Below, piece after piece: positions 1 through 64,000 of a stretch of DNA of 64,000 bases. The stretch is from Hydrogenothermus marinus (GTDB lineage: Bacteria; Aquificota; Aquificia; Aquificales; Hydrogenothermaceae). The notes below the pieces were generated by a model, which saw nothing but the letters and a program-made list of their open reading frames with translations, did not search any database and had not been told where the DNA came from. Position numbers and translations under genes: made by a program. The stretch covers positions 248,001 to 312,000 of the forward strand of contig NZ_REFO01000011.1 of the NCBI RefSeq assembly GCF_003688665.1. The letters are read 5' to 3'. Within the stretch, counting starts at the first letter, position 1, and each line of letters starts with the position of its first letter.

Positions 1-166
1 GTAAAAGCCTACCAGTACTACTGGCGACAGTAGTAGCTGGCAACCCCCTTCCGGAGTAATCCCAAGTAGGAGAGCGTTAAGGCTGGCCCGGCTTGCTCTC
101 GGGTAGGGAGCTTAGATAAATGACAGTCTAAAACAGAATCCGGCTTACCTGAAAGCTACACCCCAC
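1..166 (+). ncRNA. rnpB: RNase P RNA, 3' portion (5' end outside window)
   Basis: This is the 3' part of the catalytic RNA of RNase P, which trims the 5' leader of pre-tRNAs. It is a GC-rich island in AT-rich DNA. Positions 114-124 read AGATAAATGAC and 133-147 carry ACAGAAtccGGCTTAC, the hallmark of conserved region V in bacterial RNase P RNA. Positions 12-23 pair with 28-40 in a 12-bp stem with one bulged G and a GCGA tetraloop, fitting the P12 arm. The 3' boundary near 166 is estimated, because the P1 partner strand lies before the window. thpR begins only about 20 bases downstream and no terminator separates them. Aquifex aeolicus lacks this RNA, while Hydrogenothermaceae are reported to have it, so its presence is taxonomically informative. 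Confidence 0.93.
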
Positions 167-185
167 TAATTTTAAGGATTTAAAA

Positions 186-725
186 ATGAAAAGAGTATTT
201 GTTGGAAGTTTTATTGACCAAAAAATTTCAAAAAAATTTTATTCAAAAATAAAAAAGGATTTTGCAGGTGTTATTTCTGGTAGATGGATTCCTACTGAAA
301 ATCTACATATAACTTATAAGTTCTTAGGAAATGTTCCCGAAAACAAAGTAAAAGATATAAAAAATGTACTTTCTGAAATTTTAGATAAACAGATAAATAC
401 AAAAATAATTTTAAAAGGCTTATCTGCATTTCCTAATATTGAAAATCCTAAGGTTTTTTACATATCTGTTGAAGATAAAAAAGGTGATTTAAAAGAAATA
501 CATAATTTTGTAGAAGAAAAATTAGAAAATTTAGAATTTGAGAGAGAAAAAAGAAGTTTTACTCCACATATAACATTAAAAAGACCAAAATTTGTAAAAA
601 TTCATCAATTTAAAGAAAAATTAAAAGAATACCAATATAAAGAATTTGCACATATATTTAATATTGAGGTCAATGTTATTGAAAGTATATTAACTAATAA
701 AGGGGCAATTTACAGAAAAATATAA
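186..725 (+). CDS. thpR: RNA 2',3'-cyclic phosphodiesterase (LigT/ThpR family)
   Basis: A 179-residue protein of the 2H phosphoesterase family, which opens 2',3'-cyclic phosphates at RNA ends and can act as a weak RNA ligase. Both catalytic HxT motifs are visible: H41-I-T43 (HITYKFLG) and H128-I-T130 (HITLKRPK). Length matches the family (175-190 residues). It lies directly behind rnpB on the same strand, so the two may share a transcript, and it ends exactly where the convergent gene at 726 ends. Family assignment is firm; the physiological RNA substrate is unknown for most members. Confidence 0.9.
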   Translation: MKRVFVGSFIDQKISKKFYSKIKKDFAGVISGRWIPTENLHITYKFLGNVPENKVKDIKNVLSEILDKQINTKIILKGLSAFPNIENPKVFYISVEDKKGDLKEIHNFVEEKLENLEFEREKRSFTPHITLKRPKFVKIHQFKEKLKEYQYKEFAHIFNIEVNVIESILTNKGAIYRKI

Positions 726-1592
726 TTAACCTTTTACAGCCTTTATTATATCCTGTATAAATCTTTTGAAATATTTATTACTATTTTCAACCCAATAATA
801 AATTTTTTCTGAAGAAATTTCTTTTGTTGGATCAGCAAGATTAATTCTGTTATTTTGTAAATCTTGTAAAAAATATGCTGTTTCTTTATCTATAATATTT
901 TTTTCATATAGCTTTATAAAACATTCATCTGTATTTTTCTCTCCTAACTTCCTTAAAAGATGTTTACATATCCAGTTAGCTCCATCTATAGCAACAACTA
1001 AAAAATATTTAGATCTATCTATAAACAAAGGCGAATTTATGAACTCTTCTTTTGAATATTTTAAGAAAGTTTTTAATTTTTTTATATTTGATAAAATGGC
1101 AGATATATTTTGTTGAACCCTTTTTATATTAATAGATATTTTTAGCTTAGGCTGTTTTTCTTTTAATTCTTTTACAATCTTTGAAAGTTCTGGAATAAAC
1201 ATATTGTCTAAAGTTAAGATTATATCAGAGACTATAGAATACATATTTTCAGGTTGGTAATTTAGATTTTTTTCCATTAGATTTTCTTTAAAATTATATA
1301 AATCAAGTAAAGCCCTTGAAAGCTTAGGATTAAATATTTCCTCTTTTGAAATTATTTTTAAACAGTTGTCTTTAAAAGATTTATTGTAAATAATAGAAAG
1401 TAAATGACAAGATATTTCTTCTAATTCATCATTTAAAACAACTAAATAATATTTTACCCTATCTGGATATATTGGTTTATTTTCAAATTCTTCTTTGCCT
1501 AAATCTAAAATCTGCTTTATCTTTTTTATATATGTTTTTACTTTTCCAGCTTTTTCATTTAAAAATTTAATATCTATGGTTTTTGGAAGCAT
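726..1592 (-). CDS. Tandem HepT-like (DUF86-like) all-helical protein
   Basis: A 288-residue protein that I read as two copies of one helical domain, about residues 20-135 and 155-285. Each copy has a KxxLxxxKEEFxNxPxxxDRxKYxLVV core (EEFENKPIYPDRVKYYLVV and EEFINSPLFIDRSKYFLVV) followed by a helix with CHLL or CKHLLRKLG. This resembles the DUF86/HepT fold of MNT-HepT toxin-antitoxin systems. The RX4HXY motif of active HepT toxins is not kept: copy 2 has NNRINLADPT in that place and copy 1 has nothing similar. No MNT nucleotidyltransferase is adjacent. The start codon overlaps the stop of the upstream membrane protein (TAATG), so the two are translationally coupled. Function unknown; the HepT relation is my inference from pattern, not from a search. 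Confidence 0.5.
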   Translation of the reverse strand: MLPKTIDIKFLNEKAGKVKTYIKKIKQILDLGKEEFENKPIYPDRVKYYLVVLNDELEEISCHLLSIIYNKSFKDNCLKIISKEEIFNPKLSRALLDLYNFKENLMEKNLNYQPENMYSIVSDIILTLDNMFIPELSKIVKELKEKQPKLKISINIKRVQQNISAILSNIKKLKTFLKYSKEEFINSPLFIDRSKYFLVVAIDGANWICKHLLRKLGEKNTDECFIKLYEKNIIDKETAYFLQDLQNNRINLADPTKEISSEKIYYWVENSNKYFKRFIQDIIKAVKG

Positions 1593-2845
1593 TAACTTAA
1601 CTCTGTTTTTATTTTACTTTTTAAATCATAAACCTCATCTCTTAAACTTTTTATGGTATTTTTCATATTCTCAAGATATTTTCCACCTGTTGAGTATACT
1701 TCTAATTCTTCATTTATAATCTCGTTTATTCTGTCAATTAATAACTGATTTTCTTCATAAAAATATAAAAGTAGAGCCGTTTTTATCTCATCTAAATTTT
1801 TTCTTAAACTTTGGATTAATATCTCTTCTTGCTTTTGCAAAAATACTTTTTTATATTTTTTATTGAAAAATAAAGCATCTACTAAAGAACCAAAAATAAA
1901 GAATATTCCTACTATAGATAAAATCATCCACATATCTACATCTGAATTTAAAGTTTCATAAATTCCTATTAAAGTTAAGATTATTCCTGTTAAAAATATA
2001 GATAAAAATCTAAAACTATTTATATTCTCTGCAAATTTATCTAAAAGAGATGAATATTCTAAGTCTGCATCAAACATTTTTTCTGAAATTTGTGGAATTT
2101 GAAAATATATTAAAGGATATATATCTTCATAATTTTCTAAGAAAACTTTTAAATTATCTAATAAAACATGCTTTTTCTGGTCTGGAATTCCTAATTTTTC
2201 AACATAGTTTTCTGCTTTTTTTAATAAAGTATCTTTTAATGATCTATTTAGCCCTGAAATATTCATAAAAAGTTGCTCTTTTATAAATAAATTAACATTT
2301 TTTTCAAACTCTTTTAAAAATTTAATAACTAAATGAGGTTCTCCAATTTCTCTTATTTTTTCCAATTCTTCTTTGAAAAAGTGTAATTTATCATCTAATA
2401 TTCTATTTACCCCAAGCTTTAAATAATCCTCAATTTCAGTTTTTTCTGCTAATATAAACTCTTTAAAACTTACATTCTCTGCTCTTTTAGAATGCAGCTT
2501 TTCTTGAAAGTCTTCTAATTTTTTATATATTTCATTTAACTTTTGTTCTAAGTAATTTAACGTGTCAATAAGTTCTTCTAATTTTTCTTTATAAATAGTA
2601 TCAAAACCTTTTTTTGGTACTCTTATTGGAGTGTTTATTGTTTCTATATTTTGCTTTAAGTATAAATATAATTTATTAAATTCATTATCAGCTAAATTTT
2701 TTAGGAAGATATTTACTTCATCTTTATCTGAAAGATTTTTTGTCTCTTCAATATATTTACTTAAGGTGGAATATACTTTTTTAGCAATATTCTGGGTTTG
2801 ATCCATATAAGAATAAAGTTGTTTTAGTTTATTTCCGGTGTTCAC
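1592..2845 (-). CDS. Coiled-coil membrane protein of unknown function
   Basis: A 417-residue protein I do not recognise. Residues 1-275 are almost entirely charged amphipathic helix with heptad-like stretches (for example 85-120 and 150-190). Two hydrophobic segments follow at about 279-297 and 305-326, separated by a short acidic loop, and the tail (330-417) is helical again. There is no signal peptide, no nucleotide-binding motif and no known catalytic motif. The topology suggests two cytoplasmic helical arms joined by a membrane hairpin. It is the first gene of a two-gene unit with the tandem HepT-like protein, whose start codon shares a base with this stop codon. Confidence 0.6.
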   Translation of the reverse strand: MNTGNKLKQLYSYMDQTQNIAKKVYSTLSKYIEETKNLSDKDEVNIFLKNLADNEFNKLYLYLKQNIETINTPIRVPKKGFDTIYKEKLEELIDTLNYLEQKLNEIYKKLEDFQEKLHSKRAENVSFKEFILAEKTEIEDYLKLGVNRILDDKLHFFKEELEKIREIGEPHLVIKFLKEFEKNVNLFIKEQLFMNISGLNRSLKDTLLKKAENYVEKLGIPDQKKHVLLDNLKVFLENYEDIYPLIYFQIPQISEKMFDADLEYSSLLDKFAENINSFRFLSIFLTGIILTLIGIYETLNSDVDMWMILSIVGIFFIFGSLVDALFFNKKYKKVFLQKQEEILIQSLRKNLDEIKTALLLYFYEENQLLIDRINEIINEELEVYSTGGKYLENMKNTIKSLRDEVYDLKSKIKTELS

Positions 2846-2987
2846 TTTTTAACCTTTTTTTTATTATTTTTGCAAATAATCAAAGATTATACAACTTAAA
2901 TAATCGGAAAATATAGTTTTTTGTTTATATATTATATGGCATATTTTTTGCATATATAATAATTGGAATACTAAAGAGGTAGGATTT
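2846..2987. promoter_or_regulatory. Divergent intergenic region with -10-like element for lpxC
   Basis: This 142-bp AT-rich spacer separates the leftward membrane-protein operon from rightward lpxC. TATAAT at 2955-2960 is a candidate -10 for lpxC, but no good -35 stands 16-18 bp upstream. A GAGGTAGG Shine-Dalgarno lies at 2976-2983, just before the ATG. No hairpin or known riboswitch is apparent. Confidence 0.35.
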
Positions 2988-3860
2988 ATGGATAAATATC
3001 AAAAAACAATAAAAAAAGAAATTTTAATAGAAGGAATAGGACTTCATTCTGGAGAATATACTACATTAAGATTAATACCTGCAAGTGAAAATGAAGGAAT
3101 TAATTTTATAAAAAATAATGAAATTATCCCAGCGAAAATAAAATATGCTTCTGGATTTGATTTTTCTACTACTATAGAAAAAAATGGACAAAAAGTTCAA
3201 ACTATTGAGCATCTTATGGCTAGCTTGTTTTTCTTAGGAATAGATAATATTTATATAGAAATTAATGGGAAGGAAATTCCTATTTTAGATGGAAGTGCTA
3301 AAAGTTTTATTGAGAAAATAAAAAAAGCAGGAATACAAAATCAAAAAGCTGAAAAAGTATATGCAGTATTAAATAAAGAAATATTAGTGGAAAATGAAGA
3401 TAAATATATACATGCAACTATTTCTGAAAATCCTGTATATAGATACAAAGCTAAATATAATAATAATATAATCGGAAATAGAGATTTTGAGTTTAAGCCT
3501 TTTGAAGAAAACTATAATCATATAGCAGATGCAAGAACATACTGCTTTTTTGAAGAAGTAGAATTTTTAAGACAAAATGGGCTTGCAAGAGGTGGTTCCT
3601 TAGATAATGCAGTAGTTTTTAAAGACGACAATGTTTTAAATCCTGAGGGATTAAGATATGAAGATGAGCCTGTTAGACATAAACTTCTTGATTTGATAGG
3701 TGATTTATATTTATTAGGGTATCCTATAATTGCAGATATTACATCTTTTAAAGGTGGACATAAATTAAATGCTGAATTTTTAAGAAAAGCATTAAAGGAA
3801 AACGCATTTGATTTTGTACCTGCATCTAAACTTGAAAGCTTAAATCTTAAAGTAGCTTAA
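2988..3860 (+). CDS. lpxC: UDP-3-O-acyl-N-acetylglucosamine deacetylase
   Basis: LpxC is the zinc-dependent committed step of lipid A synthesis: it removes the N-acetyl group from UDP-3-O-acyl-GlcNAc. The 290-residue length fits (A. aeolicus LpxC is about 280). The catalytic residues can be placed: E74-H75 in TIEHLMAS, H231 and D235 in RHKLLDLIGDL, and H258 in KGGHKLNAE. The zinc ligands are therefore H75, H231 and D235. It shows that the cell makes a lipopolysaccharide outer membrane. The gene stands alone and its 3' end overlaps convergent hemD by 14 bp. Confidence 0.97.
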   Translation: MDKYQKTIKKEILIEGIGLHSGEYTTLRLIPASENEGINFIKNNEIIPAKIKYASGFDFSTTIEKNGQKVQTIEHLMASLFFLGIDNIYIEINGKEIPILDGSAKSFIEKIKKAGIQNQKAEKVYAVLNKEILVENEDKYIHATISENPVYRYKAKYNNNIIGNRDFEFKPFEENYNHIADARTYCFFEEVEFLRQNGLARGGSLDNAVVFKDDNVLNPEGLRYEDEPVRHKLLDLIGDLYLLGYPIIADITSFKGGHKLNAEFLRKALKENAFDFVPASKLESLNLKVA

Positions 3861-4524
3861 TTATTTCTTCAAAAGAAGGTTTCGTAGGAATAATATCTAC
3901 TTTTAAACCTTCTTTTTCTATCTCTTTTTTTGTTGTATTTCCAATAGATATAATTTTTGTATTTTTTAATAAATCTTTAAAATCTTTAAATAGGTTTTTG
4001 AAAGATAAAAAAGTTGAAGGACTTGAAAATAAAATATAATCTATATTTCCAGATTTTAATAAATTATAAATTTCATATTTATTTTCAGGAATATTAAGCT
4101 TTGTATCATAAACAAAAACTCTTTTAATATTTGGTAAATTTATTGGCCTACCTTTTTTTGTTGTAATATGAATAAATTTTTTATCTTTAAATTTTTTTTC
4201 AATAATTTCTTTTATACCTTCTGCAGAATTTTTTTCAGGAATAATAATATTATTAAATCCTAAATTTTTTAGATATTCACCTGTTTTATTTCCTACTGCA
4301 AGAATTAATATATCTTTTGGTAAATCTTGTTTTTTTAAAAAATAATCAACTGCCTTTTTTGAAGAAAAAATTATTCCATCAATTGTGGGTAAATTTATAT
4401 AATCAAAATCTAAAGGAATTGTTTTTATTAATGGAAAATATATTAAATTAACATACTTACTTTTTGCCAAATTTTCTATACTTTTATTTAACTTATCTTC
4501 CCTTGTAATTAGTAATGTTTTCAT
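3847..4524 (-). CDS. hemD: Uroporphyrinogen-III synthase
   Basis: HemD closes and inverts ring D of hydroxymethylbilane to give uroporphyrinogen III in tetrapyrrole synthesis. The 225-residue sequence is poorly conserved, as usual for the family, but shows the paired domain pattern: GIIFSSKKAV early, LAVGNKTGEYL in the middle, YILFSSPSTF and ISIGNTTKKEIEKEG late, and a terminal TPTxPS-like element (PTKPSFEEII). The start overlaps the stop of the potassium channel gene upstream (ATGA), making it the last gene of an epmA-kch-hemD unit. Haem demand fits the cytochrome peroxidase elsewhere in the window. Confidence 0.85.
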   Translation of the reverse strand: MKTLLITREDKLNKSIENLAKSKYVNLIYFPLIKTIPLDFDYINLPTIDGIIFSSKKAVDYFLKKQDLPKDILILAVGNKTGEYLKNLGFNNIIIPEKNSAEGIKEIIEKKFKDKKFIHITTKKGRPINLPNIKRVFVYDTKLNIPENKYEIYNLLKSGNIDYILFSSPSTFLSFKNLFKDFKDLLKNTKIISIGNTTKKEIEKEGLKVDIIPTKPSFEEIIKLL

Positions 4525-6062
4525 CCTTGTCTTTCACCTGGAACTAAAAATACATAATCATCTTTTTCAATTATGAATGTGTCAGGAGGATTTAGATATG
4601 TCTTTTTTCTTCTTTCTATAGCAATAGGCATAAGATTTTTTGATCTTACATAAGCAAGAAGTTCTCCAAAATTATTAAACTTTCCAATTCTTGATACTTT
4701 AACTTTTCTAATTCCTGTTTCTTTATCTATTAATGTTTTTATTAAATCTGTTGTACCTGGATTTACAAGTCCACTAAATAGGATTTTACCTAATAATTGT
4801 CCATGGACTAACACTTCTTTAACTCTCATTCTTTTTTTAAATATCTCAGCATCTTCATCAAGTAATACTTCAACATATATATTTGCTGTAGGATTTATAC
4901 TTGAAACTAACATAGCTGTAAGTGCTGTTCTTGCATCTATATTTCTTTCAGAAATACCTTCTTCTCTTTCTGCTACTATTATTACGTCAGAAGCTTTATC
5001 TACTGCTACATCAAGTAAAGTAGTATCATTAATAAAATCACCTCTTTTATATCCTATATAATCTGGAAGTTTAATTCCTATTTCTGACTTTGGTAAATTT
5101 GTAACAATTACAATCTCTTTTTCTACATCTGAAGCAATTAACTGTTCTATAACTTCTTCAGCAGTTTCATTCCATCCACATATTACAATATGATTTTCTA
5201 AGTTATCCAATTTTATTTCTCCTCCTTTAATGTCCATTAATCTTCCAACTAATGCTGCAGAAAAAGTAGCTGTTAAAGCTGAAACAAAAACTATACCACC
5301 TGCTATAAGTACAGATGTTAATATTCTACCTTCTTCTGTTTTAGGAACAATATCTCCGTACCCAACTGTAGATACAGTAATAAGCCCCCAATATAAAGCA
5401 TTCCACATATTTTCAAAAAGTTTATTTCCTGCATTATATTCATAAATATAAACAATTAAAGAGATACTAAATATCCAAGTAATTAATGAAAAAGCAATAA
5501 ATGCAAATAAAAAACTTTGTTCTTTTAATGCTAAATAAAGACTTTTTAAAGCACCGCCATATCTTATTATTTTTAATATTCTTAAAACTCTTAAAATTCT
5601 AAAAGCTCTTAAAGGTCTAAATAATGGAAGTATTGCAAGTAGGTCTATAATTGCATACGGTGTTATCATCCATTTTAATTTTGGTATAAATGCTGATTTT
5701 AAACCTTTAAAAATTCTTATATATAAAGGTAAATCTAAGTATTCTTCAAATCCTTTTAGAAAATCTTTCGTAAAATTAGATATAACCCACCATCTTAATA
5801 TATATTCTATTAGAAAAAAGTATAGAGCTATATTTTCATAATCATTTAAAAATTTATTAAGGTCAGGAGGTAGTTTAGCTTGGAATGTAGGAATAAAATC
5901 AGGAAGTATAGCTATAGATGAAGTAATTACAACAAAAAGAGCAACAACATCATATAACTGCTTACGAGGACTAGTTTCACTTTCAATTGTGTTATATACT
6001 TTCCTTTTTAAAATCCTGTAATATTTTGTAAATTTTCTTAAAAAATTATCTTCAATAAACAT
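4521..6062 (-). CDS. Voltage-gated-type K+ channel with RCK/TrkA-N domain
   Basis: A 513-residue six-helix potassium channel. The selectivity filter TVGYGD lies at residues 232-237 between the pore helices. An S4-like segment with regularly spaced arginines (about 149-167, RPLRAFRILRVLRILKIIR) precedes it. From about residue 290 (HIVICGW) a regulatory RCK/TrkA-N domain follows, with a TrkA-C-like region at the C terminus. It would conduct K+ across the inner membrane under control of voltage and a cytoplasmic ligand. It overlaps epmA upstream by 11 bp and hemD downstream by 4 bp. Confidence 0.88.
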   Translation of the reverse strand: MFIEDNFLRKFTKYYRILKRKVYNTIESETSPRKQLYDVVALFVVITSSIAILPDFIPTFQAKLPPDLNKFLNDYENIALYFFLIEYILRWWVISNFTKDFLKGFEEYLDLPLYIRIFKGLKSAFIPKLKWMITPYAIIDLLAILPLFRPLRAFRILRVLRILKIIRYGGALKSLYLALKEQSFLFAFIAFSLITWIFSISLIVYIYEYNAGNKLFENMWNALYWGLITVSTVGYGDIVPKTEEGRILTSVLIAGGIVFVSALTATFSAALVGRLMDIKGGEIKLDNLENHIVICGWNETAEEVIEQLIASDVEKEIVIVTNLPKSEIGIKLPDYIGYKRGDFINDTTLLDVAVDKASDVIIVAEREEGISERNIDARTALTAMLVSSINPTANIYVEVLLDEDAEIFKKRMRVKEVLVHGQLLGKILFSGLVNPGTTDLIKTLIDKETGIRKVKVSRIGKFNNFGELLAYVRSKNLMPIAIERRKKTYLNPPDTFIIEKDDYVFLVPGERQG

Positions 6063-7008
6063 AATACAAATAATTAACCTCTTTAATATCTTCTTTATTT
6101 AATAAAATCATTAAAAGTCTATCAATTCCTAAAGAAGCACCTGAAGATTTAGGCATATTTTTCAAACTATCTATAAACTCTTTATCTATTTCGTATTTTT
6201 TCCCTGTTTCTTTTTCTTTTTTTTCAATATCTTCTTTAAATCTTTTTTCTTGTTCTATTGGATCTGTAAGTTCATAGTATCCATTAACAAGTTCAATTCC
6301 ATTAATATAAGCTTCAAATCTTTTTCCTTTTCCATTTTCTATTTTAGCAAAAGCTGAAAATGTTGGAGGGTAATCATATATGAAAGTTAATTTATCTTTT
6401 CCAAGATTTGGCTCTACATAAAAAGCATAAACTCTAAAATAAGCTTCTTCATAATCTATTTCTTTTTTCAATCCTTCTTTTTTGTGTAAAAACCTTAAAA
6501 GGTTTTCATAATCTTCTGGATAAACTTTTGTAAATTTATAAAAAGCTTCATCTACAGATATTTTTTCTACTTTTCTTAAGTCATACTTTTTTCCTTTGTA
6601 TTGAATAACAGGCTTTTTATATAAAGCTATAGCAGTTTCTATAAAGATATTTTGGGTATCTTCCATTAAATCTTCAAGATTATATCCAACTCTATACCAT
6701 TCAAGCATTATAAACTCTATTTTATGTTTTTTTGAACCTTCAAAATTTCTAAAAACCTTAGTTATTTGATATATATCTTTTTTATATTTTGAAAGTAATT
6801 TTTTCATCTGAATTTCAGGAGAAGTATGAAGATATTTTATAAATTTTTCATTCTTTTCATTAAACACTTCACATTCTATAGGATAAATATTTGGATCAAG
6901 ATTTGGATAATCTTGAAGTATATCTGTAATTACTTCATAAGCATCGGTATTATTAAAATAATCTCTTATAGCTTTAAATACTTTGTTTTTTGATATAACT
7001 AAATCCAT
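6052..7008 (-). CDS. epmA: EF-P lysyltransferase-like protein (EpmA/GenX family)
   Basis: A short class II lysyl-tRNA-synthetase-like protein without the anticodon domain, as in EpmA (PoxA/YjeA), which attaches beta-lysine to elongation factor P. Visible class II elements are the motif 2 region (ITKVFRNFEG, then HKIEFIMLEWYR) and the motif 3 region near the C terminus (SSGASLGIDRLLMIL). I chose the ATG at 7006-7008 (318 residues, MDLVISKNKVFK). An upstream TTG at 7033-7035 would add nine hydrophobic residues. Neither start has a Shine-Dalgarno sequence, so the mRNA may be nearly leaderless. First gene of the epmA-kch-hemD unit. No epmB or efp is seen in this window, so the substrate is inferred. 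Confidence 0.8.
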   Translation of the reverse strand: MDLVISKNKVFKAIRDYFNNTDAYEVITDILQDYPNLDPNIYPIECEVFNEKNEKFIKYLHTSPEIQMKKLLSKYKKDIYQITKVFRNFEGSKKHKIEFIMLEWYRVGYNLEDLMEDTQNIFIETAIALYKKPVIQYKGKKYDLRKVEKISVDEAFYKFTKVYPEDYENLLRFLHKKEGLKKEIDYEEAYFRVYAFYVEPNLGKDKLTFIYDYPPTFSAFAKIENGKGKRFEAYINGIELVNGYYELTDPIEQEKRFKEDIEKKEKETGKKYEIDKEFIDSLKNMPKSSGASLGIDRLLMILLNKEDIKEVNYLYYVY

Positions 7009-7089
7009 AATATAATAATATAGCAGACTATACAAAAATAAGAATATCTTTATCCAAAAATTATATCTTATGTTACATGGAGGAAATTA

Positions 7090-7761
7090 ATGATAAAAGC
7101 TATATTACTTGATATAGAAGGTACAGTATCACCTATATCTTTTGTTAAGGATGTAATGTTTCCTTATTCTATGGAAAAAATGGAAAATTACATAAAAAAT
7201 AATAAAGAAAAAGTAAAGCATATTTTAGATAAAGTTAGAGAAATAGAAGGTAAAAATTTAACAGATGAAGAAGTTATAAAAACATTAAAAAGATGGATAG
7301 ATGAAGATAAAAAGATTGATCCATTGAAAGAAATTCAAGGATATATATGGAAAGAAGGATTTGAAACAGGAAAATTAAAAGCTCCTATTTATAAAGATGC
7401 TTATGAAAAAATGAAACAATGGAAAGATAAATATAAGCTTTATATATACTCTTCTGGCTCTGTTAATGCTCAAAAATTATTTTTTTCTTATACAGAGTAT
7501 GGAAATATTTTAGATTGGTTTTCAGGACATTTTGATTTAAAAATAGGAAGTAAAAAAGAAAAAAGCTCTTATGAAAAGATAGCTAAAGAAATAGGTTTAA
7601 AACCTGAAAAAATTCTATTTTTATCAGATAATCCTGATGAGATAAAGGCAGCAAAAGAAGCAGGACTTGAAGTAATTAAAGTTTCAAGGCCTGAAGATGT
7701 GCCATATTTGGAAAATTTTCCATATAAACAGATTAAAAGTTTTGAGGAGATAGATTTATGA
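7090..7761 (+). CDS. mtnC: Enolase-phosphatase E1, methionine salvage
   Basis: A 223-residue HAD-superfamily enzyme that enolises and dephosphorylates 2,3-diketo-5-methylthiopentyl-1-phosphate in the methionine salvage pathway. The N-terminal LLDIEGTVSP carries the HAD nucleophile D8 and the E10 typical of MtnC. Later motifs are YIYSSGS (motif II), the GSKKEKSSY lysine region and LFLSDNPDEIKAAKEAG (motif IV). A GGAGG lies at 7079-7083 ahead of the ATG. Its last four bases overlap rsgA, so the two form an operon. Confidence 0.92.
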   Translation: MIKAILLDIEGTVSPISFVKDVMFPYSMEKMENYIKNNKEKVKHILDKVREIEGKNLTDEEVIKTLKRWIDEDKKIDPLKEIQGYIWKEGFETGKLKAPIYKDAYEKMKQWKDKYKLYIYSSGSVNAQKLFFSYTEYGNILDWFSGHFDLKIGSKKEKSSYEKIAKEIGLKPEKILFLSDNPDEIKAAKEAGLEVIKVSRPEDVPYLENFPYKQIKSFEEIDL

Positions 7762-8615
7762 AAAAAGGATTAGTTGTAGATAGAGAAGCTAAATATATAG
7801 GTGTTTATATAGATGGAAAAGTATATACAGGTATTCCAAGAAAAAAGGTTTTAAAAAAGACAAAGATATATGCAGGAGATTATGTTCTTGGTAAGATCAT
7901 AGATAATGAAAATTTTGCAATAGAACAGATAGAAAATAGAAAAAATCTTTTAATAAGGCCAAAAGTAGCAAATGTTGATAAAGCTTTAATTCTTCAAACA
8001 TTAAAAATGCCACCTTTTGATGATTTCCTTCTTGATAATCTTCTTGTAATATATGATTATTTTCAAGTAGAACCGGTAATTGTTTTTAATAAGATTGATT
8101 TATTAAACGAAGAAGAAAATAAAGAGCTTACAGATATTGAAAATCTTTATAAAAATGCAGGCTATCAAGTTTATAAAGTAAGTACAAAAACAGGCGAAGG
8201 TATTGATAAGTTAAAAAAATCTCTAGAAGGGGATATTATTATCACAGCAGGACCTTCAGGAACAGGTAAAAGTTCATTAGTATCAAAAATTTTAAATATA
8301 GATTTAGAAACAGGAGATGTTTCTAAAAAAACAGAAAGAGGAAGACATACCACAACAGGTATTAAACTTTTTAAGTTTGGAGAAAACTCATTTATTGCTG
8401 ATACTCCCGGTTTTTCAAGTGTTGATGCATCCTTGTTTATGGACAAAAAAGAGATTAAAAATCATTTTAGAGAGTTTTTAAGATATAGTTGTAAATTTTC
8501 AGATTGTACACATACAAAAGAACCTGGTTGTAAAGTCAAAGAAGCAGTAGAAAAAGGAGAAATATCCCCTAAGAGATATGAAAATTATTTAAAAATATTA
8601 GAAAAAGCAAAATAA
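7758..8615 (+). CDS. rsgA: Ribosome small-subunit-dependent GTPase
   Basis: RsgA (YloQ/YjeQ) is a circularly permuted GTPase that assists late 30S subunit assembly. The permuted order is clear: G4 NKID at 111-114, then G1 GPSGTGKS at 165-172, then G3 DTPG at 215-218. An N-terminal OB-like region precedes them and a C-terminal zinc site follows with C245, C250, H252 and C258. The 285-residue length is normal. The ATG overlaps the mtnC stop (ATGA), and the gene ends base to base with convergent sixA. Confidence 0.95.
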   Translation: MKKGLVVDREAKYIGVYIDGKVYTGIPRKKVLKKTKIYAGDYVLGKIIDNENFAIEQIENRKNLLIRPKVANVDKALILQTLKMPPFDDFLLDNLLVIYDYFQVEPVIVFNKIDLLNEEENKELTDIENLYKNAGYQVYKVSTKTGEGIDKLKKSLEGDIIITAGPSGTGKSSLVSKILNIDLETGDVSKKTERGRHTTTGIKLFKFGENSFIADTPGFSSVDASLFMDKKEIKNHFREFLRYSCKFSDCTHTKEPGCKVKEAVEKGEISPKRYENYLKILEKAK

Positions 8616-9098
8616 TTAGCTTTTTAAAAAGTTTGGTCTGTAAAATCCTGCTAAAAGAAATTTATCTTTTTTTTCTATTATCTCAGCTACTGTTCCTTTT
8701 TTGAAAGCAACTCTATTTGGACTTATACAGGTAATTTCATTTAAAAATAGGCTTAAGTCAGGTTCATGTCCTACTAATACAATATTACCTTCATAATTTT
8801 TTACTACTTCTAAATAATCTTCAGGCTCTGCATCTGGTGAAAGATTTTCTTCTATATTAACCTCTTTATATAAAACTTCTGCTAAAATCTTTGCTGTTTT
8901 TAAAGCTCTTTCACAAGGACTTGATATTATTTTTATATCTTCAGGTAATATCTGAACAATAAAATTTGTAAACTTTCTAAACTCTTTTTCTCCTTCTTCT
9001 GTTAAAGGTCTCTTGCAATCATCACCTTCCCAATTTTCTCTTTTTTCTGCTTTTGCATGTCTTACTAAAAATATTTTTCTTATATCTTTCTTACCCAT
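8616..9098 (-). CDS. sixA: SixA-like phosphohistidine phosphatase
   Basis: A 160-residue member of the histidine phosphatase (RHG) superfamily. The catalytic motif is R13-H14-A-K-A; the second catalytic histidine is in ILVGHEPDLS-like sequence (IVLVGHEPDL). SixA proteins dephosphorylate phosphohistidine on signalling or PTS proteins. Here it is the last gene of the polyphosphate end of the long minus-strand operon and overlaps ppk by 19 bp. Polyphosphate kinase itself is autophosphorylated on histidine, so a functional link is possible but unproven. Confidence 0.82.
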   Translation of the reverse strand: MGKKDIRKIFLVRHAKAEKRENWEGDDCKRPLTEEGEKEFRKFTNFIVQILPEDIKIISSPCERALKTAKILAEVLYKEVNIEENLSPDAEPEDYLEVVKNYEGNIVLVGHEPDLSLFLNEITCISPNRVAFKKGTVAEIIEKKDKFLLAGFYRPNFLKS

Positions 9099-11113
9099 TT
9101 TTCAAACACCTCCTGAGAGTTAAAATCTCTTTTCTTAGGTCTTATATATTCCCCTGAAGAAGTTAATATCCTTGCTTTAGCAGTATCTTTTAGCTGAATT
9201 TCTAAAATTGATTTCAGCTTTTCTTTAAGCTCTTTTTTTTCTATTGGAACAAGGGTTTCTACTCTTCTGTGGAAATTTCTTGGCATCCAGTCTGCACTAC
9301 TAATGAATATATTTTCTTCTCCACCAGATTTAAAATAAAATATTCTTGCATGCTCTAAATATTTTCCAACTATACTAATTACATTAATATTTTCACTAAT
9401 ATTTTCAATACCTGGTCTTAAACAACATATACCTCTTACTATTAAATCTATTTTAACTCCTGCTTGAGATGCTTTATAAAGGGCTTTAATAATTTCAGGA
9501 TCAACTAAGGAATTCATTTTTGCTAAAATTCTGCCATCTTTACCATATTTAGTTTCTTCTTTGATAAGCTCTAAAATTTTGTCTTTTAGATTTACTGGTG
9601 ATATAAAAAGTTTATTTAGCTTTGGTGGATGGAAATATCCGGTTATTAAATTAAATATTTTGTTAACATCATCTCCTATGTCTTTATCTGAAGTTAAAAA
9701 ATGAATATCAGAATATACTTTTGAAGTTTCTATATTATAATTTCCAGTTCCAAGATGGATATATTTTTTTAATCCTGTTTCTTCTTTCCTTACAATCATT
9801 AATATTTTTGCATGTGTTTTTAATCCAGGTACTCCATATATTACATGAACTCCATCTTCTTCTAATCTTTTTGCCCATACTATATTGCTTTCTTCATCAA
9901 ATCTTGCTTTTATCTCAACTACTGCTGTAACTTCTTTTCCATTTTGAGCGGCTTTACTTAAAGCTTCAACTATAGGTGAGTTTTTACCTACTCTATAAAG
10001 AGTTTGTTTTATTGCAAGAACATTTGGATCTTCTGCTGCTTCTTCTACTAATTCTACAATAGGATCAAATGATTCATAAGGTGTAAAAATTATGTACTCA
10101 TTTTTTTTTAAAATATTAAATATTTTTTCTACATTAAATTGAGGTGGATAGTAAGATACATAAGGAGGAAATTTTAAATCAGGTCTATCTATTTTTCTAT
10201 ATAAAGTCCATAAATCAGAAAGATTTAAAGGTATATTCATTCTATATACATCATAATCTTTTATATTAAGCTCATCTTTTAAAAAGTTTAGTATAAACTC
10301 AGAACCACCCTTTATTTCAAGTCTTACAGGTTTTCCAAATCTTCTTTCTCTTAAACCTTTTTCTATCTCTTCAAGTAAATCATCTGCTTCTAGCTCTTGT
10401 ATTACAATATCTGCATCTCTTGTAACTCTAAATGTTGCTACATTCCTTATTTCTTGATTTGGAAATAGTTTATCAATATGGTTAATTATTAAATCTTCTA
10501 AATATATATAATGTTCTTCTTTACCATTTTCTTTTAATCTTATAAATCTTGGCAAGATTTTTGGAATAGGAACAAGTCCAAATTGTATTTCTTCAGAAAT
10601 CATCTCAACAATAATATTGAAACTTAAAGATGAAAGATGAGGAAATGGATGAGTCTGATCTACTGCTAAAGGTGTTAATATAGGATATACAAACTCTTCA
10701 AAATATTTATCTGCTTTATTCTTTAGATTTTTAGAAAGTTTTTTATAACTATGTATATGAATTTTTTCTTCTTTTAACTTAGATAACAGATGTTTATACT
10801 GCTTTTCTGTTTCTTTTAAAAGTTGATTTGTTCTTTTTGTTATTTTTGAAAGTTGTTCTTTTGGTGTTAAACCATCAAAAGAAGGGGTATTAACATTTGC
10901 AGAAACTAATTTTTTTAATCCTGCTACTCTTATCATAAAAAATTCATCTAAATTCGTGAAAAAGATAGCTATAAATTTTAGCCTTTCAAGAAGAGGATTA
11001 TTCTCATCTTCTGATTCTTCTAAAACTCTTTTATTAAATTCAAGCCAACTAAGTTCTCTATTAATATAAAGCTTAGGATTATCCAGATTTATATCCTTTT
11101 TAGCATTCCCCAT
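9080..11113 (-). CDS. ppk: Polyphosphate kinase 1
   Basis: A 677-residue PPK1, which reversibly polymerises the gamma-phosphate of ATP into polyphosphate. The N-terminal signature YINRELSWLEFNKRV, the middle FFTNLDEFFMIRVAG, the catalytic-histidine region YIHLGTGNYN and the second histidine region KYLEHARIFYF are all present, so both PLD-like catalytic domains look intact. It overlaps ppx upstream by 14 bp and sixA downstream by 19 bp. Being in the same transcript as an ATPase and an exopolyphosphatase suggests joint control of energy and phosphate storage. Confidence 0.97.
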   Translation of the reverse strand: MGNAKKDINLDNPKLYINRELSWLEFNKRVLEESEDENNPLLERLKFIAIFFTNLDEFFMIRVAGLKKLVSANVNTPSFDGLTPKEQLSKITKRTNQLLKETEKQYKHLLSKLKEEKIHIHSYKKLSKNLKNKADKYFEEFVYPILTPLAVDQTHPFPHLSSLSFNIIVEMISEEIQFGLVPIPKILPRFIRLKENGKEEHYIYLEDLIINHIDKLFPNQEIRNVATFRVTRDADIVIQELEADDLLEEIEKGLRERRFGKPVRLEIKGGSEFILNFLKDELNIKDYDVYRMNIPLNLSDLWTLYRKIDRPDLKFPPYVSYYPPQFNVEKIFNILKKNEYIIFTPYESFDPIVELVEEAAEDPNVLAIKQTLYRVGKNSPIVEALSKAAQNGKEVTAVVEIKARFDEESNIVWAKRLEEDGVHVIYGVPGLKTHAKILMIVRKEETGLKKYIHLGTGNYNIETSKVYSDIHFLTSDKDIGDDVNKIFNLITGYFHPPKLNKLFISPVNLKDKILELIKEETKYGKDGRILAKMNSLVDPEIIKALYKASQAGVKIDLIVRGICCLRPGIENISENINVISIVGKYLEHARIFYFKSGGEENIFISSADWMPRNFHRRVETLVPIEKKELKEKLKSILEIQLKDTAKARILTSSGEYIRPKKRDFNSQEVFEKWVRKI

Positions 11114-11990
11114 TTTTTACTACCTTTTCGTAAATTATTCCTTCTCTTATACCATACTTAGAAATTACAAGTTCTTTAGCTTTAAAGATATCCATTAGTT
11201 CTAAAGCAACAATACTTGCAACAGCTACTGTTTTAGCTCTTTCTAAAGAAATTGGATAAATCTCCATAATTTCAGATGCTGTCATATTTTTTATTTTTTC
11301 TACTATCTCTTTAAGTTTTTTCTTTTTTATTCTTTTCTTTCCAGCTATCTTTTTTAAAGCTCTTATACTACCGCCAACCCCTACAATAATATTTGTTTCG
11401 TATAATTTAAAATCATAAGGATTAACAAAAGCTCTAATTTTTCTTCTTATTGCTATCTCATCTTCTATTTTCCCATCTTTCATATAATCTTTAAATATTA
11501 AAGTTCCTAAAGGATAGCTTTTACAATTTTCAGTATCTATTATAGATTTACTCTTTTTTAAAGATTCTATTTCACAAATTTCTAAACTTCCGCCACCTAT
11601 ATCAAATATTAATCCTTGTTTTTCTTTTATATCCAATAATGCACCTATAGCTGAGTAATAAGCTTCTTCTTTCCCTGATAATACTTGAATATCAAAATAT
11701 TTTTTTAATCTTTTTATTATTTCACCTTTATTTTCTGCAACTCTTATTATATATGTTGCAAAAGATATTACACAGTCTGGATTTATCTGTTTCACTTCAT
11801 TATAAAAATCTTTTATCAGATTTTCTAATTTATTTATTCCTTCTTCTGTGATTTTTCCATCTTTTAGATAATTTAATAGCCTAAGATAATAAGAGTTTTT
11901 AAAAATTTGTTTTATTTTTTTTCCTTGTAGTGAATACAAAACAAGTTTAACAGTGTTTGAACCTATATCTATTACTACTATTTTTTTCAT
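11100..11990 (-). CDS. ppx: Exopolyphosphatase / guanosine pentaphosphatase (Ppx/GppA)
   Basis: A 296-residue protein of the ASKHA phosphatase superfamily. The N-terminal DIGSNTVKLVLY is the phosphate-1 loop and LIFDIGGGSLEI is the phosphate-2 loop typical of Ppx/GppA. It is the short form, lacking the C-terminal HD-like domain, as in many Aquificota and Campylobacterota. It would release phosphate from polyphosphate ends or hydrolyse pppGpp; sequence alone does not decide. Its start overlaps the atpQ stop by 4 bp and its end overlaps ppk by 14 bp. Confidence 0.92.
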   Translation of the reverse strand: MKKIVVIDIGSNTVKLVLYSLQGKKIKQIFKNSYYLRLLNYLKDGKITEEGINKLENLIKDFYNEVKQINPDCVISFATYIIRVAENKGEIIKRLKKYFDIQVLSGKEEAYYSAIGALLDIKEKQGLIFDIGGGSLEICEIESLKKSKSIIDTENCKSYPLGTLIFKDYMKDGKIEDEIAIRRKIRAFVNPYDFKLYETNIIVGVGGSIRALKKIAGKKRIKKKKLKEIVEKIKNMTASEIMEIYPISLERAKTVAVASIVALELMDIFKAKELVISKYGIREGIIYEKVVKNGEC

Positions 11991-12262
11991 TTAAAATCCT
12001 TTATATCTTTTTTATAAACAATTTGATATATATTATAGATGCCAATAAAAATTCCTATGAGAATTCCTGTTATTGTCCAAGAAGTTTTACCAATTTTATA
12101 GCTTCCATCAAGCCACCAGCCAATATATGCTCCTAAAACAACAGGAAGTAAAAAGATAATACTTATACTTCCAATATAAGTAAGAGCATACCATATATTT
12201 TTTTCTTTTTTTTGTTCTAATTTATTTATCTTTTCTTTTATATCTTTAAAAAAATCTGACAT
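11987..12262 (-). CDS. atpQ: N-ATPase small membrane subunit AtpQ (AtpZ/AtpI-like)
   Basis: A 91-residue protein with two membrane helices of the AtpZ/AtpI-like family. After a charged N terminus it has a first hydrophobic stretch (YIGSISIIFLLPVVLGAYIG), the family signature GAYIGWWLDG, then a second helix with GILIGIFIGIYNIYQIV. AtpQ of N-ATPase operons belongs to this family and is thought to help Mg2+ supply or c-ring assembly. It follows atpC by one base, the same neighbour as in standard N-ATPase operons, and overlaps ppx by 4 bp. Confidence 0.75.
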   Translation of the reverse strand: MSDFFKDIKEKINKLEQKKEKNIWYALTYIGSISIIFLLPVVLGAYIGWWLDGSYKIGKTSWTITGILIGIFIGIYNIYQIVYKKDIKDFK

Positions 12263-12263
12263 T

Positions 12264-14833
<2,570 letters not shown>

Positions 14834-14837
<4 letters not shown>

Positions 14838-16321
14838 AACTTTTCTACAAAATCTTTAATTTCTTTTTTTAGGTTTTCTGTTAAAACTTTTGAGTATTTA
14901 ATTTCTTTTAGTATTTCTGGTTTTTCTTTTTCTAATCTTTCTAAAACAAAGTCTGCATTATAATTAACCTGATCTTCTGGTAATTTATCAAAATAACCTT
15001 CATTTAATAAAAAAAAGATAATTACTTGTTGTTCAACCTGATAATGTTTTCTTTTTGGTTGTTTTAAAAGCTCTCTTAATCTTTTTCCTCTTCTTATTAT
15101 CTTTTCAGTTTCTCCAAACACTTTTACTCCAAGCTTTGTGAATATCTCAACTTCTAAAAACTGAGCATAATAAAGTCTTAAAGATTCTGCAACATCTTTT
15201 AAAGCTGGTATTTGAGTTTTTCCTCCAATTCTTGAAACTGATTTTCCTACATCTACTGCTGGTCTTTGATTTATATTAAAAAGATTTGCATCAAGATATA
15301 TCTGTCCATCAGTGATAGATATTACATTTGTTGGAATATATGAAGAAATTCTCCCTGCTTGAGTTTCTACTATAGGAAGTGCCGTAATTGAGCCACCATT
15401 TTTTATTTTACAAGCTCTTTCTAAAAGTCTTGAATGTATATAAAAAATATCTCCTGGATAAGCTTCCCTTCCTGGAGGTCTTTTTAGTAAAAGAGATAAA
15501 GCTTGATATGCAAAAGCATGCTTTGTTAAATCATCATAAACTATTAAAACATCTTTGCCTTTATCAAGAAAATATTCTGCTATTGCAGTTGCTGAGTATG
15601 GAGCTAAAAATTTAAGTCCAGGATTTTGATCTGATGTTGCGGCTACAATTACTGTGTAATCAAGAGCTCCATATTTTTTTAAAGTTGAGTAGACATCTAA
15701 AACTGCCTGTTTTCTTTGTCCTATTGCAGTATATACACAGATTACATTTTTATCTTTCTGATTTAGTATAGTATCAACTGCCAAGGTAGTTTTACCTGTA
15801 GAGGTATCACCAAGAATAAGCTCTCTTTGCCCTTTGCCAATAGGAAACATAGAATCTATTACTTTAATACCTGTGTAGAGCTGATCTTTTACAAAATCTC
15901 TATCAAAAATAGCAGGTGCATCTCTTTCTACAGGATAATAAGTTGAAGTTTTTATGGGTGGTTTTTCATCAAGAGGTTTACCAAGAGGATTAACCATTCT
16001 ACCTACTATATCTTCTGACACAGGTACTGATATTATATGGCCTGTTCTGTAAACAATACTATTTACTTCAACATTTTTTTCTTTTTCAAGTATTATAGCT
16101 GTTAAAAAATTTTCTTTTATATCTATAACTATTCCATTTATATTATTTTCAAATTTTACAACTTCATAAAACTGGACATTTGGAAGACCTCTAATTTTAG
16201 CAAGACCTTCTTCTATAGATTCAACAACACCTTCTTCTTCAATTAGTGGCTTTAATTGATAATCTTTTACTGCTTCTTTTATTGCTTCTTTAAATCTATC
16301 TATTCCATTAATAGCTTTCAA
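14834..16321 (-). CDS. atpA: N-ATPase alpha subunit
   Basis: A 495-residue non-catalytic nucleotide-binding subunit. The P-loop at 171-178 reads GDTSTGKT where most alpha subunits have GDRQTGKT. The arginine finger is present in SVSRIGGKTQ (about R366). The extreme N terminus lacks the usual delta-binding start of housekeeping alpha subunits, which agrees with the absence of a separate atpH gene. It overlaps atpF by 14 bp and atpG by 4 bp. Confidence 0.95.
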
Positions 16322-17063
16322 TTTTTTTCCTCATTATATTTTGAAATACAGATAACTGGCCTTCAAGAGATAAATCTATAAGTTTTGAACCAATATGTAT
16401 GCTAACTCCTGCAATTAAATCTTTTTTCTCTTCTTCTTTTATAGATACTTCAATACCAAACTCTTTTTTTATTAAATCTTTCAGCTTGTTTTTTTCTTCT
16501 TCTGTTAAAGGATATGCAGTTTCAATTAAAATAAATTTTTGATGTTTTAATTCTTCTGATATGGATTTTTTATCTTCATCTGGTAAATTTTCAATGGCTT
16601 CAAGGGCTAATTTGAATAAATTCTTATGTAAATTTTCATCAGAAACCTTAACTAATATTTTAGAAACAAACTGAAGAGAGTAGTTTATAATAAACTCCTT
16701 AATCTCATTGATTACTTCCTTTTTCTCTATCTGAAGAGATTCTAAAAATTTTTCTCTTTCTGCATCAAGTTCTGCTTTCATCTGTTTATACAACTTTTCT
16801 TTTTCTTCTTCTACTTGTTTTGTTATCTCTGCTAATTTAGCCTTTTTTATATTTTCTATATCTTGTAATAGTTTTTCATATTCTTGTTTAAGCTTTTCTA
16901 CTTTTGCTTGAGCTTCTTCTGCTTCTCTTATCTTTGTATCAATATACTCTTTTCTTTTTTTCAAAACAGAGATAACAGGTTTATAAAGTAGCTTTTTCAA
17001 AATCCATAGTAGAATAAAAAAGTTTATAATCTCAAAAAGATAAGTTAATAAATCAAACTTCAT
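16308..17063 (-). CDS. atpF: N-ATPase b subunit with delta-like C-terminal domain
   Basis: A 251-residue protein, much longer than an ordinary b subunit (about 160). One N-terminal membrane helix (residues 5-30) leads into the stalk motif YKPVISVLKKRK and a long coiled coil to about 150. The C terminus (about 180-251) contains IETAYPLTEEEKNKL and DLIAGVSIHIGSKLIDLSLEGQL, which matches the C-terminal domain of the delta subunit (AxPLTxEQ and LIGGxxxxxGDxxIDxSL). The protein therefore joins b and delta functions in one chain, a feature of N-ATPases. It starts 8 bp after atpE. Confidence 0.92.
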   Translation of the reverse strand: MKFDLLTYLFEIINFFILLWILKKLLYKPVISVLKKRKEYIDTKIREAEEAQAKVEKLKQEYEKLLQDIENIKKAKLAEITKQVEEEKEKLYKQMKAELDAEREKFLESLQIEKKEVINEIKEFIINYSLQFVSKILVKVSDENLHKNLFKLALEAIENLPDEDKKSISEELKHQKFILIETAYPLTEEEKNKLKDLIKKEFGIEVSIKEEEKKDLIAGVSIHIGSKLIDLSLEGQLSVFQNIMRKKIESY

Positions 17064-17071
17064 TTTTTATC

Positions 17072-17338
17072 CTATTTTGTAAAAAGATGTATAAATGGAT
17101 TTGCAAAAAGTATAATTAAAGCAATTACCAAAGAATAGATAGCAACAGATTCAACAACTGCAGCACCAATAAAGAAAAGTCTTATAATTGTATTTGCTTG
17201 TTCTGGTTGTCTTGCAACAGATTCTATAGCTTTTGTTAGAGCTTCACCTTCTCCTCTTGAAGGCATCATTCCACCAATTGCTATTGTAATACCTGCTGTA
17301 AATATTGATACTGCTGCTATAATTGTAAGTGAATCCAT
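17072..17338 (-). CDS. atpE: N-ATPase c subunit, Na+-type with extra glutamates
   Basis: An 88-residue helical hairpin forming the rotor ring. Aligned by eye to the Ilyobacter tartaricus Na+ ring through the shared SVARQPE loop, it keeps V61, E63, S64 and Y68 at the positions of V63, E65, S66 and Y70, which bind Na+. Where I. tartaricus has Q32, this protein has E30, with another glutamate at E32 (GEGEALTKAIES). A carboxylate on helix 1 in addition to the one on helix 2 is characteristic of N-ATPase c subunits. The Na+ specificity is a prediction from these ligands. Confidence 0.94.
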   Translation of the reverse strand: MDSLTIIAAVSIFTAGITIAIGGMMPSRGEGEALTKAIESVARQPEQANTIIRLFFIGAAVVESVAIYSLVIALIILFANPFIHLFTK

Positions 17339-17354
17339 AATTTTCCCTCCTTAT

Positions 17355-18095
17355 TTATAGTTCATACCAGTCTTCTTTTAAATATGCTAACTTTTTATCT
17401 AACTCTTCAACCTTTAATCCTGCAACTATATAAGCAAGAGTAAGAATACCAAATAAGTATGCCTGAATAATATCTCCAAGTATATTAAAAAGCATCATAG
17501 GAACAGGTACAATTACTGCTGTTAAAAGAACTAAAATAGCAATAATTAAGTCCCATCCAAGCATATTCCCAAAAAGCCTAAATGTTAAAGACAATATTCT
17601 TCCAAATTCACCTACTATATTTAAAGGAAATAATATAAAAACAGGTTCAAAAAATTTTTTAAAATAGCTTAAACCATGAAATTTGACACCATAATAATAT
17701 ATAGAAAATAATGTAATTGTAGAAAGCCCTGCCACTGCCGAAATATCCCCTGTTGGTGTATGAAATGGAGGTACCATTCCAATAATATTTGAAAATGCTA
17801 CAAATATCCATATTGTAGCTATAAAATTAAAAAAAGGTGAGATTGGCATCTGAGCAAAATCTTTAATCTGTTTAGCTATTGCTATTAGTAATGTTTCTAT
17901 AAAAATCTGCTTTGTAGATGGATTTTTTATTTTTAGATTTCTTGTAAATATAAATGCTAAAACTATTATTACAGCCATTGCTATCCATGTTGTTATTACA
18001 ACATCTGTAAGAGCAAGATGGATTTTTATATTCTCAATAGTTATATATCCAAAATCAAAAAGCTCTTTTGTAAAAACTTTTTCAGCTACATTCAT
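17355..18095 (-). CDS. atpB: N-ATPase a subunit (stator channel)
   Basis: A 246-residue multi-spanning subunit that forms the ion half-channels against the c ring. The essential arginine is R173 in LSLTFRLFGNMLG. The C-terminal helix pair has GDIIQAYLFGILTLAYI, the family's Q-x-x-x-F-x-x-LTxxYI pattern, and the early part has NIIGMVPPFHTPTGD. It overlaps atpR by 4 bp and is followed by atpE after 16 bp. Confidence 0.95.
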   Translation of the reverse strand: MNVAEKVFTKELFDFGYITIENIKIHLALTDVVITTWIAMAVIIVLAFIFTRNLKIKNPSTKQIFIETLLIAIAKQIKDFAQMPISPFFNFIATIWIFVAFSNIIGMVPPFHTPTGDISAVAGLSTITLFSIYYYGVKFHGLSYFKKFFEPVFILFPLNIVGEFGRILSLTFRLFGNMLGWDLIIAILVLLTAVIVPVPMMLFNILGDIIQAYLFGILTLAYIVAGLKVEELDKKLAYLKEDWYEL

Positions 18096-18346
18096 AATAA
18101 CTTTAATTTAAGGTAATATCTAGAAAAGGTCAACCTTGATAAATAAAATCCTATTAAAAAAAATATAATTCCAGCTTTAAAATAGTAAGCAACTAAGATA
18201 GCTATAACTGATAAAAATAAAAATCTATAAAAGAACTTTAAGTTCATTTTTTTATTTAAAATAGCATTTTTAATACTTTTATAAAGATGATAAAAATATA
18301 TAATTCCTGAAATATAACCTACAATGAAAGATATAAAAAATTTCAT
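18092..18346 (-). CDS. atpR: N-ATPase subunit AtpR
   Basis: An 84-residue protein with three predicted membrane helices (about 2-22, 43-60 and 62-80). It shows the sparse AtpR pattern: a first helix with GYISGIIYFYHLY, an FxxRF start of helix 2 with arginine R42, and a third helix with FLIGFYLSRLTFSRY. AtpR is found only in N-ATPase operons, directly before atpB as here, and is proposed to contact the extra carboxylate of the c subunit. The short length makes the call partly dependent on context. It overlaps both neighbours by 4 bp. Confidence 0.8.
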   Translation of the reverse strand: MKFFISFIVGYISGIIYFYHLYKSIKNAILNKKMNLKFFYRFLFLSVIAILVAYYFKAGIIFFLIGFYLSRLTFSRYYLKLKLL

Positions 18347-19566
18347 ACCTCTTCTATTTCACCAGCTTTTTCTAAAGCAAGTTTAGAAAACACAGGGCCT
18401 AAGAACTCGTGAATTGCCGTAGCTCCAATTACCATATTAACAAGAATTAAACCAAAATCTTTAAATTCTGGAGTTTGATAAGAAAGCAAAGCAAGACCAA
18501 TTACTATACCACCTTGAGGAAAGAGAGCAAAGGCTAGATATTTTTTTACTTTTTCTGGTGCTTGTGATAAATGAGCTCCAATATAAACGCCAGTAAATTT
18601 ACCAATAAATCTGGATAGAATATAAACTAAAACTAAAGGTAAGAATACAAAAATAAGCTTTATATTTAAAAATGCTGAACCAACTACAAAAAATGCAGTA
18701 AATATTACATCCTCAATATAATTTTCAAGAGGTCCTTTAAATTTTTCATTCTCTTTATCTATATTAACTAAAGTAATTCCTGTTGTCATAGTAGATAAAA
18801 GTTCATCTACATTAACTGCATGTGCTATAGAAAATGTTAAAAATAAAATACCAACAGTTACAGTAACAACCTCTTTTCTTTCTTTTGCAAACTTACCTAA
18901 GTAATGCATTAAAAATCCCATTACAATACCAAGTAAAACAGCTCCACCTATCTGATAAAGGATTTTAAAAAAAATATTTAAAATTTCTAAATTTTGTCCA
19001 GACATTACAGATTTAGCTATTGCAAAACCAAGAACAAAGTTCATTATTCCTGTTGCATCATCAAGAGCTGCAACTCCAAGAACAGTTGTAGTTAGAACAC
19101 CTTTGGCTTTATATTCATGAATAACTTCAAGGGTCGCTGTTGGATCTGTAGGAGATGCTAAAGCTCCAAATAATAAAGATAAAGCAAATAAAACTTTAAT
19201 ATCTAAATGTTGTGTAAAGAAAAAATATAAAAACATAGCAATAGAAACAAATAAATATGCTAATTCTGCCTCTCCTAAAGTTATAAATGAGATACTTTTC
19301 CCAAGAGATTTTATATTTTTCCAAGATAAAGATGCACCTATTAAAAATGTGATAATAGATAAAGAAGCATGGGTAATAATATCAGATTTATCTAAAAACT
19401 GCTTATCAATAATATTGAAAACATAAGGACTCATTAATATTCCAGCAACAATATATCCACTTACCCTTGGAAGTTTAAAGTAATTAGCAATATTTCCAAA
19501 AAGATAACCAACAACTAGTATTAAACCTATCTCAAATAAAGTTTCTTTAAAAAAAGATAAATCCAT
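18343..19566 (-). CDS. Cation/H+ antiporter, CPA2-type with DD motif
   Basis: A 407-residue protein with about twelve membrane helices of the monovalent cation:proton antiporter family. ASPTDPTATLEV (137-148) and LGVAALDDATGI (163-174) are the ion-binding unwound-helix motifs. The D169-D170 pair is the DD motif of electrogenic Na+/H+ antiporters such as NapA. There is no TrkA-N domain, unlike KefB/C. It shares one base with the hisD stop (TAATG) and overlaps atpR by 4 bp, placing it in one transcript with the Na+-type ATPase. Na+ rather than K+ specificity is inferred from the motif and the neighbours. Confidence 0.85.
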   Translation of the reverse strand: MDLSFFKETLFEIGLILVVGYLFGNIANYFKLPRVSGYIVAGILMSPYVFNIIDKQFLDKSDIITHASLSIITFLIGASLSWKNIKSLGKSISFITLGEAELAYLFVSIAMFLYFFFTQHLDIKVLFALSLLFGALASPTDPTATLEVIHEYKAKGVLTTTVLGVAALDDATGIMNFVLGFAIAKSVMSGQNLEILNIFFKILYQIGGAVLLGIVMGFLMHYLGKFAKERKEVVTVTVGILFLTFSIAHAVNVDELLSTMTTGITLVNIDKENEKFKGPLENYIEDVIFTAFFVVGSAFLNIKLIFVFLPLVLVYILSRFIGKFTGVYIGAHLSQAPEKVKKYLAFALFPQGGIVIGLALLSYQTPEFKDFGLILVNMVIGATAIHEFLGPVFSKLALEKAGEIEEV

Positions 19567-20852
19567 TAATCCTTTCTTCTTATATCAACACTTAATTTAT
19601 GAGCTATTAAACCTTCTGCTTTTGCAATATCTGATGCTATTTTGCTAACTCTATCAAATCCTTTTTTAGAAACATATATAACTGAAGATCTTTTTACAAA
19701 ATCATATACTCCAAGTGGTGAGGAAAATCTTGCTGTTCCTGCAGTAGGAAGTACATGATTTGGACCTAATACATAATCTCCTAAAGGCTCTGTTGAATAT
19801 TCACCTAAGAATATAGCTCCTGCATTTTCTATATCATTTAGATAAGAAAAAGGTTCTTTTACTACAAGCTCAAGATGCTCTGGAGCTATAAAATTAGCTA
19901 CTGCACAAGCTTCTTCTATGTTATTAACAATAAATATTTTTCCATAGTTATTTAATGATTTTTCTATAATATCTCTTCTTGGCATTTTTAAAAGCAGATC
20001 TGCATATATTGCATCATGAACTCTTTCTGCTAAATTTTCATCATCTGTTATAAGAATAGAAGCTGCCATTTCATCATGTTCTGCTTGAGATAATAGATCT
20101 GCTGCTATCCATTTTGGATTAGCAGTTTTATCTGCAATAACAAGTATTTCTGAAGGGCCAGCTATTGAATCTATTCCAACTACTCCATAAACATTTTTTT
20201 TGGCTAAAGCTACATAAATATTTCCAGGTCCAACTATTTTATCTACTTTTTCTACTGTTTCTGTTCCATAAGCAAGAGCAGCTATTGCTTGAGCTCCACC
20301 TAATCTATAAACTTTTTCTATTCCACATATATAAGCTGCTGCAAGGGTATATTTATTTGGATTTGGAGATGTCATATATATATTTTTTACTCCTGCTACT
20401 ACTGCAGGAATGGCATTCATTATTACACTTGAAGGGTATGCCGCTTTTCCACCAGGAACATATAGCCCAACTTTCTCAAGAGGTATAACCTTTTGACCTA
20501 ATATTATTCCTTCTTCCTCATTTATATAAGAGTTTTCAAGTTGAGATTGATGAAAATCCATTACTCTTTCAGCTGCAACTTCTAAAGCATTTCTAACATC
20601 ATCTTCAATGTTAACATAAGCTTCTTCTAACTCTTCAAACCCAATTACAAGTTCATCTGGAGAGTTTATTTTTATATTGTCAAATTTTTCTGTATACTCA
20701 ATTAAAGCTTTATCCCCTTTTTCTTTTACATTTTTAATTATCTCTTTTACAGATTTTTCATACTCTTCAAAATCTACTTCACTTCTTTTAATTAACTTTT
20801 GAATATCTTCATCTTTTGTAAAATCTTTATGTCTTAAATCTACTATTTTCAT
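19566..20852 (-). CDS. hisD: Histidinol dehydrogenase
   Basis: A 428-residue zinc enzyme that oxidises L-histidinol to histidine in two NAD-dependent steps. The signature IAGPSEILVIAD and the zinc and catalytic motifs LLSQAEHDEMA and APEHLELV are present, and the N-terminal GLYVPGGKAAYPSSV is typical. A good AAAGGAG Shine-Dalgarno precedes the ATG. It is the first gene of the long minus-strand run that continues into the antiporter and ATPase genes; no biosynthetic link to those is known. Confidence 0.97.
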   Translation of the reverse strand: MKIVDLRHKDFTKDEDIQKLIKRSEVDFEEYEKSVKEIIKNVKEKGDKALIEYTEKFDNIKINSPDELVIGFEELEEAYVNIEDDVRNALEVAAERVMDFHQSQLENSYINEEEGIILGQKVIPLEKVGLYVPGGKAAYPSSVIMNAIPAVVAGVKNIYMTSPNPNKYTLAAAYICGIEKVYRLGGAQAIAALAYGTETVEKVDKIVGPGNIYVALAKKNVYGVVGIDSIAGPSEILVIADKTANPKWIAADLLSQAEHDEMAASILITDDENLAERVHDAIYADLLLKMPRRDIIEKSLNNYGKIFIVNNIEEACAVANFIAPEHLELVVKEPFSYLNDIENAGAIFLGEYSTEPLGDYVLGPNHVLPTAGTARFSSPLGVYDFVKRSSVIYVSKKGFDRVSKIASDIAKAEGLIAHKLSVDIRRKD

Positions 20853-20931
20853 TTAGGTACTCCTTTCTTTTTTTTCTTCTATATTAAGTTTATATTTCTA
20901 TTGCTTTAATGTCTATAGTGTAAATGAATGA

Positions 20932-20959
20932 TATAATATCTATCTAAACAATGAGGAGG
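20932..20959 (+). promoter_or_regulatory. Candidate thrC -10 box and Shine-Dalgarno
   Basis: TATAAT at 20932-20937 is a perfect -10 hexamer, but no good -35 lies at 16-18 bp. AGGAGG at 20954-20959 stands 10 bases before the TTG start of thrC and decides that start. The 117-bp spacer also carries the leftward promoter of hisD, which I could not place. Confidence 0.45.
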
Positions 20960-20969
20960 ATTTTTTATT

Positions 20970-22037
20970 TTGACTTATAAATGGCAAGGAATAATAAAGG
21001 CTTATTCAAAATATTTACCTGTAGATGATAATACTCCTATAGTTAGTCTTTATGAAGGAAATACTCCTTTAATTGATGCTTATAACTTATCAAAAGCTAT
21101 AGCTCCAGATAAAAACTTAAAAATCTTCTTAAAATATGAAGGATTAAATCCAACAGGATCTTTTAAAGATAGAGGAATGACCCTTGCCATAACAAAAGCA
21201 AAAGAAGCAGGTAAAGAAGCAGTAATATGTGCATCTACAGGAAATACTTCAGCATCAGCAGCAGCTTATGCAGCAAGAGCAGGAATGAAAGCTTATGTTC
21301 TTCTTCCAAAAGGTGCAGTTGCAATTGGAAAGTTATCTCAAGCAATGATATATGGAGCAAAGATAATTGCATTAATGGGAAATTTTGATGATGCTTTAAC
21401 AATAGTAAGGGAAATTGGAGAAAAATATCCGGTAGAGATAGTAAACTCGGTAAATCCTTATAGAATAGAAGGACAAAAAACAGCTGCTTTTGAGATTATA
21501 GATCAGCTTGGTGATGCACCAGACTTTCATTTTATTCCTGTTGGGAATGCAGGTAATATTACTGCATATTGGAAAGGATATAAAGAATATCATAAAGAAG
21601 GAAAATCAAAAAAACTTCCAAGAATGATAGGTTGGCAAGCAGAAGGAGCTGCACCTATAGTTAAAGGTTTTCCTATAAAAAATCCTCAAACAATAGCAAC
21701 TGCAATAAAAATAGGAAACCCTTATAGCTGGCAACCAGCTCTTCAAGCAGCAAGAGAAAGTAATGGATTTATAGATGCAGTATCAGATGAGGAAATACTT
21801 GAAGCTTATAAATTAGTTGCATCAACAGAAGGGGTATTTTGTGAACCAGCATCTGCAGCATCAATAGCAGGACTTATAAAATCTTATAGAAAAGGTTTAT
21901 TTAAAGGAAATGAAACTATTGTATGTACTTTGACAGGAAACGGTTTAAAAGACCCAGATACTGCAATAAAAATGAGCGAAAAACCTATAGAACTACCTCC
22001 TGATATTAATGAAATTGCAAAATATCTAGGATTATGA
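20970..22037 (+). CDS. thrC: Threonine synthase
   Basis: A 355-residue PLP enzyme that converts O-phosphohomoserine to threonine. The PLP lysine is K66 in GSFKDRGM; the phosphate-binding region is [19 protein letters not shown]. This is the short type of threonine synthase seen in Aquificota, Bacillus and Archaea. The start is TTG, supported by an AGGAGG ten bases upstream and by the family N terminus. It overlaps panE by 4 bp and leads a thrC-panE-rph-purA series. Confidence 0.96.
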
Positions 22038-22972
22038 AAGTTTTAATTTATGGACTTGGAGCAATAGGAACTGCATTTGCTACCTTTTTAAAAGAAAATG
22101 CTTATAAAGTTTATGCAATTACTAAAGAAAAATATTTAAAAGAGATAAAAAATAATCAAGTATCAGTTTCAGGTATATGGGGAAATCATCAAGCAAAACT
22201 AAATGGAATATATTCAAATATTAATGAACTTCCAGAAAAAAATTTTGACTTAATTATACTTTCTGTAAAATCTTATGATACAGAAAAAGCAGTTAAAGAT
22301 TTAAAAGATTTAGTAAAAGAAAATACTTTTTTAATGCTTGCTCAAAACGGATATGGAAATTATGAAACTGCAAAGAAATATATTCCTGCTAAAAATATTC
22401 TTCTTGCAAGAGTTATATTTGGATCAAAGGTTTTAAAGCCTGGGAAAGTGGAAATTACAGTTAATGCAGATGATGTTGTAATAGGACAGCCTGAAAATTT
22501 AGCAGATGAAGAAAAGGTTAAACAGATAGTAGATTATATTAATAACTCTGGAATACCAGCAAGATACTCTCCAGAGGTTTATCAGATTTTATGGGATAAA
22601 ATTCTTTATAACTGTGCATTAAATCCACTTGGAGCTATCTTAGAATGTTCTTATGGAGATTTAGCTGAAAATGAAGAAACAAGAAGATTAATGAATAAGA
22701 TAATTATTGAGATATTTAAAGTTGCAAAACTTCATAAAATAAAATTAAGATGGAAAACAGCAAAAGAATATATAGATTATTTTTATGAAAAACTTATACC
22801 ACCAACAAAAGACCATTATCCATCAATGTATTATGATATAAAATCAGGGAGAAAAACAGAAATAGATGCTTTAAATGGAGCTATTGTAAAGCTTGGACAG
22901 GAAAAAAGAGTAAAAGTTCCTGTAAATGAAACAATTACAAGACTTATAAAATTTAAAGAAACCAATTCTTGA
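22034..22972 (+). CDS. panE: 2-dehydropantoate 2-reductase
   Basis: A 312-residue NADPH-dependent ketopantoate reductase making pantoate for coenzyme A. The N-terminal Rossmann motif [10 protein letters not shown], the central [10 protein letters not shown] and the C-terminal catalytic region ([14 protein letters not shown] and [19 protein letters not shown]) are all present. Its ATG overlaps the thrC stop. Confidence 0.93.
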
Positions 22973-23017
22973 TATGGTAAAATTAAATGTTTGTGAATTT
23001 AATATGGAGGAAATTTT

Positions 23018-23794
23018 TTGAGACCTGATGGAAGAAAACCAACTCAGATAAGACCTGTAAAGATAACAAGAGATTTTAATATTTATGCGGAAGGTTCAGT
23101 ATTAATAGAAGTTGGCAACACAAAAGTAGTAGTTACTGCATCTGTAGAAGAAAAAGTACCACCATTTTTAAGAGGATCAGGGCAAGGCTGGATAACTGCA
23201 GAATATTCAATGCTTCCTCGCTCTACAGAAAGTAGAAATATAAGAGAAGTTGTAAGAGGTTCTCCTTCAGGTAGGACTCAAGAAATACAAAGACTTATAG
23301 GTAGATCTTTAAGAGGAGTTGTAGATTTAAAAAAATTAGGTGAAAGAACTTTATGGGTTGATTGTGATGTTTTACAAGCAGATGGTGGAACAAGAGTTAC
23401 ATCTATAACTGGAGCTTTTATAGCAGTTGCTGATGCAATGATTAAACTAACAGAAGCAGGAAAAGTAAAATCTAATCCTTTAAAAGATTTTATAGCTGCA
23501 ATATCTACTGGTGTGTATGGAAATGAAGTTGTTTTAGATCTAAACTTTAAAGAAGATTCAGCGGCTAAAGTAGATATGAATCTTGTAATGACTGGAAGTG
23601 GAGAGTTTGTAGAGATACAAGCAACAGGTGAAGAGTTTACATTTTCTCAAGAACATCTAAATAAAATGATTGAATATGGAAAACTTGGTATAGAAAAATT
23701 AATAAATATTCAAAAGCAGTTTATTGAAGGAGTACCTTCACTTGGACATTGGAAAAGAAAGGATATAAAAGAATTTTACTTTGAGGATAAATAA
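23018..23794 (+). CDS. rph: RNase PH
   Basis: A 258-residue phosphorolytic 3'-5' exoribonuclease that trims tRNA 3' ends. The N terminus [15 protein letters not shown], the RNA-binding [14 protein letters not shown], and the catalytic phosphate-binding region ([20 protein letters not shown], then [16 protein letters not shown]) are all full and intact. The start is TTG at 23018-23020 with GGAGG seven bases upstream; no ATG or GTG fits the family N terminus. Confidence 0.97.
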
Positions 23795-23811
23795 TTAGGA
23801 GGCTGTTGTTA

Positions 23812-25098
23812 ATGGATAATTCTCTTGTTATTCTTGGTTCACAATGGGGAGATGAAGGAAAAGGAAAAATAGTTGATCTTTTAGCTGAAGATTTTGAATA
23901 TATAGTTAGATACCAAGGTGGAAGTAATGCAGGCCATACAGTAATTGTTGGAGATAAAAAGTATGCCCTTCATTTAATACCTTCAGGAATATTACATGAA
24001 GGTAAGAAAAATATTATTTCAAATGGTATGGTTGTTTCTTTTGAAGAGCTTTTAAAAGAGATGGATAAAGTAAAAGAAGTTGTTGGAGATTTTGAAGGAA
24101 AGCTTTTCATAAGTGATAGAGTCCATATTGTTTTTCCTCATCATAAAATCTTAGATATGCTTTCAGAAAAAGCAAAAGGAAAAAATAAAGTAGGTACTAC
24201 ATTAAAAGGAATTGGTCCTGCTTATATGTCTAAGTATGCAAGAACAGGAATAAGAATAGCAGATTTATATGATCCAAACTATTTTAGAACAAGACTTGAA
24301 TCTGCAGTTAATGAAGCAAAAGAAATAGCAGAAAAAGTATATGGAGAAACTATTAATATAGATTTAAATAAAGTTTACTTTGAAACATTAAAAATGTTTG
24401 AAAAAATAAAGCCTCTTGTAGCAGATACTTCATTAATGCTTTATAAAGCATTAAAAGGAAACAAAAAAGTTTTATTTGAAGGTGCTCAAGGAACAATGCT
24501 TGATATTGATATGGGAACTTATCCTTATGTAACATCCTCAAATTCTTCAGCTTTAGGACTTTGTAATGGTACAGGAGTTTCACCAAAGCAGATTGGAAAA
24601 GCAAAGGTTTATGGTGTAAGTAAAGCATATCTTACAAGAGTTGGAGCTGGTCCATTTCCTACAGAGCTAAACGATGGAATTGGTCAAAAACTAAGAGATG
24701 AAGGCCATGAATATGGAACAACTACAGGAAGACCAAGAAGATGTGGATGGCTTGATTTAGTAGCTTTAAGATTTGCATCTCGTATAAATGGAATGGATGG
24801 AATAATTATTACAAAATTAGATGTATTGGATCATTTTGACGAAATAAAAGTAGCTACTGCTTATGAGTATGAAGGAGAAATAATAAAAGATTTTCCTGCA
24901 TCTTTACAAGTTCTTGAAAAATGTAAACCTATTTACAAAACTTTAAAAGGCTGGGATAAATCAACAAAAGGAATAAAGAAAAAAGAAGATATTCCAAAAG
25001 AAGCTTGGAAATTTATAGAAACAATAGAAGAAGAGACAGAAACACCGGTAGTAATGCTTTCTACAGGCCCAGAAAGATCAGAATATGTATGGATATAG
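23812..25098 (+). CDS. purA: Adenylosuccinate synthetase
   Basis: A 428-residue enzyme joining IMP and aspartate with GTP, the first step from IMP to AMP. The P-loop-like GSQWGDEGKGK is at the N terminus, followed by QGGSNAGHTV, the IMP-site KVGTTLKGIGPAY, and GTTTGRPRRCGWLDL. I chose the ATG at 23812, nine bases after AGGAGG (23797-23802); the in-frame TTG at 23806 is only three bases from it and too close. It lies 17 bases after rph. Confidence 0.97.
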   Translation: MDNSLVILGSQWGDEGKGKIVDLLAEDFEYIVRYQGGSNAGHTVIVGDKKYALHLIPSGILHEGKKNIISNGMVVSFEELLKEMDKVKEVVGDFEGKLFISDRVHIVFPHHKILDMLSEKAKGKNKVGTTLKGIGPAYMSKYARTGIRIADLYDPNYFRTRLESAVNEAKEIAEKVYGETINIDLNKVYFETLKMFEKIKPLVADTSLMLYKALKGNKKVLFEGAQGTMLDIDMGTYPYVTSSNSSALGLCNGTGVSPKQIGKAKVYGVSKAYLTRVGAGPFPTELNDGIGQKLRDEGHEYGTTTGRPRRCGWLDLVALRFASRINGMDGIIITKLDVLDHFDEIKVATAYEYEGEIIKDFPASLQVLEKCKPIYKTLKGWDKSTKGIKKKEDIPKEAWKFIETIEEETETPVVMLSTGPERSEYVWI

Positions 25099-25242
25099 TA
25101 AAGAAGAAAGATTTGGGTATTCAGTTTTAAAGTTGATAAACTTCCTAATGCTTTAAATTATGGGAAATATTGATATTTACCGAGATATTTTTATAATTCA
25201 AAAATTGATGTATATTTATCTGTAGAGATTATTATAAATAAA

Positions 25243-25271
25243 TTGACTTCGTTTCAAATTTTTATTATTAT
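25243..25271 (+). promoter_or_regulatory. Predicted housekeeping promoter of the cytochrome c peroxidase gene
   Basis: TTGACT at 25243-25248 and TATTAT at 25266-25271 are separated by exactly 17 bp, each one base from consensus. The -10 element lies inside the first copy of the AT-only repeat, so a protein bound there would block RNA polymerase. An alternative -10, TATAAT at 25269, would give a 20-bp spacer. Confidence 0.6.
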
Positions 25272-25307
25272 AATTAATAATAATTTTATTATTATAATTA
25301 ATAATAA
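25260..25307. repeat. 24-bp AT-only tandem repeat, two perfect copies
   Basis: Positions 25260-25283 and 25284-25307 are identical 24-bp units made only of A and T. Each unit is a near-palindrome around TATAATTAATAAT and is close to the PerR box pattern TTATAATnATTATAA. The repeats span the -10 region and early transcribed region of the peroxidase gene. The rest of the 25099-25242 spacer after purA shows no gene and no clear terminator. Confidence 0.8.
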
Positions 25308-25317
25308 TTATTATTAA
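25298..25317. promoter_or_regulatory. 20-bp perfect palindrome, Fur/PerR-like box
   Basis: The ten bases TTAATAATAA at 25298-25307 are followed by their exact inverted copy at 25308-25317. Inside it, 25299-25313 fits TAATAATnATTATTA, the 7-1-7 box described for Helicobacter pylori Fur. It ends against the AGGAGG of the peroxidase gene. Binding by the Fur-family protein encoded at 51015-51464 is an inference. Confidence 0.5.
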
Positions 25318-25328
25318 GGAGGATGGAA

Positions 25329-26396
25329 ATGAAAAAACTAACTGCAGTTTTAGGTTCAGCTTTGATGTTCTCAGTATCTTCTTTTGCTTCTGATACAGAT
25401 CTTTTAAATCAGGCAAAGAATCTTTTTAAACCTTTACCAAAAGTAGCTAATAATCCTGAAAATCCTGTAACACAAGTGAAAGTAAAACTTGGAAAAATGC
25501 TTTATTATGACACAAGACTTTCAAGAAGTAATATAATTAGCTGTAATTCTTGTCATAATTTAGCAAGATATGGAGTTGATAATACTCCAACATCTGTAGG
25601 ACATAAATGGGCAATAGGTCCAAGAAATGCTCCTACTGTTTACAATGCGGCTCTTCATATTGCTCAGTTTTGGGATGGAAGAGCAAAAGATGTAGAAGAA
25701 CAAGCATTAGGTCCTATATTAAATCCAATAGAAATGGGAATGCCTACGAAAGAAAGAGTTGTAAAGGTAGTAAAATCAATTCCTGAATATGTAGAACTTT
25801 TCAAAAAAGCTTTTCCAAATGATTCTGATCCTGTTAAATTTGAAAATATTGGAAAAGCTATTGGAGCTTTTGAAAGAACTTTAATGACTCCTTCAAGATT
25901 TGACGAATTTTTAAATGGAAATACAAATGCATTAACAAAAAAAGAAAAAAGAGGCCTAAAAACATTTATTTCAGTAGGTTGTGCAGGATGTCATAATGGC
26001 CCAGCTATAGGTGGAACAATGTTTATGAAATTTGGACAAGTTGAGGAATACTGGAAAGAAACTTATCCTTATGTATTAAAAGAATCTCCTGCAATAAAAG
26101 TTGATTTTGGTAGATTTGGAGTTACAAAAAATAAAGCAGATATGTTTGTATTTAAAGTACCATCTCTTAGAAATATAGCTGAAACTTATCCATACTTCCA
26201 TGATGGTAGTGTATGGAAATTAGAAGATGCAGTTAGAATAATGGCTAAAACACAGCTTGGTAAAGATTTAACAGATCAACAAGTTGAAGATATAGTTGCA
26301 TTTTTAAAATCTTTAACAGGAAAACTTCCTGAAGATGCTTTAAAAACACCTGTTTTACCACCATCAACAGATAAAACTCCAAAACCAGAGTTTTAA
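25329..26396 (+). CDS. Di-haem cytochrome c peroxidase, periplasmic
   Basis: A 355-residue exported protein of the CcpA/MauG family that reduces hydrogen peroxide with electrons from cytochrome c. A signal peptide (about residues 1-21, ending SSFA) precedes two haem c sites, C72-x-x-C75-H76 and C218-x-x-C221-H222. Family blocks FWDGRAKDVEEQALGPI and FKVPSLRNIAETYPYFHDG are intact. I set the start at the ATG at 25329, six bases after AGGAGG; the ATG at 25323 directly abuts that Shine-Dalgarno and cannot use it. The upstream AT dyads suggest control by a Fur/PerR-type regulator. A strong hairpin terminator follows. Confidence 0.94.
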   Translation: MKKLTAVLGSALMFSVSSFASDTDLLNQAKNLFKPLPKVANNPENPVTQVKVKLGKMLYYDTRLSRSNIISCNSCHNLARYGVDNTPTSVGHKWAIGPRNAPTVYNAALHIAQFWDGRAKDVEEQALGPILNPIEMGMPTKERVVKVVKSIPEYVELFKKAFPNDSDPVKFENIGKAIGAFERTLMTPSRFDEFLNGNTNALTKKEKRGLKTFISVGCAGCHNGPAIGGTMFMKFGQVEEYWKETYPYVLKESPAIKVDFGRFGVTKNKADMFVFKVPSLRNIAETYPYFHDGSVWKLEDAVRIMAKTQLGKDLTDQQVEDIVAFLKSLTGKLPEDALKTPVLPPSTDKTPKPEF

Positions 26397-26401
26397 AATT
26401 T

Positions 26402-26422
26402 GAAGGGGGCTTTAGCCCCTTC
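26402..26422. terminator. Hairpin terminator between convergent genes
   Basis: GAAGGGG at 26402-26408 pairs with CCCCTTC at 26416-26422 around a seven-base loop. It is followed by TTAATT on the plus strand. It lies between the convergent peroxidase gene and hisH and could serve both, although the T-runs on each side are short. Confidence 0.75.
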
Positions 26423-26426
26423 TTAA

Positions 26427-27044
26427 TTAATATTTATCAACAAAATTTTTAAAATTAGATATTAATTTTAATCCTGCCTTTTGACTTTTTTCCGGATGAA
26501 ACTGAACAGCCCATATGTTGTCTTTTTGAATTGCAGAGCAAAAATCAGTTATATAATCTGTAGTAGATGCTATATCTTCCTTATTTTCAGGTTTTGCATA
26601 ATAAGAATGAACAAAGTAAAAATATTCCCCTTCTTTTATATCTGAAAATAAACCTTCTTTTTGTTTTATCCAAACCTGATTCCAGCCCATATGAGGAATT
26701 TTATAACCTTCTTTATTCTCAAATCTAACAACTTTTCCTTTTAATACTCCAAAACCTTCATGTTCTCCAAACTCATACCCATATTCAAAAAGAAGTTGCA
26801 GTCCAAGACAAATTCCAAAATAAGGTTTTCCTTCTTGTATATGATTTATAATTTCATCAAAAAGATTAAATCTTTTTAGGTTATGAACTGCATCTCCAAA
26901 AGCACCAACACCGGGCACAACTATAGCTTTAGCATCTTTTATATCTTTTGGATTTGATGAAACCTTTATATTAAAGCCTACTTTCTCAAAAGCTTTTGCT
27001 ACACTTCTTAAGTTTCCCATTCCATAATCAACAACTACAATCAA
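26427..27044 (-). CDS. hisH: Imidazole glycerol phosphate synthase, glutaminase subunit
   Basis: A 205-residue class I glutamine amidotransferase that supplies ammonia to HisF in histidine synthesis. The triad is visible: nucleophile C79 in YFGICLGLQLL and His/Glu in AVQFHPEKS near residue 187. The N-terminal VDYGMGNLRSV is diagnostic. It overlaps trpA by 4 bp; hisF is not nearby, as is common for scattered amino acid genes in Aquificota. Confidence 0.97.
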   Translation of the reverse strand: MIVVVDYGMGNLRSVAKAFEKVGFNIKVSSNPKDIKDAKAIVVPGVGAFGDAVHNLKRFNLFDEIINHIQEGKPYFGICLGLQLLFEYGYEFGEHEGFGVLKGKVVRFENKEGYKIPHMGWNQVWIKQKEGLFSDIKEGEYFYFVHSYYAKPENKEDIASTTDYITDFCSAIQKDNIWAVQFHPEKSQKAGLKLISNFKNFVDKY

Positions 27045-27811
27045 CTTATACCCTCTTTTATATCTTTTACAATATTTTTAATTCCTTCAAAATCTTTCAT
27101 TCCTTGAAGTTTAACAACTGCACTACCAACTATAATTCCATCACAAAACTTAGATAAAATTTGAGAATGTTCTTTTTTTGAAACACCAAAACCAACAGCA
27201 ACATATTTTCCTGTAATATTTTTTATCTCATTTATTTTCTGTTTTATCTCTTCCCAAGGCAAAGTATCTCTTGCTCCTGTAATACCTGTTAAAGAAACAT
27301 AATATATAAAATCATCAGAAAATTTACTTACTAATTTTATTCTTTCTTCATCTGAGGTTGGTGCAAGTAGAAATATAGTTTTTAAACCTTCTTTATTTGC
27401 AATTTCTTTAAACTCAGTAGCCTCTTCAGGTGGTAAGTCTGGTATTATAAATCCATCAATACCATTTTCTTGCGACTTTTTACAAAATTCCTCTACACCA
27501 AATCTAAAAACAGGATTGAAATATGTCATTAATATTAAAGGAATGTTAGGATTTTCTTCTTTTATCTTTTTTGTTATATCAAAAACATTTAAAGGTGTAA
27601 TTCCATCTTTTACTGCTTTTTCATGGGCAACTTGAATTGTTGGACCATCAGCTACTGGATCAGAAAATGGAAGGCCAACTTCTAATATATCTGCTCCACT
27701 ATCTATTAAAGCTTGAGCTGTTTTTATACTATCTTCAATAGAAGGATAACCTGCCATAAAATAGCATATTAAAGGTTTTCTTGTTTCAAAAACTTTTAAA
27801 ATATCTGCCAT
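27041..27811 (-). CDS. trpA: Tryptophan synthase alpha chain
   Basis: A 256-residue TIM barrel that cleaves indole-3-glycerol phosphate and channels indole to TrpB. The catalytic pair is E44 and D55 in LEVGLPFSDPVADGP, and the phosphate-binding end has VGFGVSKKEH and GIIVGSAVVK. Coupled to hisH by a 4-bp overlap; trpB is not in the window. The upstream gene is 47 bp away on the same strand. Confidence 0.97.
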   Translation of the reverse strand: MADILKVFETRKPLICYFMAGYPSIEDSIKTAQALIDSGADILEVGLPFSDPVADGPTIQVAHEKAVKDGITPLNVFDITKKIKEENPNIPLILMTYFNPVFRFGVEEFCKKSQENGIDGFIIPDLPPEEATEFKEIANKEGLKTIFLLAPTSDEERIKLVSKFSDDFIYYVSLTGITGARDTLPWEEIKQKINEIKNITGKYVAVGFGVSKKEHSQILSKFCDGIIVGSAVVKLQGMKDFEGIKNIVKDIKEGIS

Positions 27812-27858
27812 TACTCACCAAACATAAGATTGTTTTTAATTATTATACCAGTTAGAAT

Positions 27859-28557
27859 TTATTCTAAATATAAATTAAAGCTTCCAATTGTAAAAGATAT
27901 ACTCATTTTTACAGGAATATTTAGTTTTTTATCTATCCATATAATCCAGTTTCCTGTAGGTTTTAAAAGTCCTCTTGTTTTAAAATTTGGATGTAGCCAT
28001 ACTTTTATTGTTTTATATTTTTTGCCATTTACTTTTATAGTTTCATTTTCATTTAATACTTTAAAAGGAACTTTATAACCTTTTCCATCATAAAATATAT
28101 TTAGATTACCTTCTTTCTGTTTTTTTACAATGGTATAAAGATATATAGAAGATGTAAATGGGTCTTTATAGTTGTTATTTTTTATTTTTTTCTCAATCTT
28201 TTTCCTGAAAATATATTGATTATCTTTTAATCTATATTCTGTTTTTTTGAAAAATATATAATCTTTTGAAAAAGTATATTCATGGATAAATTTTATTTTT
28301 CCTTCTTTTTGGACAAAGTAAAACTTTTTAGAATCTAAATTTTCTTTGTTATAAATAGCATATCCTGAATATTCAACTTTTTTAAATAAAGAGCCTATAG
28401 GTGTTGAATGAGCTTTTGCAGTTATTTTTCCATTTTCATATATAATACAGTCTTCAACTAAAGGTAAAAAAAAGTAATAACCTTTATAGCAGGTTTTTAA
28501 AGTTTCTGCTTTTAAAAAAGAAAAAAAGATAAGGAATATTAAGAAAGCTTTCTTCAA
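27859..28557 (-). CDS. DUF3108-like exported protein
   Basis: A 232-residue protein with an N-terminal signal peptide (about 1-17, ending LKA) and then a beta-rich domain. The C-terminal part, with KVWLHPNF, a GNWIIWIDKKLNIPVKM block and a final beta strand, resembles the DUF3108 family of periplasmic or outer-membrane-associated proteins, whose function is unknown. The fold is thought to be related to lipid-binding beta-barrel halves, but I would not extend that here. Its ATG overlaps the stop of the alpha/beta hydrolase upstream. Confidence 0.6.
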   Translation of the reverse strand: MKKAFLIFLIFFSFLKAETLKTCYKGYYFFLPLVEDCIIYENGKITAKAHSTPIGSLFKKVEYSGYAIYNKENLDSKKFYFVQKEGKIKFIHEYTFSKDYIFFKKTEYRLKDNQYIFRKKIEKKIKNNNYKDPFTSSIYLYTIVKKQKEGNLNIFYDGKGYKVPFKVLNENETIKVNGKKYKTIKVWLHPNFKTRGLLKPTGNWIIWIDKKLNIPVKMSISFTIGSFNLYLE

Positions 28558-29315
28558 AATCCTATTTCCTTTAAAAAGTTTATTAATATCTCATTAAATT
28601 TTTCTGGATTTTCAAATGGTGGAAGGTGCGCCGCATTTTCAATTTCCTGATATTTAGAACCTTTTATACCATCTGCTATTATTTTTACTATTTCTGGTGG
28701 TGTTACTTTTTCATCATCTTTTCCTGCTATAACTATAGTAGGCACATCTATTTCTTTTAATATAGGTAAATTATTTTCTCTATTTGCTAAAGATGTAATT
28801 GCATTAATAATTCCTTGTTTTGTTGCTTTTCTCATTATACATTCAAGCTCTTTCATTTTTTTATCATCTTTTTTTGTAGCTGGTGAAGTTTGAACTTCAA
28901 GCATAGCTTCTATAAGAAAATCTATTCCCTCTTCTTTCACTCTTTCAATAGTAGCTTGTCTAACTTTTTTTTGCTCTTGAGTATCTGATTCTGCTCTTGT
29001 TGATACAAAAACAAAACCTTCTATAAGTTTTCTATGTCTTCTCCACATATCAAACATTATATATCCACCCATAGAATCACCAACAGGAACAACTTTTTTA
29101 ATTCCTGCTTCATATAATTTAGAAACTATATAATCTGTGTATTGTCTTAAATCTTGGAATGTATCAAAAACAGGAGTATTACCAAATCCTGGATAATCTA
29201 CTGCTATATAAGAAATTCCTTCTTTATTTAAAGCTTCAAACTGATATTTATACATATCACTATTTAATGGAAATGCATGTAAAAATAATACTGCTTTTTG
29301 AGCTGATATTTTCAT
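28554..29315 (-). CDS. Alpha/beta hydrolase
   Basis: A 253-residue alpha/beta-fold hydrolase. The oxyanion region LFLHAFPLNSD is near the N terminus, the nucleophile is S81 in VGDSMGG, the acid is in AGKDDEKVTP (about D216) and the histidine is in ENAAHLPPFENP (about H235). No lipase-type signal peptide is present, so it should act in the cytoplasm. The substrate is not predictable. It forms a coupled pair with the DUF3108 protein and lies 21 bp after the NDUFA9-like gene. Confidence 0.85.
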   Translation of the reverse strand: MKISAQKAVLFLHAFPLNSDMYKYQFEALNKEGISYIAVDYPGFGNTPVFDTFQDLRQYTDYIVSKLYEAGIKKVVPVGDSMGGYIMFDMWRRHRKLIEGFVFVSTRAESDTQEQKKVRQATIERVKEEGIDFLIEAMLEVQTSPATKKDDKKMKELECIMRKATKQGIINAITSLANRENNLPILKEIDVPTIVIAGKDDEKVTPPEIVKIIADGIKGSKYQEIENAAHLPPFENPEKFNEILINFLKEIGF

Positions 29316-29336
29316 TTTTATCCTCCTTTTTTATTT

Positions 29337-30197
29337 TTAAATATTAAATGGATCTCTTATATCTTTTAAAAGAGATTTTACACCTTCGTATTTACCACTG
29401 CAAATATTATCATTTTTAAGCATAAGCCATTGGTCATAATTTATTGGTAAGAAATCAAAAATAGAACCTAATATGGCTGTTGGTAGTAAAAAATATCTAT
29501 TTAATTCTAGTACTGGTTTTTTTATATTTAAATAGTTTAATGCAAATTGAAATAACTCTTTGTAAGTTATTATTTTTGGACCGCAAAGTTCATAAATATT
29601 ATTCTGTTTAAAATCTTCAACTACTTTAATAAAACAATCTCTAACATCAAGAACATTAACTGGTTGCAATTTCCCTTTTGGAGCTACAAAGAAAGGTAAA
29701 TATCTTGCTACTTGTTTAAACTGTTTAAATAAAAGCTGTTCTTTTCCTAATATAATAGAAGGTCTAAATATTGAATAATTTAAACCTGAAGATTTTATTA
29801 CTTGCTCTGCCATTGCCTTTGTTTTTTGGTATCTGCTTTTAGATTTTATATCTGCACCAAGAGCTGACATCTGAATAAAATGTTTTACTCCTACTTTTTT
29901 AGAACCAATAATTAGTTTTTCTGTAAAGATATAATGAACCTTTTCAAAGGTTATATTATTTTTTCTATCTTCTTTTAAAATACCAAGCAAGTTTATAACT
30001 ATATCAGGTTTTGTGTCTTCTACTATTTTATTTAACTCTTCTGAAAATTTTAGCAGCTCTATATTCTCATTTATATTCAATACATTTTTTGCTTTTTCAA
30101 AATTTCTTACAGGAAGGATTAATTTATATTTTTCTGAAAGTTTATTTGCTATATATCTTCCTACAAAGCCTGTTGAGCCTGTAATTAAAATTTTCAT
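29337..30197 (-). CDS. NAD(P)-binding NDUFA9/NmrA-like epimerase-family protein
   Basis: A 286-residue atypical short-chain dehydrogenase. The dinucleotide motif GSTGFVGRYIA starts at residue 7, and the domain continues with VINLLGILKE, FIQMSALGAD and a YxxxK-like SRYQKTK. This pattern is that of the NDUFA9-like/complex I 39-kDa group, often involved in quinone or isoprenoid-related steps in bacteria, but the reaction is unknown. It overlaps phoR by 4 bp, so it may be transcribed with the phosphate genes. Confidence 0.78.
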   Translation of the reverse strand: MKILITGSTGFVGRYIANKLSEKYKLILPVRNFEKAKNVLNINENIELLKFSEELNKIVEDTKPDIVINLLGILKEDRKNNITFEKVHYIFTEKLIIGSKKVGVKHFIQMSALGADIKSKSRYQKTKAMAEQVIKSSGLNYSIFRPSIILGKEQLLFKQFKQVARYLPFFVAPKGKLQPVNVLDVRDCFIKVVEDFKQNNIYELCGPKIITYKELFQFALNYLNIKKPVLELNRYFLLPTAILGSIFDFLPINYDQWLMLKNDNICSGKYEGVKSLLKDIRDPFNI

Positions 30198-31213
30198 TGT
30201 TTTGGTAAATATACTTTAAAACTTGAGCCTTCTCCAAGTTTACTATCAACTTCAACTTTACCTTTATGAGCTTCTGTAATATGTTTTACAATAGAAAGGC
30301 CAAGACCTGTTCCACCAACACTTCTACTCCTTGATTTATCAACTCTGTAAAATCTTTCAAATATTAAAGGTAAAGCTTTTTTAGGAATACCTATTCCTGT
30401 ATCTTTAACTTCAACTACTATATATTTTCCATTTTCAAAAGAGTTTACTTCAACTACTCCATTATCTTTATTATATTTTATAGCATTTTCTATAAGATTT
30501 TTAAAAAGTATAGATAATTTTTGCTCATCTCCATATATAATTGAATTTTCTTTTATATTATTTTTAAAGTTTATATTTTTTTCTTTTGTAAGATGAGATA
30601 AATCTTCATATACATCATTTATAAATCTTTTTAAATCTATCTGCGTTTTTACTACTTTATCTTCTTTTGATTCAAGTCTTGCAATAATTAGAAGATCATT
30701 TATTAATGTATCCATCTGATTTATTCTTTTTAAAGCCATAGATATAAATCTTTTTTTATCTTTATCCTTTTCTTCTTGGTCTAAAGTTTCTATTGCTCCT
30801 TTTAATACTGCTATAGGTGTCTTTAGCTCATGACTTACATTTGAGACAAAATCTTTTTTTGCTTGTTTGTAAACTTCAAAAGGGGTAATATCTGTAAGAT
30901 GCACAAACTTTTTATTATCTATGTTATAAACTTTTACTAAAAATTTTTTACTATCTATTATTATTTCAGTTTGATAAATATCTTCATTATATTTATGGGA
31001 TACTATTGAATATAGATAATTGTTTTTTATAACTTCTGAAAAATGTTGACCTTCAGGCTCTTTTACTCCAAGAAGATTTTCTGCATATTTATTTGCATAA
31101 TTTACAATTTTATTTTCATCTATAACAATAATTCCTTCATTTAAAAAATCTAAAAATTTTAAAAATGTCTTTAAATCTGCAATATTTATTTTTTTAGGAT
31201 TTTCCATTTTCAT
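30194..31213 (-). CDS. phoR: PhoR-type sensor histidine kinase, apparently soluble
   Basis: A 339-residue histidine kinase with a PAS domain (about 18-110), a HisKA dimerisation helix with H128 in VSNVSHELKTP, and a HATPase domain with N, G1 (VKDTGIGIP), F and G2 (GGTGLGLSIV) boxes. It follows phoU, and PhoR is the expected identity. Unlike E. coli PhoR there is no membrane helix, so it would have to sense phosphate status through PhoU or Pst contact in the cytoplasm. The partner response regulator PhoB is not next to it. Overlaps phoU by 20 bp. Confidence 0.85.
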   Translation of the reverse strand: MKMENPKKINIADLKTFLKFLDFLNEGIIVIDENKIVNYANKYAENLLGVKEPEGQHFSEVIKNNYLYSIVSHKYNEDIYQTEIIIDSKKFLVKVYNIDNKKFVHLTDITPFEVYKQAKKDFVSNVSHELKTPIAVLKGAIETLDQEEKDKDKKRFISMALKRINQMDTLINDLLIIARLESKEDKVVKTQIDLKRFINDVYEDLSHLTKEKNINFKNNIKENSIIYGDEQKLSILFKNLIENAIKYNKDNGVVEVNSFENGKYIVVEVKDTGIGIPKKALPLIFERFYRVDKSRSRSVGGTGLGLSIVKHITEAHKGKVEVDSKLGEGSSFKVYLPKQ

Positions 31214-31862
31214 CTACTTCTTGATGTCTAAGCATTTTTCCTTCTTTCATATAAATTACTTCTTCTGCAAGATTTGTTGCTATATCTGCTATTCTCTCAA
31301 TATTTGAAGCAACTGTTATTAATCTTATTCCTACTTTAATATTTTTAGGATCTTCTACCATATATGTATAAATTTCTCTTATTATCTGCTCATTTAATGC
31401 ATCTACTTTATCATCTCTTTTAATAACATCTCTTGCAAGTTCTGTATCTAAGGTTTCAAGACATTTTACTGCATCTTTTACCATTTTTAAAGCTATATCT
31501 GACATTAAAGGTAAATCAACATATTCTTTAAGTTTTGGTTTTTTAATAATTCTTTCTGCTTGCTCTTTTATATTTTCTGCATGGTCTGCTATTCTTTCTA
31601 AATCTCTATTTACAAATAAATCCATTATTAAAAATCTAAGTATTTTTGCTTCTGGCTGGTATCTTGCTATAGTTGTAATAATTAAACTTTCATTTTCAAC
31701 TTCTAATTTATCTACAACTTCTTCTAAAGCTTCTACTGTTTTTAATGGTTCTGGATTATGTTCTACAATAGATTTTACTGCATTTTCTAACATTCTTACA
31801 GATAAATCTGCCATTTCTATAAGTTTGTTTCTTATTTCTTCAAGTTTTGGTTTTATAAGCAT
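31194..31862 (-). CDS. phoU: Phosphate transport regulator PhoU
   Basis: A 222-residue all-helical protein with two PhoU repeats, each ending in the metal-binding RDLERIADHAENI and SNIERIADIATNLAEEV signatures. PhoU restrains phosphate uptake through PstB and signals to PhoR. It sits between pstB and phoR in the classic order and starts 13 bp after pstB. Confidence 0.97.
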   Translation of the reverse strand: MLIKPKLEEIRNKLIEMADLSVRMLENAVKSIVEHNPEPLKTVEALEEVVDKLEVENESLIITTIARYQPEAKILRFLIMDLFVNRDLERIADHAENIKEQAERIIKKPKLKEYVDLPLMSDIALKMVKDAVKCLETLDTELARDVIKRDDKVDALNEQIIREIYTYMVEDPKNIKVGIRLITVASNIERIADIATNLAEEVIYMKEGKMLRHQEVDENGKS

Positions 31863-31875
31863 TTTCTTTTACCTC

Positions 31876-32643
31876 TTATCCAAATTTTCCTGATACATAC
31901 TCTTCTGTTAATTTTTTAGAAGGTGATGTAAATATAATATCTGTTTTATCAAATTCAACAAGTTCTCCAAGATACATAAAAGCAGTATAATCTGAAACTC
32001 TTGCCGCTTGTTGCATATTATGAGTAACTATTATTATTGTTACATCTTTTTTTAGCTTAACAACTAATTCTTCAATTTTAGCAGTAGATATTGGATCTAA
32101 AGCAGATGTTGGCTCATCAAAAAGAAGCACTTCAGGCTCAACTGCTAAAGCCCTTGCTATCACTAATCTTTGTTGCTGACCACCTGATAAACCGTTAGCA
32201 GATTCATTTAATCTATCTTTAACTTCATCCCATAAAGCAGCTTCTTTTAATGCTTTTTCTACCTTTTCTTCTAAAACTTTTTTATCTTTTATTCCTCTTA
32301 ATTTTAAACCATAAGCCACATTATCAAATATGCTCATTGGAAATGGTGTTGGTTTTTGGAATACCATTCCAACTTTTGTTCTTAGTTTGATTAAATCATA
32401 ATCTTTGTCTAAGATATTTTCATTATCAAGTAAGATTTTACCTTCATATCTGTTTCCTTTATATAAGTCATGCATTCTATTGAAACATCTTAAAAGGGTA
32501 GTTTTTCCACATCCAGAAGGGCCTATTAAAGCAGTAACTTTATTTTCATATATAGGCATTGTAATACCTTTTAAAGAAGGTTCTTTTGCTCCTGCATACC
32601 AAAACTTCAGATTTTCAACTTTTATTTTTTCTTTTTCAGACAT
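31876..32643 (-). CDS. pstB: Phosphate ABC transporter ATPase
   Basis: A 255-residue ABC ATPase that powers phosphate import. Walker [10 protein letters not shown] is at about 37-45, the Q-loop in [13 protein letters not shown], the signature [11 protein letters not shown], Walker [14 protein letters not shown] and the H-loop VTHNMQQA. The [10 protein letters not shown] segment is specific to PstB. It is followed by phoU and lies 10 bp after pstA. Confidence 0.97.
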
Positions 32644-32653
32644 TAAAATCCTC

Positions 32654-33724
32654 CTATCCTTTATAACGGAGATGTATTATAGCTCTTGCTACTATTGTAA
32701 CAATTAGGATAAAAAATGTAATTATGAAAGATGCTGCCCAAGCTTTAGAGTGCCAGTCATCATAAGGACCCATTGCATATACAAAAATAGTAACAGTTAA
32801 AGAAGATATTGGTTCATTCATATTTGTTGTGAAGTACGCATTATTAAATGATGTAAATAGTAAAGGTGCAGTTTCTCCTGCTACCCTTGATATTGAAAGA
32901 ATTATTCCTGTTAAAATTCCTGTAGCGGCAGCTTTATAAACAATATCTTTAATTACTTTAAAATAAGTTGCTCCAAGTGCAAATGCTGCTTCTCTTAAAC
33001 TCCAAGGCACAAGAGAAAGCATATCTTCTGTAGTTCTTAAAACAACTGGTATCATAATAAATGCAAGAGATGCAGCACCAGCCCATCCGTTGAATCCTTG
33101 TATTTTATCAACTAATTTATTAGTAAGTATTATAAATGCTAATACACCTACAATCGTTGAAATTAAAGCAATAACAAGACCTATAAATTTACCTGCAGAA
33201 GCAGTTTTTATACTAAAAAATTTATTTACTATAATATTTAAAATTCCACCAAATATGATAGCTATTATTGCAGATAAAAATGCTACTGCAAGTAGCCCTC
33301 CCCAATTTATATGACCAATAGGTTTAACTAATATTGCATAAATAAATGTACCAACAACAATAGATGGAACACTTACCATAATATCAGAAAGAGTAGAAAC
33401 AGTTTTTGCAAATTTTGAACCTCTTGCATACTCTGCTATAAAAGTACCTGCTAAAATTCCTAAAGGAATTCCCATTATAGTTGCATAAAAAACTATCTCA
33501 AGCTGGCCTATAAAAGCATTTCTTAAACCACCACCTGGTACACCGGGAGGTGCTGGATCTTCTGTAAATAGTTCAATATTTAATCCTGAAATGCCATGTC
33601 TTAAAACATCAAACAAAATAAATCCAAGCCAAAAAAGCCCAATAAAAGCAGCTACTGTAGAAAGTAAAAGAGCTATATAACTTTGAATTTTTCTTCTTTT
33701 TACATATGCTTCATTATAAATCAT
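32654..33724 (-). CDS. pstA: Phosphate ABC transporter permease PstA with extra membrane hairpin
   Basis: A 356-residue permease. The EAA-type loop [15 protein letters not shown] and the conserved [12 protein letters not shown] and [15 protein letters not shown] identify PstA. Compared with E. coli PstA (296 residues) it carries about 60 extra residues between IGHINWGG and GFNGWAG, rich in Ile, Val and Ala and able to form two more membrane helices (about 150-180 and 185-210). The core transport motifs are otherwise intact. Confidence 0.93.
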
Positions 33725-33742
33725 TATGATAGCTCCTAAGCT

Positions 33743-34684
33743 TTATCTTGAGTAATTCTTTTCTGCTTTAAGCAAGAAGAATTTTGCTATTGCAAGTATC
33801 ACAAAACTTAAAATAAATAATAAAAATGCTAAATAGAATAAAGATGAAAGGTATATATCTGTATCTGCTTCAGTAAACTCGTTTGCTAAGGTTACTGTAA
33901 TAGTTGCTGCTGAATCAAATAAAGAGGTTGTAATTTGATGATTATTTCCAAGAACAAAAGCTACTGCCATAGTTTCTCCTAATGCTCTACCAAGAGCTAA
34001 AACAACACCACCGTATATACCAAGTTTAGCATAAGGTATCATAATATCTTTAACTACTTCCCATTTTGTAGCACCAAGAGCATAAGCAGACTCTTTCATT
34101 ATATTTGGAGTTAGATTTAAAGAATCTCTTGCAATACTTGCTATAAAAGGGATTATCATAATACTTAAAACAACACTTGCAGTAAAAAGATCTACACCTT
34201 GAGGCTCACCTTCAAAAAGTTTCCCAATAATAGGAATATGTCCTAAGGTTTTTTGGATAGCAGGTTCTATATAATCTGCCATTAAGGGAGCAAGGGTAAA
34301 TAAGCCCCACATACCATATATAATACTTGGAATTGCTGCTAGCATCTCGATAGCTATTCCTATTGGAGATTTTAGAAGATAAGGAGATACTTCACTTAGG
34401 AATATAGCTATACCTATGGCAACTGGTAAAGCAAAAATTAAAGATAATACAGTTGTAATAATAGTTCCATATAAAGGAGCCGCTGCACCAAAAATTTCTC
34501 TAACAGGATCCCAATCATTTGTAAGAATAAAATTTATAATCCCAAACTTATGGATAGCCAAAGATGATTCATTATAAAGAACTAAAATTGTTGAAAATAC
34601 TAAACTTAAAACTAAAAAAGATGCAAGAAAAGCAACAGTTCCAAATATTATATCTGCAAAAGGATATCTTCTAAGTCTTTTCAT
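33743..34684 (-). CDS. pstC: Phosphate ABC transporter permease PstC
   Basis: A 313-residue permease that pairs with PstA. AIPSIIYGMWGLFTLAP, the EAA loop KESAYALGATKWEVV and GRALGETMAVAFVLGN are PstC hallmarks. It is separated from pstS by a strong terminator; a TATAAT on the minus strand at 34721-34716 just after that terminator could give pstC its own promoter. Confidence 0.95.
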   Translation of the reverse strand: MKRLRRYPFADIIFGTVAFLASFLVLSLVFSTILVLYNESSLAIHKFGIINFILTNDWDPVREIFGAAAPLYGTIITTVLSLIFALPVAIGIAIFLSEVSPYLLKSPIGIAIEMLAAIPSIIYGMWGLFTLAPLMADYIEPAIQKTLGHIPIIGKLFEGEPQGVDLFTASVVLSIMIIPFIASIARDSLNLTPNIMKESAYALGATKWEVVKDIMIPYAKLGIYGGVVLALGRALGETMAVAFVLGNNHQITTSLFDSAATITVTLANEFTEADTDIYLSSLFYLAFLLFILSFVILAIAKFFLLKAEKNYSR

Positions 34685-34715
34685 TATTACCTAACCTTAT
34701 TAGAATATATTTAAA

Positions 34716-34721
34716 ATTATA
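34716..34721 (-). promoter_or_regulatory. Candidate -10 box for pstCAB-phoUR
   Basis: TATAAT on the minus strand lies just downstream of the pstS terminator and about 30 bases before the pstC ATG. No matching -35 is clear, partly because the terminator hairpin occupies that space. It would allow transcription of the membrane and regulatory genes apart from pstS. Confidence 0.35.
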
Positions 34722-34723
34722 AC

Positions 34724-34748
34724 AAAAAAAGGGGGCTTTTTAGCCCCC
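34724..34748 (-). terminator. Intrinsic terminator between pstS and pstC
   Basis: Read on the minus strand, GGGGGC (34748-34743) pairs with GCCCCC (34736-34731) across a six-base loop and is followed by seven U residues (34730-34724). This is a textbook terminator. It would stop most transcripts after pstS, giving more binding protein than permease. Confidence 0.92.
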
Positions 34749-34776
34749 AAGTAGTAGGTTTAGTAGCAGCAGGAGA

Positions 34777-35787
34777 TTAAGGATTTATTCCTTTTTCTTC
34801 CCAGTATTTATATATTTTTCCTTTTAATTCTCTTGGTAATGGAACATAATCAAGTCTTAGTGCTATTTGATCTCCATTTTCAAAAACCCATTTAAAGAAT
34901 TTATTAACTATTTTATTTCTTTCTTGTTTTTCTCTAGGTTCTAATACAAATGGAGTTCCTGCGATAGGCCATGCATCTTTTCCTGGAGCATTTACAAGCC
35001 AGAGATAGAAATGTTTTTTAGGATCAAAATTTGCAGTTGCAGCTGCTGCTTTAAATGTATCAACTGATGGTGCTACAAAATTTCCAGCTTTATTTTTCAT
35101 TATTGCATGAGAAAGTCTGCTTTGTTTTGCATAAGCATACTCAACATATCCTATTGAATATTTTAATCTTTTAACATAGTTAGCAACCCCCTCGTTTCCT
35201 TTACCTCCAATTCCTACAGGCCATTTTACAGATTTTCCAGCTCCTACTTCTTCTTTCCAATCTTGACAAACTGCTGATAAATAGTGAGTAAATATAGCAG
35301 TTGTTCCAGAACCATCTGATCTGTGAACTACAGTAATTTTTTTATGTGGAAGGTTTAAACTTGGATTTAAATTTTTTACTTTTGGATTATCCCAGTACTT
35401 TATATGTCCCATATATATGTGACATAAAGTATATCCATCTAATCTTAATTGTCCTGGCTTAACTCCTGGGATATTAACAACAGGTACTACACCACCAATA
35501 ATTACTGGAAATTGATAAAGTCTTTTTTCATCTAATTGCTTTGGTTTTAATGGTGCATCTGAAGCACCAAAATCAACAGTTCTATTTGTAACCTGTCTTA
35601 TTCCACCACCAGAACCTATTGATTGGTAGTTTAATTTAACTCCTGTTTCTTTGTAATACTGATAAGCCCATGCTGACAATACTGGATAAACAAAAGTAGA
35701 ACCAGCTCCAGTAATAGTTTCTCCTGCAGTTGCAAAAGAAACAGTAGCAGCAGTAGCTACTACTGCAGATAATAATCTTTTTTTCAT
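34777..35787 (-). CDS. pstS: Periplasmic phosphate-binding protein
   Basis: A 336-residue exported binding protein for the Pst transporter. A signal peptide covers about residues 1-21 (ending SFATA). The phosphate-binding motifs ITGAGSTFVYP, IGSGGGIRQV, FGASDAPL and HRSDGSGTTAIF are all present. It follows the porin gene by 30 bp and is closed by a strong terminator, so porin and pstS form one short transcript. Confidence 0.96.
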   Translation of the reverse strand: MKKRLLSAVVATAATVSFATAGETITGAGSTFVYPVLSAWAYQYYKETGVKLNYQSIGSGGGIRQVTNRTVDFGASDAPLKPKQLDEKRLYQFPVIIGGVVPVVNIPGVKPGQLRLDGYTLCHIYMGHIKYWDNPKVKNLNPSLNLPHKKITVVHRSDGSGTTAIFTHYLSAVCQDWKEEVGAGKSVKWPVGIGGKGNEGVANYVKRLKYSIGYVEYAYAKQSRLSHAIMKNKAGNFVAPSVDTFKAAAATANFDPKKHFYLWLVNAPGKDAWPIAGTPFVLEPREKQERNKIVNKFFKWVFENGDQIALRLDYVPLPRELKGKIYKYWEEKGINP

Positions 35788-35817
35788 TTTAGTTTTCCTC
35801 CTATTTATAAATTTTTA

Positions 35818-36921
35818 TTACCATTTAACTTCAGCAGTTAACATATAATCAATTGATTTATCACTAGATTCATGGTTACTTGGATCATAATAAATAGTAT
35901 TTAATATAAATTTTACATATTTATTGTATTGATAAGCTACACCAGCAATTATATTTTGTTTAGTATAGTCACTATAAGTTTTTTTATTAACATCTGTATA
36001 TTGGCTATTCACTGTCCAATGATCATATCTTGCTAAGAAAGAAACTTTATCTATTGGTCTAATTTCACCATTTATACTCCATCCATGTCCATCTTTACCA
36101 GATGAATTTGGAGCATCGTTAGTCATTATATGTCCTGCTATAAGGAACATAGGGTTGTTATATACGGCATGGATACCAAGCATATTATTTTTGCTACGTC
36201 CACTGTCTATACCTGCTAAATATCTTCCATAGAAAGATACATTTGCCCAGCTATCTTTTGTTGCATGAACATGTTTTTTTCCTGTTCCAAGAAGATGAGC
36301 AGTTAATCTCCATTCAAAACTTTGACCACTTCCAGTTTTTTCTCCGTGATAACCACTGTCATTAAATAAACCCATTTCACTGCTAAAGTAATCTGTTTTT
36401 GTTTTGAAGTCTATACCAGGTGATGCAGAGTTTATTACATGAGCTGCATGAGAAGTTTCAACGAATGTTTCAGAAATTGATCTATAAAGCCATCCATGGT
36501 GTTCTTCATAATCTATCCAAGGTCTATGAACTTGTCCAAATTCAACACCTGTATAAGGTAAAACATTATCTAAATAAAGGTAAGCATATTTAAGTCTAAC
36601 TAACCAACTACCATTATCTTTCTCTTTTCTATCATCACTTTTATTTTGAAAAGTATCAATAGTAAGTCTTACATAATCTTTGCTATTTTTGTCAAAATAA
36701 GCTTTAACTTGGAAATAGTTTCTTCTTGTTTCAAATCTACTTACATCAGTCTTGCGATTATTTTTTGCATTGGAATTATTTTTGTCATACTGACTGTAAG
36801 TATAACCCAGGTAATGTACTCCATTGAACTTTAATAAAGCTGCTTTAGTTTTTACTTCCACAGCCATAGAAGATGAAAATAATGCTGCTACTCCAAGAGT
36901 TGCTAAAACTTTTTTCTTCAC
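35818..36921 (-). CDS. Outer-membrane beta-barrel porin, likely phosphate-related
   Basis: A 367-residue exported protein. A signal peptide (about 1-20, ending SSMA) precedes a chain of alternating beta strands ending in an aromatic residue (AEVKW), the usual outer-membrane insertion signal. It resembles the phosphate-selective porin O/P group in general pattern (FEFGQVHRPW-like segment, GIDFKTKTDY). Phosphate specificity is inferred mainly from its place directly before pstS and behind Pho-box-like repeats. The start is GTG at 36921, eight bases after GGAGG. Confidence 0.75.
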   Translation of the reverse strand: MKKKVLATLGVAALFSSSMAVEVKTKAALLKFNGVHYLGYTYSQYDKNNSNAKNNRKTDVSRFETRRNYFQVKAYFDKNSKDYVRLTIDTFQNKSDDRKEKDNGSWLVRLKYAYLYLDNVLPYTGVEFGQVHRPWIDYEEHHGWLYRSISETFVETSHAAHVINSASPGIDFKTKTDYFSSEMGLFNDSGYHGEKTGSGQSFEWRLTAHLLGTGKKHVHATKDSWANVSFYGRYLAGIDSGRSKNNMLGIHAVYNNPMFLIAGHIMTNDAPNSSGKDGHGWSINGEIRPIDKVSFLARYDHWTVNSQYTDVNKKTYSDYTKQNIIAGVAYQYNKYVKFILNTIYYDPSNHESSDKSIDYMLTAEVKW

Positions 36922-36956
36922 TTTTCAAACCTCCAAATGTTAATTATTTGGTAGTT

Positions 36957-37026
36957 ATTGTAATAATTGAATATGAAGATATTATTAAGTTTTTGTTAAG
37001 AAATCTTAACATTTCTTAAAATTTAA
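36957..37026 (-). promoter_or_regulatory. Putative Pho box array and -10 for porin-pstS
   Basis: TTAA cores occur at 36985, 36996, 37006, 37016 and 37023, the first four spaced 11, 10 and 10 bp. Repeats of about 11 bp are the arrangement of PhoB/PhoP boxes (B. subtilis TTAACA type). On the minus strand a TACAAT -10 lies at 36962-36957, so the nearest TTAA sits at the -35 region, as expected for an activator-dependent Pho promoter. Confidence 0.5.
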
Positions 37027-37078
37027 CAATAAATAAAAATCTGATTTATACTAAATAAAAATAAACCTAAGGAGATAT

Positions 37079-38173
37079 ATTAAAATAAGAAGCTGGGCAG
37101 AAGTTTATACAGATTTATTAACTGGAAATTGTGAAAAAATATACAAATTTTCAAAAAAAGATATTATTGCAGTAGTAAAAGCAGATGCTTATGGACATGA
37201 TTCTGTAATTATCTCTAAAACCTTAGAAAAAATCCCATTTGTAAAAATATTAGCAGTAGCTACTGCTGAAGAAGGAAAGATTTTAAGAGAAAAAGGTATA
37301 AAAAAAGATATTCTTGTTTTAGGTGGAATTTTAAAAGATGAGATTGAATATTTTAATAAATACTCTTTAATTCCTGTAATTTCAGATTTTGAAAGTTTAA
37401 AATTAGTAAATTATTTAAAAAATAAAAATATCCATATTAAGTTTGATACTGGAATGTCAAGACTTGGATTTTATAAGAAAGATATAAATAAAATTATAGA
37501 TTTAGTGAAAAGCTATGAAATAAAAATAGAAGGCTTAATGAGTCATTTTCCTTCTGCAGATATTGATAAAGAGTTTACTTTAAAACAGATAGAAGATTTT
37601 AAAAGTATAGTTAATCTTTTTAGAAAAAATAAAATCTATCCAGAATATATCCATATCCAAAATAGTGCAGGGCTTATTTATAAATGTGATTTTTGCAATT
37701 TAGTTAGAGTTGGACTTGTTTTATATGGTGAAAAACCATTTGAAGATTTCCCTTTAAATATTAAAAATATAATGTATTTAAAAGCAAGATTAATCTCTAT
37801 TAAAAACATAAAAAAAGGTCAAAAAATATCTTATTGTGGAACCTTTAAAGCAAAAAAAGATATGAAAGTAGGTATTGTTTCTTTTGGATATGCAGATGGT
37901 CTTCCAAGAGCAGTATCAAATAAAGGATATGTTTTAATAAAAGGAAAAAAGGCATATATTATAGGAAATATTACAATGGATATGACAATTGTAGATTTAA
38001 CAGATATAGATGCAAAAATTGGTGATGAAGTTATAATAATAGGAAAATCAGGTAAAGAAGAAATAAAATTTAGTGATATTGCAAAAATATCAGATACTAT
38101 ATCTTATGAGATAATGTGTGGAATATCTAAAAGAGTAAAAAGAATTGAAAAGGTGAAAAATGGGACAAGGTAA
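37079..38173 (+). CDS. alr: Alanine racemase with non-canonical start codon
   Basis: A complete fold-type III PLP alanine racemase of about 364 residues, supplying D-alanine for peptidoglycan. The PLP lysine is K34 in AVVKADAYGHD, the central FDTGMSRLG follows, and the catalytic tyrosine is in SFGYADGLPR, with GNITMDMTIVDL and SYEIMCGISKR at the end. No ATG, GTG or TTG exists in frame before the ATG at 37454, which lies after the PLP lysine and would give a dead protein. The frame opens at 37055. AAGGAG at 37069-37074 points to ATT at 37079 (4-base spacing) or ATA at 37085 (10-base spacing, more like the neighbours). Either is a rare start; a sequencing error is the alternative. The 3' end overlaps the regulator gene by 14 bp. 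Confidence 0.88.
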   Translation: MKIRSWAEVYTDLLTGNCEKIYKFSKKDIIAVVKADAYGHDSVIISKTLEKIPFVKILAVATAEEGKILREKGIKKDILVLGGILKDEIEYFNKYSLIPVISDFESLKLVNYLKNKNIHIKFDTGMSRLGFYKKDINKIIDLVKSYEIKIEGLMSHFPSADIDKEFTLKQIEDFKSIVNLFRKNKIYPEYIHIQNSAGLIYKCDFCNLVRVGLVLYGEKPFEDFPLNIKNIMYLKARLISIKNIKKGQKISYCGTFKAKKDMKVGIVSFGYADGLPRAVSNKGYVLIKGKKAYIIGNITMDMTIVDLTDIDAKIGDEVIIIGKSGKEEIKFSDIAKISDTISYEIMCGISKRVKRIEKVKNGTR

Positions 38174-39518
38174 TCTTTCTATATTAGTTGTTGATGATGA
38201 GGAAAATATAAGAAATTTAGTTCAGGATATTTTAGAAGATGAAGGATATTTTGTAGAAACTGCCATTTCAATAAAAGATGCAAAACAGAAGTTAAAAGAA
38301 AAAGAGTTTGATATTATTTTCCTTGATGTATGGCTTCCTGATGGAGATGGTATAGAGCTTATTTCTGATATAAAACAATCAAACAAAAATGCAAAAATAG
38401 TAATGATTTCTGGCCATGCAAATATACCAATTGCAGTTAAAGCTTTAAAGCTTGGTGCTTATGATTTCTTAGAAAAACCTATATCTACAGAAGCTATTTT
38501 AGCTATTTTAGAAAAAGCTGAAGAAGAGATAAAAAAAGAAATAGAGTTTGAGTTTTTAAAACAAAAAGAAGAAACAGAAATTCAGATTATTGGGGAAAGT
38601 CCTCCAATAAGAAAACTAAAGCAACAGATTCAAAAAGTGGCAAAAACAAATGCATGGGTTTTAATTTATGGAGAAAATGGCACAGGAAAAGAACTTGTAG
38701 CAAAATCAATCCATTATTTATCAGATAGAGCAGATAAACCTTTTGTTGATATTAACTGTGCGGCAATTCCTGATGATTTATTTGAGGCTGAACTTTTTGG
38801 ATATGAAAAAGGAGCATTTACAAATGCAGTATCAAGAAAAATAGGAAAACTTGAAATTGCAAGTGGCGGAACATTATTTTTAGATGAAGTAGCAGATTTA
38901 AGTTTAAAAGCTCAAGCAAAGCTTTTAAGAGTTTTAGAAGAAAAAACTTTTACAAGACTTGGAGGAAACCAAAAAATAAAGGTTGATTTGAGAGTAATTT
39001 CTGCTACTAATAAAAATATAGATGAAGAGATAGAAAAAGGAAATTTTAGGCAGGATTTAGCTTTTAGATTATCAGTTATACCTTTAAAAGTGCCACCTCT
39101 TAGAGAAAGAGGAAATGATATTATTTTACTTGCTGAGCATTTTTTAAAGGTTTCTTGTATTGAAAATAAAATGGATATTCCAGAGATTTCAGAAGAAGTA
39201 AAAAAAGCATTTTTAAAATATTTATGGCCAGGAAATGTAAGAGAGTTAAAAAATCTTATGGAAAGACTTTGTATCTTTAGCACTGGAAAAATAACCATTG
39301 AAGATTTACCTGATTATATTACAGGGAAACAATCAAAATCTGTAGGAATAAACTTTGGTATAAGACCTTTAAAAGAAGTAAGAGAAATGGCAGAAAAAGA
39401 GGTTATCAAAAAAGCCCTTGAAAAATATGGAAATAAAAATCTAAAACAGATAGCTAAAATCTTAGAGGTAGATTTATCTTCTTTATACAGAAAAATAAAG
39501 CAGTATAATTTAGACTAA
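38160..39518 (+). CDS. Sigma54-type response regulator (NtrC/NtrX family) with GAFTNA loop
   Basis: A 452-residue regulator with a receiver domain (phospho-acceptor D56 in IIFLDVWLPDGDG), an AAA+ domain (Walker A GENGTGKE at 171-178, Walker B GGTLFLDEVADLS) and a C-terminal Fis-type helix-turn-helix (about 410-450). The loop that contacts sigma54, normally GAFTGA, reads GAFTNA at 218-223. ASGGTLFLDEVAD and FTRLGG resemble NtrX more than NtrC. No histidine kinase is adjacent; it overlaps alr upstream, an unusual partner. Confidence 0.88.
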   Translation: MGQGNLSILVVDDEENIRNLVQDILEDEGYFVETAISIKDAKQKLKEKEFDIIFLDVWLPDGDGIELISDIKQSNKNAKIVMISGHANIPIAVKALKLGAYDFLEKPISTEAILAILEKAEEEIKKEIEFEFLKQKEETEIQIIGESPPIRKLKQQIQKVAKTNAWVLIYGENGTGKELVAKSIHYLSDRADKPFVDINCAAIPDDLFEAELFGYEKGAFTNAVSRKIGKLEIASGGTLFLDEVADLSLKAQAKLLRVLEEKTFTRLGGNQKIKVDLRVISATNKNIDEEIEKGNFRQDLAFRLSVIPLKVPPLRERGNDIILLAEHFLKVSCIENKMDIPEISEEVKKAFLKYLWPGNVRELKNLMERLCIFSTGKITIEDLPDYITGKQSKSVGINFGIRPLKEVREMAEKEVIKKALEKYGNKNLKQIAKILEVDLSSLYRKIKQYNLD

Positions 39519-39519
39519 A

Positions 39520-40149
39520 TTATTTATATCTTCTTAAAAGCTCTTCCTGAATATCTTGTAAACTAACCCCTGCATCTACAAGTGCCATTATAAGATGAAA
39601 TAAAAGATCAGATGCTTCATAAACAATCTCATCTTTATCTTTATTTTTTAGGGCTATAACAGTTTCAACTGCCTCTTCTCCAACTTTTTGTATTATTTTA
39701 TCTGAACCTTTTTCAAACATTTTTGCAACATAAGAGTTCTCAGGTTTTTCTTTTCTTCTACTTTCTATTTTTTCGTAAAGTTTATGGAAAATCTCATAAG
39801 CATCAGGTTTTTGATCTTCTTTAAAATCAATATCTCTATAAAAACAGCTTTCTTCTCCTGTATGGCAAGCTACTCCATAATCTTTAACTAAATATAAGAT
39901 ACTATCTTCATCACAATCTATCTTTATTTTTACTATTTTTTGTTTATTACCAGAAGTTTCTCCTTTTATCCATAATTTATTTCTTGAGCGGGAAAAATAG
40001 GTTGCATATCCAGTTTCTATTGTTTTTTCTATTGCTTCTTTATTTGCATAAGCTTGCATTAAAACTTTGCCAGTATAATAACTTTGAGTAATAACAGGAA
40101 CAAGCCCTTTTTCATCAAATTTTATTTTATTTATATCTATATCTATCAA
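39520..40149 (-). CDS. hisI: Bifunctional phosphoribosyl-AMP cyclohydrolase / phosphoribosyl-ATP pyrophosphatase
   Basis: A 209-residue HisIE fusion performing steps 2 and 3 of histidine synthesis. The HisI half (about 1-110) has [18 protein letters not shown] and the metal-binding DCDEDSILY and [13 protein letters not shown]. The HisE half (about 115-209) is helical with [20 protein letters not shown] and [13 protein letters not shown]. It ends one base from the convergent regulator gene. Confidence 0.96.
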
Positions 40150-40185
40150 GTTAGCTCCTTTCTTAAAAGGAATATTTAAGATATA

Positions 40186-40794
40186 TTATACATTTATTCC
40201 AATTCCTTTTAAGTATAAAAATAAAAACCACGAGAAAAATGCAACACCTACAGGTATTGTAAAATTATCATCTGTAAGAATATCATCTTTACTACTTGAA
40301 ATTTCTATTAATACAGTAGCTATTGTAATTAATATAGATATCCAAATATCTTTAACAAATAAAAAAAGAATAAAAACATTTGCTATAAATCCGGCAGTTG
40401 TTCCTTCTAATGTTCTTTTATTTATTATTTCTACTTTCCCAAAAAATCTACCTACAATAGTAGCAACACCATCGTATATAGCTAAACAGATTATTGAGAT
40501 AGTAGTTATATTTTTGTCAAATAATAAAGAAACAATAATAAGCCCTAATGCAAGAGAAAAAGCTTGTTTTGCAGGTAATGTTTCCATATTTTCTTTTCTT
40601 TCTATAAACTCAAGAAGTATCCAAAAAGGTTCAGTAAGTTTGTTTTTTATTTTATATCTTGAAATTGGATAAAATATTACAAGCATAAGAATCATCAATA
40701 TTGTAATAGAATACTTACCAAATATATTAAGAGGAATAAGAAGTAATAATATTGAAACAATATGAAAAAGCTTTCTGTAAATTTCTTTTTTCAT
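40186..40794 (-). CDS. Dolichol kinase/DGK1-like membrane protein
   Basis: A 202-residue integral membrane protein with six or seven hydrophobic segments. It starts with EIYRKLFHIVSI and carries AIYDGVATIVGRFFGK, NKRTLEGTTAGFIAN and LTDDNFTIPV, the conserved blocks of the SEC59/DGK1/VTE5 (CTP-dependent lipid or phytol kinase) family. The lipid substrate in bacteria is not known. It lies 36 bp downstream of nothing on its strand except its own 47-bp promoter gap shared with the divergent glycosyltransferase, and runs toward hisI. Confidence 0.75.
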   Translation of the reverse strand: MKKEIYRKLFHIVSILLLLIPLNIFGKYSITILMILMLVIFYPISRYKIKNKLTEPFWILLEFIERKENMETLPAKQAFSLALGLIIVSLLFDKNITTISIICLAIYDGVATIVGRFFGKVEIINKRTLEGTTAGFIANVFILFLFVKDIWISILITIATVLIEISSSKDDILTDDNFTIPVGVAFFSWFLFLYLKGIGINV

Positions 40795-40841
40795 ATATTA
40801 CCTTTATAATATTTTGTGAAAATTTTAGTACGAGGTTTTAA

Positions 40842-41603
40842 TTGAAACTACCTCTATCAGTAGCTATTATAACTTACAATGAAGAGGAAAATATAGCAAG
40901 AACTTTAAAAGCAATAGAAGATATAGCTTCAGAAATAATAATATTAGATAGCTATTCAGATGATAAAACTGTAGAAATAGCAAAAAGTTTTCAAGCAAAA
41001 ATATATCAAGAAGAATGGAAAGGATTTAAAGAACAAAAAAATTCATTATTAAGAAAATGCAGTCAAGAATGGATATTATTTTTAGATGCAGATGAAGTTG
41101 TTTCAAAAGAACTAAAAGAGGAAATAATAAAAGCTATAAAAAATCCAAAAGCTGATGGATATTCTATAAATAGAAAAACATATTATGCAGGTAAGTTTTT
41201 AAATCATATATGGCAACCTGATTATGTTTTAAGACTTGTAAAAAAATCTGCAAATCCAAGATGGGAAGGTGGAGATATTCATGAATATTTAAGAATAGAT
41301 GGAAAAGTATCAAAACTAAAAGGATATTTATACCATTATACATATAAAGATATATATGAGCATTTTCAAAAATCTATAAAATACGCAAAGTTATCTGCTG
41401 AAGATTACTATAGACGAGGGAAAAAATTCCATTTATATAATCTTATAATAAATCCTTTTTGGGCATTTTCTAAACAATATTTTATTAATTTAGGTTTTTT
41501 AGATGGAATTAGAGGTTTAGCTGTAGCAGTAAGTTATTTTTGCAATGCTTTTTTAAAATATTTATTTTTATGGGAATTAGAACAAGAGAAGAAGAAAAAA
41601 TAA
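40842..41603 (+). CDS. Glycosyltransferase family 2, WaaE/KdtX-like
   Basis: A 253-residue GT-A glycosyltransferase. SVAIITYNEEENIARTL and IIILDSYSDDKTVEIAK form the nucleotide-sugar site, and LFLDADEVV holds the DxD motif. The C-terminal part (DYVLRLVKK, then WEGGDIHEYL and LYHYTYKDI) matches the LPS core beta-1,4-glucosyltransferase (WaaE) subgroup. A likely role is LPS core or inner-sugar transfer at the cytoplasmic membrane face. The start is TTG with CGAGG six bases before it. Confidence 0.85.
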   Translation: MKLPLSVAIITYNEEENIARTLKAIEDIASEIIILDSYSDDKTVEIAKSFQAKIYQEEWKGFKEQKNSLLRKCSQEWILFLDADEVVSKELKEEIIKAIKNPKADGYSINRKTYYAGKFLNHIWQPDYVLRLVKKSANPRWEGGDIHEYLRIDGKVSKLKGYLYHYTYKDIYEHFQKSIKYAKLSAEDYYRRGKKFHLYNLIINPFWAFSKQYFINLGFLDGIRGLAVAVSYFCNAFLKYLFLWELEQEKKKK

Positions 41604-41605
41604 AC

Positions 41606-42400
41606 TTATTCTTTTTTTAAGAATCTATCAATTCCATCCTCACACCATGTTAGTTTTTTTTCTATACTTTTTTTTAGTTTCATATCATTTTCTGGTAAGC
41701 TTTTTCTAGAGTTTTCTGGATGATAAAGATGATAAGCAACAGCACTAAATTTTAAATTTTTTCTAAGAATTCCTTTATTTATAAGCCTTACAGCAAATTC
41801 GCTATCTTCTCTTCCCCAACCAACAAAAGTATTATCAAAACCATTAACAGCTAAAATATCTTCTTTGTAAAGGGATATATTACAACCTCTTATTCCTTTT
41901 ATGGATGTTGTAATTCTTGAGAAAAGAGAAGATAAAATTTTTGATCTTATTGCATTTTTTCTGTTTTTCAAACCTTTTGAAAAGAAATTAAAATTCATTA
42001 TTTCATTTGATATTGCTTTTTCTGTAAGTTCTTTATCTAATAAAACACGGGAACCTTGAATAAATAAACCTTTTTTTGAAGCATTTACATGATCATAAAC
42101 AAAATGTTTATCTAATATTAAATCACCATCTATAATAATAATATAATCACCTTTTGAAGCTGCTATTGCACGATTTCTTATCATAGCTAATCTAAATCCT
42201 TTATCTTCTTGCCATACATGAATAATTGGGATTTTAGAATTTAATTTCATTTTTTCAACTAATTTTTTCGTTTCTTGTGTACTTCCATCATCTGCTATTA
42301 TTATTTCATAGGGCTTATACGTCTGATTTAAAGCACTTTTTATAGTTAGCTTTAAAGCATCTGGACGATTATAAGTACTAATTATTAAAGATACTTTCAC
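41606..42400 (-). CDS. Glycosyltransferase family 2 with galactosyltransferase-type C terminus
   Basis: A 264-residue GT-A enzyme. SLIISTYNRPDALKLTIKS and IIIADDGSTQETKKL are at the N terminus, IIIIDGDLILD carries the DxD, and the C-terminal FVGWGREDSEFAVRLINKG is the Glyco_transf_7C signature. It ends two bases from the convergent WaaE-like gene, so the two probably serve the same surface polysaccharide. Confidence 0.87.
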   Translation of the reverse strand: MKVSLIISTYNRPDALKLTIKSALNQTYKPYEIIIADDGSTQETKKLVEKMKLNSKIPIIHVWQEDKGFRLAMIRNRAIAASKGDYIIIIDGDLILDKHFVYDHVNASKKGLFIQGSRVLLDKELTEKAISNEIMNFNFFSKGLKNRKNAIRSKILSSLFSRITTSIKGIRGCNISLYKEDILAVNGFDNTFVGWGREDSEFAVRLINKGILRKNLKFSAVAYHLYHPENSRKSLPENDMKLKKSIEKKLTWCEDGIDRFLKKE

Positions 42401-42542
42401 TTAGTCTTATCCTTTATAAAATTTATACGATATATTATATATAATTTTAAGTAGTTCTAGTGATAAAGATAAATTAAATATGTAAATTAAGATTTATAAA
42501 ACGCAATTAAGAAAAAACCTAAAGTAATACCATATAAACAAG

Positions 42543-42638
42543 CTAAACAAAGTTATTCTTTTTTTTATCTTTATTAAAAAATTTTTTATAAATCCTATCA
42601 AAACCATAAACTTCATCTGATATAATAGTCAGAAAAAG
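42543..42638 (-). pseudogene. Possible remnant of a glycosyltransferase 3' end
   Basis: A 31-codon open stretch on the minus strand reads ...SDEVYGFDRIYKKFFNK..., ending in TAG. The G-x-DR-x-x-KK pattern resembles the C terminus of the intact glycosyltransferase just downstream (CEDGIDRFLKKE). It has no start codon and is bounded by stops, so it may be the tail of a lost copy. The likeness is short and could be chance in this AT-rich spacer, which otherwise shows only a TATAAT at 42621-42626 for the next plus-strand gene. Confidence 0.25.
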
Positions 42639-42686
42639 TTAAAAAAATCGTTTTTAATAATTGAAACAAGTTTGGGAGGTAAAGAA

Positions 42687-43592
42687 ATGAAGAAACAGAT
42701 TTATTTCTCTCTTTTATTTTTTGTTTTTACTGCTTTTGCAGAAGATAATTTTGAGAAAGCAAGAAAAGCTTTAAATGAAAAAAATTATAATTTAGCAATT
42801 AGTTTATTAAAAGAGGATTGTTCTAATAACATTGGTAAGTCTTGCGAATTTTTAGGACAAATATATGATGAAGGATTAGGAGTAAATAAAGATTATAATA
42901 AAGCTAAATATTATTATGAAAAAGCTTGTAAGCTTAATGAGAGCTTTGGTTGCAATAATCTTGGTTATTTATATGAAACAGTAAATAAAGATTATAATAA
43001 AGCTAAATATTATTATAAAAAAGCTTGTAATTTAGGATACAAAAAAGCTTGTGGTTATTATGCAGAACTTAAAAATATAGAAAATATTCCTAAACCTTTT
43101 GGATTAGTTGTCGGTAAAACCACTCAAGAAGAATTTTTAAGAATAGTTAAAGAAAGGAATTGGAATATATCAAATAAAGGATACAGAATAATAAAAGATG
43201 ATGTCTCTAATCCAAATATTTATGGTTATTTCATAGATAATATAAATCTAAAATATTTAGATACAGCTAAATTTTGGTTTTATAAAGGAATATTAATGAA
43301 AATTGATTATGAACTTAGTGAAGATATGGGAAAAAACACATTTAAAGTTTATTATGATAAATTAAAAGCAAAATATGGAGCACCAGCAATATATAGGGAA
43401 CCTTATTTAGCAGAAGGTTTAGCAGAATGGAATTTTGGAAATGTAAAAGTAATATTAAGAGTTCCTTGGGTTTCAACATATACATATTTAACTTATGAAG
43501 ATATAAAACTTACTCAAGAAGCAGATAAAGATGATGAAGAATACTATAAATCTTATATTCAAAAAACTTCTAAAGATATAGAAGGTTTATAA
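42687..43592 (+). CDS. Secreted Sel1-repeat protein with unknown C-terminal domain
   Basis: A 301-residue exported protein. The signal peptide ends at about residue 18 (TAFA). Three Sel1-like (Hcp-type) repeats follow to about residue 125, with the paired cysteines typical of Helicobacter cysteine-rich proteins (CSNNIGKSC, CKLNESFGC, CNLGYKKAC), suggesting disulphides in the periplasm. Residues 130-301 form a separate domain (GLVVGKTTQEEFLRIV, WFYKGILMKI, KYGAPAIYR) that I do not recognise. I set the start at the ATG at 42687, seven bases after GGGAGG; an upstream TTG at 42672 precedes that site. Confidence 0.75.
   Translation: MKKQIYFSLLFFVFTAFAEDNFEKARKALNEKNYNLAISLLKEDCSNNIGKSCEFLGQIYDEGLGVNKDYNKAKYYYEKACKLNESFGCNNLGYLYETVNKDYNKAKYYYKKACNLGYKKACGYYAELKNIENIPKPFGLVVGKTTQEEFLRIVKERNWNISNKGYRIIKDDVSNPNIYGYFIDNINLKYLDTAKFWFYKGILMKIDYELSEDMGKNTFKVYYDKLKAKYGAPAIYREPYLAEGLAEWNFGNVKVILRVPWVSTYTYLTYEDIKLTQEADKDDEEYYKSYIQKTSKDIEGL
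42882..43031 (+). repeat. 51-bp direct repeat inside the Sel1 gene
   Basis: Positions 42882-42932 and 42981-43031 are the same 51 bp with one mismatch, offset by 99 bp (33 codons). They encode the same VNKDYNKAKYYY segment of successive Sel1 repeats. Such identity at DNA level, including third positions, points to recent duplication or gene conversion. Confidence 0.9.
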
Positions 43593-43603
43593 TTTTTAAG
43601 AAA

Positions 43604-43640
43604 GGTTCTCAAGGTTAAAAACCTTTGGGAACTATTTTTA
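43604..43640 (+). terminator. Intrinsic terminator after the Sel1 gene
   Basis: GTTCTCAAGGTT (43605-43616) pairs with AACCTTtGGGAAC (43620-43632) with one bulged T and one G-T pair, around a three-base A loop. A T-rich tract (TATTTTTAT) follows. It separates the Sel1 gene from the exonuclease-addB-addA operon. Confidence 0.8.
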
Positions 43641-43664
43641 TAAATCTTAAAGAGGGGTGGTCTT

Positions 43665-44447
43665 ATGTGGAGTTGGGATGATATTTTAGAGGAAAGAAAT
43701 AAGCATTTAAGCAGATTTTCAAATTTTATTGTTTTTGATATTGAAACTATTCCAGATAAGCAAATGCTTGAAGAAATTGGAAATGATGGAGAGAAAGAAA
43801 AGCACCAAAATGGAGAGTTTTTACCTATACCATTTCATAAAATTGTAAGCATTAGCTATCTTATTATCAAAAATGAAGATATAAAAATTTTTAAATCTTT
43901 TGTGTCTGAAAAAGAACAATTTTTAATAAATAACTTTTGGGATGGGTTTAGGCAAGCATATACAGGCAGAAATGGATATATAGAAATATTTCCTGTTTTA
44001 ATTACTATAAATGGAAAAGATTTTGATATTCCTGTAATAAATGCCAGAAGTTTAAGATATATAGAAAATATAGATGAAACCTACAAAAAATATATAAGTA
44101 TTTTCCTTGATAAATTTGATAAATGGGAAGATAAATATCCAAGATATACAAATAGATATACTCTTTATCATATAGATATTCCTCTTGATATTTTTGGAAA
44201 AAAAATGTCTTTAAAAAATTTATGTTATCTTTGTAATATACCTGTAAAGCAAGAAGGAGATGGCTCAAAAGTAGAAGATTATTTTAATAACGGAGATTTA
44301 GAAAAAATAGCAAGATACTGTAGTGAAGATGTAAAAGCTACTGCAATGCTTTTTTCATATATAAATGAGCATTTTCTTTCAAGTATGTATCTTTTTCCAA
44401 AGATAGATGATTTAGAAAATATTGAGCCAGAAATAATAAAGGATTAA
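43665..44447 (+). CDS. Predicted PolB-like 3'-5' exonuclease (DEDDy)
   Basis: A 260-residue DnaQ-fold exonuclease. Exo I is FDIETIPD, Exo II is in NGKDFDIPVINARSL and Exo III is YCSEDVKAT, with the tyrosine of the DEDDy class. It matches the stand-alone PolB-like exonuclease family, whose role is not settled. It is followed by addB after two bases, so it is translated with the AddAB recombination nuclease and may process the ends or gaps that AddAB produces. Confidence 0.85.
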   Translation: MWSWDDILEERNKHLSRFSNFIVFDIETIPDKQMLEEIGNDGEKEKHQNGEFLPIPFHKIVSISYLIIKNEDIKIFKSFVSEKEQFLINNFWDGFRQAYTGRNGYIEIFPVLITINGKDFDIPVINARSLRYIENIDETYKKYISIFLDKFDKWEDKYPRYTNRYTLYHIDIPLDIFGKKMSLKNLCYLCNIPVKQEGDGSKVEDYFNNGDLEKIARYCSEDVKATAMLFSYINEHFLSSMYLFPKIDDLENIEPEIIKD

Positions 44448-44449
44448 AA

Positions 44450-47071
44450 ATGTTCTTTTCAGGAAGTTATTCATTTTTAAAAGAAAATTTATTAAATCTA
44501 ATAAAAAATATAGAAGTAGGTAAAAAAATTACCTTCATTGTTCATTCTAATCAGATGAAACTTTATCTTAAAGAATATCTTGTAAAAAATCTTGGGATAT
44601 TAGTAAATACCGAGTTTTATACATTAATAGATATATCAAAAAGATTATCTGAGATAGAACCTCTTAATGATTTTGATAAAGAATTTATAATTAAAAAATT
44701 TTTACTTGAAAAGAATTTAGATTTAGATTCTCTTCCTGAAGAGTTTAATTTATTACTTCAACAGATTAAAGAGTATCAAATACCTATTATTAATATTAAA
44801 TCAGATTTTGTTAAAGAGATAATAAATAAGTATGAAAATTTTAAAGATAAAAAATATTTTGATAGAGAAGATGTTCACCAAAAAGCAATAGAAAAAAATA
44901 CAGATTTTAAAACAGATTATTTAATTATTTTTGGAATTAAATCAGTGCCAAAACTTCATCAAAGATTATTTTTAAAATTAAAATCTATTTCACAAAACAT
45001 ATTTGTTTTCTTGCCTTTAATAAGAAATTCAGGATATTTTCAAAATTATCAACATTTTAAAGAAGTTTTTAACTTTTATGAAGATATGATAGAAAATCAA
45101 GCAATAGAAGAAAAATCTTATGATATAAACACAAAAACAGCAAATCTTATATATAAGTTTGATTATGATTTTAAGCCTTTTGAAAATGAAAATATAAGAT
45201 TATTAAAAGCAGAAAATCCTTACCAAGAAGTTGAATTTTTAGCTTATGAAATTATAAATCTTATTGAAAAAGGAAATGATTTTAAAGATATAGCAGTTAT
45301 AATTCCACAGATAGAAAGTTATATTCCATATATAAAAGATATTTTCAATAAATATAAAATTCCTTATTATCTGTCTGAAGAAAATAGATATATTGATTAT
45401 CCAGTTTTTAGAAAGCTATTTGATATTTTTCAATTAAAACAGGAAAACTTTTCAAAAGATTTTGTTTTAAAAATTTTAGATAGCAATTTAATTAATATTG
45501 AAGACATAGACAAAATATATAAAGAAATTTTAAATCTACCTGTAATTATATCTTTTGAGGAATGGGAAGAATATTTCTTTAAAGAAAAAGATAATAATTT
45601 ATATAAAATTTTAAAACTGATTAATGATTTTACAGAAGAAACAGATTTAGAAAGCTATATAAATCTACTAAAAAATATATCAAATTTAATAAAATCAGAA
45701 GAACTTAAGCAGTTTTTAAATGAAATAATAGAAAATTTAGAAAATAATCAACTTTATAAAGAGCTTTTTCCAAAGCTAAGATATAAAGATTTTTTAGCCA
45801 TATTGAAAACATTTTTTATGCAAGAGTATAAAGAAAACAAAATAAGAGCAAATACAATATCAATATTAAATCCAATTTCAGCAGAAGGAAATAATTTTAA
45901 ATACATATTCTTTTTAAATCTTAATTCAGGAAATTTTCCATCTACCATAAGAGAAGAGATTTTAGCAACAGCTTCAGAACTTAATAATATAGACTATCCT
46001 TTTCATCTTCTTATGCAACAACTTTCAAATTTTGCATCAATATTAGACAAAAATAAAAAAATATATCTTTCTTATGTAGGAAATGGAATAAATGGAGAAA
46101 AAAAGGCACCTTCTTTTATTATTGAAGAACTAAAAAGAATATTAAATATTGAAATAGAAGATGTAAAAATAGATAAACCTTTAAGTAAAAAAGATTTTTA
46201 TATAAAATATGCAAAATATTTAATAAATTTAGATAATAATCTAAAAGAAAAATATCAAAAAATAAAAGAAAAAGATTTAGAAAAAACAAAACAAGATTTT
46301 AAATATGATTTTGTAAACATTCAGTTTCCAATATCAGCAACAAAGTTTAGTATATATGCAACCTGTCCTTATAAATTCTTTTTTGAAGTATTAATGGAAA
46401 TTTCAGATATTGAGCAGATAGATAGAGAAAAAATATCACCTGTAGATAAAGGAATTATTATCCATAAAGTTTTAGAAAATTTTTATAAAAATAAAGATTG
46501 GGAAGAACTTGAAAAGCAGTTTTTTAAAGAAATAGAAGAAAAAATAAAATTTTTAATACCTTCTTATATACCATTTGCTTATGAAGATGCAAAAATAACC
46601 TTTGACAATTTAAAAAAATTTATAGATTGGGATTTAAAAAGATTAAAAGAAGAGCAAAAAGAACCTATAATTTTAGAAGAAGCATACGAAACAAAAGATT
46701 TTAAAGGAAAGATAGATAGAGTAGATAAAGATAACAATGAAAATTATTACATTTATGATTACAAAACCGGAAAAACAAAAATAAAAGATATAGAAGAAAA
46801 TATAAAAACAAAGTATATCCAGCTTTTAATATACAAAAGATTTTTAAAAGACAAAAAAGTAAAAGAGATAGGAATATTTTCTATAAATAACAAAAATGGA
46901 GATTTTTTAGCAAAAATTGATGATGAAAGTAAATTAAAAGAGCTTGATAGCTATTTATTAAGCTTGTTGGACCAATTAAAAAATAAATATTTTTATCCTC
47001 AAGAAAATGATTATTGTAAATACTGTATTTTTGAGACTTTTTGTCCAAAAGACAAACTAAAAGAGGAATAA
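44450..47071 (+). CDS. addB: AddB-like nuclease subunit of the double-strand-break repair complex
   Basis: An 873-residue AddB-type protein. The N-terminal helicase-like part lacks a Walker A motif, as in AddB lineages that serve in Chi scanning. The C terminus carries a PD-(D/E)XK nuclease: GIIIHKVLENFY, GKIDRVD and the catalytic DYKTGK. An iron-sulphur cluster is indicated by four cysteines, one in ATCPYKFF before the nuclease and three in CKYCIFETFC at the end. Together with AddA it would resect broken ends for RecA. The gene lies 2 bp after the exonuclease and 1 bp before addA. Confidence 0.88.
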   Translation: MFFSGSYSFLKENLLNLIKNIEVGKKITFIVHSNQMKLYLKEYLVKNLGILVNTEFYTLIDISKRLSEIEPLNDFDKEFIIKKFLLEKNLDLDSLPEEFNLLLQQIKEYQIPIINIKSDFVKEIINKYENFKDKKYFDREDVHQKAIEKNTDFKTDYLIIFGIKSVPKLHQRLFLKLKSISQNIFVFLPLIRNSGYFQNYQHFKEVFNFYEDMIENQAIEEKSYDINTKTANLIYKFDYDFKPFENENIRLLKAENPYQEVEFLAYEIINLIEKGNDFKDIAVIIPQIESYIPYIKDIFNKYKIPYYLSEENRYIDYPVFRKLFDIFQLKQENFSKDFVLKILDSNLINIEDIDKIYKEILNLPVIISFEEWEEYFFKEKDNNLYKILKLINDFTEETDLESYINLLKNISNLIKSEELKQFLNEIIENLENNQLYKELFPKLRYKDFLAILKTFFMQEYKENKIRANTISILNPISAEGNNFKYIFFLNLNSGNFPSTIREEILATASELNNIDYPFHLLMQQLSNFASILDKNKKIYLSYVGNGINGEKKAPSFIIEELKRILNIEIEDVKIDKPLSKKDFYIKYAKYLINLDNNLKEKYQKIKEKDLEKTKQDFKYDFVNIQFPISATKFSIYATCPYKFFFEVLMEISDIEQIDREKISPVDKGIIIHKVLENFYKNKDWEELEKQFFKEIEEKIKFLIPSYIPFAYEDAKITFDNLKKFIDWDLKRLKEEQKEPIILEEAYETKDFKGKIDRVDKDNNENYYIYDYKTGKTKIKDIEENIKTKYIQLLIYKRFLKDKKVKEIGIFSINNKNGDFLAKIDDESKLKELDSYLLSLLDQLKNKYFYPQENDYCKYCIFETFCPKDKLKEE

Positions 47072-47072
47072 A

Positions 47073-49991
47073 ATGGCAAATATTAACTATATAGCATCAG
47101 CAGGAACAGGAAAAACATATAATCTTATAAAAAATGTTATAGAAAAGATAACAAAAGAAAATATAGAGCTAAAAAATTTATTAATATTAACCTTTACAGA
47201 AAAGGCAGCAGCAGAACTTAAAGAAAAAATAGCAGAAAGTATAAAAGAAAAAATATCAGATAAAAACACAGATTTAAAAGATAAAATAAAACTACATAAA
47301 CAGCTTTTATTTATAGATAGTGGATATATTGGAACATTTCATAGTGTGTTTTATAGATTTTTAAGAAAATATCCAGAAATAACAAAAATAGATTTATCTT
47401 CTCAGATTATAGATGAAGAAGAAATAAAAGATTTTTTATATATATCTTTTGAAGAATGGATAAAAGAAGATTTTGAAAAAGATAAAGATATATGGCTTGA
47501 AATTGCAAATTTTTTAGAAGCAAACCCAAAAGAAATAAAAAAAATATTTTTTGACCTTTACAAAAATAGAACAAAAATAAAAATTTCTGATTCAAATACG
47601 GATTTAAACTATCAGAAAGAAAAAATAAACACTCAGAAAAAAGAGTTATTAGCCTTAGAAGAAGAAGTAATAAAACAATATAAAGAAAATCAAAAGTTCT
47701 TTAAAAAAGAAGCAGAAGAAAAAATAAAAACAGTTTTTAATCAATTAAAGCGAAAAAATTTAAGCAAATTAAAAAAAGGTGAAAATTTAGTAAATAAAAA
47801 GAAAGAAAAGGAGGTTCCAGATTTATATAGTTTCTTTGAATATTTCTGTCACAAAGTAAATAATTTAAGAAATTATGTAAGAGATTATAATGCAAAATTA
47901 ATTTTAAAAAAATTTAGAGATTTTAAAGAATATTTCCAAGAAAAAAAACAAAAAGAGCAGATATTAGATTTTACAGATATATTATTAAAAACAGAAGAAC
48001 TTATAAAAAATGAAAAAGTAAGAAAGCAATTAAAAGATAAATTTAAATATATATTTATAGATGAGTTTCAAGATACAGATATGATCCAAGCAAAAATAAT
48101 AAAGCAGATTTCAAACAATAATATATTTGTATTTGGAGACCCTAAACAATGTATATATACTTGGAGAAATGCAAATTTAAAAGTATATTTTGAATTTTTA
48201 GAAGAAAATAATTTTGAAGATATAGTTTTAAACACAAATTATAGAAGTGATAAATGCATAGTTGATTTTCATAATAGGTTAATTTCCATAAAAGATTATT
48301 TAAAACATATAGATGAAAAATACAAAGTAGAAGTTAATCATAATAAATCTTTTGAAAATAGCTATATAAAGCATTTCATCTTAAATACTGAAGATAAAGA
48401 AATCCAAGCAAAACTTACAATAAAAATAATTCAAGATTTAATTAAAGAAGGCCAAAAATATGAAGATATTATGATACTTTTTTTAAATAATGATGATATA
48501 AGAGAGTTTAAAAAAATACTTGACCAGTATAATATTCCAAATATCATAACAGCAGATGAAAATCTATTTGATAGCGAAGAAATAAAATTAATTCTCAATA
48601 TACTAAAATATATAGAATATCCAGAAAATAGACTAAATCTTTTAAAAATCCTAAAATCACCATTAATATTAGCAGATGATAAAACAATTTATGAAAAAAA
48701 TCTAAATATCAGCAATAAAAATTTAGAAATAATAAATCAGATTATAAGTCAGAAAAACTCATTAACCTTACAACAAATAATAGATAAAATATTTGAAGAA
48801 ACAGATTTAATAGAAATATTTTCAATAATTGATGAAAATTCTATAGAAAACTTTAATATCTTTAAAAAAATATATAAACAAAAAAGTTTAGAAGGATATA
48901 GCTTAAGAGATTTTATACTTTATTTAGAAACATCAACCTATCCAAAAGGAAATGAAAATGATAAAAATGCAGTAAAACTTTTTACAATCCATAAATCAAA
49001 AGGATTAGAAAGCCCTGTAATTATAATGCCTTTAATAGATCATAAACCTTATCAAATTAGATTAGGAGAAGAACTTTATATAAAAAAGGAAATACCTTTA
49101 TTAAACCTTACTAAGCAAGGAGCAGTTAGCAAAAAATTAAAAAAATATAAAAAAACCCTTAAAGAGGAAATAAAAAATGAAAATGAAAGATTATTTTATG
49201 TAGCAACAACAAGAGCAAAAGAAAAACTAATATTTATATCAGGAACCCAAAATAGAGAAAACTCATTTAAAAATATTTTAGAAAAAGTTTCAAATATAGA
49301 AAAAGAAACCATAGATATTGAAAATATATTACTTGAAAAAAATGAAGATGAAGAACAATCTTTAAAAGATATAGAAAAACAACTAAAAGAGATTGAAAAA
49401 AAGGAAAAACAAAGAGAAAAAATCTATGAAAAAGCACTAAAACAACAACCTTTTACATCTGTTTCAAAAATAATGGAAGAAGAAAAAGAAGAAGTTGTAA
49501 AAACATCTGTAAATCAAGAAATAGCCACATATACAGGAATTTTAACTCATTTAATACTAGAAAATTTAGACTTTAAAAACTTTTCTGAAAAAGATATAAA
49601 TAAGCTTATACAAGAAAAACAAAATATAATTCCAAATAAAATCAAAAAACAAGTTGTAGAAAATGTAAAAACTATTTTAGAAAGATTTGAAAATTCAAAC
49701 CTACATAATGAGCTAAAAAATGCAGAAATATTATTTAAAGAACTTCCATTTTCTTTGTATGAAGATGGAAAAATAATAGATGGAAGAATAGATATTATCT
49801 ACAAAAAAGATGGAAAAATAATTGTAATGGATTTTAAAACAAACAAATATGAAACAGAAGAAGAAAAACAAAAAATTATAAAAATGTATGAAACTCAAAA
49901 AAATTACTATCTAAAAGCAGTCCAAAAATTCATAACCAAAGAAGAAGTAATCTTTAAACTTGGCCTTTTATGGAAAGGAGAAGTAGTTTAA
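47073..49991 (+). CDS. addA: AddA-like helicase-nuclease
   Basis: A 972-residue UvrD/Rep-type helicase fused to a nuclease. Walker A is ASAGTGKT (8-15), motif Ia LTFTEKAAAEL, motif II FIDEFQDTD, motif III FVFGDPKQCIYTWR, motif IV YRS, motif V FTIHKSKGLESPVV-like and motif VI ERLFYVATTRAKEKL. The C terminus has the nuclease motif DGRIDIIYKKDGKIIVMDFKT. Both activities look intact. It ends in a 4-bp overlap with the convergent diguanylate cyclase. Confidence 0.93.
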   Translation: MANINYIASAGTGKTYNLIKNVIEKITKENIELKNLLILTFTEKAAAELKEKIAESIKEKISDKNTDLKDKIKLHKQLLFIDSGYIGTFHSVFYRFLRKYPEITKIDLSSQIIDEEEIKDFLYISFEEWIKEDFEKDKDIWLEIANFLEANPKEIKKIFFDLYKNRTKIKISDSNTDLNYQKEKINTQKKELLALEEEVIKQYKENQKFFKKEAEEKIKTVFNQLKRKNLSKLKKGENLVNKKKEKEVPDLYSFFEYFCHKVNNLRNYVRDYNAKLILKKFRDFKEYFQEKKQKEQILDFTDILLKTEELIKNEKVRKQLKDKFKYIFIDEFQDTDMIQAKIIKQISNNNIFVFGDPKQCIYTWRNANLKVYFEFLEENNFEDIVLNTNYRSDKCIVDFHNRLISIKDYLKHIDEKYKVEVNHNKSFENSYIKHFILNTEDKEIQAKLTIKIIQDLIKEGQKYEDIMILFLNNDDIREFKKILDQYNIPNIITADENLFDSEEIKLILNILKYIEYPENRLNLLKILKSPLILADDKTIYEKNLNISNKNLEIINQIISQKNSLTLQQIIDKIFEETDLIEIFSIIDENSIENFNIFKKIYKQKSLEGYSLRDFILYLETSTYPKGNENDKNAVKLFTIHKSKGLESPVIIMPLIDHKPYQIRLGEELYIKKEIPLLNLTKQGAVSKKLKKYKKTLKEEIKNENERLFYVATTRAKEKLIFISGTQNRENSFKNILEKVSNIEKETIDIENILLEKNEDEEQSLKDIEKQLKEIEKKEKQREKIYEKALKQQPFTSVSKIMEEEKEEVVKTSVNQEIATYTGILTHLILENLDFKNFSEKDINKLIQEKQNIIPNKIKKQVVENVKTILERFENSNLHNELKNAEILFKELPFSLYEDGKIIDGRIDIIYKKDGKIIVMDFKTNKYETEEEKQKIIKMYETQKNYYLKAVQKFITKEEVIFKLGLLWKGEVV

Positions 49992-50986
49992 TTATGAACT
50001 ACAACCTTGTTTTTACCTTGAGCTTTCGCTATATAGAGAGCTTTATCTGCTTCTTCTAATACTTTTTTAAAATCACAATTTTCATAATCACAATAACTAA
50101 CGCCTGCACTTATAGTTACTTTAAAAGTATTATTTTCATCTTTAAAAAGTTCTTCTTCTACTTTTTGTCTTATTCTTTCTGCAACTTTAATTGCTTTTTC
50201 TAATGGTGTATTTGGAAGTAAAATTACAAATTCTTCACCACCATATCTTGCTGCTATATCAGTTTTTCTAATATTATTTTTAATAATATTTGCTATTTTT
50301 TTTAAAACTTCATCACCAACTAAATGACCATATGTATCATTTACATTTTTAAAATTATCTATATCAATCATTATAATAGAAATAGGAAATTTATATCTTT
50401 TTGCTCTTTCAAATTCTTTATTTGCTTCCATTTCAAGGAAAAATCTATTATAAAGACCTGTTAAAGAATCTTTTATTGCTCTTTCAAAACAAATTTCTCT
50501 TTCAATCTCTTCACTTATAATAGATGAAATGATATATCCTAAATCTCTTAAAACTTCACCTTCTTCTTCTGTAAATTTTTTATCTTTATAAACATTGGCT
50601 ACTGCCAAGCTACCTATTGGAGTATCTTTTCCGATTACTGCTACTAATAAAGTTTTTATTCCTAACTTTTTCCATTTTTCTATAGCTTTTTCATGATTTT
50701 GATAATCATTAATTATTAGGTATGTACCTTTTTTTGCTAAATCTTTCCAAAGGGAATTTTTAATAGGTACTTTATATTTTTTAGGATCATAATCTTTCAT
50801 AATTTTATAAAAATTACTGGAAAATTTATCATAATATAGAAAATTTCCTTTAATTTTACCTATTGCAGCAAATTCCGAATCAAAAAAATCTGCTATTTTA
50901 TCAAGAATTGATTTCCAGTTGTCTTTTTCATATTCTTTGTTTAAAATATCTTGAACAATTTCTAATATTAGTTTTGGATTTTTCAT
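49988..50986 (-). CDS. GAF-GGDEF diguanylate cyclase
   Basis: A 332-residue cytoplasmic protein with an N-terminal GAF-like sensor (about 20-160) and a GGDEF domain (about 165-332). The active site is GGEEF (249-253), and an RxxD product-inhibition site (R240-D243) stands five residues before it, so it should make c-di-GMP and be feedback-inhibited. No membrane helix is present. It lies 28 bp downstream of fur on the same strand and may be the last gene of that operon. Confidence 0.93.
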   Translation of the reverse strand: MKNPKLILEIVQDILNKEYEKDNWKSILDKIADFFDSEFAAIGKIKGNFLYYDKFSSNFYKIMKDYDPKKYKVPIKNSLWKDLAKKGTYLIINDYQNHEKAIEKWKKLGIKTLLVAVIGKDTPIGSLAVANVYKDKKFTEEEGEVLRDLGYIISSIISEEIEREICFERAIKDSLTGLYNRFFLEMEANKEFERAKRYKFPISIIMIDIDNFKNVNDTYGHLVGDEVLKKIANIIKNNIRKTDIAARYGGEEFVILLPNTPLEKAIKVAERIRQKVEEELFKDENNTFKVTISAGVSYCDYENCDFKKVLEEADKALYIAKAQGKNKVVVHN

Positions 50987-51014
50987 AAAATTTTCCTTAT
51001 TAAAAAAAGTTAAA

Positions 51015-51464
51015 TTATTGTATTATATCTTCTTTTGAAGCACAATCTTTACAAAGTCCAAATATTTCTAATCTATGGAAAGTAGGTTTAAATCCATAAA
51101 TTTCACATATTTTATCTTGAAGTTCCTCTATCTCTTTTTCCTGAAATTCTATTATTTTTCCACAATTTGTACAGATAAGATGATCATGATGTTCTTTTAA
51201 GGATATTTCATATATTGTTTTATTATTAAATTTTATTACTTCTGTAACTATTCCTATCTCTTTTAGAATATTTAAAGTTCTATATACTGTAGCTCTTGAT
51301 ACATTTACATTTTTATTTTTTATTTTTTGAACAATATCTTCTATTTCAAAATGACCTTTAGTATTAAGAATCTCATCAAGTACTTTTTCTCTTTGAGATG
51401 TAAATTTTAAACCTTTTTCTTTAATAAATTTTTTAAACTCTTTTTTAGCAAAAGATTTATTCAT
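51015..51464 (-). CDS. fur: Fur-family transcriptional regulator
   Basis: A 149-residue metal-dependent repressor. The winged helix (about 20-85) contains TSQREKVLDEIL and SRATVYRTLNIL. The dimerisation part has HHDHLICTNCG and two CxxC zinc pairs, C98/C101 and C138/C141. Fur or PerR cannot be decided from sequence alone. A flavin reductase precedes it with a one-base overlap, which fits iron reduction or redox sensing. A candidate target is the AT-dyad region of the cytochrome c peroxidase at 25260-25317. Confidence 0.92.
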   Translation of the reverse strand: MNKSFAKKEFKKFIKEKGLKFTSQREKVLDEILNTKGHFEIEDIVQKIKNKNVNVSRATVYRTLNILKEIGIVTEVIKFNNKTIYEISLKEHHDHLICTNCGKIIEFQEKEIEELQDKICEIYGFKPTFHRLEIFGLCKDCASKEDIIQ

Positions 51465-52069
51465 TACAAATCAGGTCTCCTTACTTCAAAGGTATTTTCC
51501 TTTGAAATAATACAATAGTTAGCTCCTCCAAGTCTTCCAACTATCTCAAGTTTTGTTGTATCAACATATCCTTTTTCATTTAAAATTTCATTTTTTACAT
51601 GAATTTTTAAAACTTTTCCAAATATTATACCCATATTTCCAATTTCAAGTATCTGAAATTTCTCACATTCTATATTTACTGGAGATTCTGCTACCAATGG
51701 TGCTTTCACTATATCTGCCTTTTTTGGTGTAAGCCCTGCTTTTTCAAACTCATTTATTTCTCTATCAAAAGCTACAGATGATATATTCATTTTATCTAAA
51801 AGTTCTTTTGTTACCATATTTACTACAAACTGGTCTGTTTCATGTATATTTTGCCAAGTATCTTTCTTTATTCCTTTTTCTTTACTTCCTACTGAAACCA
51901 TTAAAAGAGGTGGATCTGATGAAACTCCTGCAAAATAACTAAATGGTGCAAGATTATAAATTCCATCTTTACTTATAGTTGATATCCAAGCTATAGGCCT
52001 TGGTACTATTATGCTTGTCATTAATTTATATATCTGTTTTGGAGAAAGCTCATTTGTATCAAAATCCAT
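51464..52069 (-). CDS. Flavin reductase-like FMN-binding protein
   Basis: A 201-residue protein of the flavoredoxin/DIM6-NTAB family. IVPRPIAWISTISKDGIYNLAPFSYF is the FMN-binding signature, followed by SSDPPLLMVSVG. Such proteins reduce flavins or bind FMN for electron transfer. Coupling with fur downstream (one-base overlap) suggests a part in ferric iron reduction or oxidative stress. It overlaps the kinase gene upstream by 11 bp. Confidence 0.85.
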   Translation of the reverse strand: MDFDTNELSPKQIYKLMTSIIVPRPIAWISTISKDGIYNLAPFSYFAGVSSDPPLLMVSVGSKEKGIKKDTWQNIHETDQFVVNMVTKELLDKMNISSVAFDREINEFEKAGLTPKKADIVKAPLVAESPVNIECEKFQILEIGNMGIIFGKVLKIHVKNEILNEKGYVDTTKLEIVGRLGGANYCIISKENTFEVRRPDL

Positions 52070-52664
52070 TATTATTCTCCTTAAAGATAGTTTTTAATAT
52101 TTTTTCATAATTTTTATCTGTTGGAAAGTTTTTATACTCTTTACCAAGTTTTATTAATTTTTCTTTTTCAATGTTAAAATATTCAAGACTATTTATAAAC
52201 TGTAAAAGTTGAGTAATATTACTTACTTTTTCTGAAAATTTTGCCCTTTCAAAATCTATAAGATGGACTTTACCTTTATCATCAACTAAAGCATTTTTTA
52301 ATGGCCTTTGAAATTCATCTTTGTTAATTTTTAGTTTATCTAAGGTTCTTGCTTGTTGAAAAAGTTGTAAAATTAAGTTTTTATAGTTTTCTTTATTTAA
52401 AACATCTTTAAGAGGCTTTCCTTCTATAAATGAATAAGCTATAAAATCTTCACCTTTTATATGTAGTTTTCCACCTATCTTATGCTTATTTACTATAGAA
52501 AGAATTTCACCTTCTTTTTGGATAGCTTTTTTATGCTCTTCTTTATTTGGTATTTTGAAAGCTAATGTTTTACCGTCAAAAACTCCTTTATAGACAGTTC
52601 CTCTCCAACCTTTTCCTATAAGCTGTAAATTTCTTATTTTATCTTTTATATCCTTAAAATTCAT
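52059..52664 (-). CDS. Small predicted protein kinase (COG2112-like)
   Basis: A 201-residue minimal kinase. The glycine-rich loop is GKGWRGTVYKG (17-27), the ATP lysine K37 in LAFKIPN, the helix-C glutamate probably E51, the catalytic segment INKDEFQRPLKNALV and the metal-binding VHLIDFERA (D137). The catalytic loop resembles the archaeal-type COG2112 kinases (InHxELxRPxKN) rather than Hanks kinases with HRD. It may phosphorylate a protein or a small molecule. It overlaps the LOG gene and the flavin reductase gene by 11 bp each. Confidence 0.72.
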   Translation of the reverse strand: MNFKDIKDKIRNLQLIGKGWRGTVYKGVFDGKTLAFKIPNKEEHKKAIQKEGEILSIVNKHKIGGKLHIKGEDFIAYSFIEGKPLKDVLNKENYKNLILQLFQQARTLDKLKINKDEFQRPLKNALVDDKGKVHLIDFERAKFSEKVSNITQLLQFINSLEYFNIEKEKLIKLGKEYKNFPTDKNYEKILKTIFKENNNGF

Positions 52665-53328
52665 AAATTTCTTCGTGATGTTGTGAATAGAATGCTTTAA
52701 TATCGTTTACTATCTCATCTAAATCATCACTTACTTTAAATAGATTAAAGTCTTCTTTATCAATATAATTATTTTTCAAAACTTGCTCTTTAATCCAATC
52801 TACTAAACCATTCCAATATTCAGTTCCAAAAAGTATTACTGGATAAGTTTTTAATTTTTTAGTTTGCATTAATACAAGAACTTCTGTAAGTTCATCTAAG
52901 GTACCATATCCACCGGGGAACAATATATATCCTATAGAGTACTTTACAAGCATTACTTTTCTTGCAAAGAAATAGTTAAAGTTTAATTGAACCTTTGCAT
53001 ATTTATTAGGAATTTGCTCGTGAGGTAAGGCAATATTTAATCCTATAGAATTTCCTCCTGCTTCAAAAGCTCCTCTATTGCCTGCTTCCATAATTCCAGG
53101 TCCACCACCTGTTACAACACTAAATCCCTCTTTTGCAAATTTATAAGCAAGCTGTCTTGCTGCTTCATAATACTTATCTCCTTCTTTTACTCTTGCAGAA
53201 CCAAAAATTGTAATAGCTGGAATATATTGAGGCATTACATCAAAACCATCTATAAAATCTCCAAGAATTCTAAAAAGTCTCCAAGCTTCTTCTTTTTTTA
53301 GTTCATTTATTTGGTACTTTTCAAACAT
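52654..53328 (-). CDS. LOG-family nucleotide 5'-monophosphate phosphoribohydrolase
   Basis: A 224-residue Rossmann-like protein with VVTGGGPGIMEAGNRGAFEAGG and PGGYGTLDELTEVL, the nucleotide-binding and catalytic PGGxGTxxE motifs of the LOG (lysine decarboxylase-like, TIGR00730) family. These enzymes release the base from nucleoside monophosphates, cytokinin-type in plants; the bacterial role is unclear. It starts 3 bp after the SDR gene. Confidence 0.9.
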   Translation of the reverse strand: MFEKYQINELKKEEAWRLFRILGDFIDGFDVMPQYIPAITIFGSARVKEGDKYYEAARQLAYKFAKEGFSVVTGGGPGIMEAGNRGAFEAGGNSIGLNIALPHEQIPNKYAKVQLNFNYFFARKVMLVKYSIGYILFPGGYGTLDELTEVLVLMQTKKLKTYPVILFGTEYWNGLVDWIKEQVLKNNYIDKEDFNLFKVSDDLDEIVNDIKAFYSQHHEEIYEF

Positions 53329-53331
53329 TTA

Positions 53332-54081
53332 CTACTCCTCTATAACAGTTTGCCATTTTTTTAATGCTAACTTATCGTAAATTGAAGGGAAAAGATTAGA
53401 AAAGTATATAAGAAATTTATACCAGTAAGGGTAAACTATCTCTCTTTTTCTTTTTTTATACGCTTTATAAGTTGCTTCTGCAAATTTTTCTGGAGATGAG
53501 CCTAATACTGGTGTATTTGGTGTTATTTTTATTGAACCTAAAGCATTTGAAGAAAAGTCTGTTTTGATTCTTCCAACTATTAAATTTAAAACATTTATAT
53601 CATAAGGCTGAAGTTCTGCTCTTAAGCTATATGAAAAAGCATTTAATGCAAATTTTGAACTACAATAAGCTCCCATATAAGGAATATGCATTTTACCTGC
53701 TACAGATGAGACATTTATAATAGTTCCTTTTGTTTTCTTTAAATATTTTAAAAATCTTTGTGTTAGTAATACAGGTGCAAAAAAGTTTAACTCAAATAGT
53801 TTTCTTAAATCTTCTTCGTTTGTTTTTTTCCAGCTTTCATAAAGTCCTATTCCTGCATTGTTTATTAGTACATCTAATTTGTCAAAATTTTTTTCAAACT
53901 CTTTAATAATCCTTTCAATATCCTCTTTTTTTGTAATATCTGCTTGTATATGAAAATCTATATCAAAATCCACTTTTGACCTTGAAACACCTATAATGAT
54001 AAATCCTTCTTTTTTAAATTTATTGGCTAAAGCTTTTCCTAAACCTCTTGAAACACCTGTAATTAAACAAATTTTTTCCAT
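53332..54081 (-). CDS. Short-chain dehydrogenase/reductase
   Basis: A 249-residue classical SDR. The cofactor motif TGVSRGLGKALA starts at residue 8, NNAG is at about 92, the catalytic Ser is in INVSSVAGK, and YCSSK carries the catalytic Tyr and Lys. A hydrophobic C-terminal segment (YWYKFLIYFSNLF) may attach it to the membrane, as in the DltE/YqjQ-like group. It is the first gene of the SDR-LOG-kinase-flavin reductase-fur series. Substrate unknown. Confidence 0.88.
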   Translation of the reverse strand: MEKICLITGVSRGLGKALANKFKKEGFIIIGVSRSKVDFDIDFHIQADITKKEDIERIIKEFEKNFDKLDVLINNAGIGLYESWKKTNEEDLRKLFELNFFAPVLLTQRFLKYLKKTKGTIINVSSVAGKMHIPYMGAYCSSKFALNAFSYSLRAELQPYDINVLNLIVGRIKTDFSSNALGSIKITPNTPVLGSSPEKFAEATYKAYKKRKREIVYPYWYKFLIYFSNLFPSIYDKLALKKWQTVIEE

Positions 54082-54151
54082 GATTTTTTTAGTAAAATAA
54101 AATATCTGTAATAATAATACACTAAAGTTTAGTTTTTAGGCAGGAGTTTTT

Positions 54152-54775
54152 ATGAATAATATATTTGAATCAAAAAGTCCATTGATAAAACATTTAGTTT
54201 CTAATTTAAGAGATAAAAATTTAAAAGGATATAATTTTAGAAAATATGTAAGAGAAATTGCTCAATTACTTCTTTTTGAGGCTTTAAAAGAAGAAAAGTT
54301 AATAAATAAAGAGATAGAAACATGGATAGGAAAAGGAAATTTTCCTTTTTTAGATGAAGAAAATTTTGTTATTACTACAATTTTAAGGGCAGGACTTCCT
54401 ATGCTTGATGGAATTTTAGAGATATTTCAAAATGCTCCTGCTGGATTTTTAGCAATAAAAAGGGATGAAAAAACTTTAGAAAGTCATGTTTATTATATTA
54501 GATTACCTGATTTAAAAGGAAAAACTGTAATTATCACTGATCCTATGGTTGCAACAGGTGGCTCTTTAGACTCTGCATTAAATATCTTAAAAAAAGAAAA
54601 TCCAAAAAAGATAATATCTTTAAATATTATAGGGGCACCTGAAGGTCTTAAATTAATATCTGAGAAACATCCTGATGTTAATGTATATATAGCTCAAATA
54701 GATAAAAAATTAAACAATAATGGGTATATTATTCCCGGAATAGGTGATGCAGGGGATAGGGCTTTCAATACTTAA
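54152..54775 (+). CDS. upp: Uracil phosphoribosyltransferase
   Basis: A 207-residue salvage enzyme converting uracil and PRPP to UMP. The PRPP loop is VIITDPMVATGGSLDSA, the substrate end is GYIIPGIGDAGDRAFNT, and TTILRAGLPMLDGIL is typical. An AGGCAGGAG region precedes the ATG. It overlaps the 3' end of convergent smc by 4 bp. Confidence 0.96.
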   Translation: MNNIFESKSPLIKHLVSNLRDKNLKGYNFRKYVREIAQLLLFEALKEEKLINKEIETWIGKGNFPFLDEENFVITTILRAGLPMLDGILEIFQNAPAGFLAIKRDEKTLESHVYYIRLPDLKGKTVIITDPMVATGGSLDSALNILKKENPKKIISLNIIGAPEGLKLISEKHPDVNVYIAQIDKKLNNNGYIIPGIGDAGDRAFNT

Positions 54776-57700
54776 TCATTTCCTGTTATTTGAGCCATGT
54801 CTAAGGTATAAACATTAGATATTCCTTCTCTTGCTGAAACTCCTAATAATCTATCAGCATAGCTTGCCATTGTATCTCTTAATGTAACTACTATAAATTG
54901 CGCATTTTGAGATAACTCTTTCATAAGCTCTGCTATCTTTCTTGCGTTTGCATCATCTAAATGGGCATCTACTTCATCAAAATAATAAAATGGTGCTGGT
55001 CTATATGATTGAACTGCAAATAAGAATGCTAAAGCTGTTAATGTTTTTTCTCCTCCAGACATTATCTCAAGTCTTTTTACATCTTTTCCTCTTGGTTTAG
55101 CTTTTAAGAAAATTCCACCAGATAGAGGATCATCTTCATTTTCTATCTCAAGATATGCTCTTCCACCAGGGGACAATCTTTTAAACATCTTATTCAGATT
55201 TTTATTTACTGCTTCATAAACTTCCATAAACGCTTGTAATTTCTTTTCTTCAAGACTTTCTATAAGCTCTTCTATACTTTTCTTCTCACTTAGTAAAGTT
55301 TCTACTTTTTCTTTAAGTTCTAAATATCTTTGATGTACTTCTTTATAATCTTCTAAAGCTTTCTGATTTACTGCACCAATATCTTTTCTTATTTTTTCAA
55401 GTTCTGATAATTGTTTTTCCAGTTCTTTTAGGTTTCCTTCTATTGGTTCTCCTGAATACTGTAATAAAAGCTCTTGTAATTCTAAATCAATATCCTCAAT
55501 CTTTTGTTCTAATTTTCCTTTATCTTCAAGTAAAAATGTTATCTGTTTATTTGCTTCATCTTCTTCATATCTTAAAACTTTTAACTGTTCTTTTAGATGG
55601 TCTATTTTTTGAAGTAGCTCATCTCTTTCTTTTTCTTTATCTTTTAATCCTTGCCATAATTTGGTTAGCTGTTTACTTTCTTCTTCTATTTTTTCTTTTA
55701 ACTGTTTTACTAAATCTTCTTTTTCCTTTATTTTGTTTTCAGTTTCTTGTTTTTCATTTTCTATTTGAAAAATTCTTACTTTAAGATTATTCTCAAGTTT
55801 GTCTTCTAATATTTCAAGCTGATTTAAAAGTTTATTTTTTTCTTCTCTTAATTTATAAACTTTATTTGTTATTTCTTCCCATTCTTTCCTTAATGTGTGA
55901 AGTCCTTGATTTTCCATTTTGCTTAATATCTCTTTTTTCTTTTCTTCTACAGATGTTAAAAGATTTTTTGTTTTTTCTATATCTTTACTTAAATTATCAA
56001 GCTGGCTTTCTATTTCAAACTGAGATTTTTTCAGATTTATTATCTGTTCTTCTAAAAATTTTATTCTATTTGATTTATTTTGATATTCAGTTTCTATATC
56101 TTGTTTTCTTTGGATTATACTTTCACTTTCTGCCTTTATTTTGAAAATCTCATTTTCTTTGCTTTTAAGTTCTTCTTCTATTTTCTTTAACTCTTTTTCA
56201 ATTACTTCTTCTTCAAGTTTTAATCTATCATCTTCTTTTTCTAATCTTTCTTTTTCATTTTCTAAAGCACCTTTTCCTATTGAAAATCCTGAAGTAGATG
56301 ATCCTCCTGATATTGTTCCTGTTTTTTCAAAAATATCTCCATCTAAACTTACCATTCTAAATGTTCCAATTCCTACGGTCCTTGCATCATCAAATGTTTC
56401 AACAATTACAGTATCTGAAAAAACATACTTTATAGCTTTTTCTATTTTTGGATCATAATCTACAAAATCTATTGCAAGTCCTATAACTCCTTTTCTCAGT
56501 GGTGGTTTATGTATTGGAAATGTTCTTACTGTGTTTAAAGGTATAAATGTTGCTTTACCAAGTTTATTTTTTCTTAAAATTTCTATACATTCTTTAGCTA
56601 CCTGATCATTTTCAACAACTATATTATTAAGTCTTCCTCCTCCTGCTGACTCTATTGCAGTTATAAGTTTTTCATCTTTTACAGAAATAAGATCTGCTAC
56701 TTTTCCATAAACTCCATTTATATCTTTTATTGCTTCATAGGTTTTATCTTCTTTTGTATGTTGAAGTTTTACGAGAACTTCTGTAAGTTTTTTAAAGTTT
56801 TCTTCTCTTTTGTTTCTTATATTTATGAGTTTTTTAGATAAAGCATCTTTTCTTATTTTTAATCTATTTATTTCCCCTTCAAGAGACTTTAATTTTCTTT
56901 CTTGGGTTTTTGCATAAGATGATATATTTTCTTTTGTATTTCTTAATCTTTCAAGCTCCGAGTTTAACTCTTCTATCTCTTTTTTGTAATTTTCTATTTT
57001 TTCATAAATTCTTTCTAAATCATTTTTTAACTTTATCTCTTCTTTTTCTAAATGGTTAAGTTTGTCTTTTAACTGCTTTTCTTCTTTTTCAATCTGTCCT
57101 AAATCTAATTTTGCTTTAGAACCTCCAACCTCTATCTGCTTTAATTTCTCATTTTTTTCTTTAAGCTCATTTTCTGCTTCTTCTAATTCAAGTTCTAAAT
57201 CTGGTAATTTTTTATTTAACTGCTCTATCTGTTTTTCAACATTTAAAACTTCTTTTATCTTTTCTTCTTTTTCTTTTGTAATTTGAATTAATGTTTCTTT
57301 AAGATTTTCTATTTCTTTATTTAAATCATTTATCTTGTCATTATAAAGTCTTATCTGGGCTGTAATACTCCCTTCTTTTTCTTTTATAGGTAAAAGAGAT
57401 TCTTGAATTTCATTTAAAGTATCTTCAAGCTGCTTTATATCTTTTATAATTTCTTTTTGTTTTTCAATAGAGTTTTCTTTTTGAGCATATAAATTATTTA
57501 TTTTTTCTTCTATATCTTTAAGGGTTTGTAATACTTCATTTTTTTCTTTTTCAAGAAGGTATAATCTTACACCTTTTATCTGTTCTTTTAAATTTTCAAT
57601 TTTTTCTTCTATATCTTTTGCTTTTAAGGCATTTTCTCTTTCTTTTTCAAGTTTTTCTAAATTGGTTTTAACTTCCTTTAATACCATTTTTGCAGTAGAT

Positions 57701-58266
57701 AGTTTTTCATTAGCTTCTTCTAAATCTTTTAAAGCTTTTTCCTTTCTTTCTTCATACTCTGTTATTCCTGCTATCTCACTTATTAAATCTCTTCTTTCTG
57801 CAGGGGTCATTTTTATAAATCTAAATATATCTCCTTGGGTTACTATGTTATATCCTTGCTTTGGTATTCCTGCCGCTGTTAAAAGTTCTTCTACCTCATA
57901 CTGCTTTGCAACTCTTCCATTTATTTTGTATGTAGATTTTCCATTATGCTCTACTTTTCTATAAATTGATACTTCTTCATCATTTAATGGAAAAGCTCCT
58001 TCATTTTTGAAAATTATCTCAACTTCTGCATAAGGTGCTGATTTACCCTTAGAAGAAAATATAAGATCAGAAAGTTTTAATGCTCTCATTGATTTGGCAG
58101 TAGCAAGGCCTAAAGCAAATACTATAGAATCTCCAATATTACTTTTTCCTGAACCATTTGGACCAACTATTCCAACAAATCCATCACCAACAGGTATTGA
58201 TAATTTTCTAAGGCCATAAGATTTAAAACCATAAACATTAATTCTATCTATATATGCTTTAGACAT
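54772..58266 (-). CDS. smc: Chromosome segregation protein SMC
   Basis: A 1164-residue condensin ATPase. The N-terminal head has Walker A GPNGSGKS (35-42); two long coiled coils (about 165-500 and 680-1000) flank a hinge (about 505-640, GVYGKVADLI to ATFIPL); the C-terminal head has the signature MSGGEKT and Walker B FYYFDEVDAHLDD. All parts are intact. It shapes and resolves the chromosome with ScpA/ScpB, which are not in the window. Confidence 0.98.
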   Translation of the reverse strand: MSKAYIDRINVYGFKSYGLRKLSIPVGDGFVGIVGPNGSGKSNIGDSIVFALGLATAKSMRALKLSDLIFSSKGKSAPYAEVEIIFKNEGAFPLNDEEVSIYRKVEHNGKSTYKINGRVAKQYEVEELLTAAGIPKQGYNIVTQGDIFRFIKMTPAERRDLISEIAGITEYEERKEKALKDLEEANEKLSTAKMVLKEVKTNLEKLEKERENALKAKDIEEKIENLKEQIKGVRLYLLEKEKNEVLQTLKDIEEKINNLYAQKENSIEKQKEIIKDIKQLEDTLNEIQESLLPIKEKEGSITAQIRLYNDKINDLNKEIENLKETLIQITKEKEEKIKEVLNVEKQIEQLNKKLPDLELELEEAENELKEKNEKLKQIEVGGSKAKLDLGQIEKEEKQLKDKLNHLEKEEIKLKNDLERIYEKIENYKKEIEELNSELERLRNTKENISSYAKTQERKLKSLEGEINRLKIRKDALSKKLINIRNKREENFKKLTEVLVKLQHTKEDKTYEAIKDINGVYGKVADLISVKDEKLITAIESAGGGRLNNIVVENDQVAKECIEILRKNKLGKATFIPLNTVRTFPIHKPPLRKGVIGLAIDFVDYDPKIEKAIKYVFSDTVIVETFDDARTVGIGTFRMVSLDGDIFEKTGTISGGSSTSGFSIGKGALENEKERLEKEDDRLKLEEEVIEKELKKIEEELKSKENEIFKIKAESESIIQRKQDIETEYQNKSNRIKFLEEQIINLKKSQFEIESQLDNLSKDIEKTKNLLTSVEEKKKEILSKMENQGLHTLRKEWEEITNKVYKLREEKNKLLNQLEILEDKLENNLKVRIFQIENEKQETENKIKEKEDLVKQLKEKIEEESKQLTKLWQGLKDKEKERDELLQKIDHLKEQLKVLRYEEDEANKQITFLLEDKGKLEQKIEDIDLELQELLLQYSGEPIEGNLKELEKQLSELEKIRKDIGAVNQKALEDYKEVHQRYLELKEKVETLLSEKKSIEELIESLEEKKLQAFMEVYEAVNKNLNKMFKRLSPGGRAYLEIENEDDPLSGGIFLKAKPRGKDVKRLEIMSGGEKTLTALAFLFAVQSYRPAPFYYFDEVDAHLDDANARKIAELMKELSQNAQFIVVTLRDTMASYADRLLGVSAREGISNVYTLDMAQITGND

Positions 58267-58293
58267 AGCTAACTTCCTACTAATTTAACTACT

Positions 58294-59862
58294 TTATTTT
58301 TTCGGCAAATTATTATTTTTATTAATCTGTTCTCTTAATACTCTTTTTAAAACTTTTCCTGTAGCATTCTTAGGAAGTTCATTTACAAAATAAAAATGTT
58401 TTGGTATTTTATAATTTGCTAATTTATCTTTTAAGAAATTTCTTAACTCTTGTTCTGTAGTTGTTTCTCCTTCTTTAAGCTGTACAAAAGCAACTGGAAT
58501 TTCTCCATGATTTTCATCTTTTTTCCCAACAACTGCAACAAGCTCAATAGCAGGATGTTTTGCAAGCTCTTCTTCTATTTCTCTTGGATATATATTTATA
58601 CCTTTAGATATTATTAAATCTTTTTTTCTATCAACTATGTATAGATAACCTTCTTCATCTATATAGCCTAAATCTCCTGTTAAAAGCCATCCATTTACAA
58701 CTGTCTGCTCTGTAGCTTCAGGATTTTTATAATATCCTTTCATTACATTATCACCTTTAACTATTATTTCTCCTATCTCTCCTTGAGGAAGTTCCATAAG
58801 TTCTTCATCTACAATTTTAATTTGATAATCAGGTAATGGTGGTCCAACTGATAAAGGTTTTTGTTTTTCAAGTCTATTAAAAGCAACTACTGGTGCTGCT
58901 TCTGATAAACCATATCCTTCAAGTAAAGGTACCTTAGGAAATTTTTCTTTCATTCTTTTTAATGTTGCTTCAGGTAAAGCGGCCCCACCTGAAACAAAAG
59001 CTCTTAATTTATTAAACCACATAAAATACCAAGGAAGTTTTGCTTTTGATAAAGCATTATATACTTCTGGTACTCCCATAAAAATAGTAACTCTTTTTAA
59101 AAGTACTTGTTTTAGTATATTTGAAAAAGGAAATATAGATTTAATTATTACTATTGGAGCTCCTAAATATAATGGAAGTAAAACAGTTGCTGTAAGTGTA
59201 AAAGTATGAAACATAGGAAGATATACAATAAATCTATCTTTATGAGATAAAGGTACTAATTTTGCTATATTTACTAAATTTGAAAATATATTTTTATAAG
59301 AAAGCATTACACCTTTTGGTTTTCCTGTTGTACCGGAAGTATATATTATTACTGCTGTATCTTCTAAATCTGCTTGAGGTTTAATATTTTCAAAACCTTT
59401 TAAATATAAACCTTCCTCAAAGGATAGATTATGAGAATCGAATTTATCAATATTCCCAGACCATATAATCTTTTGAAGCTTAGGACAACTTTCTAATATT
59501 CCTTCTAACTGTTTTTTAAATTTATCTTGCGTTATTAATATTTTAGAATCACTATTATCAAGTATATACTCTATTTCATGTCTTTTTAAGAATGTATTTA
59601 TAGGTACTGGTACAGCTCCAAGTTTTCCTATTGCTAAAAATGCAACTAAAAACTCTTTTGAGTTATTCATTAAGATAGCAATATTATCGCCTTTTTCTAC
59701 ACCTGCAATTTCAAGATAATTTGCAAAAGAATCTACATACTCTTTTAATTGTTTATTTGTTATCTTCAGTTTATCTTCAAAAATTATTGGTTTTTTACTT
59801 AGTTTTTTTGCATTTTTTTCTAAAAGTTCATAAAAATTTTTATATGGATATTTTTCTTTCAT
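58294..59862 (-). CDS. Long-chain acyl-CoA synthetase (AMP-binding)
   Basis: A 522-residue adenylate-forming enzyme. The P-loop YTSGTTGKPKGVMLSY is near residue 173, the A5 motif LLEGYGLSEAAP follows, and A7-A10 motifs (WLLTGDLGYIDEEG, DRKKDLIISKG, KNATGKVLKR) are complete. It activates a fatty acid to acyl-CoA or acyl-AMP. It lies 11 bp after fadL, forming an uptake-and-activation pair of the FadL-FadD kind; smc follows 27 bp later. Confidence 0.88.
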   Translation of the reverse strand: MKEKYPYKNFYELLEKNAKKLSKKPIIFEDKLKITNKQLKEYVDSFANYLEIAGVEKGDNIAILMNNSKEFLVAFLAIGKLGAVPVPINTFLKRHEIEYILDNSDSKILITQDKFKKQLEGILESCPKLQKIIWSGNIDKFDSHNLSFEEGLYLKGFENIKPQADLEDTAVIIYTSGTTGKPKGVMLSYKNIFSNLVNIAKLVPLSHKDRFIVYLPMFHTFTLTATVLLPLYLGAPIVIIKSIFPFSNILKQVLLKRVTIFMGVPEVYNALSKAKLPWYFMWFNKLRAFVSGGAALPEATLKRMKEKFPKVPLLEGYGLSEAAPVVAFNRLEKQKPLSVGPPLPDYQIKIVDEELMELPQGEIGEIIVKGDNVMKGYYKNPEATEQTVVNGWLLTGDLGYIDEEGYLYIVDRKKDLIISKGINIYPREIEEELAKHPAIELVAVVGKKDENHGEIPVAFVQLKEGETTTEQELRNFLKDKLANYKIPKHFYFVNELPKNATGKVLKRVLREQINKNNNLPKK

Positions 59863-59873
59863 TTTTACCTCTT

Positions 59874-61115
59874 TTAAAACTTATAACCAACTTCAACATT
59901 AAACAAATGAGCAGACAAATCTGAGAATTTACCTTTTATATTATCATTATTAACATTCCTATCTTTCTTAGTTACATAAAGATAAGCCAATCCTATTTCT
60001 ACTCTTTTATTAGGAGAATATATACTACCTACAGAGAATATCCAGCTATCTGAATCAGGAAGTTCAAACCCAAGAGTTTTCTCGGGAATAGGAGTTTTAT
60101 CATAAGCAATTCCACCAAGAACAGTTAATTTTTTATTGAATTCATGAGTTATTCCAAATCTGTATGCATTTGAGTCTTTCCAGTTTTTAGCTTTAGGTTG
60201 ACCTAAAATTGCTTCTGCATACGGATCTGCAAAATTAAAATCTAGGGTTTTGTATTTTGACCAAAAAGTTCTTTCAAAAGTAAACTCTAAAGTTGTATTT
60301 TTTATTTTATAGGAAGTTCCTAATTTCCATTCTGCAGGGAGAGGTATTTTTACATCTCCACCACTTGGAGATATAGGATTTCTTGATATTCCTAATGTTG
60401 GTACATTTAAATATCCTTTTATAGAGCCATTTATATCTAAATCCACTTTTGAGCGATAAATTGTAGATATATTCCAGTTTTCAGTAGGTTTTAAAGAAGC
60501 AGAAACTGCCCATCCTGTTTTTATAGAAGAATTTCCATCCATATTTACTTGATATACTGGAGGAGCCTGGTATTTTACTTTTCCAGTTGCATAAATAAGT
60601 CTTGCTGTTCCTGCTATTGAGAATTTATCTGTAATTTTATAAGAAACAGAACTATCAAACTCATATACTTTTAATGTAAACTCTTCTGCAGTTGCTTTTT
60701 GCCCTTTAGCAGTCCATCTTTTAGAAAGTCCTGCTGGTGTCACAAAAGATAATCCAAGTCTTGCATTTTCTATAAATGGAGAAGAAACAAAATGAAAATA
60801 TGGAACTAAAAAATCCTCAGATTTAGATTTTGCATTAGAAATTACAAAAGTTTTTGAAACAGGATCATAAGCTTGTCCATTAAAATTTATTTTATTAAGA
60901 TGAATATATCTTGTACCTATTTCTAAAAATTTCTTATCTTTTAACCAACTCATATTTGCAGGGTTATAATAAGAAACATCAGCAAAATTTGCAGAAGAAA
61001 AATAAGCTGCTGCTGTAGCTAAGGATCTTTCTGATTGTTCTGGTATTTTATAACCAGATCCAAAAGAGCTTAAAGTTAATCCAGATAAAAGTATAGCAGT
61101 TATATATTTTTTCAT
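59874..61115 (-). CDS. FadL/TodX-family outer-membrane transporter
   Basis: A 413-residue exported beta-barrel. After a signal peptide (about 1-19) the mature N terminus has GYKIPEQSERSLATAAAYFSSA and YYNPANMSWL, the FadL hatch signature. FVTPAGLSKRW and ALGL-like strands follow, and it ends in the aromatic VGYKF. It would let long-chain fatty acids or other hydrophobic compounds cross the outer membrane. The ATG is preceded by GGAGG. Confidence 0.9.
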   Translation of the reverse strand: MKKYITAILLSGLTLSSFGSGYKIPEQSERSLATAAAYFSSANFADVSYYNPANMSWLKDKKFLEIGTRYIHLNKINFNGQAYDPVSKTFVISNAKSKSEDFLVPYFHFVSSPFIENARLGLSFVTPAGLSKRWTAKGQKATAEEFTLKVYEFDSSVSYKITDKFSIAGTARLIYATGKVKYQAPPVYQVNMDGNSSIKTGWAVSASLKPTENWNISTIYRSKVDLDINGSIKGYLNVPTLGISRNPISPSGGDVKIPLPAEWKLGTSYKIKNTTLEFTFERTFWSKYKTLDFNFADPYAEAILGQPKAKNWKDSNAYRFGITHEFNKKLTVLGGIAYDKTPIPEKTLGFELPDSDSWIFSVGSIYSPNKRVEIGLAYLYVTKKDRNVNNDNIKGKFSDLSAHLFNVEVGYKF

Positions 61116-61184
61116 ACTATCCTCCCATTATCCAAATGAAATAGTATCTATTATAACTTATATGAAAATTAGGATAGTATCTTA
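61114..61184 (-). promoter_or_regulatory. fadL promoter region with repeated ATAGTATCT motifs
   Basis: A minus-strand TATAAT lies at 61155-61150. The 10-bp sequence AGGATAGTAT at 61171-61180 is repeated in exact inverted form at 61114-61123, where it covers the Shine-Dalgarno and start codon of fadL. ATAGTATCT also occurs directly at 61141-61149 and 61174-61182, 33 bp apart. The copies could be operator sites; the -35 region is poor, which would fit regulated initiation. Confidence 0.4.
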
Positions 61185-61188
61185 TGAT

Positions 61189-61695
61189 TTATAAACTGAA
61201 CCAACCTTCTGGTGGACTAATTTCTACTTTCTTGTTTTTTATATCTACATCCTTTACAAACTGACTTATAAATGGTAAATATCTTACTTTATCATCGCTA
61301 CATTTAATTATTAAATAAGCAGTGGATAATCTATCATCTATTTTTATTATTTTTCCTATATTTTTCCCATTAAAAATCACATCACTATCTAAAAGCTGAA
61401 ACTCATAATACTCGTTTTTACTTGGCTTTGGAACAATACTTTTTGGAATATAAAAATATTTTTGTTTTATTTTTTTTGCTTTATCTAAATCATCATATCC
61501 TTTGAACTTTATAAGATTTTTTCTTCTATCTATATACTCTATTTCAAGAGGAATAAAATTTCCTTTTTCATCTTTTATATAAATAGTTTCTGGTAGTCTT
61601 AATCTTGGATTAAAAAACTCTATTTTTAAATTACCTTTAACTCCATGGGTTCCGTGTATCTTTCCACCTATTACTAATTCTTCCATTTTCATCAT
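61189..61695 (-). CDS. rimM: 16S rRNA processing protein RimM
   Basis: A 168-residue 30S maturation factor. The N-terminal barrel has IGGKIHGTHGVKGNLKI and the PRC-barrel half has YYEFQLLDSDVIFNGKNIGKI, the expected two-domain layout. It overlaps tolR by 4 bp (ATGA), an unusual neighbour since rimM normally goes with rpsP and trmD. Confidence 0.94.
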   Translation of the reverse strand: MMKMEELVIGGKIHGTHGVKGNLKIEFFNPRLRLPETIYIKDEKGNFIPLEIEYIDRRKNLIKFKGYDDLDKAKKIKQKYFYIPKSIVPKPSKNEYYEFQLLDSDVIFNGKNIGKIIKIDDRLSTAYLIIKCSDDKVRYLPFISQFVKDVDIKNKKVEISPPEGWFSL

Positions 61696-62090
61696 TGTGC
61701 TACTTGTCTTGTTGCTATATTTATTTCTTCTATTCCATTTTGTTTTGCAATATCCATTATTCTTACAACTTTATCATAAATTACTCTTCTATCTGCTATT
61801 ATGATTAATGTTTTTTTCTTTTGAGATTTTAAATAATCTGCTATCTGCTTTTCATCTACTTTTTTTCCTTCTATATAATAATTACCATCTTTATCTATAA
61901 CTATTTTTACAGGTTTTGCAACAGTTTCTGATGTTGAAGCTTGAGGAAGCTCTACATTAATTGATGACAAAGGTGCAAGACTACTTACAATACCTAAAAA
62001 AAGTATTATTATAAATGCAATATCAACTAATGCAGTTAGGTCTAATGCTACCAACTGATTATCTGAATTTTTATACTTTTTAAAATCCAT
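61692..62090 (-). CDS. tolR: ExbD/TolR-family energy-transducing protein
   Basis: A 132-residue protein with one N-terminal membrane helix (about 15-38), containing the functional aspartate in LDLTALVDIAFII (D22), and a periplasmic domain. It works with the ExbB/TolQ channel to harness proton or sodium motive force. TolR versus ExbD cannot be separated by sequence alone; no TonB or TolA is seen here. Start and stop overlap the flanking genes. Confidence 0.87.
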   Translation of the reverse strand: MDFKKYKNSDNQLVALDLTALVDIAFIIILFLGIVSSLAPLSSINVELPQASTSETVAKPVKIVIDKDGNYYIEGKKVDEKQIADYLKSQKKKTLIIIADRRVIYDKVVRIMDIAKQNGIEEINIATRQVAQ

Positions 62091-62716
62091 TATTTTTCCT
62101 CATAGCTAAGCTCATATATTGTTTCAAGAGCTATATTCTCAAGCTGGGTAATAAGAAAATTTACTTTTGATCTAAAATACCAGTATGCTGCCAAAGATGG
62201 AATAGCTATTGTTAAACCAAAAGCTGTAGTAAGAAGTGCTTGGGATATTCCAGAAGATAAAACTTGTGGATTTTCAAGTCCTGAAACAGATAAAGCTTCA
62301 AAAACTTGTATCATTCCTGTAACTGTTCCAAGAAACCCAAGAAGTGGTGCAATTGCTGCTATAGCACCTATTGCATTAACATATCCTTCTATTTTTGGTA
62401 TTTCTATTTTTGCTACTTCTTCAGCAATAATTTTTAAATCTTCAGGATTTTTTCTTCCTTTTAAATAAGCATTTAATATCTCAAAAATAATATTCGTTGC
62501 TACAGATTTATATGTTTTTGCTACTGTTCTTGCTTCTTCTATCTTTCTTTCCTGTATAAAATCTAAAATATCTTTAATAATATCAATTGGTATTATTTTT
62601 TTTAGTCTTAAAGAGTAAAATCTTTCAATTATAAATGCTATTGAAAGAATACCTAAGAATAGTAGAGGATACATAAATATTCCACCTTTTTGGAAAATAT
62701 TAATTATATATTCCAT
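62090..62716 (-). CDS. tolQ: MotA/TolQ/ExbB-family proton channel
   Basis: A 208-residue protein with three membrane helices (about 14-30, 112-137 and 157-180). IAAIAPLLGFLGTVTGMIQVF and ISQALLTTAFGLTIAIPSL are the family's channel helices. With the downstream tolR it forms the ion-driven motor for outer-membrane processes. The stop and the tolR start share a base (TAATG). Confidence 0.92.
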   Translation of the reverse strand: MEYIINIFQKGGIFMYPLLFLGILSIAFIIERFYSLRLKKIIPIDIIKDILDFIQERKIEEARTVAKTYKSVATNIIFEILNAYLKGRKNPEDLKIIAEEVAKIEIPKIEGYVNAIGAIAAIAPLLGFLGTVTGMIQVFEALSVSGLENPQVLSSGISQALLTTAFGLTIAIPSLAAYWYFRSKVNFLITQLENIALETIYELSYEEK

Positions 62717-62731
62717 AAAATTTTCTCCTCC

Positions 62732-64000
62732 TTATTTTATACATTCAGGTAAATTATTAATAAGTTTTATCACATTTTTACCTAAATTTTCCATATTCTT
62801 GATAGGTTTTAGCATACAAGCAGCTTCTATTCTTTTACCTTGTTTATCTAAAATTAAAGCTGACCTTATACGAGCTTTTACAACTAAATCTTTTGCCTGC
62901 GAATAAAGATAAATAATATTAATATAACTATTTAATGCTTTATCTAAATCATTTAATTTTTCGTAAATATTTCCAAGTAGATAATAGCTTTCAGCAACTT
63001 TCATATAATCTGAACCTTTAATAGCTTCTTTAAAATAATTTTTTGCAAGTTCAAAATTTTCATTTTTTAAAGCTATTTTACCTAAGTAATAGGCAATCTC
63101 ATTTTTATATTTTGGATATCTATTGTATAAATCTTCAAATAATTTCTTTGCATTAAAATAATCCTTAGCTTTAAAATATAAAAGGGCAAGTTTGTATTTT
63201 GTTTCATCTGTTTGGGGTAGTTGTTTATATAATTTTATTGCTTTTTCATATTCCTCGTTTTTTTCATAAATATCTGCTAAAAGCTGTTTTATAGGAATTG
63301 AAAATCTACCTTGAGGATATTTCAAGATATATTTTATAAATATATCTTTTGCCTTTTCATAATCTTTTAAACTGTAATAATAATAACCAAGTTTGTATAA
63401 TGCTTGCTCACTTTCTGGAATATTCTTAGATACTAGTTCTTCTAATATTGAAATAGCTTTTTTTACTTTATTTTTTCTAAAATATACATCTGCAAGTTGT
63501 AGTTTAAGTAAATTTACTTCTGGATAATCTGGATACTTATTAATAAAATCTAAAAGTTGTTTTTCAATATCTGCAGAATTTTCTTTTGTTTCAAGAATAG
63601 TTAAAAGATAAGCTGCATCTATAGCTTCTTTAGTTCCTGCATATCTTTTTATAAAATCAGAATATATTTTTTTTGCTTCTTCAATCTTCCCTATATTATA
63701 AAGACTATCTGCCATTCTTAGTAATGCTCTTTTCCCAAGGTATGTATCTTTATATTTTTCATAATATTTTTTAAATTCTTCTGCAGATTTTTCATACTCT
63801 CCATTTGAAAAGAATGAGTAGGCATATAAATATCCTGCTTGCTTAGCTATTTCATCATTTCCTTTTGAAAGTTCTTTTAATATCTTTCTTGCTTTATCTA
63901 GTTTTAATTCTTTTAAGTATATATATGCCATTAAAAATTTAGATTTTCTATCTGTATTATTTTTTACAATTTCCATTGCTTTTTTAATATTTCCAAAGTT
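62732..64000 (-). CDS. TPR-repeat protein, truncated by window edge
   Basis: At least 423 residues of a protein made of tetratricopeptide repeats throughout (for example KKAISILEELVSKNIPESEQ, YEKAKDIFIKYILKYPQG, DYFNAKKLFEDLYNRYP). The frame stays open to the end of the window: codons before the ATG at 63976 read FGNIKKA, itself TPR-like, so the true start is outside. It lies 15 bp upstream of tolQ in the same direction; a TPR protein beside tolQ/tolR recalls CpoB/YbgF or BamD-like partners, but the repeats alone do not show this. Confidence 0.85.
   Translation of the reverse strand, partial: NFGNIKKAMEIVKNNTDRKSKFLMAYIYLKELKLDKARKILKELSKGNDEIAKQAGYLYAYSFFSNGEYEKSAEEFKKYYEKYKDTYLGKRALLRMADSLYNIGKIEEAKKIYSDFIKRYAGTKEAIDAAYLLTILETKENSADIEKQLLDFINKYPDYPEVNLLKLQLADVYFRKNKVKKAISILEELVSKNIPESEQALYKLGYYYYSLKDYEKAKDIFIKYILKYPQGRFSIPIKQLLADIYEKNEEYEKAIKLYKQLPQTDETKYKLALLYFKAKDYFNAKKLFEDLYNRYPKYKNEIAYYLGKIALKNENFELAKNYFKEAIKGSDYMKVAESYYLLGNIYEKLNDLDKALNSYINIIYLYSQAKDLVVKARIRSALILDKQGKRIEAACMLKPIKNMENLGKNVIKLINNLPECIK

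What the first reader, a model, noticed from the sequence alone, without database searches (positions are those of the whole stretch)
17072..17338. c subunit with Na+ ligands plus two glutamates on helix 1
V61, E63, S64 and Y68 match the Na+-binding residues of the Ilyobacter ring. The Q32 position is E30, and E32 follows two residues later. Two helix-1 glutamates near the binding site, in addition to E63, could change the ion-to-ATP stoichiometry or pair with AtpR arginines.
Basis: partly seen in the sequence, partly recalled or inferred. Interest (0 to 1): 0.6.

Follow-up and report, generated by a model that had tools for sequence, protein, structure and literature searches.

The report
Variant two-carboxylate N-ATPase rotor subunit
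This is the rotor subunit of a second, N-type ATPase; its first extra glutamate is a known feature, while the second is a variant seen so far only in one bacterial family, where it probably forms a salt bridge inside the rotor rather than binding another ion.

Summary
On the minus strand, 17338-17072 encodes an 88-aa c subunit (atpE) in a complete N-ATPase operon; the genome also has a separate F-type c and beta. E63 is the ion-binding glutamate. E30 aligns with Glu32 of Fusobacterium and Glu30 of Burkholderia pseudomallei: the published two-carboxylate motif, whose second glutamate stays protonated and adds no transported ion. It is common (106 of 137 distinct N-type c subunits surveyed). E32 is the unusual residue: that position is Arg or Lys in 123 of 137 and acidic in none, but Glu in all five N-type c subunits found in the window's family. 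By helix geometry E32 faces the ring lumen, in an alternating charge ladder with R28, K36, E39 and R43. AtpR's otherwise invariant membrane arginine (44 of 44) is missing in these five, so pairing with it is unsupported. The operon is also circularly permuted (atpRBEFAGDCQ, not atpDCQRBEFAG) and preceded by a cation/proton antiporter gene. Verdict: new variant of a known kind, modest interest.

The parts
17072..17338 (-). atpE, c subunit, 88 aa: two-carboxylate site E30 + E63; R28/E32/K36/E39/R43 charges on helix 1; V65 in place of Thr67
17249..17251 (-). codon for E30 (Gln32 position of Ilyobacter)
   Evidence: position counted from the ATG at 17338; alignment
17243..17245 (-). codon for E32 (Tyr34 position of Ilyobacter), the unusual residue
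   Evidence: position counted from the ATG at 17338
17355..18095 (-). atpB, a subunit, with the conserved Arg (R173 in RLFGN)
   Evidence: PF00119; Arg columns 166 and 173
18092..18346 (-). atpR, 84 aa, three predicted helices; canonical helix-2 Arg (45) absent, Arg at 41
   Evidence: PF12966 45.7 bits
18343..19566 (-). cation/proton antiporter with TDP and DD motifs (motif names recalled), 4-base overlap with atpR
   Evidence: PF00999 E 1.7e-33
16308..17063 (-). atpF, b subunit with OSCP/delta-like C-terminal part
   Evidence: TIGR03321 best hit; PF00430 and PF00213
14834..16321 (-). atpA, alpha subunit
   Evidence: tree
13998..14837 (-). atpG, gamma subunit
12637..14001 (-). atpD, beta subunit, downstream of atpG (upstream of atpB in canonical N-ATPases)
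   Evidence: tree
12264..12656 (-). atpC, epsilon subunit
11987..12262 (-). atpQ (ATPase_gene1), last N-ATPase gene of the operon here
   Evidence: PF09527

Best explanation
The gene encodes the rotor-ring subunit of a second, N-type ATPase that works beside the ordinary F-type ATP synthase. Each subunit carries one transported ion on E63. E30 sits beside it in the known two-carboxylate arrangement and is expected to stay protonated, so it adds no transported ion. E32 is not part of the site: it lies on the opposite (lumen) face of helix 1 and pairs within the helix with R28 and K36. This gives an alternating ladder (R28, E32, K36, E39, R43) where most canonical N-type rings have a lone Arg/Lys at 32, and it probably stabilises the ring. 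Because the Thr67 position is Val, the coupling ion is more likely H+ than Na+; the adjoining cation/proton antiporter could then convert the pumped H+ into Na+ (or K+) export. Shown here: sequence, alignment, operon, conservation. Inferred: side-chain directions, salt bridges, protonation, ion and physiology.
For: E30 is a published motif: Glu32 in the 2.2 A Fusobacterium ring, with its proton not co-transported (PMC3692424), and Glu30 in the B. pseudomallei N-type ring, measured as H+ specific (PMC5376962). Survey: c-30 is E in 106 of 137 distinct N-type c subunits from outside the window's family; c-32 is R/K in 123 and acidic in 0; the window, G007, G023, G036 and G014 have E30, E32 and R/K28 in 5 of 5. 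In those 137, charges on helix 1 (residues 10-45) occur at 30 and otherwise only at 28, 32, 35, 36, 39 and 43, on or next to the face opposite E30. Ideal-helix geometry puts 28 and 32 at 160 and -160 degrees from E30, with 28-32 and 32-36 spaced as i/i+4. K28 in G014 keeps the positive charge. V65: the Na+/H+ rule of PMC2359735, applied to N-ATPases in PMC12342949 and PMC6688271. A separate F-type c and beta exist in the genome.
Against: No coordinates of a ring were available, so the lumen direction rests on helix geometry and conservation. All five cases are one clade, so E32 and R28 are effectively one evolutionary event. S64 and E30, both Na+ ligands elsewhere, are kept, which leaves Na+ coupling open. 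In the seven canonical operons that hold an antiporter, residue 65 is Thr in 7 of 7 (36 of 62 without; p 0.04, relatedness ignored), which associates antiporters with Na+-type sites, not H+ ones.
Confidence: 0.62

Rival explanations
1. Na+-coupled rotor: E30, the V61 carbonyl, E63, S64 and Y68 bind Na+ as in Fusobacterium, with V65 only loosening the water; the enzyme is an ATP-driven Na+ exporter that works with the antiporter.
For: All listed Na+ features except the Thr67 position are present. E30 with S64 is the Fusobacterium Na+ arrangement. An N-type enzyme of Aphanothece is reported as Na+-coupled (PMC5376962 introduction). Antiporters occur in canonical N operons whose c has the full EST-Y motif, 7 of 7.
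Against: V65 fails the published polar-residue rule (PMC2359735); the B. pseudomallei N-type ring, with Met at that position, was measured as H+ specific (PMC5376962).
Confidence: 0.33
2. E32 acts as a second regulatory or accessory carboxylate near the ion path, or pairs with AtpR.
For: AtpR is present; AtpR residue 41 is Arg in 5 of 5 family members and Ser in 42 of 44 others, so AtpR changed in the same lineage as c-32. AtpR presence tracks E/Q30.
Against: E32 is 160 degrees from E30 on the helix. The AtpR Arg45 (44 of 44 elsewhere) is L/F in all five. Canonical residues at c-32 are basic, so AtpR arginines would have faced Arg/Lys. One lineage only.
Confidence: 0.1
3. E32 is a neutral lineage accident with no structural role.
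For: Single clade; canonical rings also tolerate M, N, L, I, A, W, Q at 32 (14 of 137).
Against: Kept in 5 of 5 together with R/K28, K36, E39 and R43, with 93-99% c identity although alpha is only 78-79% and beta 84-86% identical.
Confidence: 0.2

Closest known systems
N-type ATPase of Burkholderia pseudomallei (c17 ring; PMC5376962)
   Same: Second operon beside an F-type enzyme; two-carboxylate c subunit with Glu30 (same number); hydroxyl residue after the key Glu; no polar hydroxyl residue at the Thr67 position; atpQ and atpR present.
   Different: Window c has E32 and R28, Ser-Val instead of Thr-Met after the key Glu, operon order permuted, antiporter gene in the operon.
Fusobacterium nucleatum F-type Na+ rotor ring (3zk1; PMC3692424)
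   Same: Best structural match; Glu at the 32 position next to the key Glu; Ser66 and Tyr70 equivalents.
   Different: Thr67 is Val here; Tyr at the 34 position is Glu; the 30 position is Arg; the enzyme is N-type with AtpR and no delta gene.
Antiporter-containing canonical N-ATPase operons, e.g. Acaryochloris sp. 'Moss Beach' plasmid pMB02
   Same: Same cyclic gene order, with a cation:proton antiporter gene between atpQ and atpR.
   Different: Acaryochloris starts at atpD (D-C-Q-antiporter-R-B-E-F-A-G) and has c R32 and T65; the window starts at the antiporter (antiporter-R-B-E-F-A-G-D-C-Q).
N-type ATPases of the Candidatus Brocadia lineage
   Same: The alpha tree puts the family's N-type next to Brocadia (100/98); both have Arg/Lys at c-28.
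   Different: Brocadia has Leu30 and no AtpR-sized gene between Q and B, and atpD first; the beta tree instead makes the family's clade sister to all other N-types (93/89) but does not reject the grouping (p 0.43).

Membership tests
N-type ATPase | atpR gene (PF12966) in the operon | tested here: met
   45.7 bits against a cut-off of 26
N-type ATPase | no separate delta gene; b subunit with a long C-terminal extension (criterion in PMC4154653) | tested here: met
   b is 251 aa with a PF00213 match over 80-243; no delta ORF in the operon
N-type ATPase | second copy beside an ordinary ATP synthase | tested here: met
   F-type c at G000:C15 and beta at G000:C10
N-type ATPase | subunits group with N-type, not F-type, proteins | tested here: met
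   Alpha and beta: the branch that separates the F-type rows from all N-type rows plus the family has 100/99 support; long stem branch, so some caution
N-type ATPase | conserved order atpDCQRBEFAG (a description in print, not used here as a strict requirement) | tested here: not met
   Order is R-B-E-F-A-G-D-C-Q; D lies upstream of B in 77 of 77 canonical loci with both called
N-type ATPase | score above NCBIfam cut-offs of the 'alternate F1F0 ATPase' models | tested here: not met
   c 103.1 of 130.85, b 138.2 of 224.7, a 151 of 302.1, alpha 603.9 of 750.5, beta 571.4 of 752, gamma 118.3 of 282.35, epsilon 47.6 of 100.1: a divergent branch, outside what these models were tuned to name
Two-carboxylate c ring | Glu at the 32 position in addition to the key Glu (65) | tested here: met
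   E30 and E63 by gapless alignment
Two-carboxylate c ring | second Glu permanently protonated, not transporting | not testable with these tools
   needs structure, pKa calculation or transport assay
Na+-coupled c ring | polar residue at the Thr67 position (PMC2359735) | tested here: not met
   V65 in 5 of 5 family members
Na+-coupled c ring | Na+-dependent activity and protection from DCCD/NCD-4 | not testable with these tools
   biochemistry needed

The most novel reading that the evidence does not exclude
In this family the N-ATPase rotor and AtpR were rebuilt together: the ring of lone arginines at c-32 became an alternating salt-bridge ladder along the ring lumen, while AtpR lost its invariant helix-2 arginine and gained one a helical turn away. 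This would mean that AtpR reads or plugs the lumen of the N-type ring, and that these genomes hold a transitional N-ATPase whose gene order, circularly permuted and with atpD-atpC after atpG as in F-type operons, predates or reshapes the canonical operon.
Probability: 0.1. Interest if true: 0.6.

Novelty: new variant of a known kind. Interest (0 to 1): 0.32.

Why it matters
N-ATPases are widespread but little studied, and whether they pump H+ or Na+ is disputed. This form has most Na+ ligands but lacks the Thr67-type residue, sits beside an antiporter gene, and replaces a nearly universal Arg/Lys in the rotor by Glu. It is therefore a natural test of what sets ion choice and of what the c-32 charge and AtpR do. 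If the ion turned out to be Na+, the published residue rule would need revision; if H+, the operon would pair an H+ pump with an antiporter.

Tried and rejected
Extra ions per subunit from E30/E32: rejected on the published Fusobacterium transport data and on geometry.

E30 as a novelty: rejected, since Glu is the majority state (106 of 137).

Pairing of E32 with the invariant AtpR arginine: rejected, as that arginine is missing in these genomes.

Placement of the family's N-ATPase: the alpha and beta trees differ (Brocadia sister versus sister to all), and the AU test on beta does not decide (p 0.43).

Correlation of antiporter genes with residue 65: p 0.04 with related loci, too weak to use. 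AtpR versus c-30: only two or three lineages lack E/Q30; one locus (L115) is ambiguous because its gap was measured from atpC; loci whose upstream gene was not called, L071 and L146 among them, were left out of the test.

Rows dropped: the Croceicoccus c (L075), the G036 c (partial) and the genome's own F-type c were left out of alignment A1; partial alpha and beta proteins and many near-duplicate N-type loci were left out of the trees (45 beta rows of 84 found, 44 alpha rows of which 40 came from 86 found). Alignment A2 used 36 of the 80 loci, and A3 used 32 of the 40 atpR references. Of the 63 plasmid records matched eight N-type loci and two F-type loci were fetched. Searches covered 1,038 genomes and matched 102; only the 62 new loci returned were read. 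One notebook entry wrongly says that G023 lacks atpQ; one search shows it.

Literature: no held paper has both 'Persephonella' and 'N-ATPase'. Searches with N-ATPase/antiporter/operon/atpQ and N-ATPase/AtpR/arginine listed 12 and 3 papers; in the passages I opened (PMC5376962, PMC4154653, PMC7784846, PMC12342949, PMC6504805, PMC6688271) I saw no E32-type c subunit and no permuted N-ATPase operon; figures and supplements were not seen. The founding N-ATPase paper (Dibrova 2010) is not held and is cited through others.

Full report
What is there. The minus strand of 17338-17072 encodes an 88-aa c subunit with a GGAGG site before its ATG. It lies in a tight operon read right to left: antiporter (19566-18343), atpR, atpB, atpE, atpF, atpA, atpG, atpD, atpC, atpQ (12262-11987), with overlapping or closely spaced genes. 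AtpR is recognised by PF12966; b carries an OSCP/delta-like tail and there is no delta gene, which are the published marks of N-ATPase loci (PMC4154653, passages). The genome has a separate F-type c (L001 1375-1740, with Leu at the 32 position and Phe at the Thr67 position by the alignment) and a separate F-type beta.

The site. The alignment to the Ilyobacter and Fusobacterium rings is gapless through both the helix-1 motif and the ion site, and the AlphaFold model (mean pLDDT 92.6, helices 3-43 and 45-78) matches 3zk1_A best. E30 is thus the second carboxylate of the published two-carboxylate motif. In Fusobacterium it is protonated and not co-transported (PMC3692424, passages and sections 12 and 15); in the N-type ring of B. 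pseudomallei it has the same number, Glu30, and the ring was measured as H+ specific (PMC5376962). So E30 is not new and is not expected to change the ion-to-ATP ratio.

E32. Among 88 N-type c subunits outside the window's family (80 genome-contig loci and 8 plasmid loci), position 32 is R 67, K 13, M 4, and N, L, A, I once each. With 62 further loci from three phylum-wide searches the set is 150, of which 137 are distinct: R 103, K 20, acidic 0. The window's own family is different: of 61 genomes searched with the N-type c model (the window's and 60 relatives of its genus, family and order), five have a strong N-type match (G000, G007, G014, G023, G036; E 3e-29 to 2e-27, the next best 8e-13), and all five have E32 together with R28 (K28 in G014). 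Across the 137 others, charged residues on helix 1 between residues 10 and 45 occur at 30 and otherwise only at 28, 32, 35, 36, 39 and 43, that is on or next to the face opposite E30. Ideal-helix geometry puts 28 and 32 about 160 degrees from E30, with i/i+4 partners R28-E32-K36 and E39-R43. In a c-ring the face of helix 1 opposite the binding site is the lumen (established knowledge; no coordinates were computed here). The simplest reading is an intrahelical ladder of salt bridges that replaces the lone Arg/Lys of canonical rings and stabilises the ring.

Ion. The published comparison states that predicted Na+ enzymes have Ser, Thr, Gln or Arg at the Thr67 position and predicted H+ enzymes Leu, Ile or Val (PMC2359735, passage); recent genome papers use the same test (PMC12342949, PMC6688271, passages). 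V65 therefore points to H+, but S64 and E30 are retained and the question stays open: I put H+ at about 0.65. Other N-type c subunits share the E30-S64-V65 combination (5 of 88).

AtpR. In 44 other AtpR sequences the helix-2 arginine (window column 45) is invariant, whereas the five family members have L or F there and an Arg at column 41, which is Ser in 42 of 44. The sample is limited to AtpRs that BLAST recognised above 45 bits. Helix 2 is predicted at 36-55. This speaks against pairing E32 with that arginine. Separately, an AtpR-sized gene between Q and B is present in 71 of 73 canonical loci with E/Q30 and in 1 of 6 without, which fits published notes on N-ATPase-like operons that lack atpR together with the second Glu or the ESTxxY motif (PMC12342949, PMC6688271).

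Operon order and phylogeny. In 77 of 77 canonical loci where both were called, atpD precedes atpB. In the window, G007 and G023 the order is antiporter-R-B-E-F-A-G-D-C-Q; in G014 it is B-E-F-A-G-D-C-Q-antiporter-R; the G036 contig ends inside atpF. All are rotations of one circle, D-C-Q-[antiporter]-R-B-E-F-A-G, the form in which Acaryochloris plasmid pMB02 has it. The beta tree puts the family sister to all other N-types (93/89), the alpha tree beside Brocadia (100/98); beta does not reject the latter. The family's N-ATPase is therefore a deep, long-branched lineage whose exact place is unsettled, and whether the rotated order is old or derived cannot be said.

Taxonomy. From recall only, the window's family looks like Hydrogenothermaceae (Aquificota); the G007 contig of 1,930,284 bases fits my memory of the Persephonella marina chromosome. 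If so, these are thermophiles, which would fit a stabilising role of the ladder; this was not tested.

Verdict. The proposed stoichiometry and AtpR consequences are not supported.

Noticed in passing
window 8616-11990, minus strand: The N-ATPase operon runs on with a 4-base overlap into an exopolyphosphatase-like gene (11990-11100), polyphosphate kinase 1 (11113-9080) and a SixA phosphatase gene (9098-8616). In G007 the gene after atpQ is on the other strand, and in G014 the genes after atpQ are the antiporter and atpR.
   Followed up: partly
window 11987-19566; L036 2456-10058; L069 3451-11606: The N-ATPase operon of this family is a circular permutation of the canonical order, in two different rotations, with an antiporter gene between the atpQ and atpR positions, as in Acaryochloris.
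   Followed up: partly
window 18092-18346 (AtpR residues 41 and 45): The helix-2 arginine that is invariant in 44 of 44 other AtpRs is L/F here, with an arginine one turn earlier.
   Followed up: partly
L092, L102, L205, L208, L212-L214, L217, L218, L220, L221: Brocadia-type N-type c subunits have Leu30, Arg/Lys28 and no second carboxylate; in L092 and L102, where the operon was read, there is also no AtpR-sized gene.
   Followed up: partly
G007:C2:36265-38699 and G023:C2:212314-214660: These two relatives have a further pair of adjacent ATPase-like genes (open frames of 577 and 471 aa in G007, 575 and 463 aa in G023), possibly a V/A-type ATPase; no such pair appeared for the window's genome in the same search.
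   Followed up: no

Follow-up and report, generated by a model that had tools for sequence, protein, structure and literature searches.

The PerR box of Bacillus subtilis has the consensus TTATAATNATTATAA. The PerR regulon of this species comprises ahpCF, katA, mrgA/Dps, fur and hem, and the histidines of PerR are oxidised by peroxide in an iron-catalysed reaction (PMC8115020). D104 has been described as pivotal for the peroxide sensitivity of PerR, and N61/R61 is the residue by which PerR and Fur of B. subtilis discriminate their boxes (PMC8638851). Leptospira PerRA represses katE, ahpC1 and ccp (PMC10294975), has the canonical N and is missing the structural cysteine motif (PMC8638851). Campylobacter jejuni PerR regulates its own gene besides ahpC and katA (PMC4491227), and the Fur box of Helicobacter pylori has been quoted as TAATAATnATTATTA (PMC4557348).

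Here, the promoter of ccp, a cytochrome c peroxidase gene, was analysed in a stretch of 64,000 nucleotides from the Hydrogenothermus marinus genome (the window; positions are counted from its first letter). The palindrome at 25296-25317 probably serves the ccp promoter as a PerR-type operator, at which a PerR-like protein would repress transcription and from which peroxide would release it. As in B. subtilis, the dyad is of the 7-1-7 type with a TAATNATTA core, a candidate Fur-family repressor carries H37, D85, H91, H93 and D104, and the predicted targets are peroxide scavengers together with Dps-like iron storage. Unlike in B. subtilis, the window core TAATAATAATTATTA differs from the PerR box consensus at 2 of the 14 specified positions, these being in the flanks, and R replaces N at position 61 of the protein. 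Furthermore, ccp, encapsulin and leuA are absent from the B. subtilis targets listed in PMC8115020. A cytochrome c peroxidase gene under predicted PerR control, together with ahpC and catalase, is a feature shared with Leptospira PerRA; the PerR-like protein of H. marinus differs from PerRA in having R and both CxxC motifs. The 15-bp core in the window palindrome is identical to that of the H. pylori Fur box, but in H. pylori Fur reads the box and controls iron-uptake and other genes, whereas here feoAB has another dyad. The presence of two Fur-family regulators is reminiscent of C. jejuni, where the two regulons overlap; here, in contrast, two separate dyads are found.

Results

Direct reading of the sequence confirmed the layout given in the original prediction, that is a TTGACT-17-TATTAT promoter followed by two perfect 24-bp AT repeats and a 20-bp palindrome reaching the Shine-Dalgarno sequence. 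The −35 element TTGACT is at 25243-25248 and the −10 element TATTAT, separated from it by a 17-bp spacer, at 25266-25271, both on the forward strand; a second −10-like TATAAT at 25269-25274 overlaps TATTAT and has a 20-bp spacing. TTGAC, a 17-bp spacer and a TATAAT-like −10 are found in several relatives (e.g. loci L032, L034 and L042). The two 24-bp units have the same sequence, TTTTATTATTATAATTAATAATAA: unit 1 (25260-25283) includes the −10 element and holds a 9-4-9 dyad at 25262-25283, and unit 2 (25284-25307) holds its 9-4-9 dyad at 25286-25307. The 3′ 10 bp of unit 2 are at the same time the left half of the perfect 20-bp palindrome TTAATAATAATTATTATTAA (25298-25317), the end of which runs into the Shine-Dalgarno sequence AGGAGG (25317-25322, forward strand), 6 nt before the ATG at 25329. 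The claim that the palindrome contains the H. pylori Fur box also holds, with an exact match to TAATAATnATTATTA (PMC4557348), and exact copies of TAATAATNATTATTA occur in two registers that overlap (25299-25313 and 25302-25316). The A/T-only tract around these elements is composed of TTA/TAA units and extends over 62 bp (25256-25317), the sole such run of at least 35 bp in the window, which has a G+C content of 27%.

The gene behind this promoter (25329-26396, forward strand) encodes a di-haem cytochrome c peroxidase according to its CCP_MauG domain (PF03150, E 4e-58), its similarity to solved cytochrome c peroxidases (E 1e-110) and its two CxxCH haem sites, and the protein has a signal-peptide-like N-terminus. 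The longest frame begins at 25323, but the start is probably the ATG at 25329 (MKKL...) because of its spacing from the Shine-Dalgarno sequence and the start in relatives. Upstream, purA lies on the same strand and ends at 25098; the next gene downstream is on the opposite strand, so that ccp looks monocistronic. In one genome of the neighbouring family (G033; family f2) ccp also adjoins purA, in a different orientation.

A dyad was present in all 21 aligned ccp promoters of the same family, between the −10 element and the start codon and 12-33 bp before the latter, with the 21-bp consensus TATTARTAATNATTAYTAATA, a single-base centre and the core TTARTAATNATTAYTAA. When a matrix was derived from these 21 promoters alone, without the H. 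marinus genome, it gave a score of 20.3 at 25296-25316, which is the predicted 21-bp PerR-type operator over the transcription start region. The next best score elsewhere in the window was 13.2 (at 32019, within an ABC-transporter gene), and a score of 20.3 was not attained with any of 300 matrices with permuted columns or in any of 60 second-order Markov sequences. The palindrome shares with PerR operators the form of a 7-1-7 inverted repeat and an overlap with the promoter, its place being immediately after the −10 element. Frequent occurrence of the AT pattern in unrelated spacers had been named as evidence that would count against the original prediction; this was looked for and found not to be so, the exact TAATAATNATTATTA pattern being confined in the 1.604-Mb genome to the regions upstream of ccp and of a ferritin-like gene. 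The other one-mismatch sites examined in this genome were intragenic, except for extra registers at the ferritin-like promoter. Loose dyad counts at up to 2 mismatches were of no help (about 9.6 dyads expected in the window from dinucleotide shuffles at ≤2 mismatches; only 2 registers observed, both at ccp). Judged from its conservation and from the matrix controls, the palindrome is a real, conserved predicted operator of the PerR type.

The position of unit 1 (25259-25279) scored 2.4 and is a non-site, against 20.3 for the palindrome, and the earlier view of the 24-bp repeats as PerR-like boxes was thus not borne out. Neither were three consecutive cooperative sites, since the conserved box is matched by the palindrome alone and is single in relatives. 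By this scoring the upstream units are no separate consensus boxes and the palindrome alone is the predicted box; the units may tune the promoter or its strength, or add weak half-sites. Unit 1 was not seen in the ccp promoters of the relatives and, because the matching segment is single-copy there, the tandem copy of the 24-bp unit is apparently a species-specific duplication. The order in relatives (TATAAT, one dyad, Shine-Dalgarno) is reproduced by unit 2 and the palindrome, which makes unit 1 look like a tandem duplication of the −10 element and the left half-site that preserved the 17-bp promoter spacing.

Searching the H. marinus genome with TTARTAATNATTAYTAA at ≤1 mismatch gave six matches: before genes for a Dps-like ferritin (PF00210, Arch_DPS-like) and an AhpC/TSA peroxiredoxin (PF00578), before leuA (an exact match; protein with HMGL-like and LeuA_dimer domains), two registers at ccp, and one intragenic site. 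In this genome search, which had been proposed as a check of the original prediction, the pattern also precedes other oxidative-stress genes. The dps promoter has two overlapping dyads after TTGACT. This site could not be footprinted because a search of the relatives brought up no close ortholog of the Dps-like protein but ferritin-like proteins at about 25-35% only. Among relatives the dyad was found before ccp, katG, ahpC, encapsulin, bacterioferritin, a sigma factor of about 280 aa, leuA, HU and the PerR-like gene, mostly 14-40 bp before the gene, where the names katG, encapsulin, sigma factor and HU were assigned by reading the protein sequences and not by family search. This distribution over genes of peroxide defence and iron storage (dps, ahpC, katG, encapsulin, bacterioferritin and ccp) resembles that of a PerR regulon. 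Operator-pattern sites were intergenic in 59 of 67 cases, compared to 5 of 24 non-overlapping backward-pattern sites (sites read; Fisher p 3e-9, a value that overstates independence since the genomes are related). A simple count of the backward pattern (94 vs 76 hits) was rejected as a control and is misleading, as the extended operator contains the backward pattern; it was dropped because many of the control hits were the same operators, and site position (intragenic or not), permuted matrices and Markov sequences took its place.

In most genomes of the family the dyad lies 12-21 bp before the start of leuA, the gene for 2-isopropylmalate synthase (L332-L353), and the site in H. marinus itself is at 2520-2536 of locus L225 (G000:C13:77800-82800). 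At the corresponding place before leuA, a related dyad (TTGAGAATTATTATCAT) is found in some f2 genomes. In many relatives (L235, L241, L249, L258, L276, L281 and L311) the dyad is found about 27-37 bp before the start of a gene for an RpoD-like sigma factor of about 280 aa, which suggests that this factor is under peroxide control. In five relatives (L231, L232, L236, L244 and L245) the dyad precedes the gene of an encapsulin-like shell protein with a ferritin-like gene downstream.

Another dyad, TTGAGATTNAATCTCAA, marks the feoA/feoB promoters: of the 18 genomes compared (feoA promoter of H. marinus, L391, and 17 other loci, L392-L408), nearly all have it with 0-2 mismatches, and one has it with 3. 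In G012 the best TTGAGATTNAATCTCAA match is away from feoA, which itself has a variant. The ccp-type dyad was found at none of the 18 feo loci (at least 3 mismatches) and in this respect does not behave as a Fur box, for which the same box would be expected before the iron-uptake genes of the lineage. TTGAGATTNAATCTCAA is probably the Fur box of the lineage. A natural division of labour would have Fur acting on the feo dyad and PerR on the ccp dyad, as we infer from association.

The genome encodes two Fur-family proteins. The Fur-family gene that the original prediction had pointed to is indeed present in the window (51015-51464, reverse strand; PF01475, with C. jejuni Fur as nearest solved relative), but its product is Fur-type, with E at the positions of D85 and D104 of B. 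subtilis PerR, and a PerR-type protein encoded outside the window (G000:C13:164067-164405) fits better. The latter has B. subtilis PerR as its best solved match and carries all five sensor residues of PerR (H37, D85, H91, H93 and D104). These five were present in 23 of 23 PerR-like proteins read, while E was found at positions 85 and 104 in 13 of 13 Fur-like proteins. The position of B. subtilis N61 does not follow PerR, being R in all 23 PerR-like proteins, and R is also found at the box-reading position of the Fur-type proteins. R61 in both kinds of protein is in keeping with a box closer to that of Fur, and the sequence therefore leaves room for binding by Fur. About 9 of the 23 PerR-like genes have the dyad in their own promoter (score ≥9; the H. 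marinus site is weak at 10.6). Among the 13 Fur-like promoters scored there was no such dyad, and the region upstream of the 51015-51464 gene had no ccp-type dyad. Two genomes of one genus, G013 and G020, have no PerR-like match, have kept the ccp dyad and have a Fur-type protein; G041 of the same genus has a PerR-like protein (63%). The PerR-like protein is the likely regulator of the ccp dyad, and the Fur-type protein of the window is probably not the main regulator of this site.

The window ccp is 65-72% identical to five matches in f2, versus 58-65% within its own family, and the dyad was not seen in the f2 ccp promoters even though their proteins are nearer to the window ccp. In the tree, which was midpoint-rooted only, the 21 family ccp genes and one outside sequence formed a branch with 100/100 support and the window ccp fell outside, closer to f2 sequences; the two Nitrospirota sequences adjoining it have long branches. 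By this topology the window ccp and the ccp genes of the relatives are not orthologs, yet they share the predicted operator, and a xenologous replacement is possible. A second ccp-like gene in the H. marinus genome (G000:C10:318733-319745) is apparently split in two frames, 53% and 64% identical. A contig scan with the ccp protein gave, among the matches listed, only distant relatives and none recognisable as belonging to the lineage.

Discussion

The data suggest a mechanism in which a metal-bound dimer of the PerR-like protein would occupy the dyad directly after the −10 element. An operator at this place covers the start region, and the bound dimer would be expected to block transcription of ccp. 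Hydrogen peroxide would then oxidise the metal-binding histidines and the repressor would leave the dyad, upon which ccp would be made alongside Dps/ferritin, the AhpC-type peroxiredoxin and, unexpectedly, the leuA product. From sequence we infer the identity of the binding protein, repression rather than activation, and release by peroxide. Relief had earlier been proposed to follow from either peroxide or iron loss; the target set points to peroxide, whereas iron loss would be the behaviour of Fur.

It is rather unlikely that, in the presence of ample iron, ccp is repressed by binding of the Fur-type protein of 51015-51464, alone or with PerR, to the dyad. Such control would account for the H. 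pylori Fur-box core in the dyad, for R at the box-reading position of both Fur-family proteins and for the ccp dyad and Fur-type protein of G013 and G020, which are without a PerR-like match, and it has a parallel in C. jejuni katA, which is controlled by both Fur and PerR (PMC4491227). On the other hand, the feoAB iron-uptake promoters carry their own conserved dyad, the region upstream of the fur gene of H. marinus lacks the ccp-type dyad, and the targets are peroxide defence and iron storage instead of iron uptake. A dyad-reading regulator from outside the Fur family would be in keeping with a consensus not identical to textbook PerR and Fur boxes, but the 7-1-7 geometry with its TAATNATTA core, the peroxide target set and, in several genomes, a dyad at the promoter of the PerR-like gene make such a protein a highly improbable reader of the ccp site.

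The TTA/TAA units, the 24-bp tandem duplication and the 27% G+C of the window could also reflect low-complexity slippage, or a tract that eases promoter opening, with no regulator bound. Given that the dyad is conserved at the same place in 21 relatives which share the gene set, that the exact pattern is absent from unrelated spacers of the genome, and considering the outcome of the permuted-matrix and Markov controls, this is very unlikely. A role in the mRNA, as an A-U hairpin in the leader ahead of the Shine-Dalgarno sequence, seems hardly credible. The leader (25278-25345) does fold at −8.3 kcal/mol at 37 °C with a z of −2.9, but the hairpin owes its long form to the duplication peculiar to this species, the leader has no fold at 68 °C, with nearly all leaders of relatives tried behaving likewise, and the dyad is found at variable distances before many genes that are unrelated. 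The hairpin was rejected.

Control of ccp by the PerR-like protein thus remains the preferred reading, and it would give a concrete predicted peroxide-response regulon for a deep-branching thermophilic lineage, in which each of two Fur-family proteins is paired with a separate operator. A full-text literature search found no description of a peroxide-response regulon in this lineage. The operator is ordinary in kind and apparently undescribed in the lineage in the literature searched. Of wider interest are the link between leuA and peroxide sensing, which is an unexpected prediction, and the possible hybrid PerR, which would have a box of its own. It is about as likely as not that this thermophile family has a hybrid PerR, with peroxide-sensing residues, a Fur-type DNA-reading residue and its own box, that links peroxide defence to ccp, Dps, encapsulin, leuA and a sigma factor, and whose control of ccp has been kept in spite of a non-orthologous ccp. 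That ccp genes which are not orthologous share one operator suggests that regulation was retained, or rebuilt, upon the change of enzyme gene.

As a separate observation, AATTATTATTAATAATT occurs in G005 in three exact copies with an operator-like score (L420, L421 and L422), one of them near a Cas2-like gene, and these copies are perhaps a CRISPR leader or repeat element.
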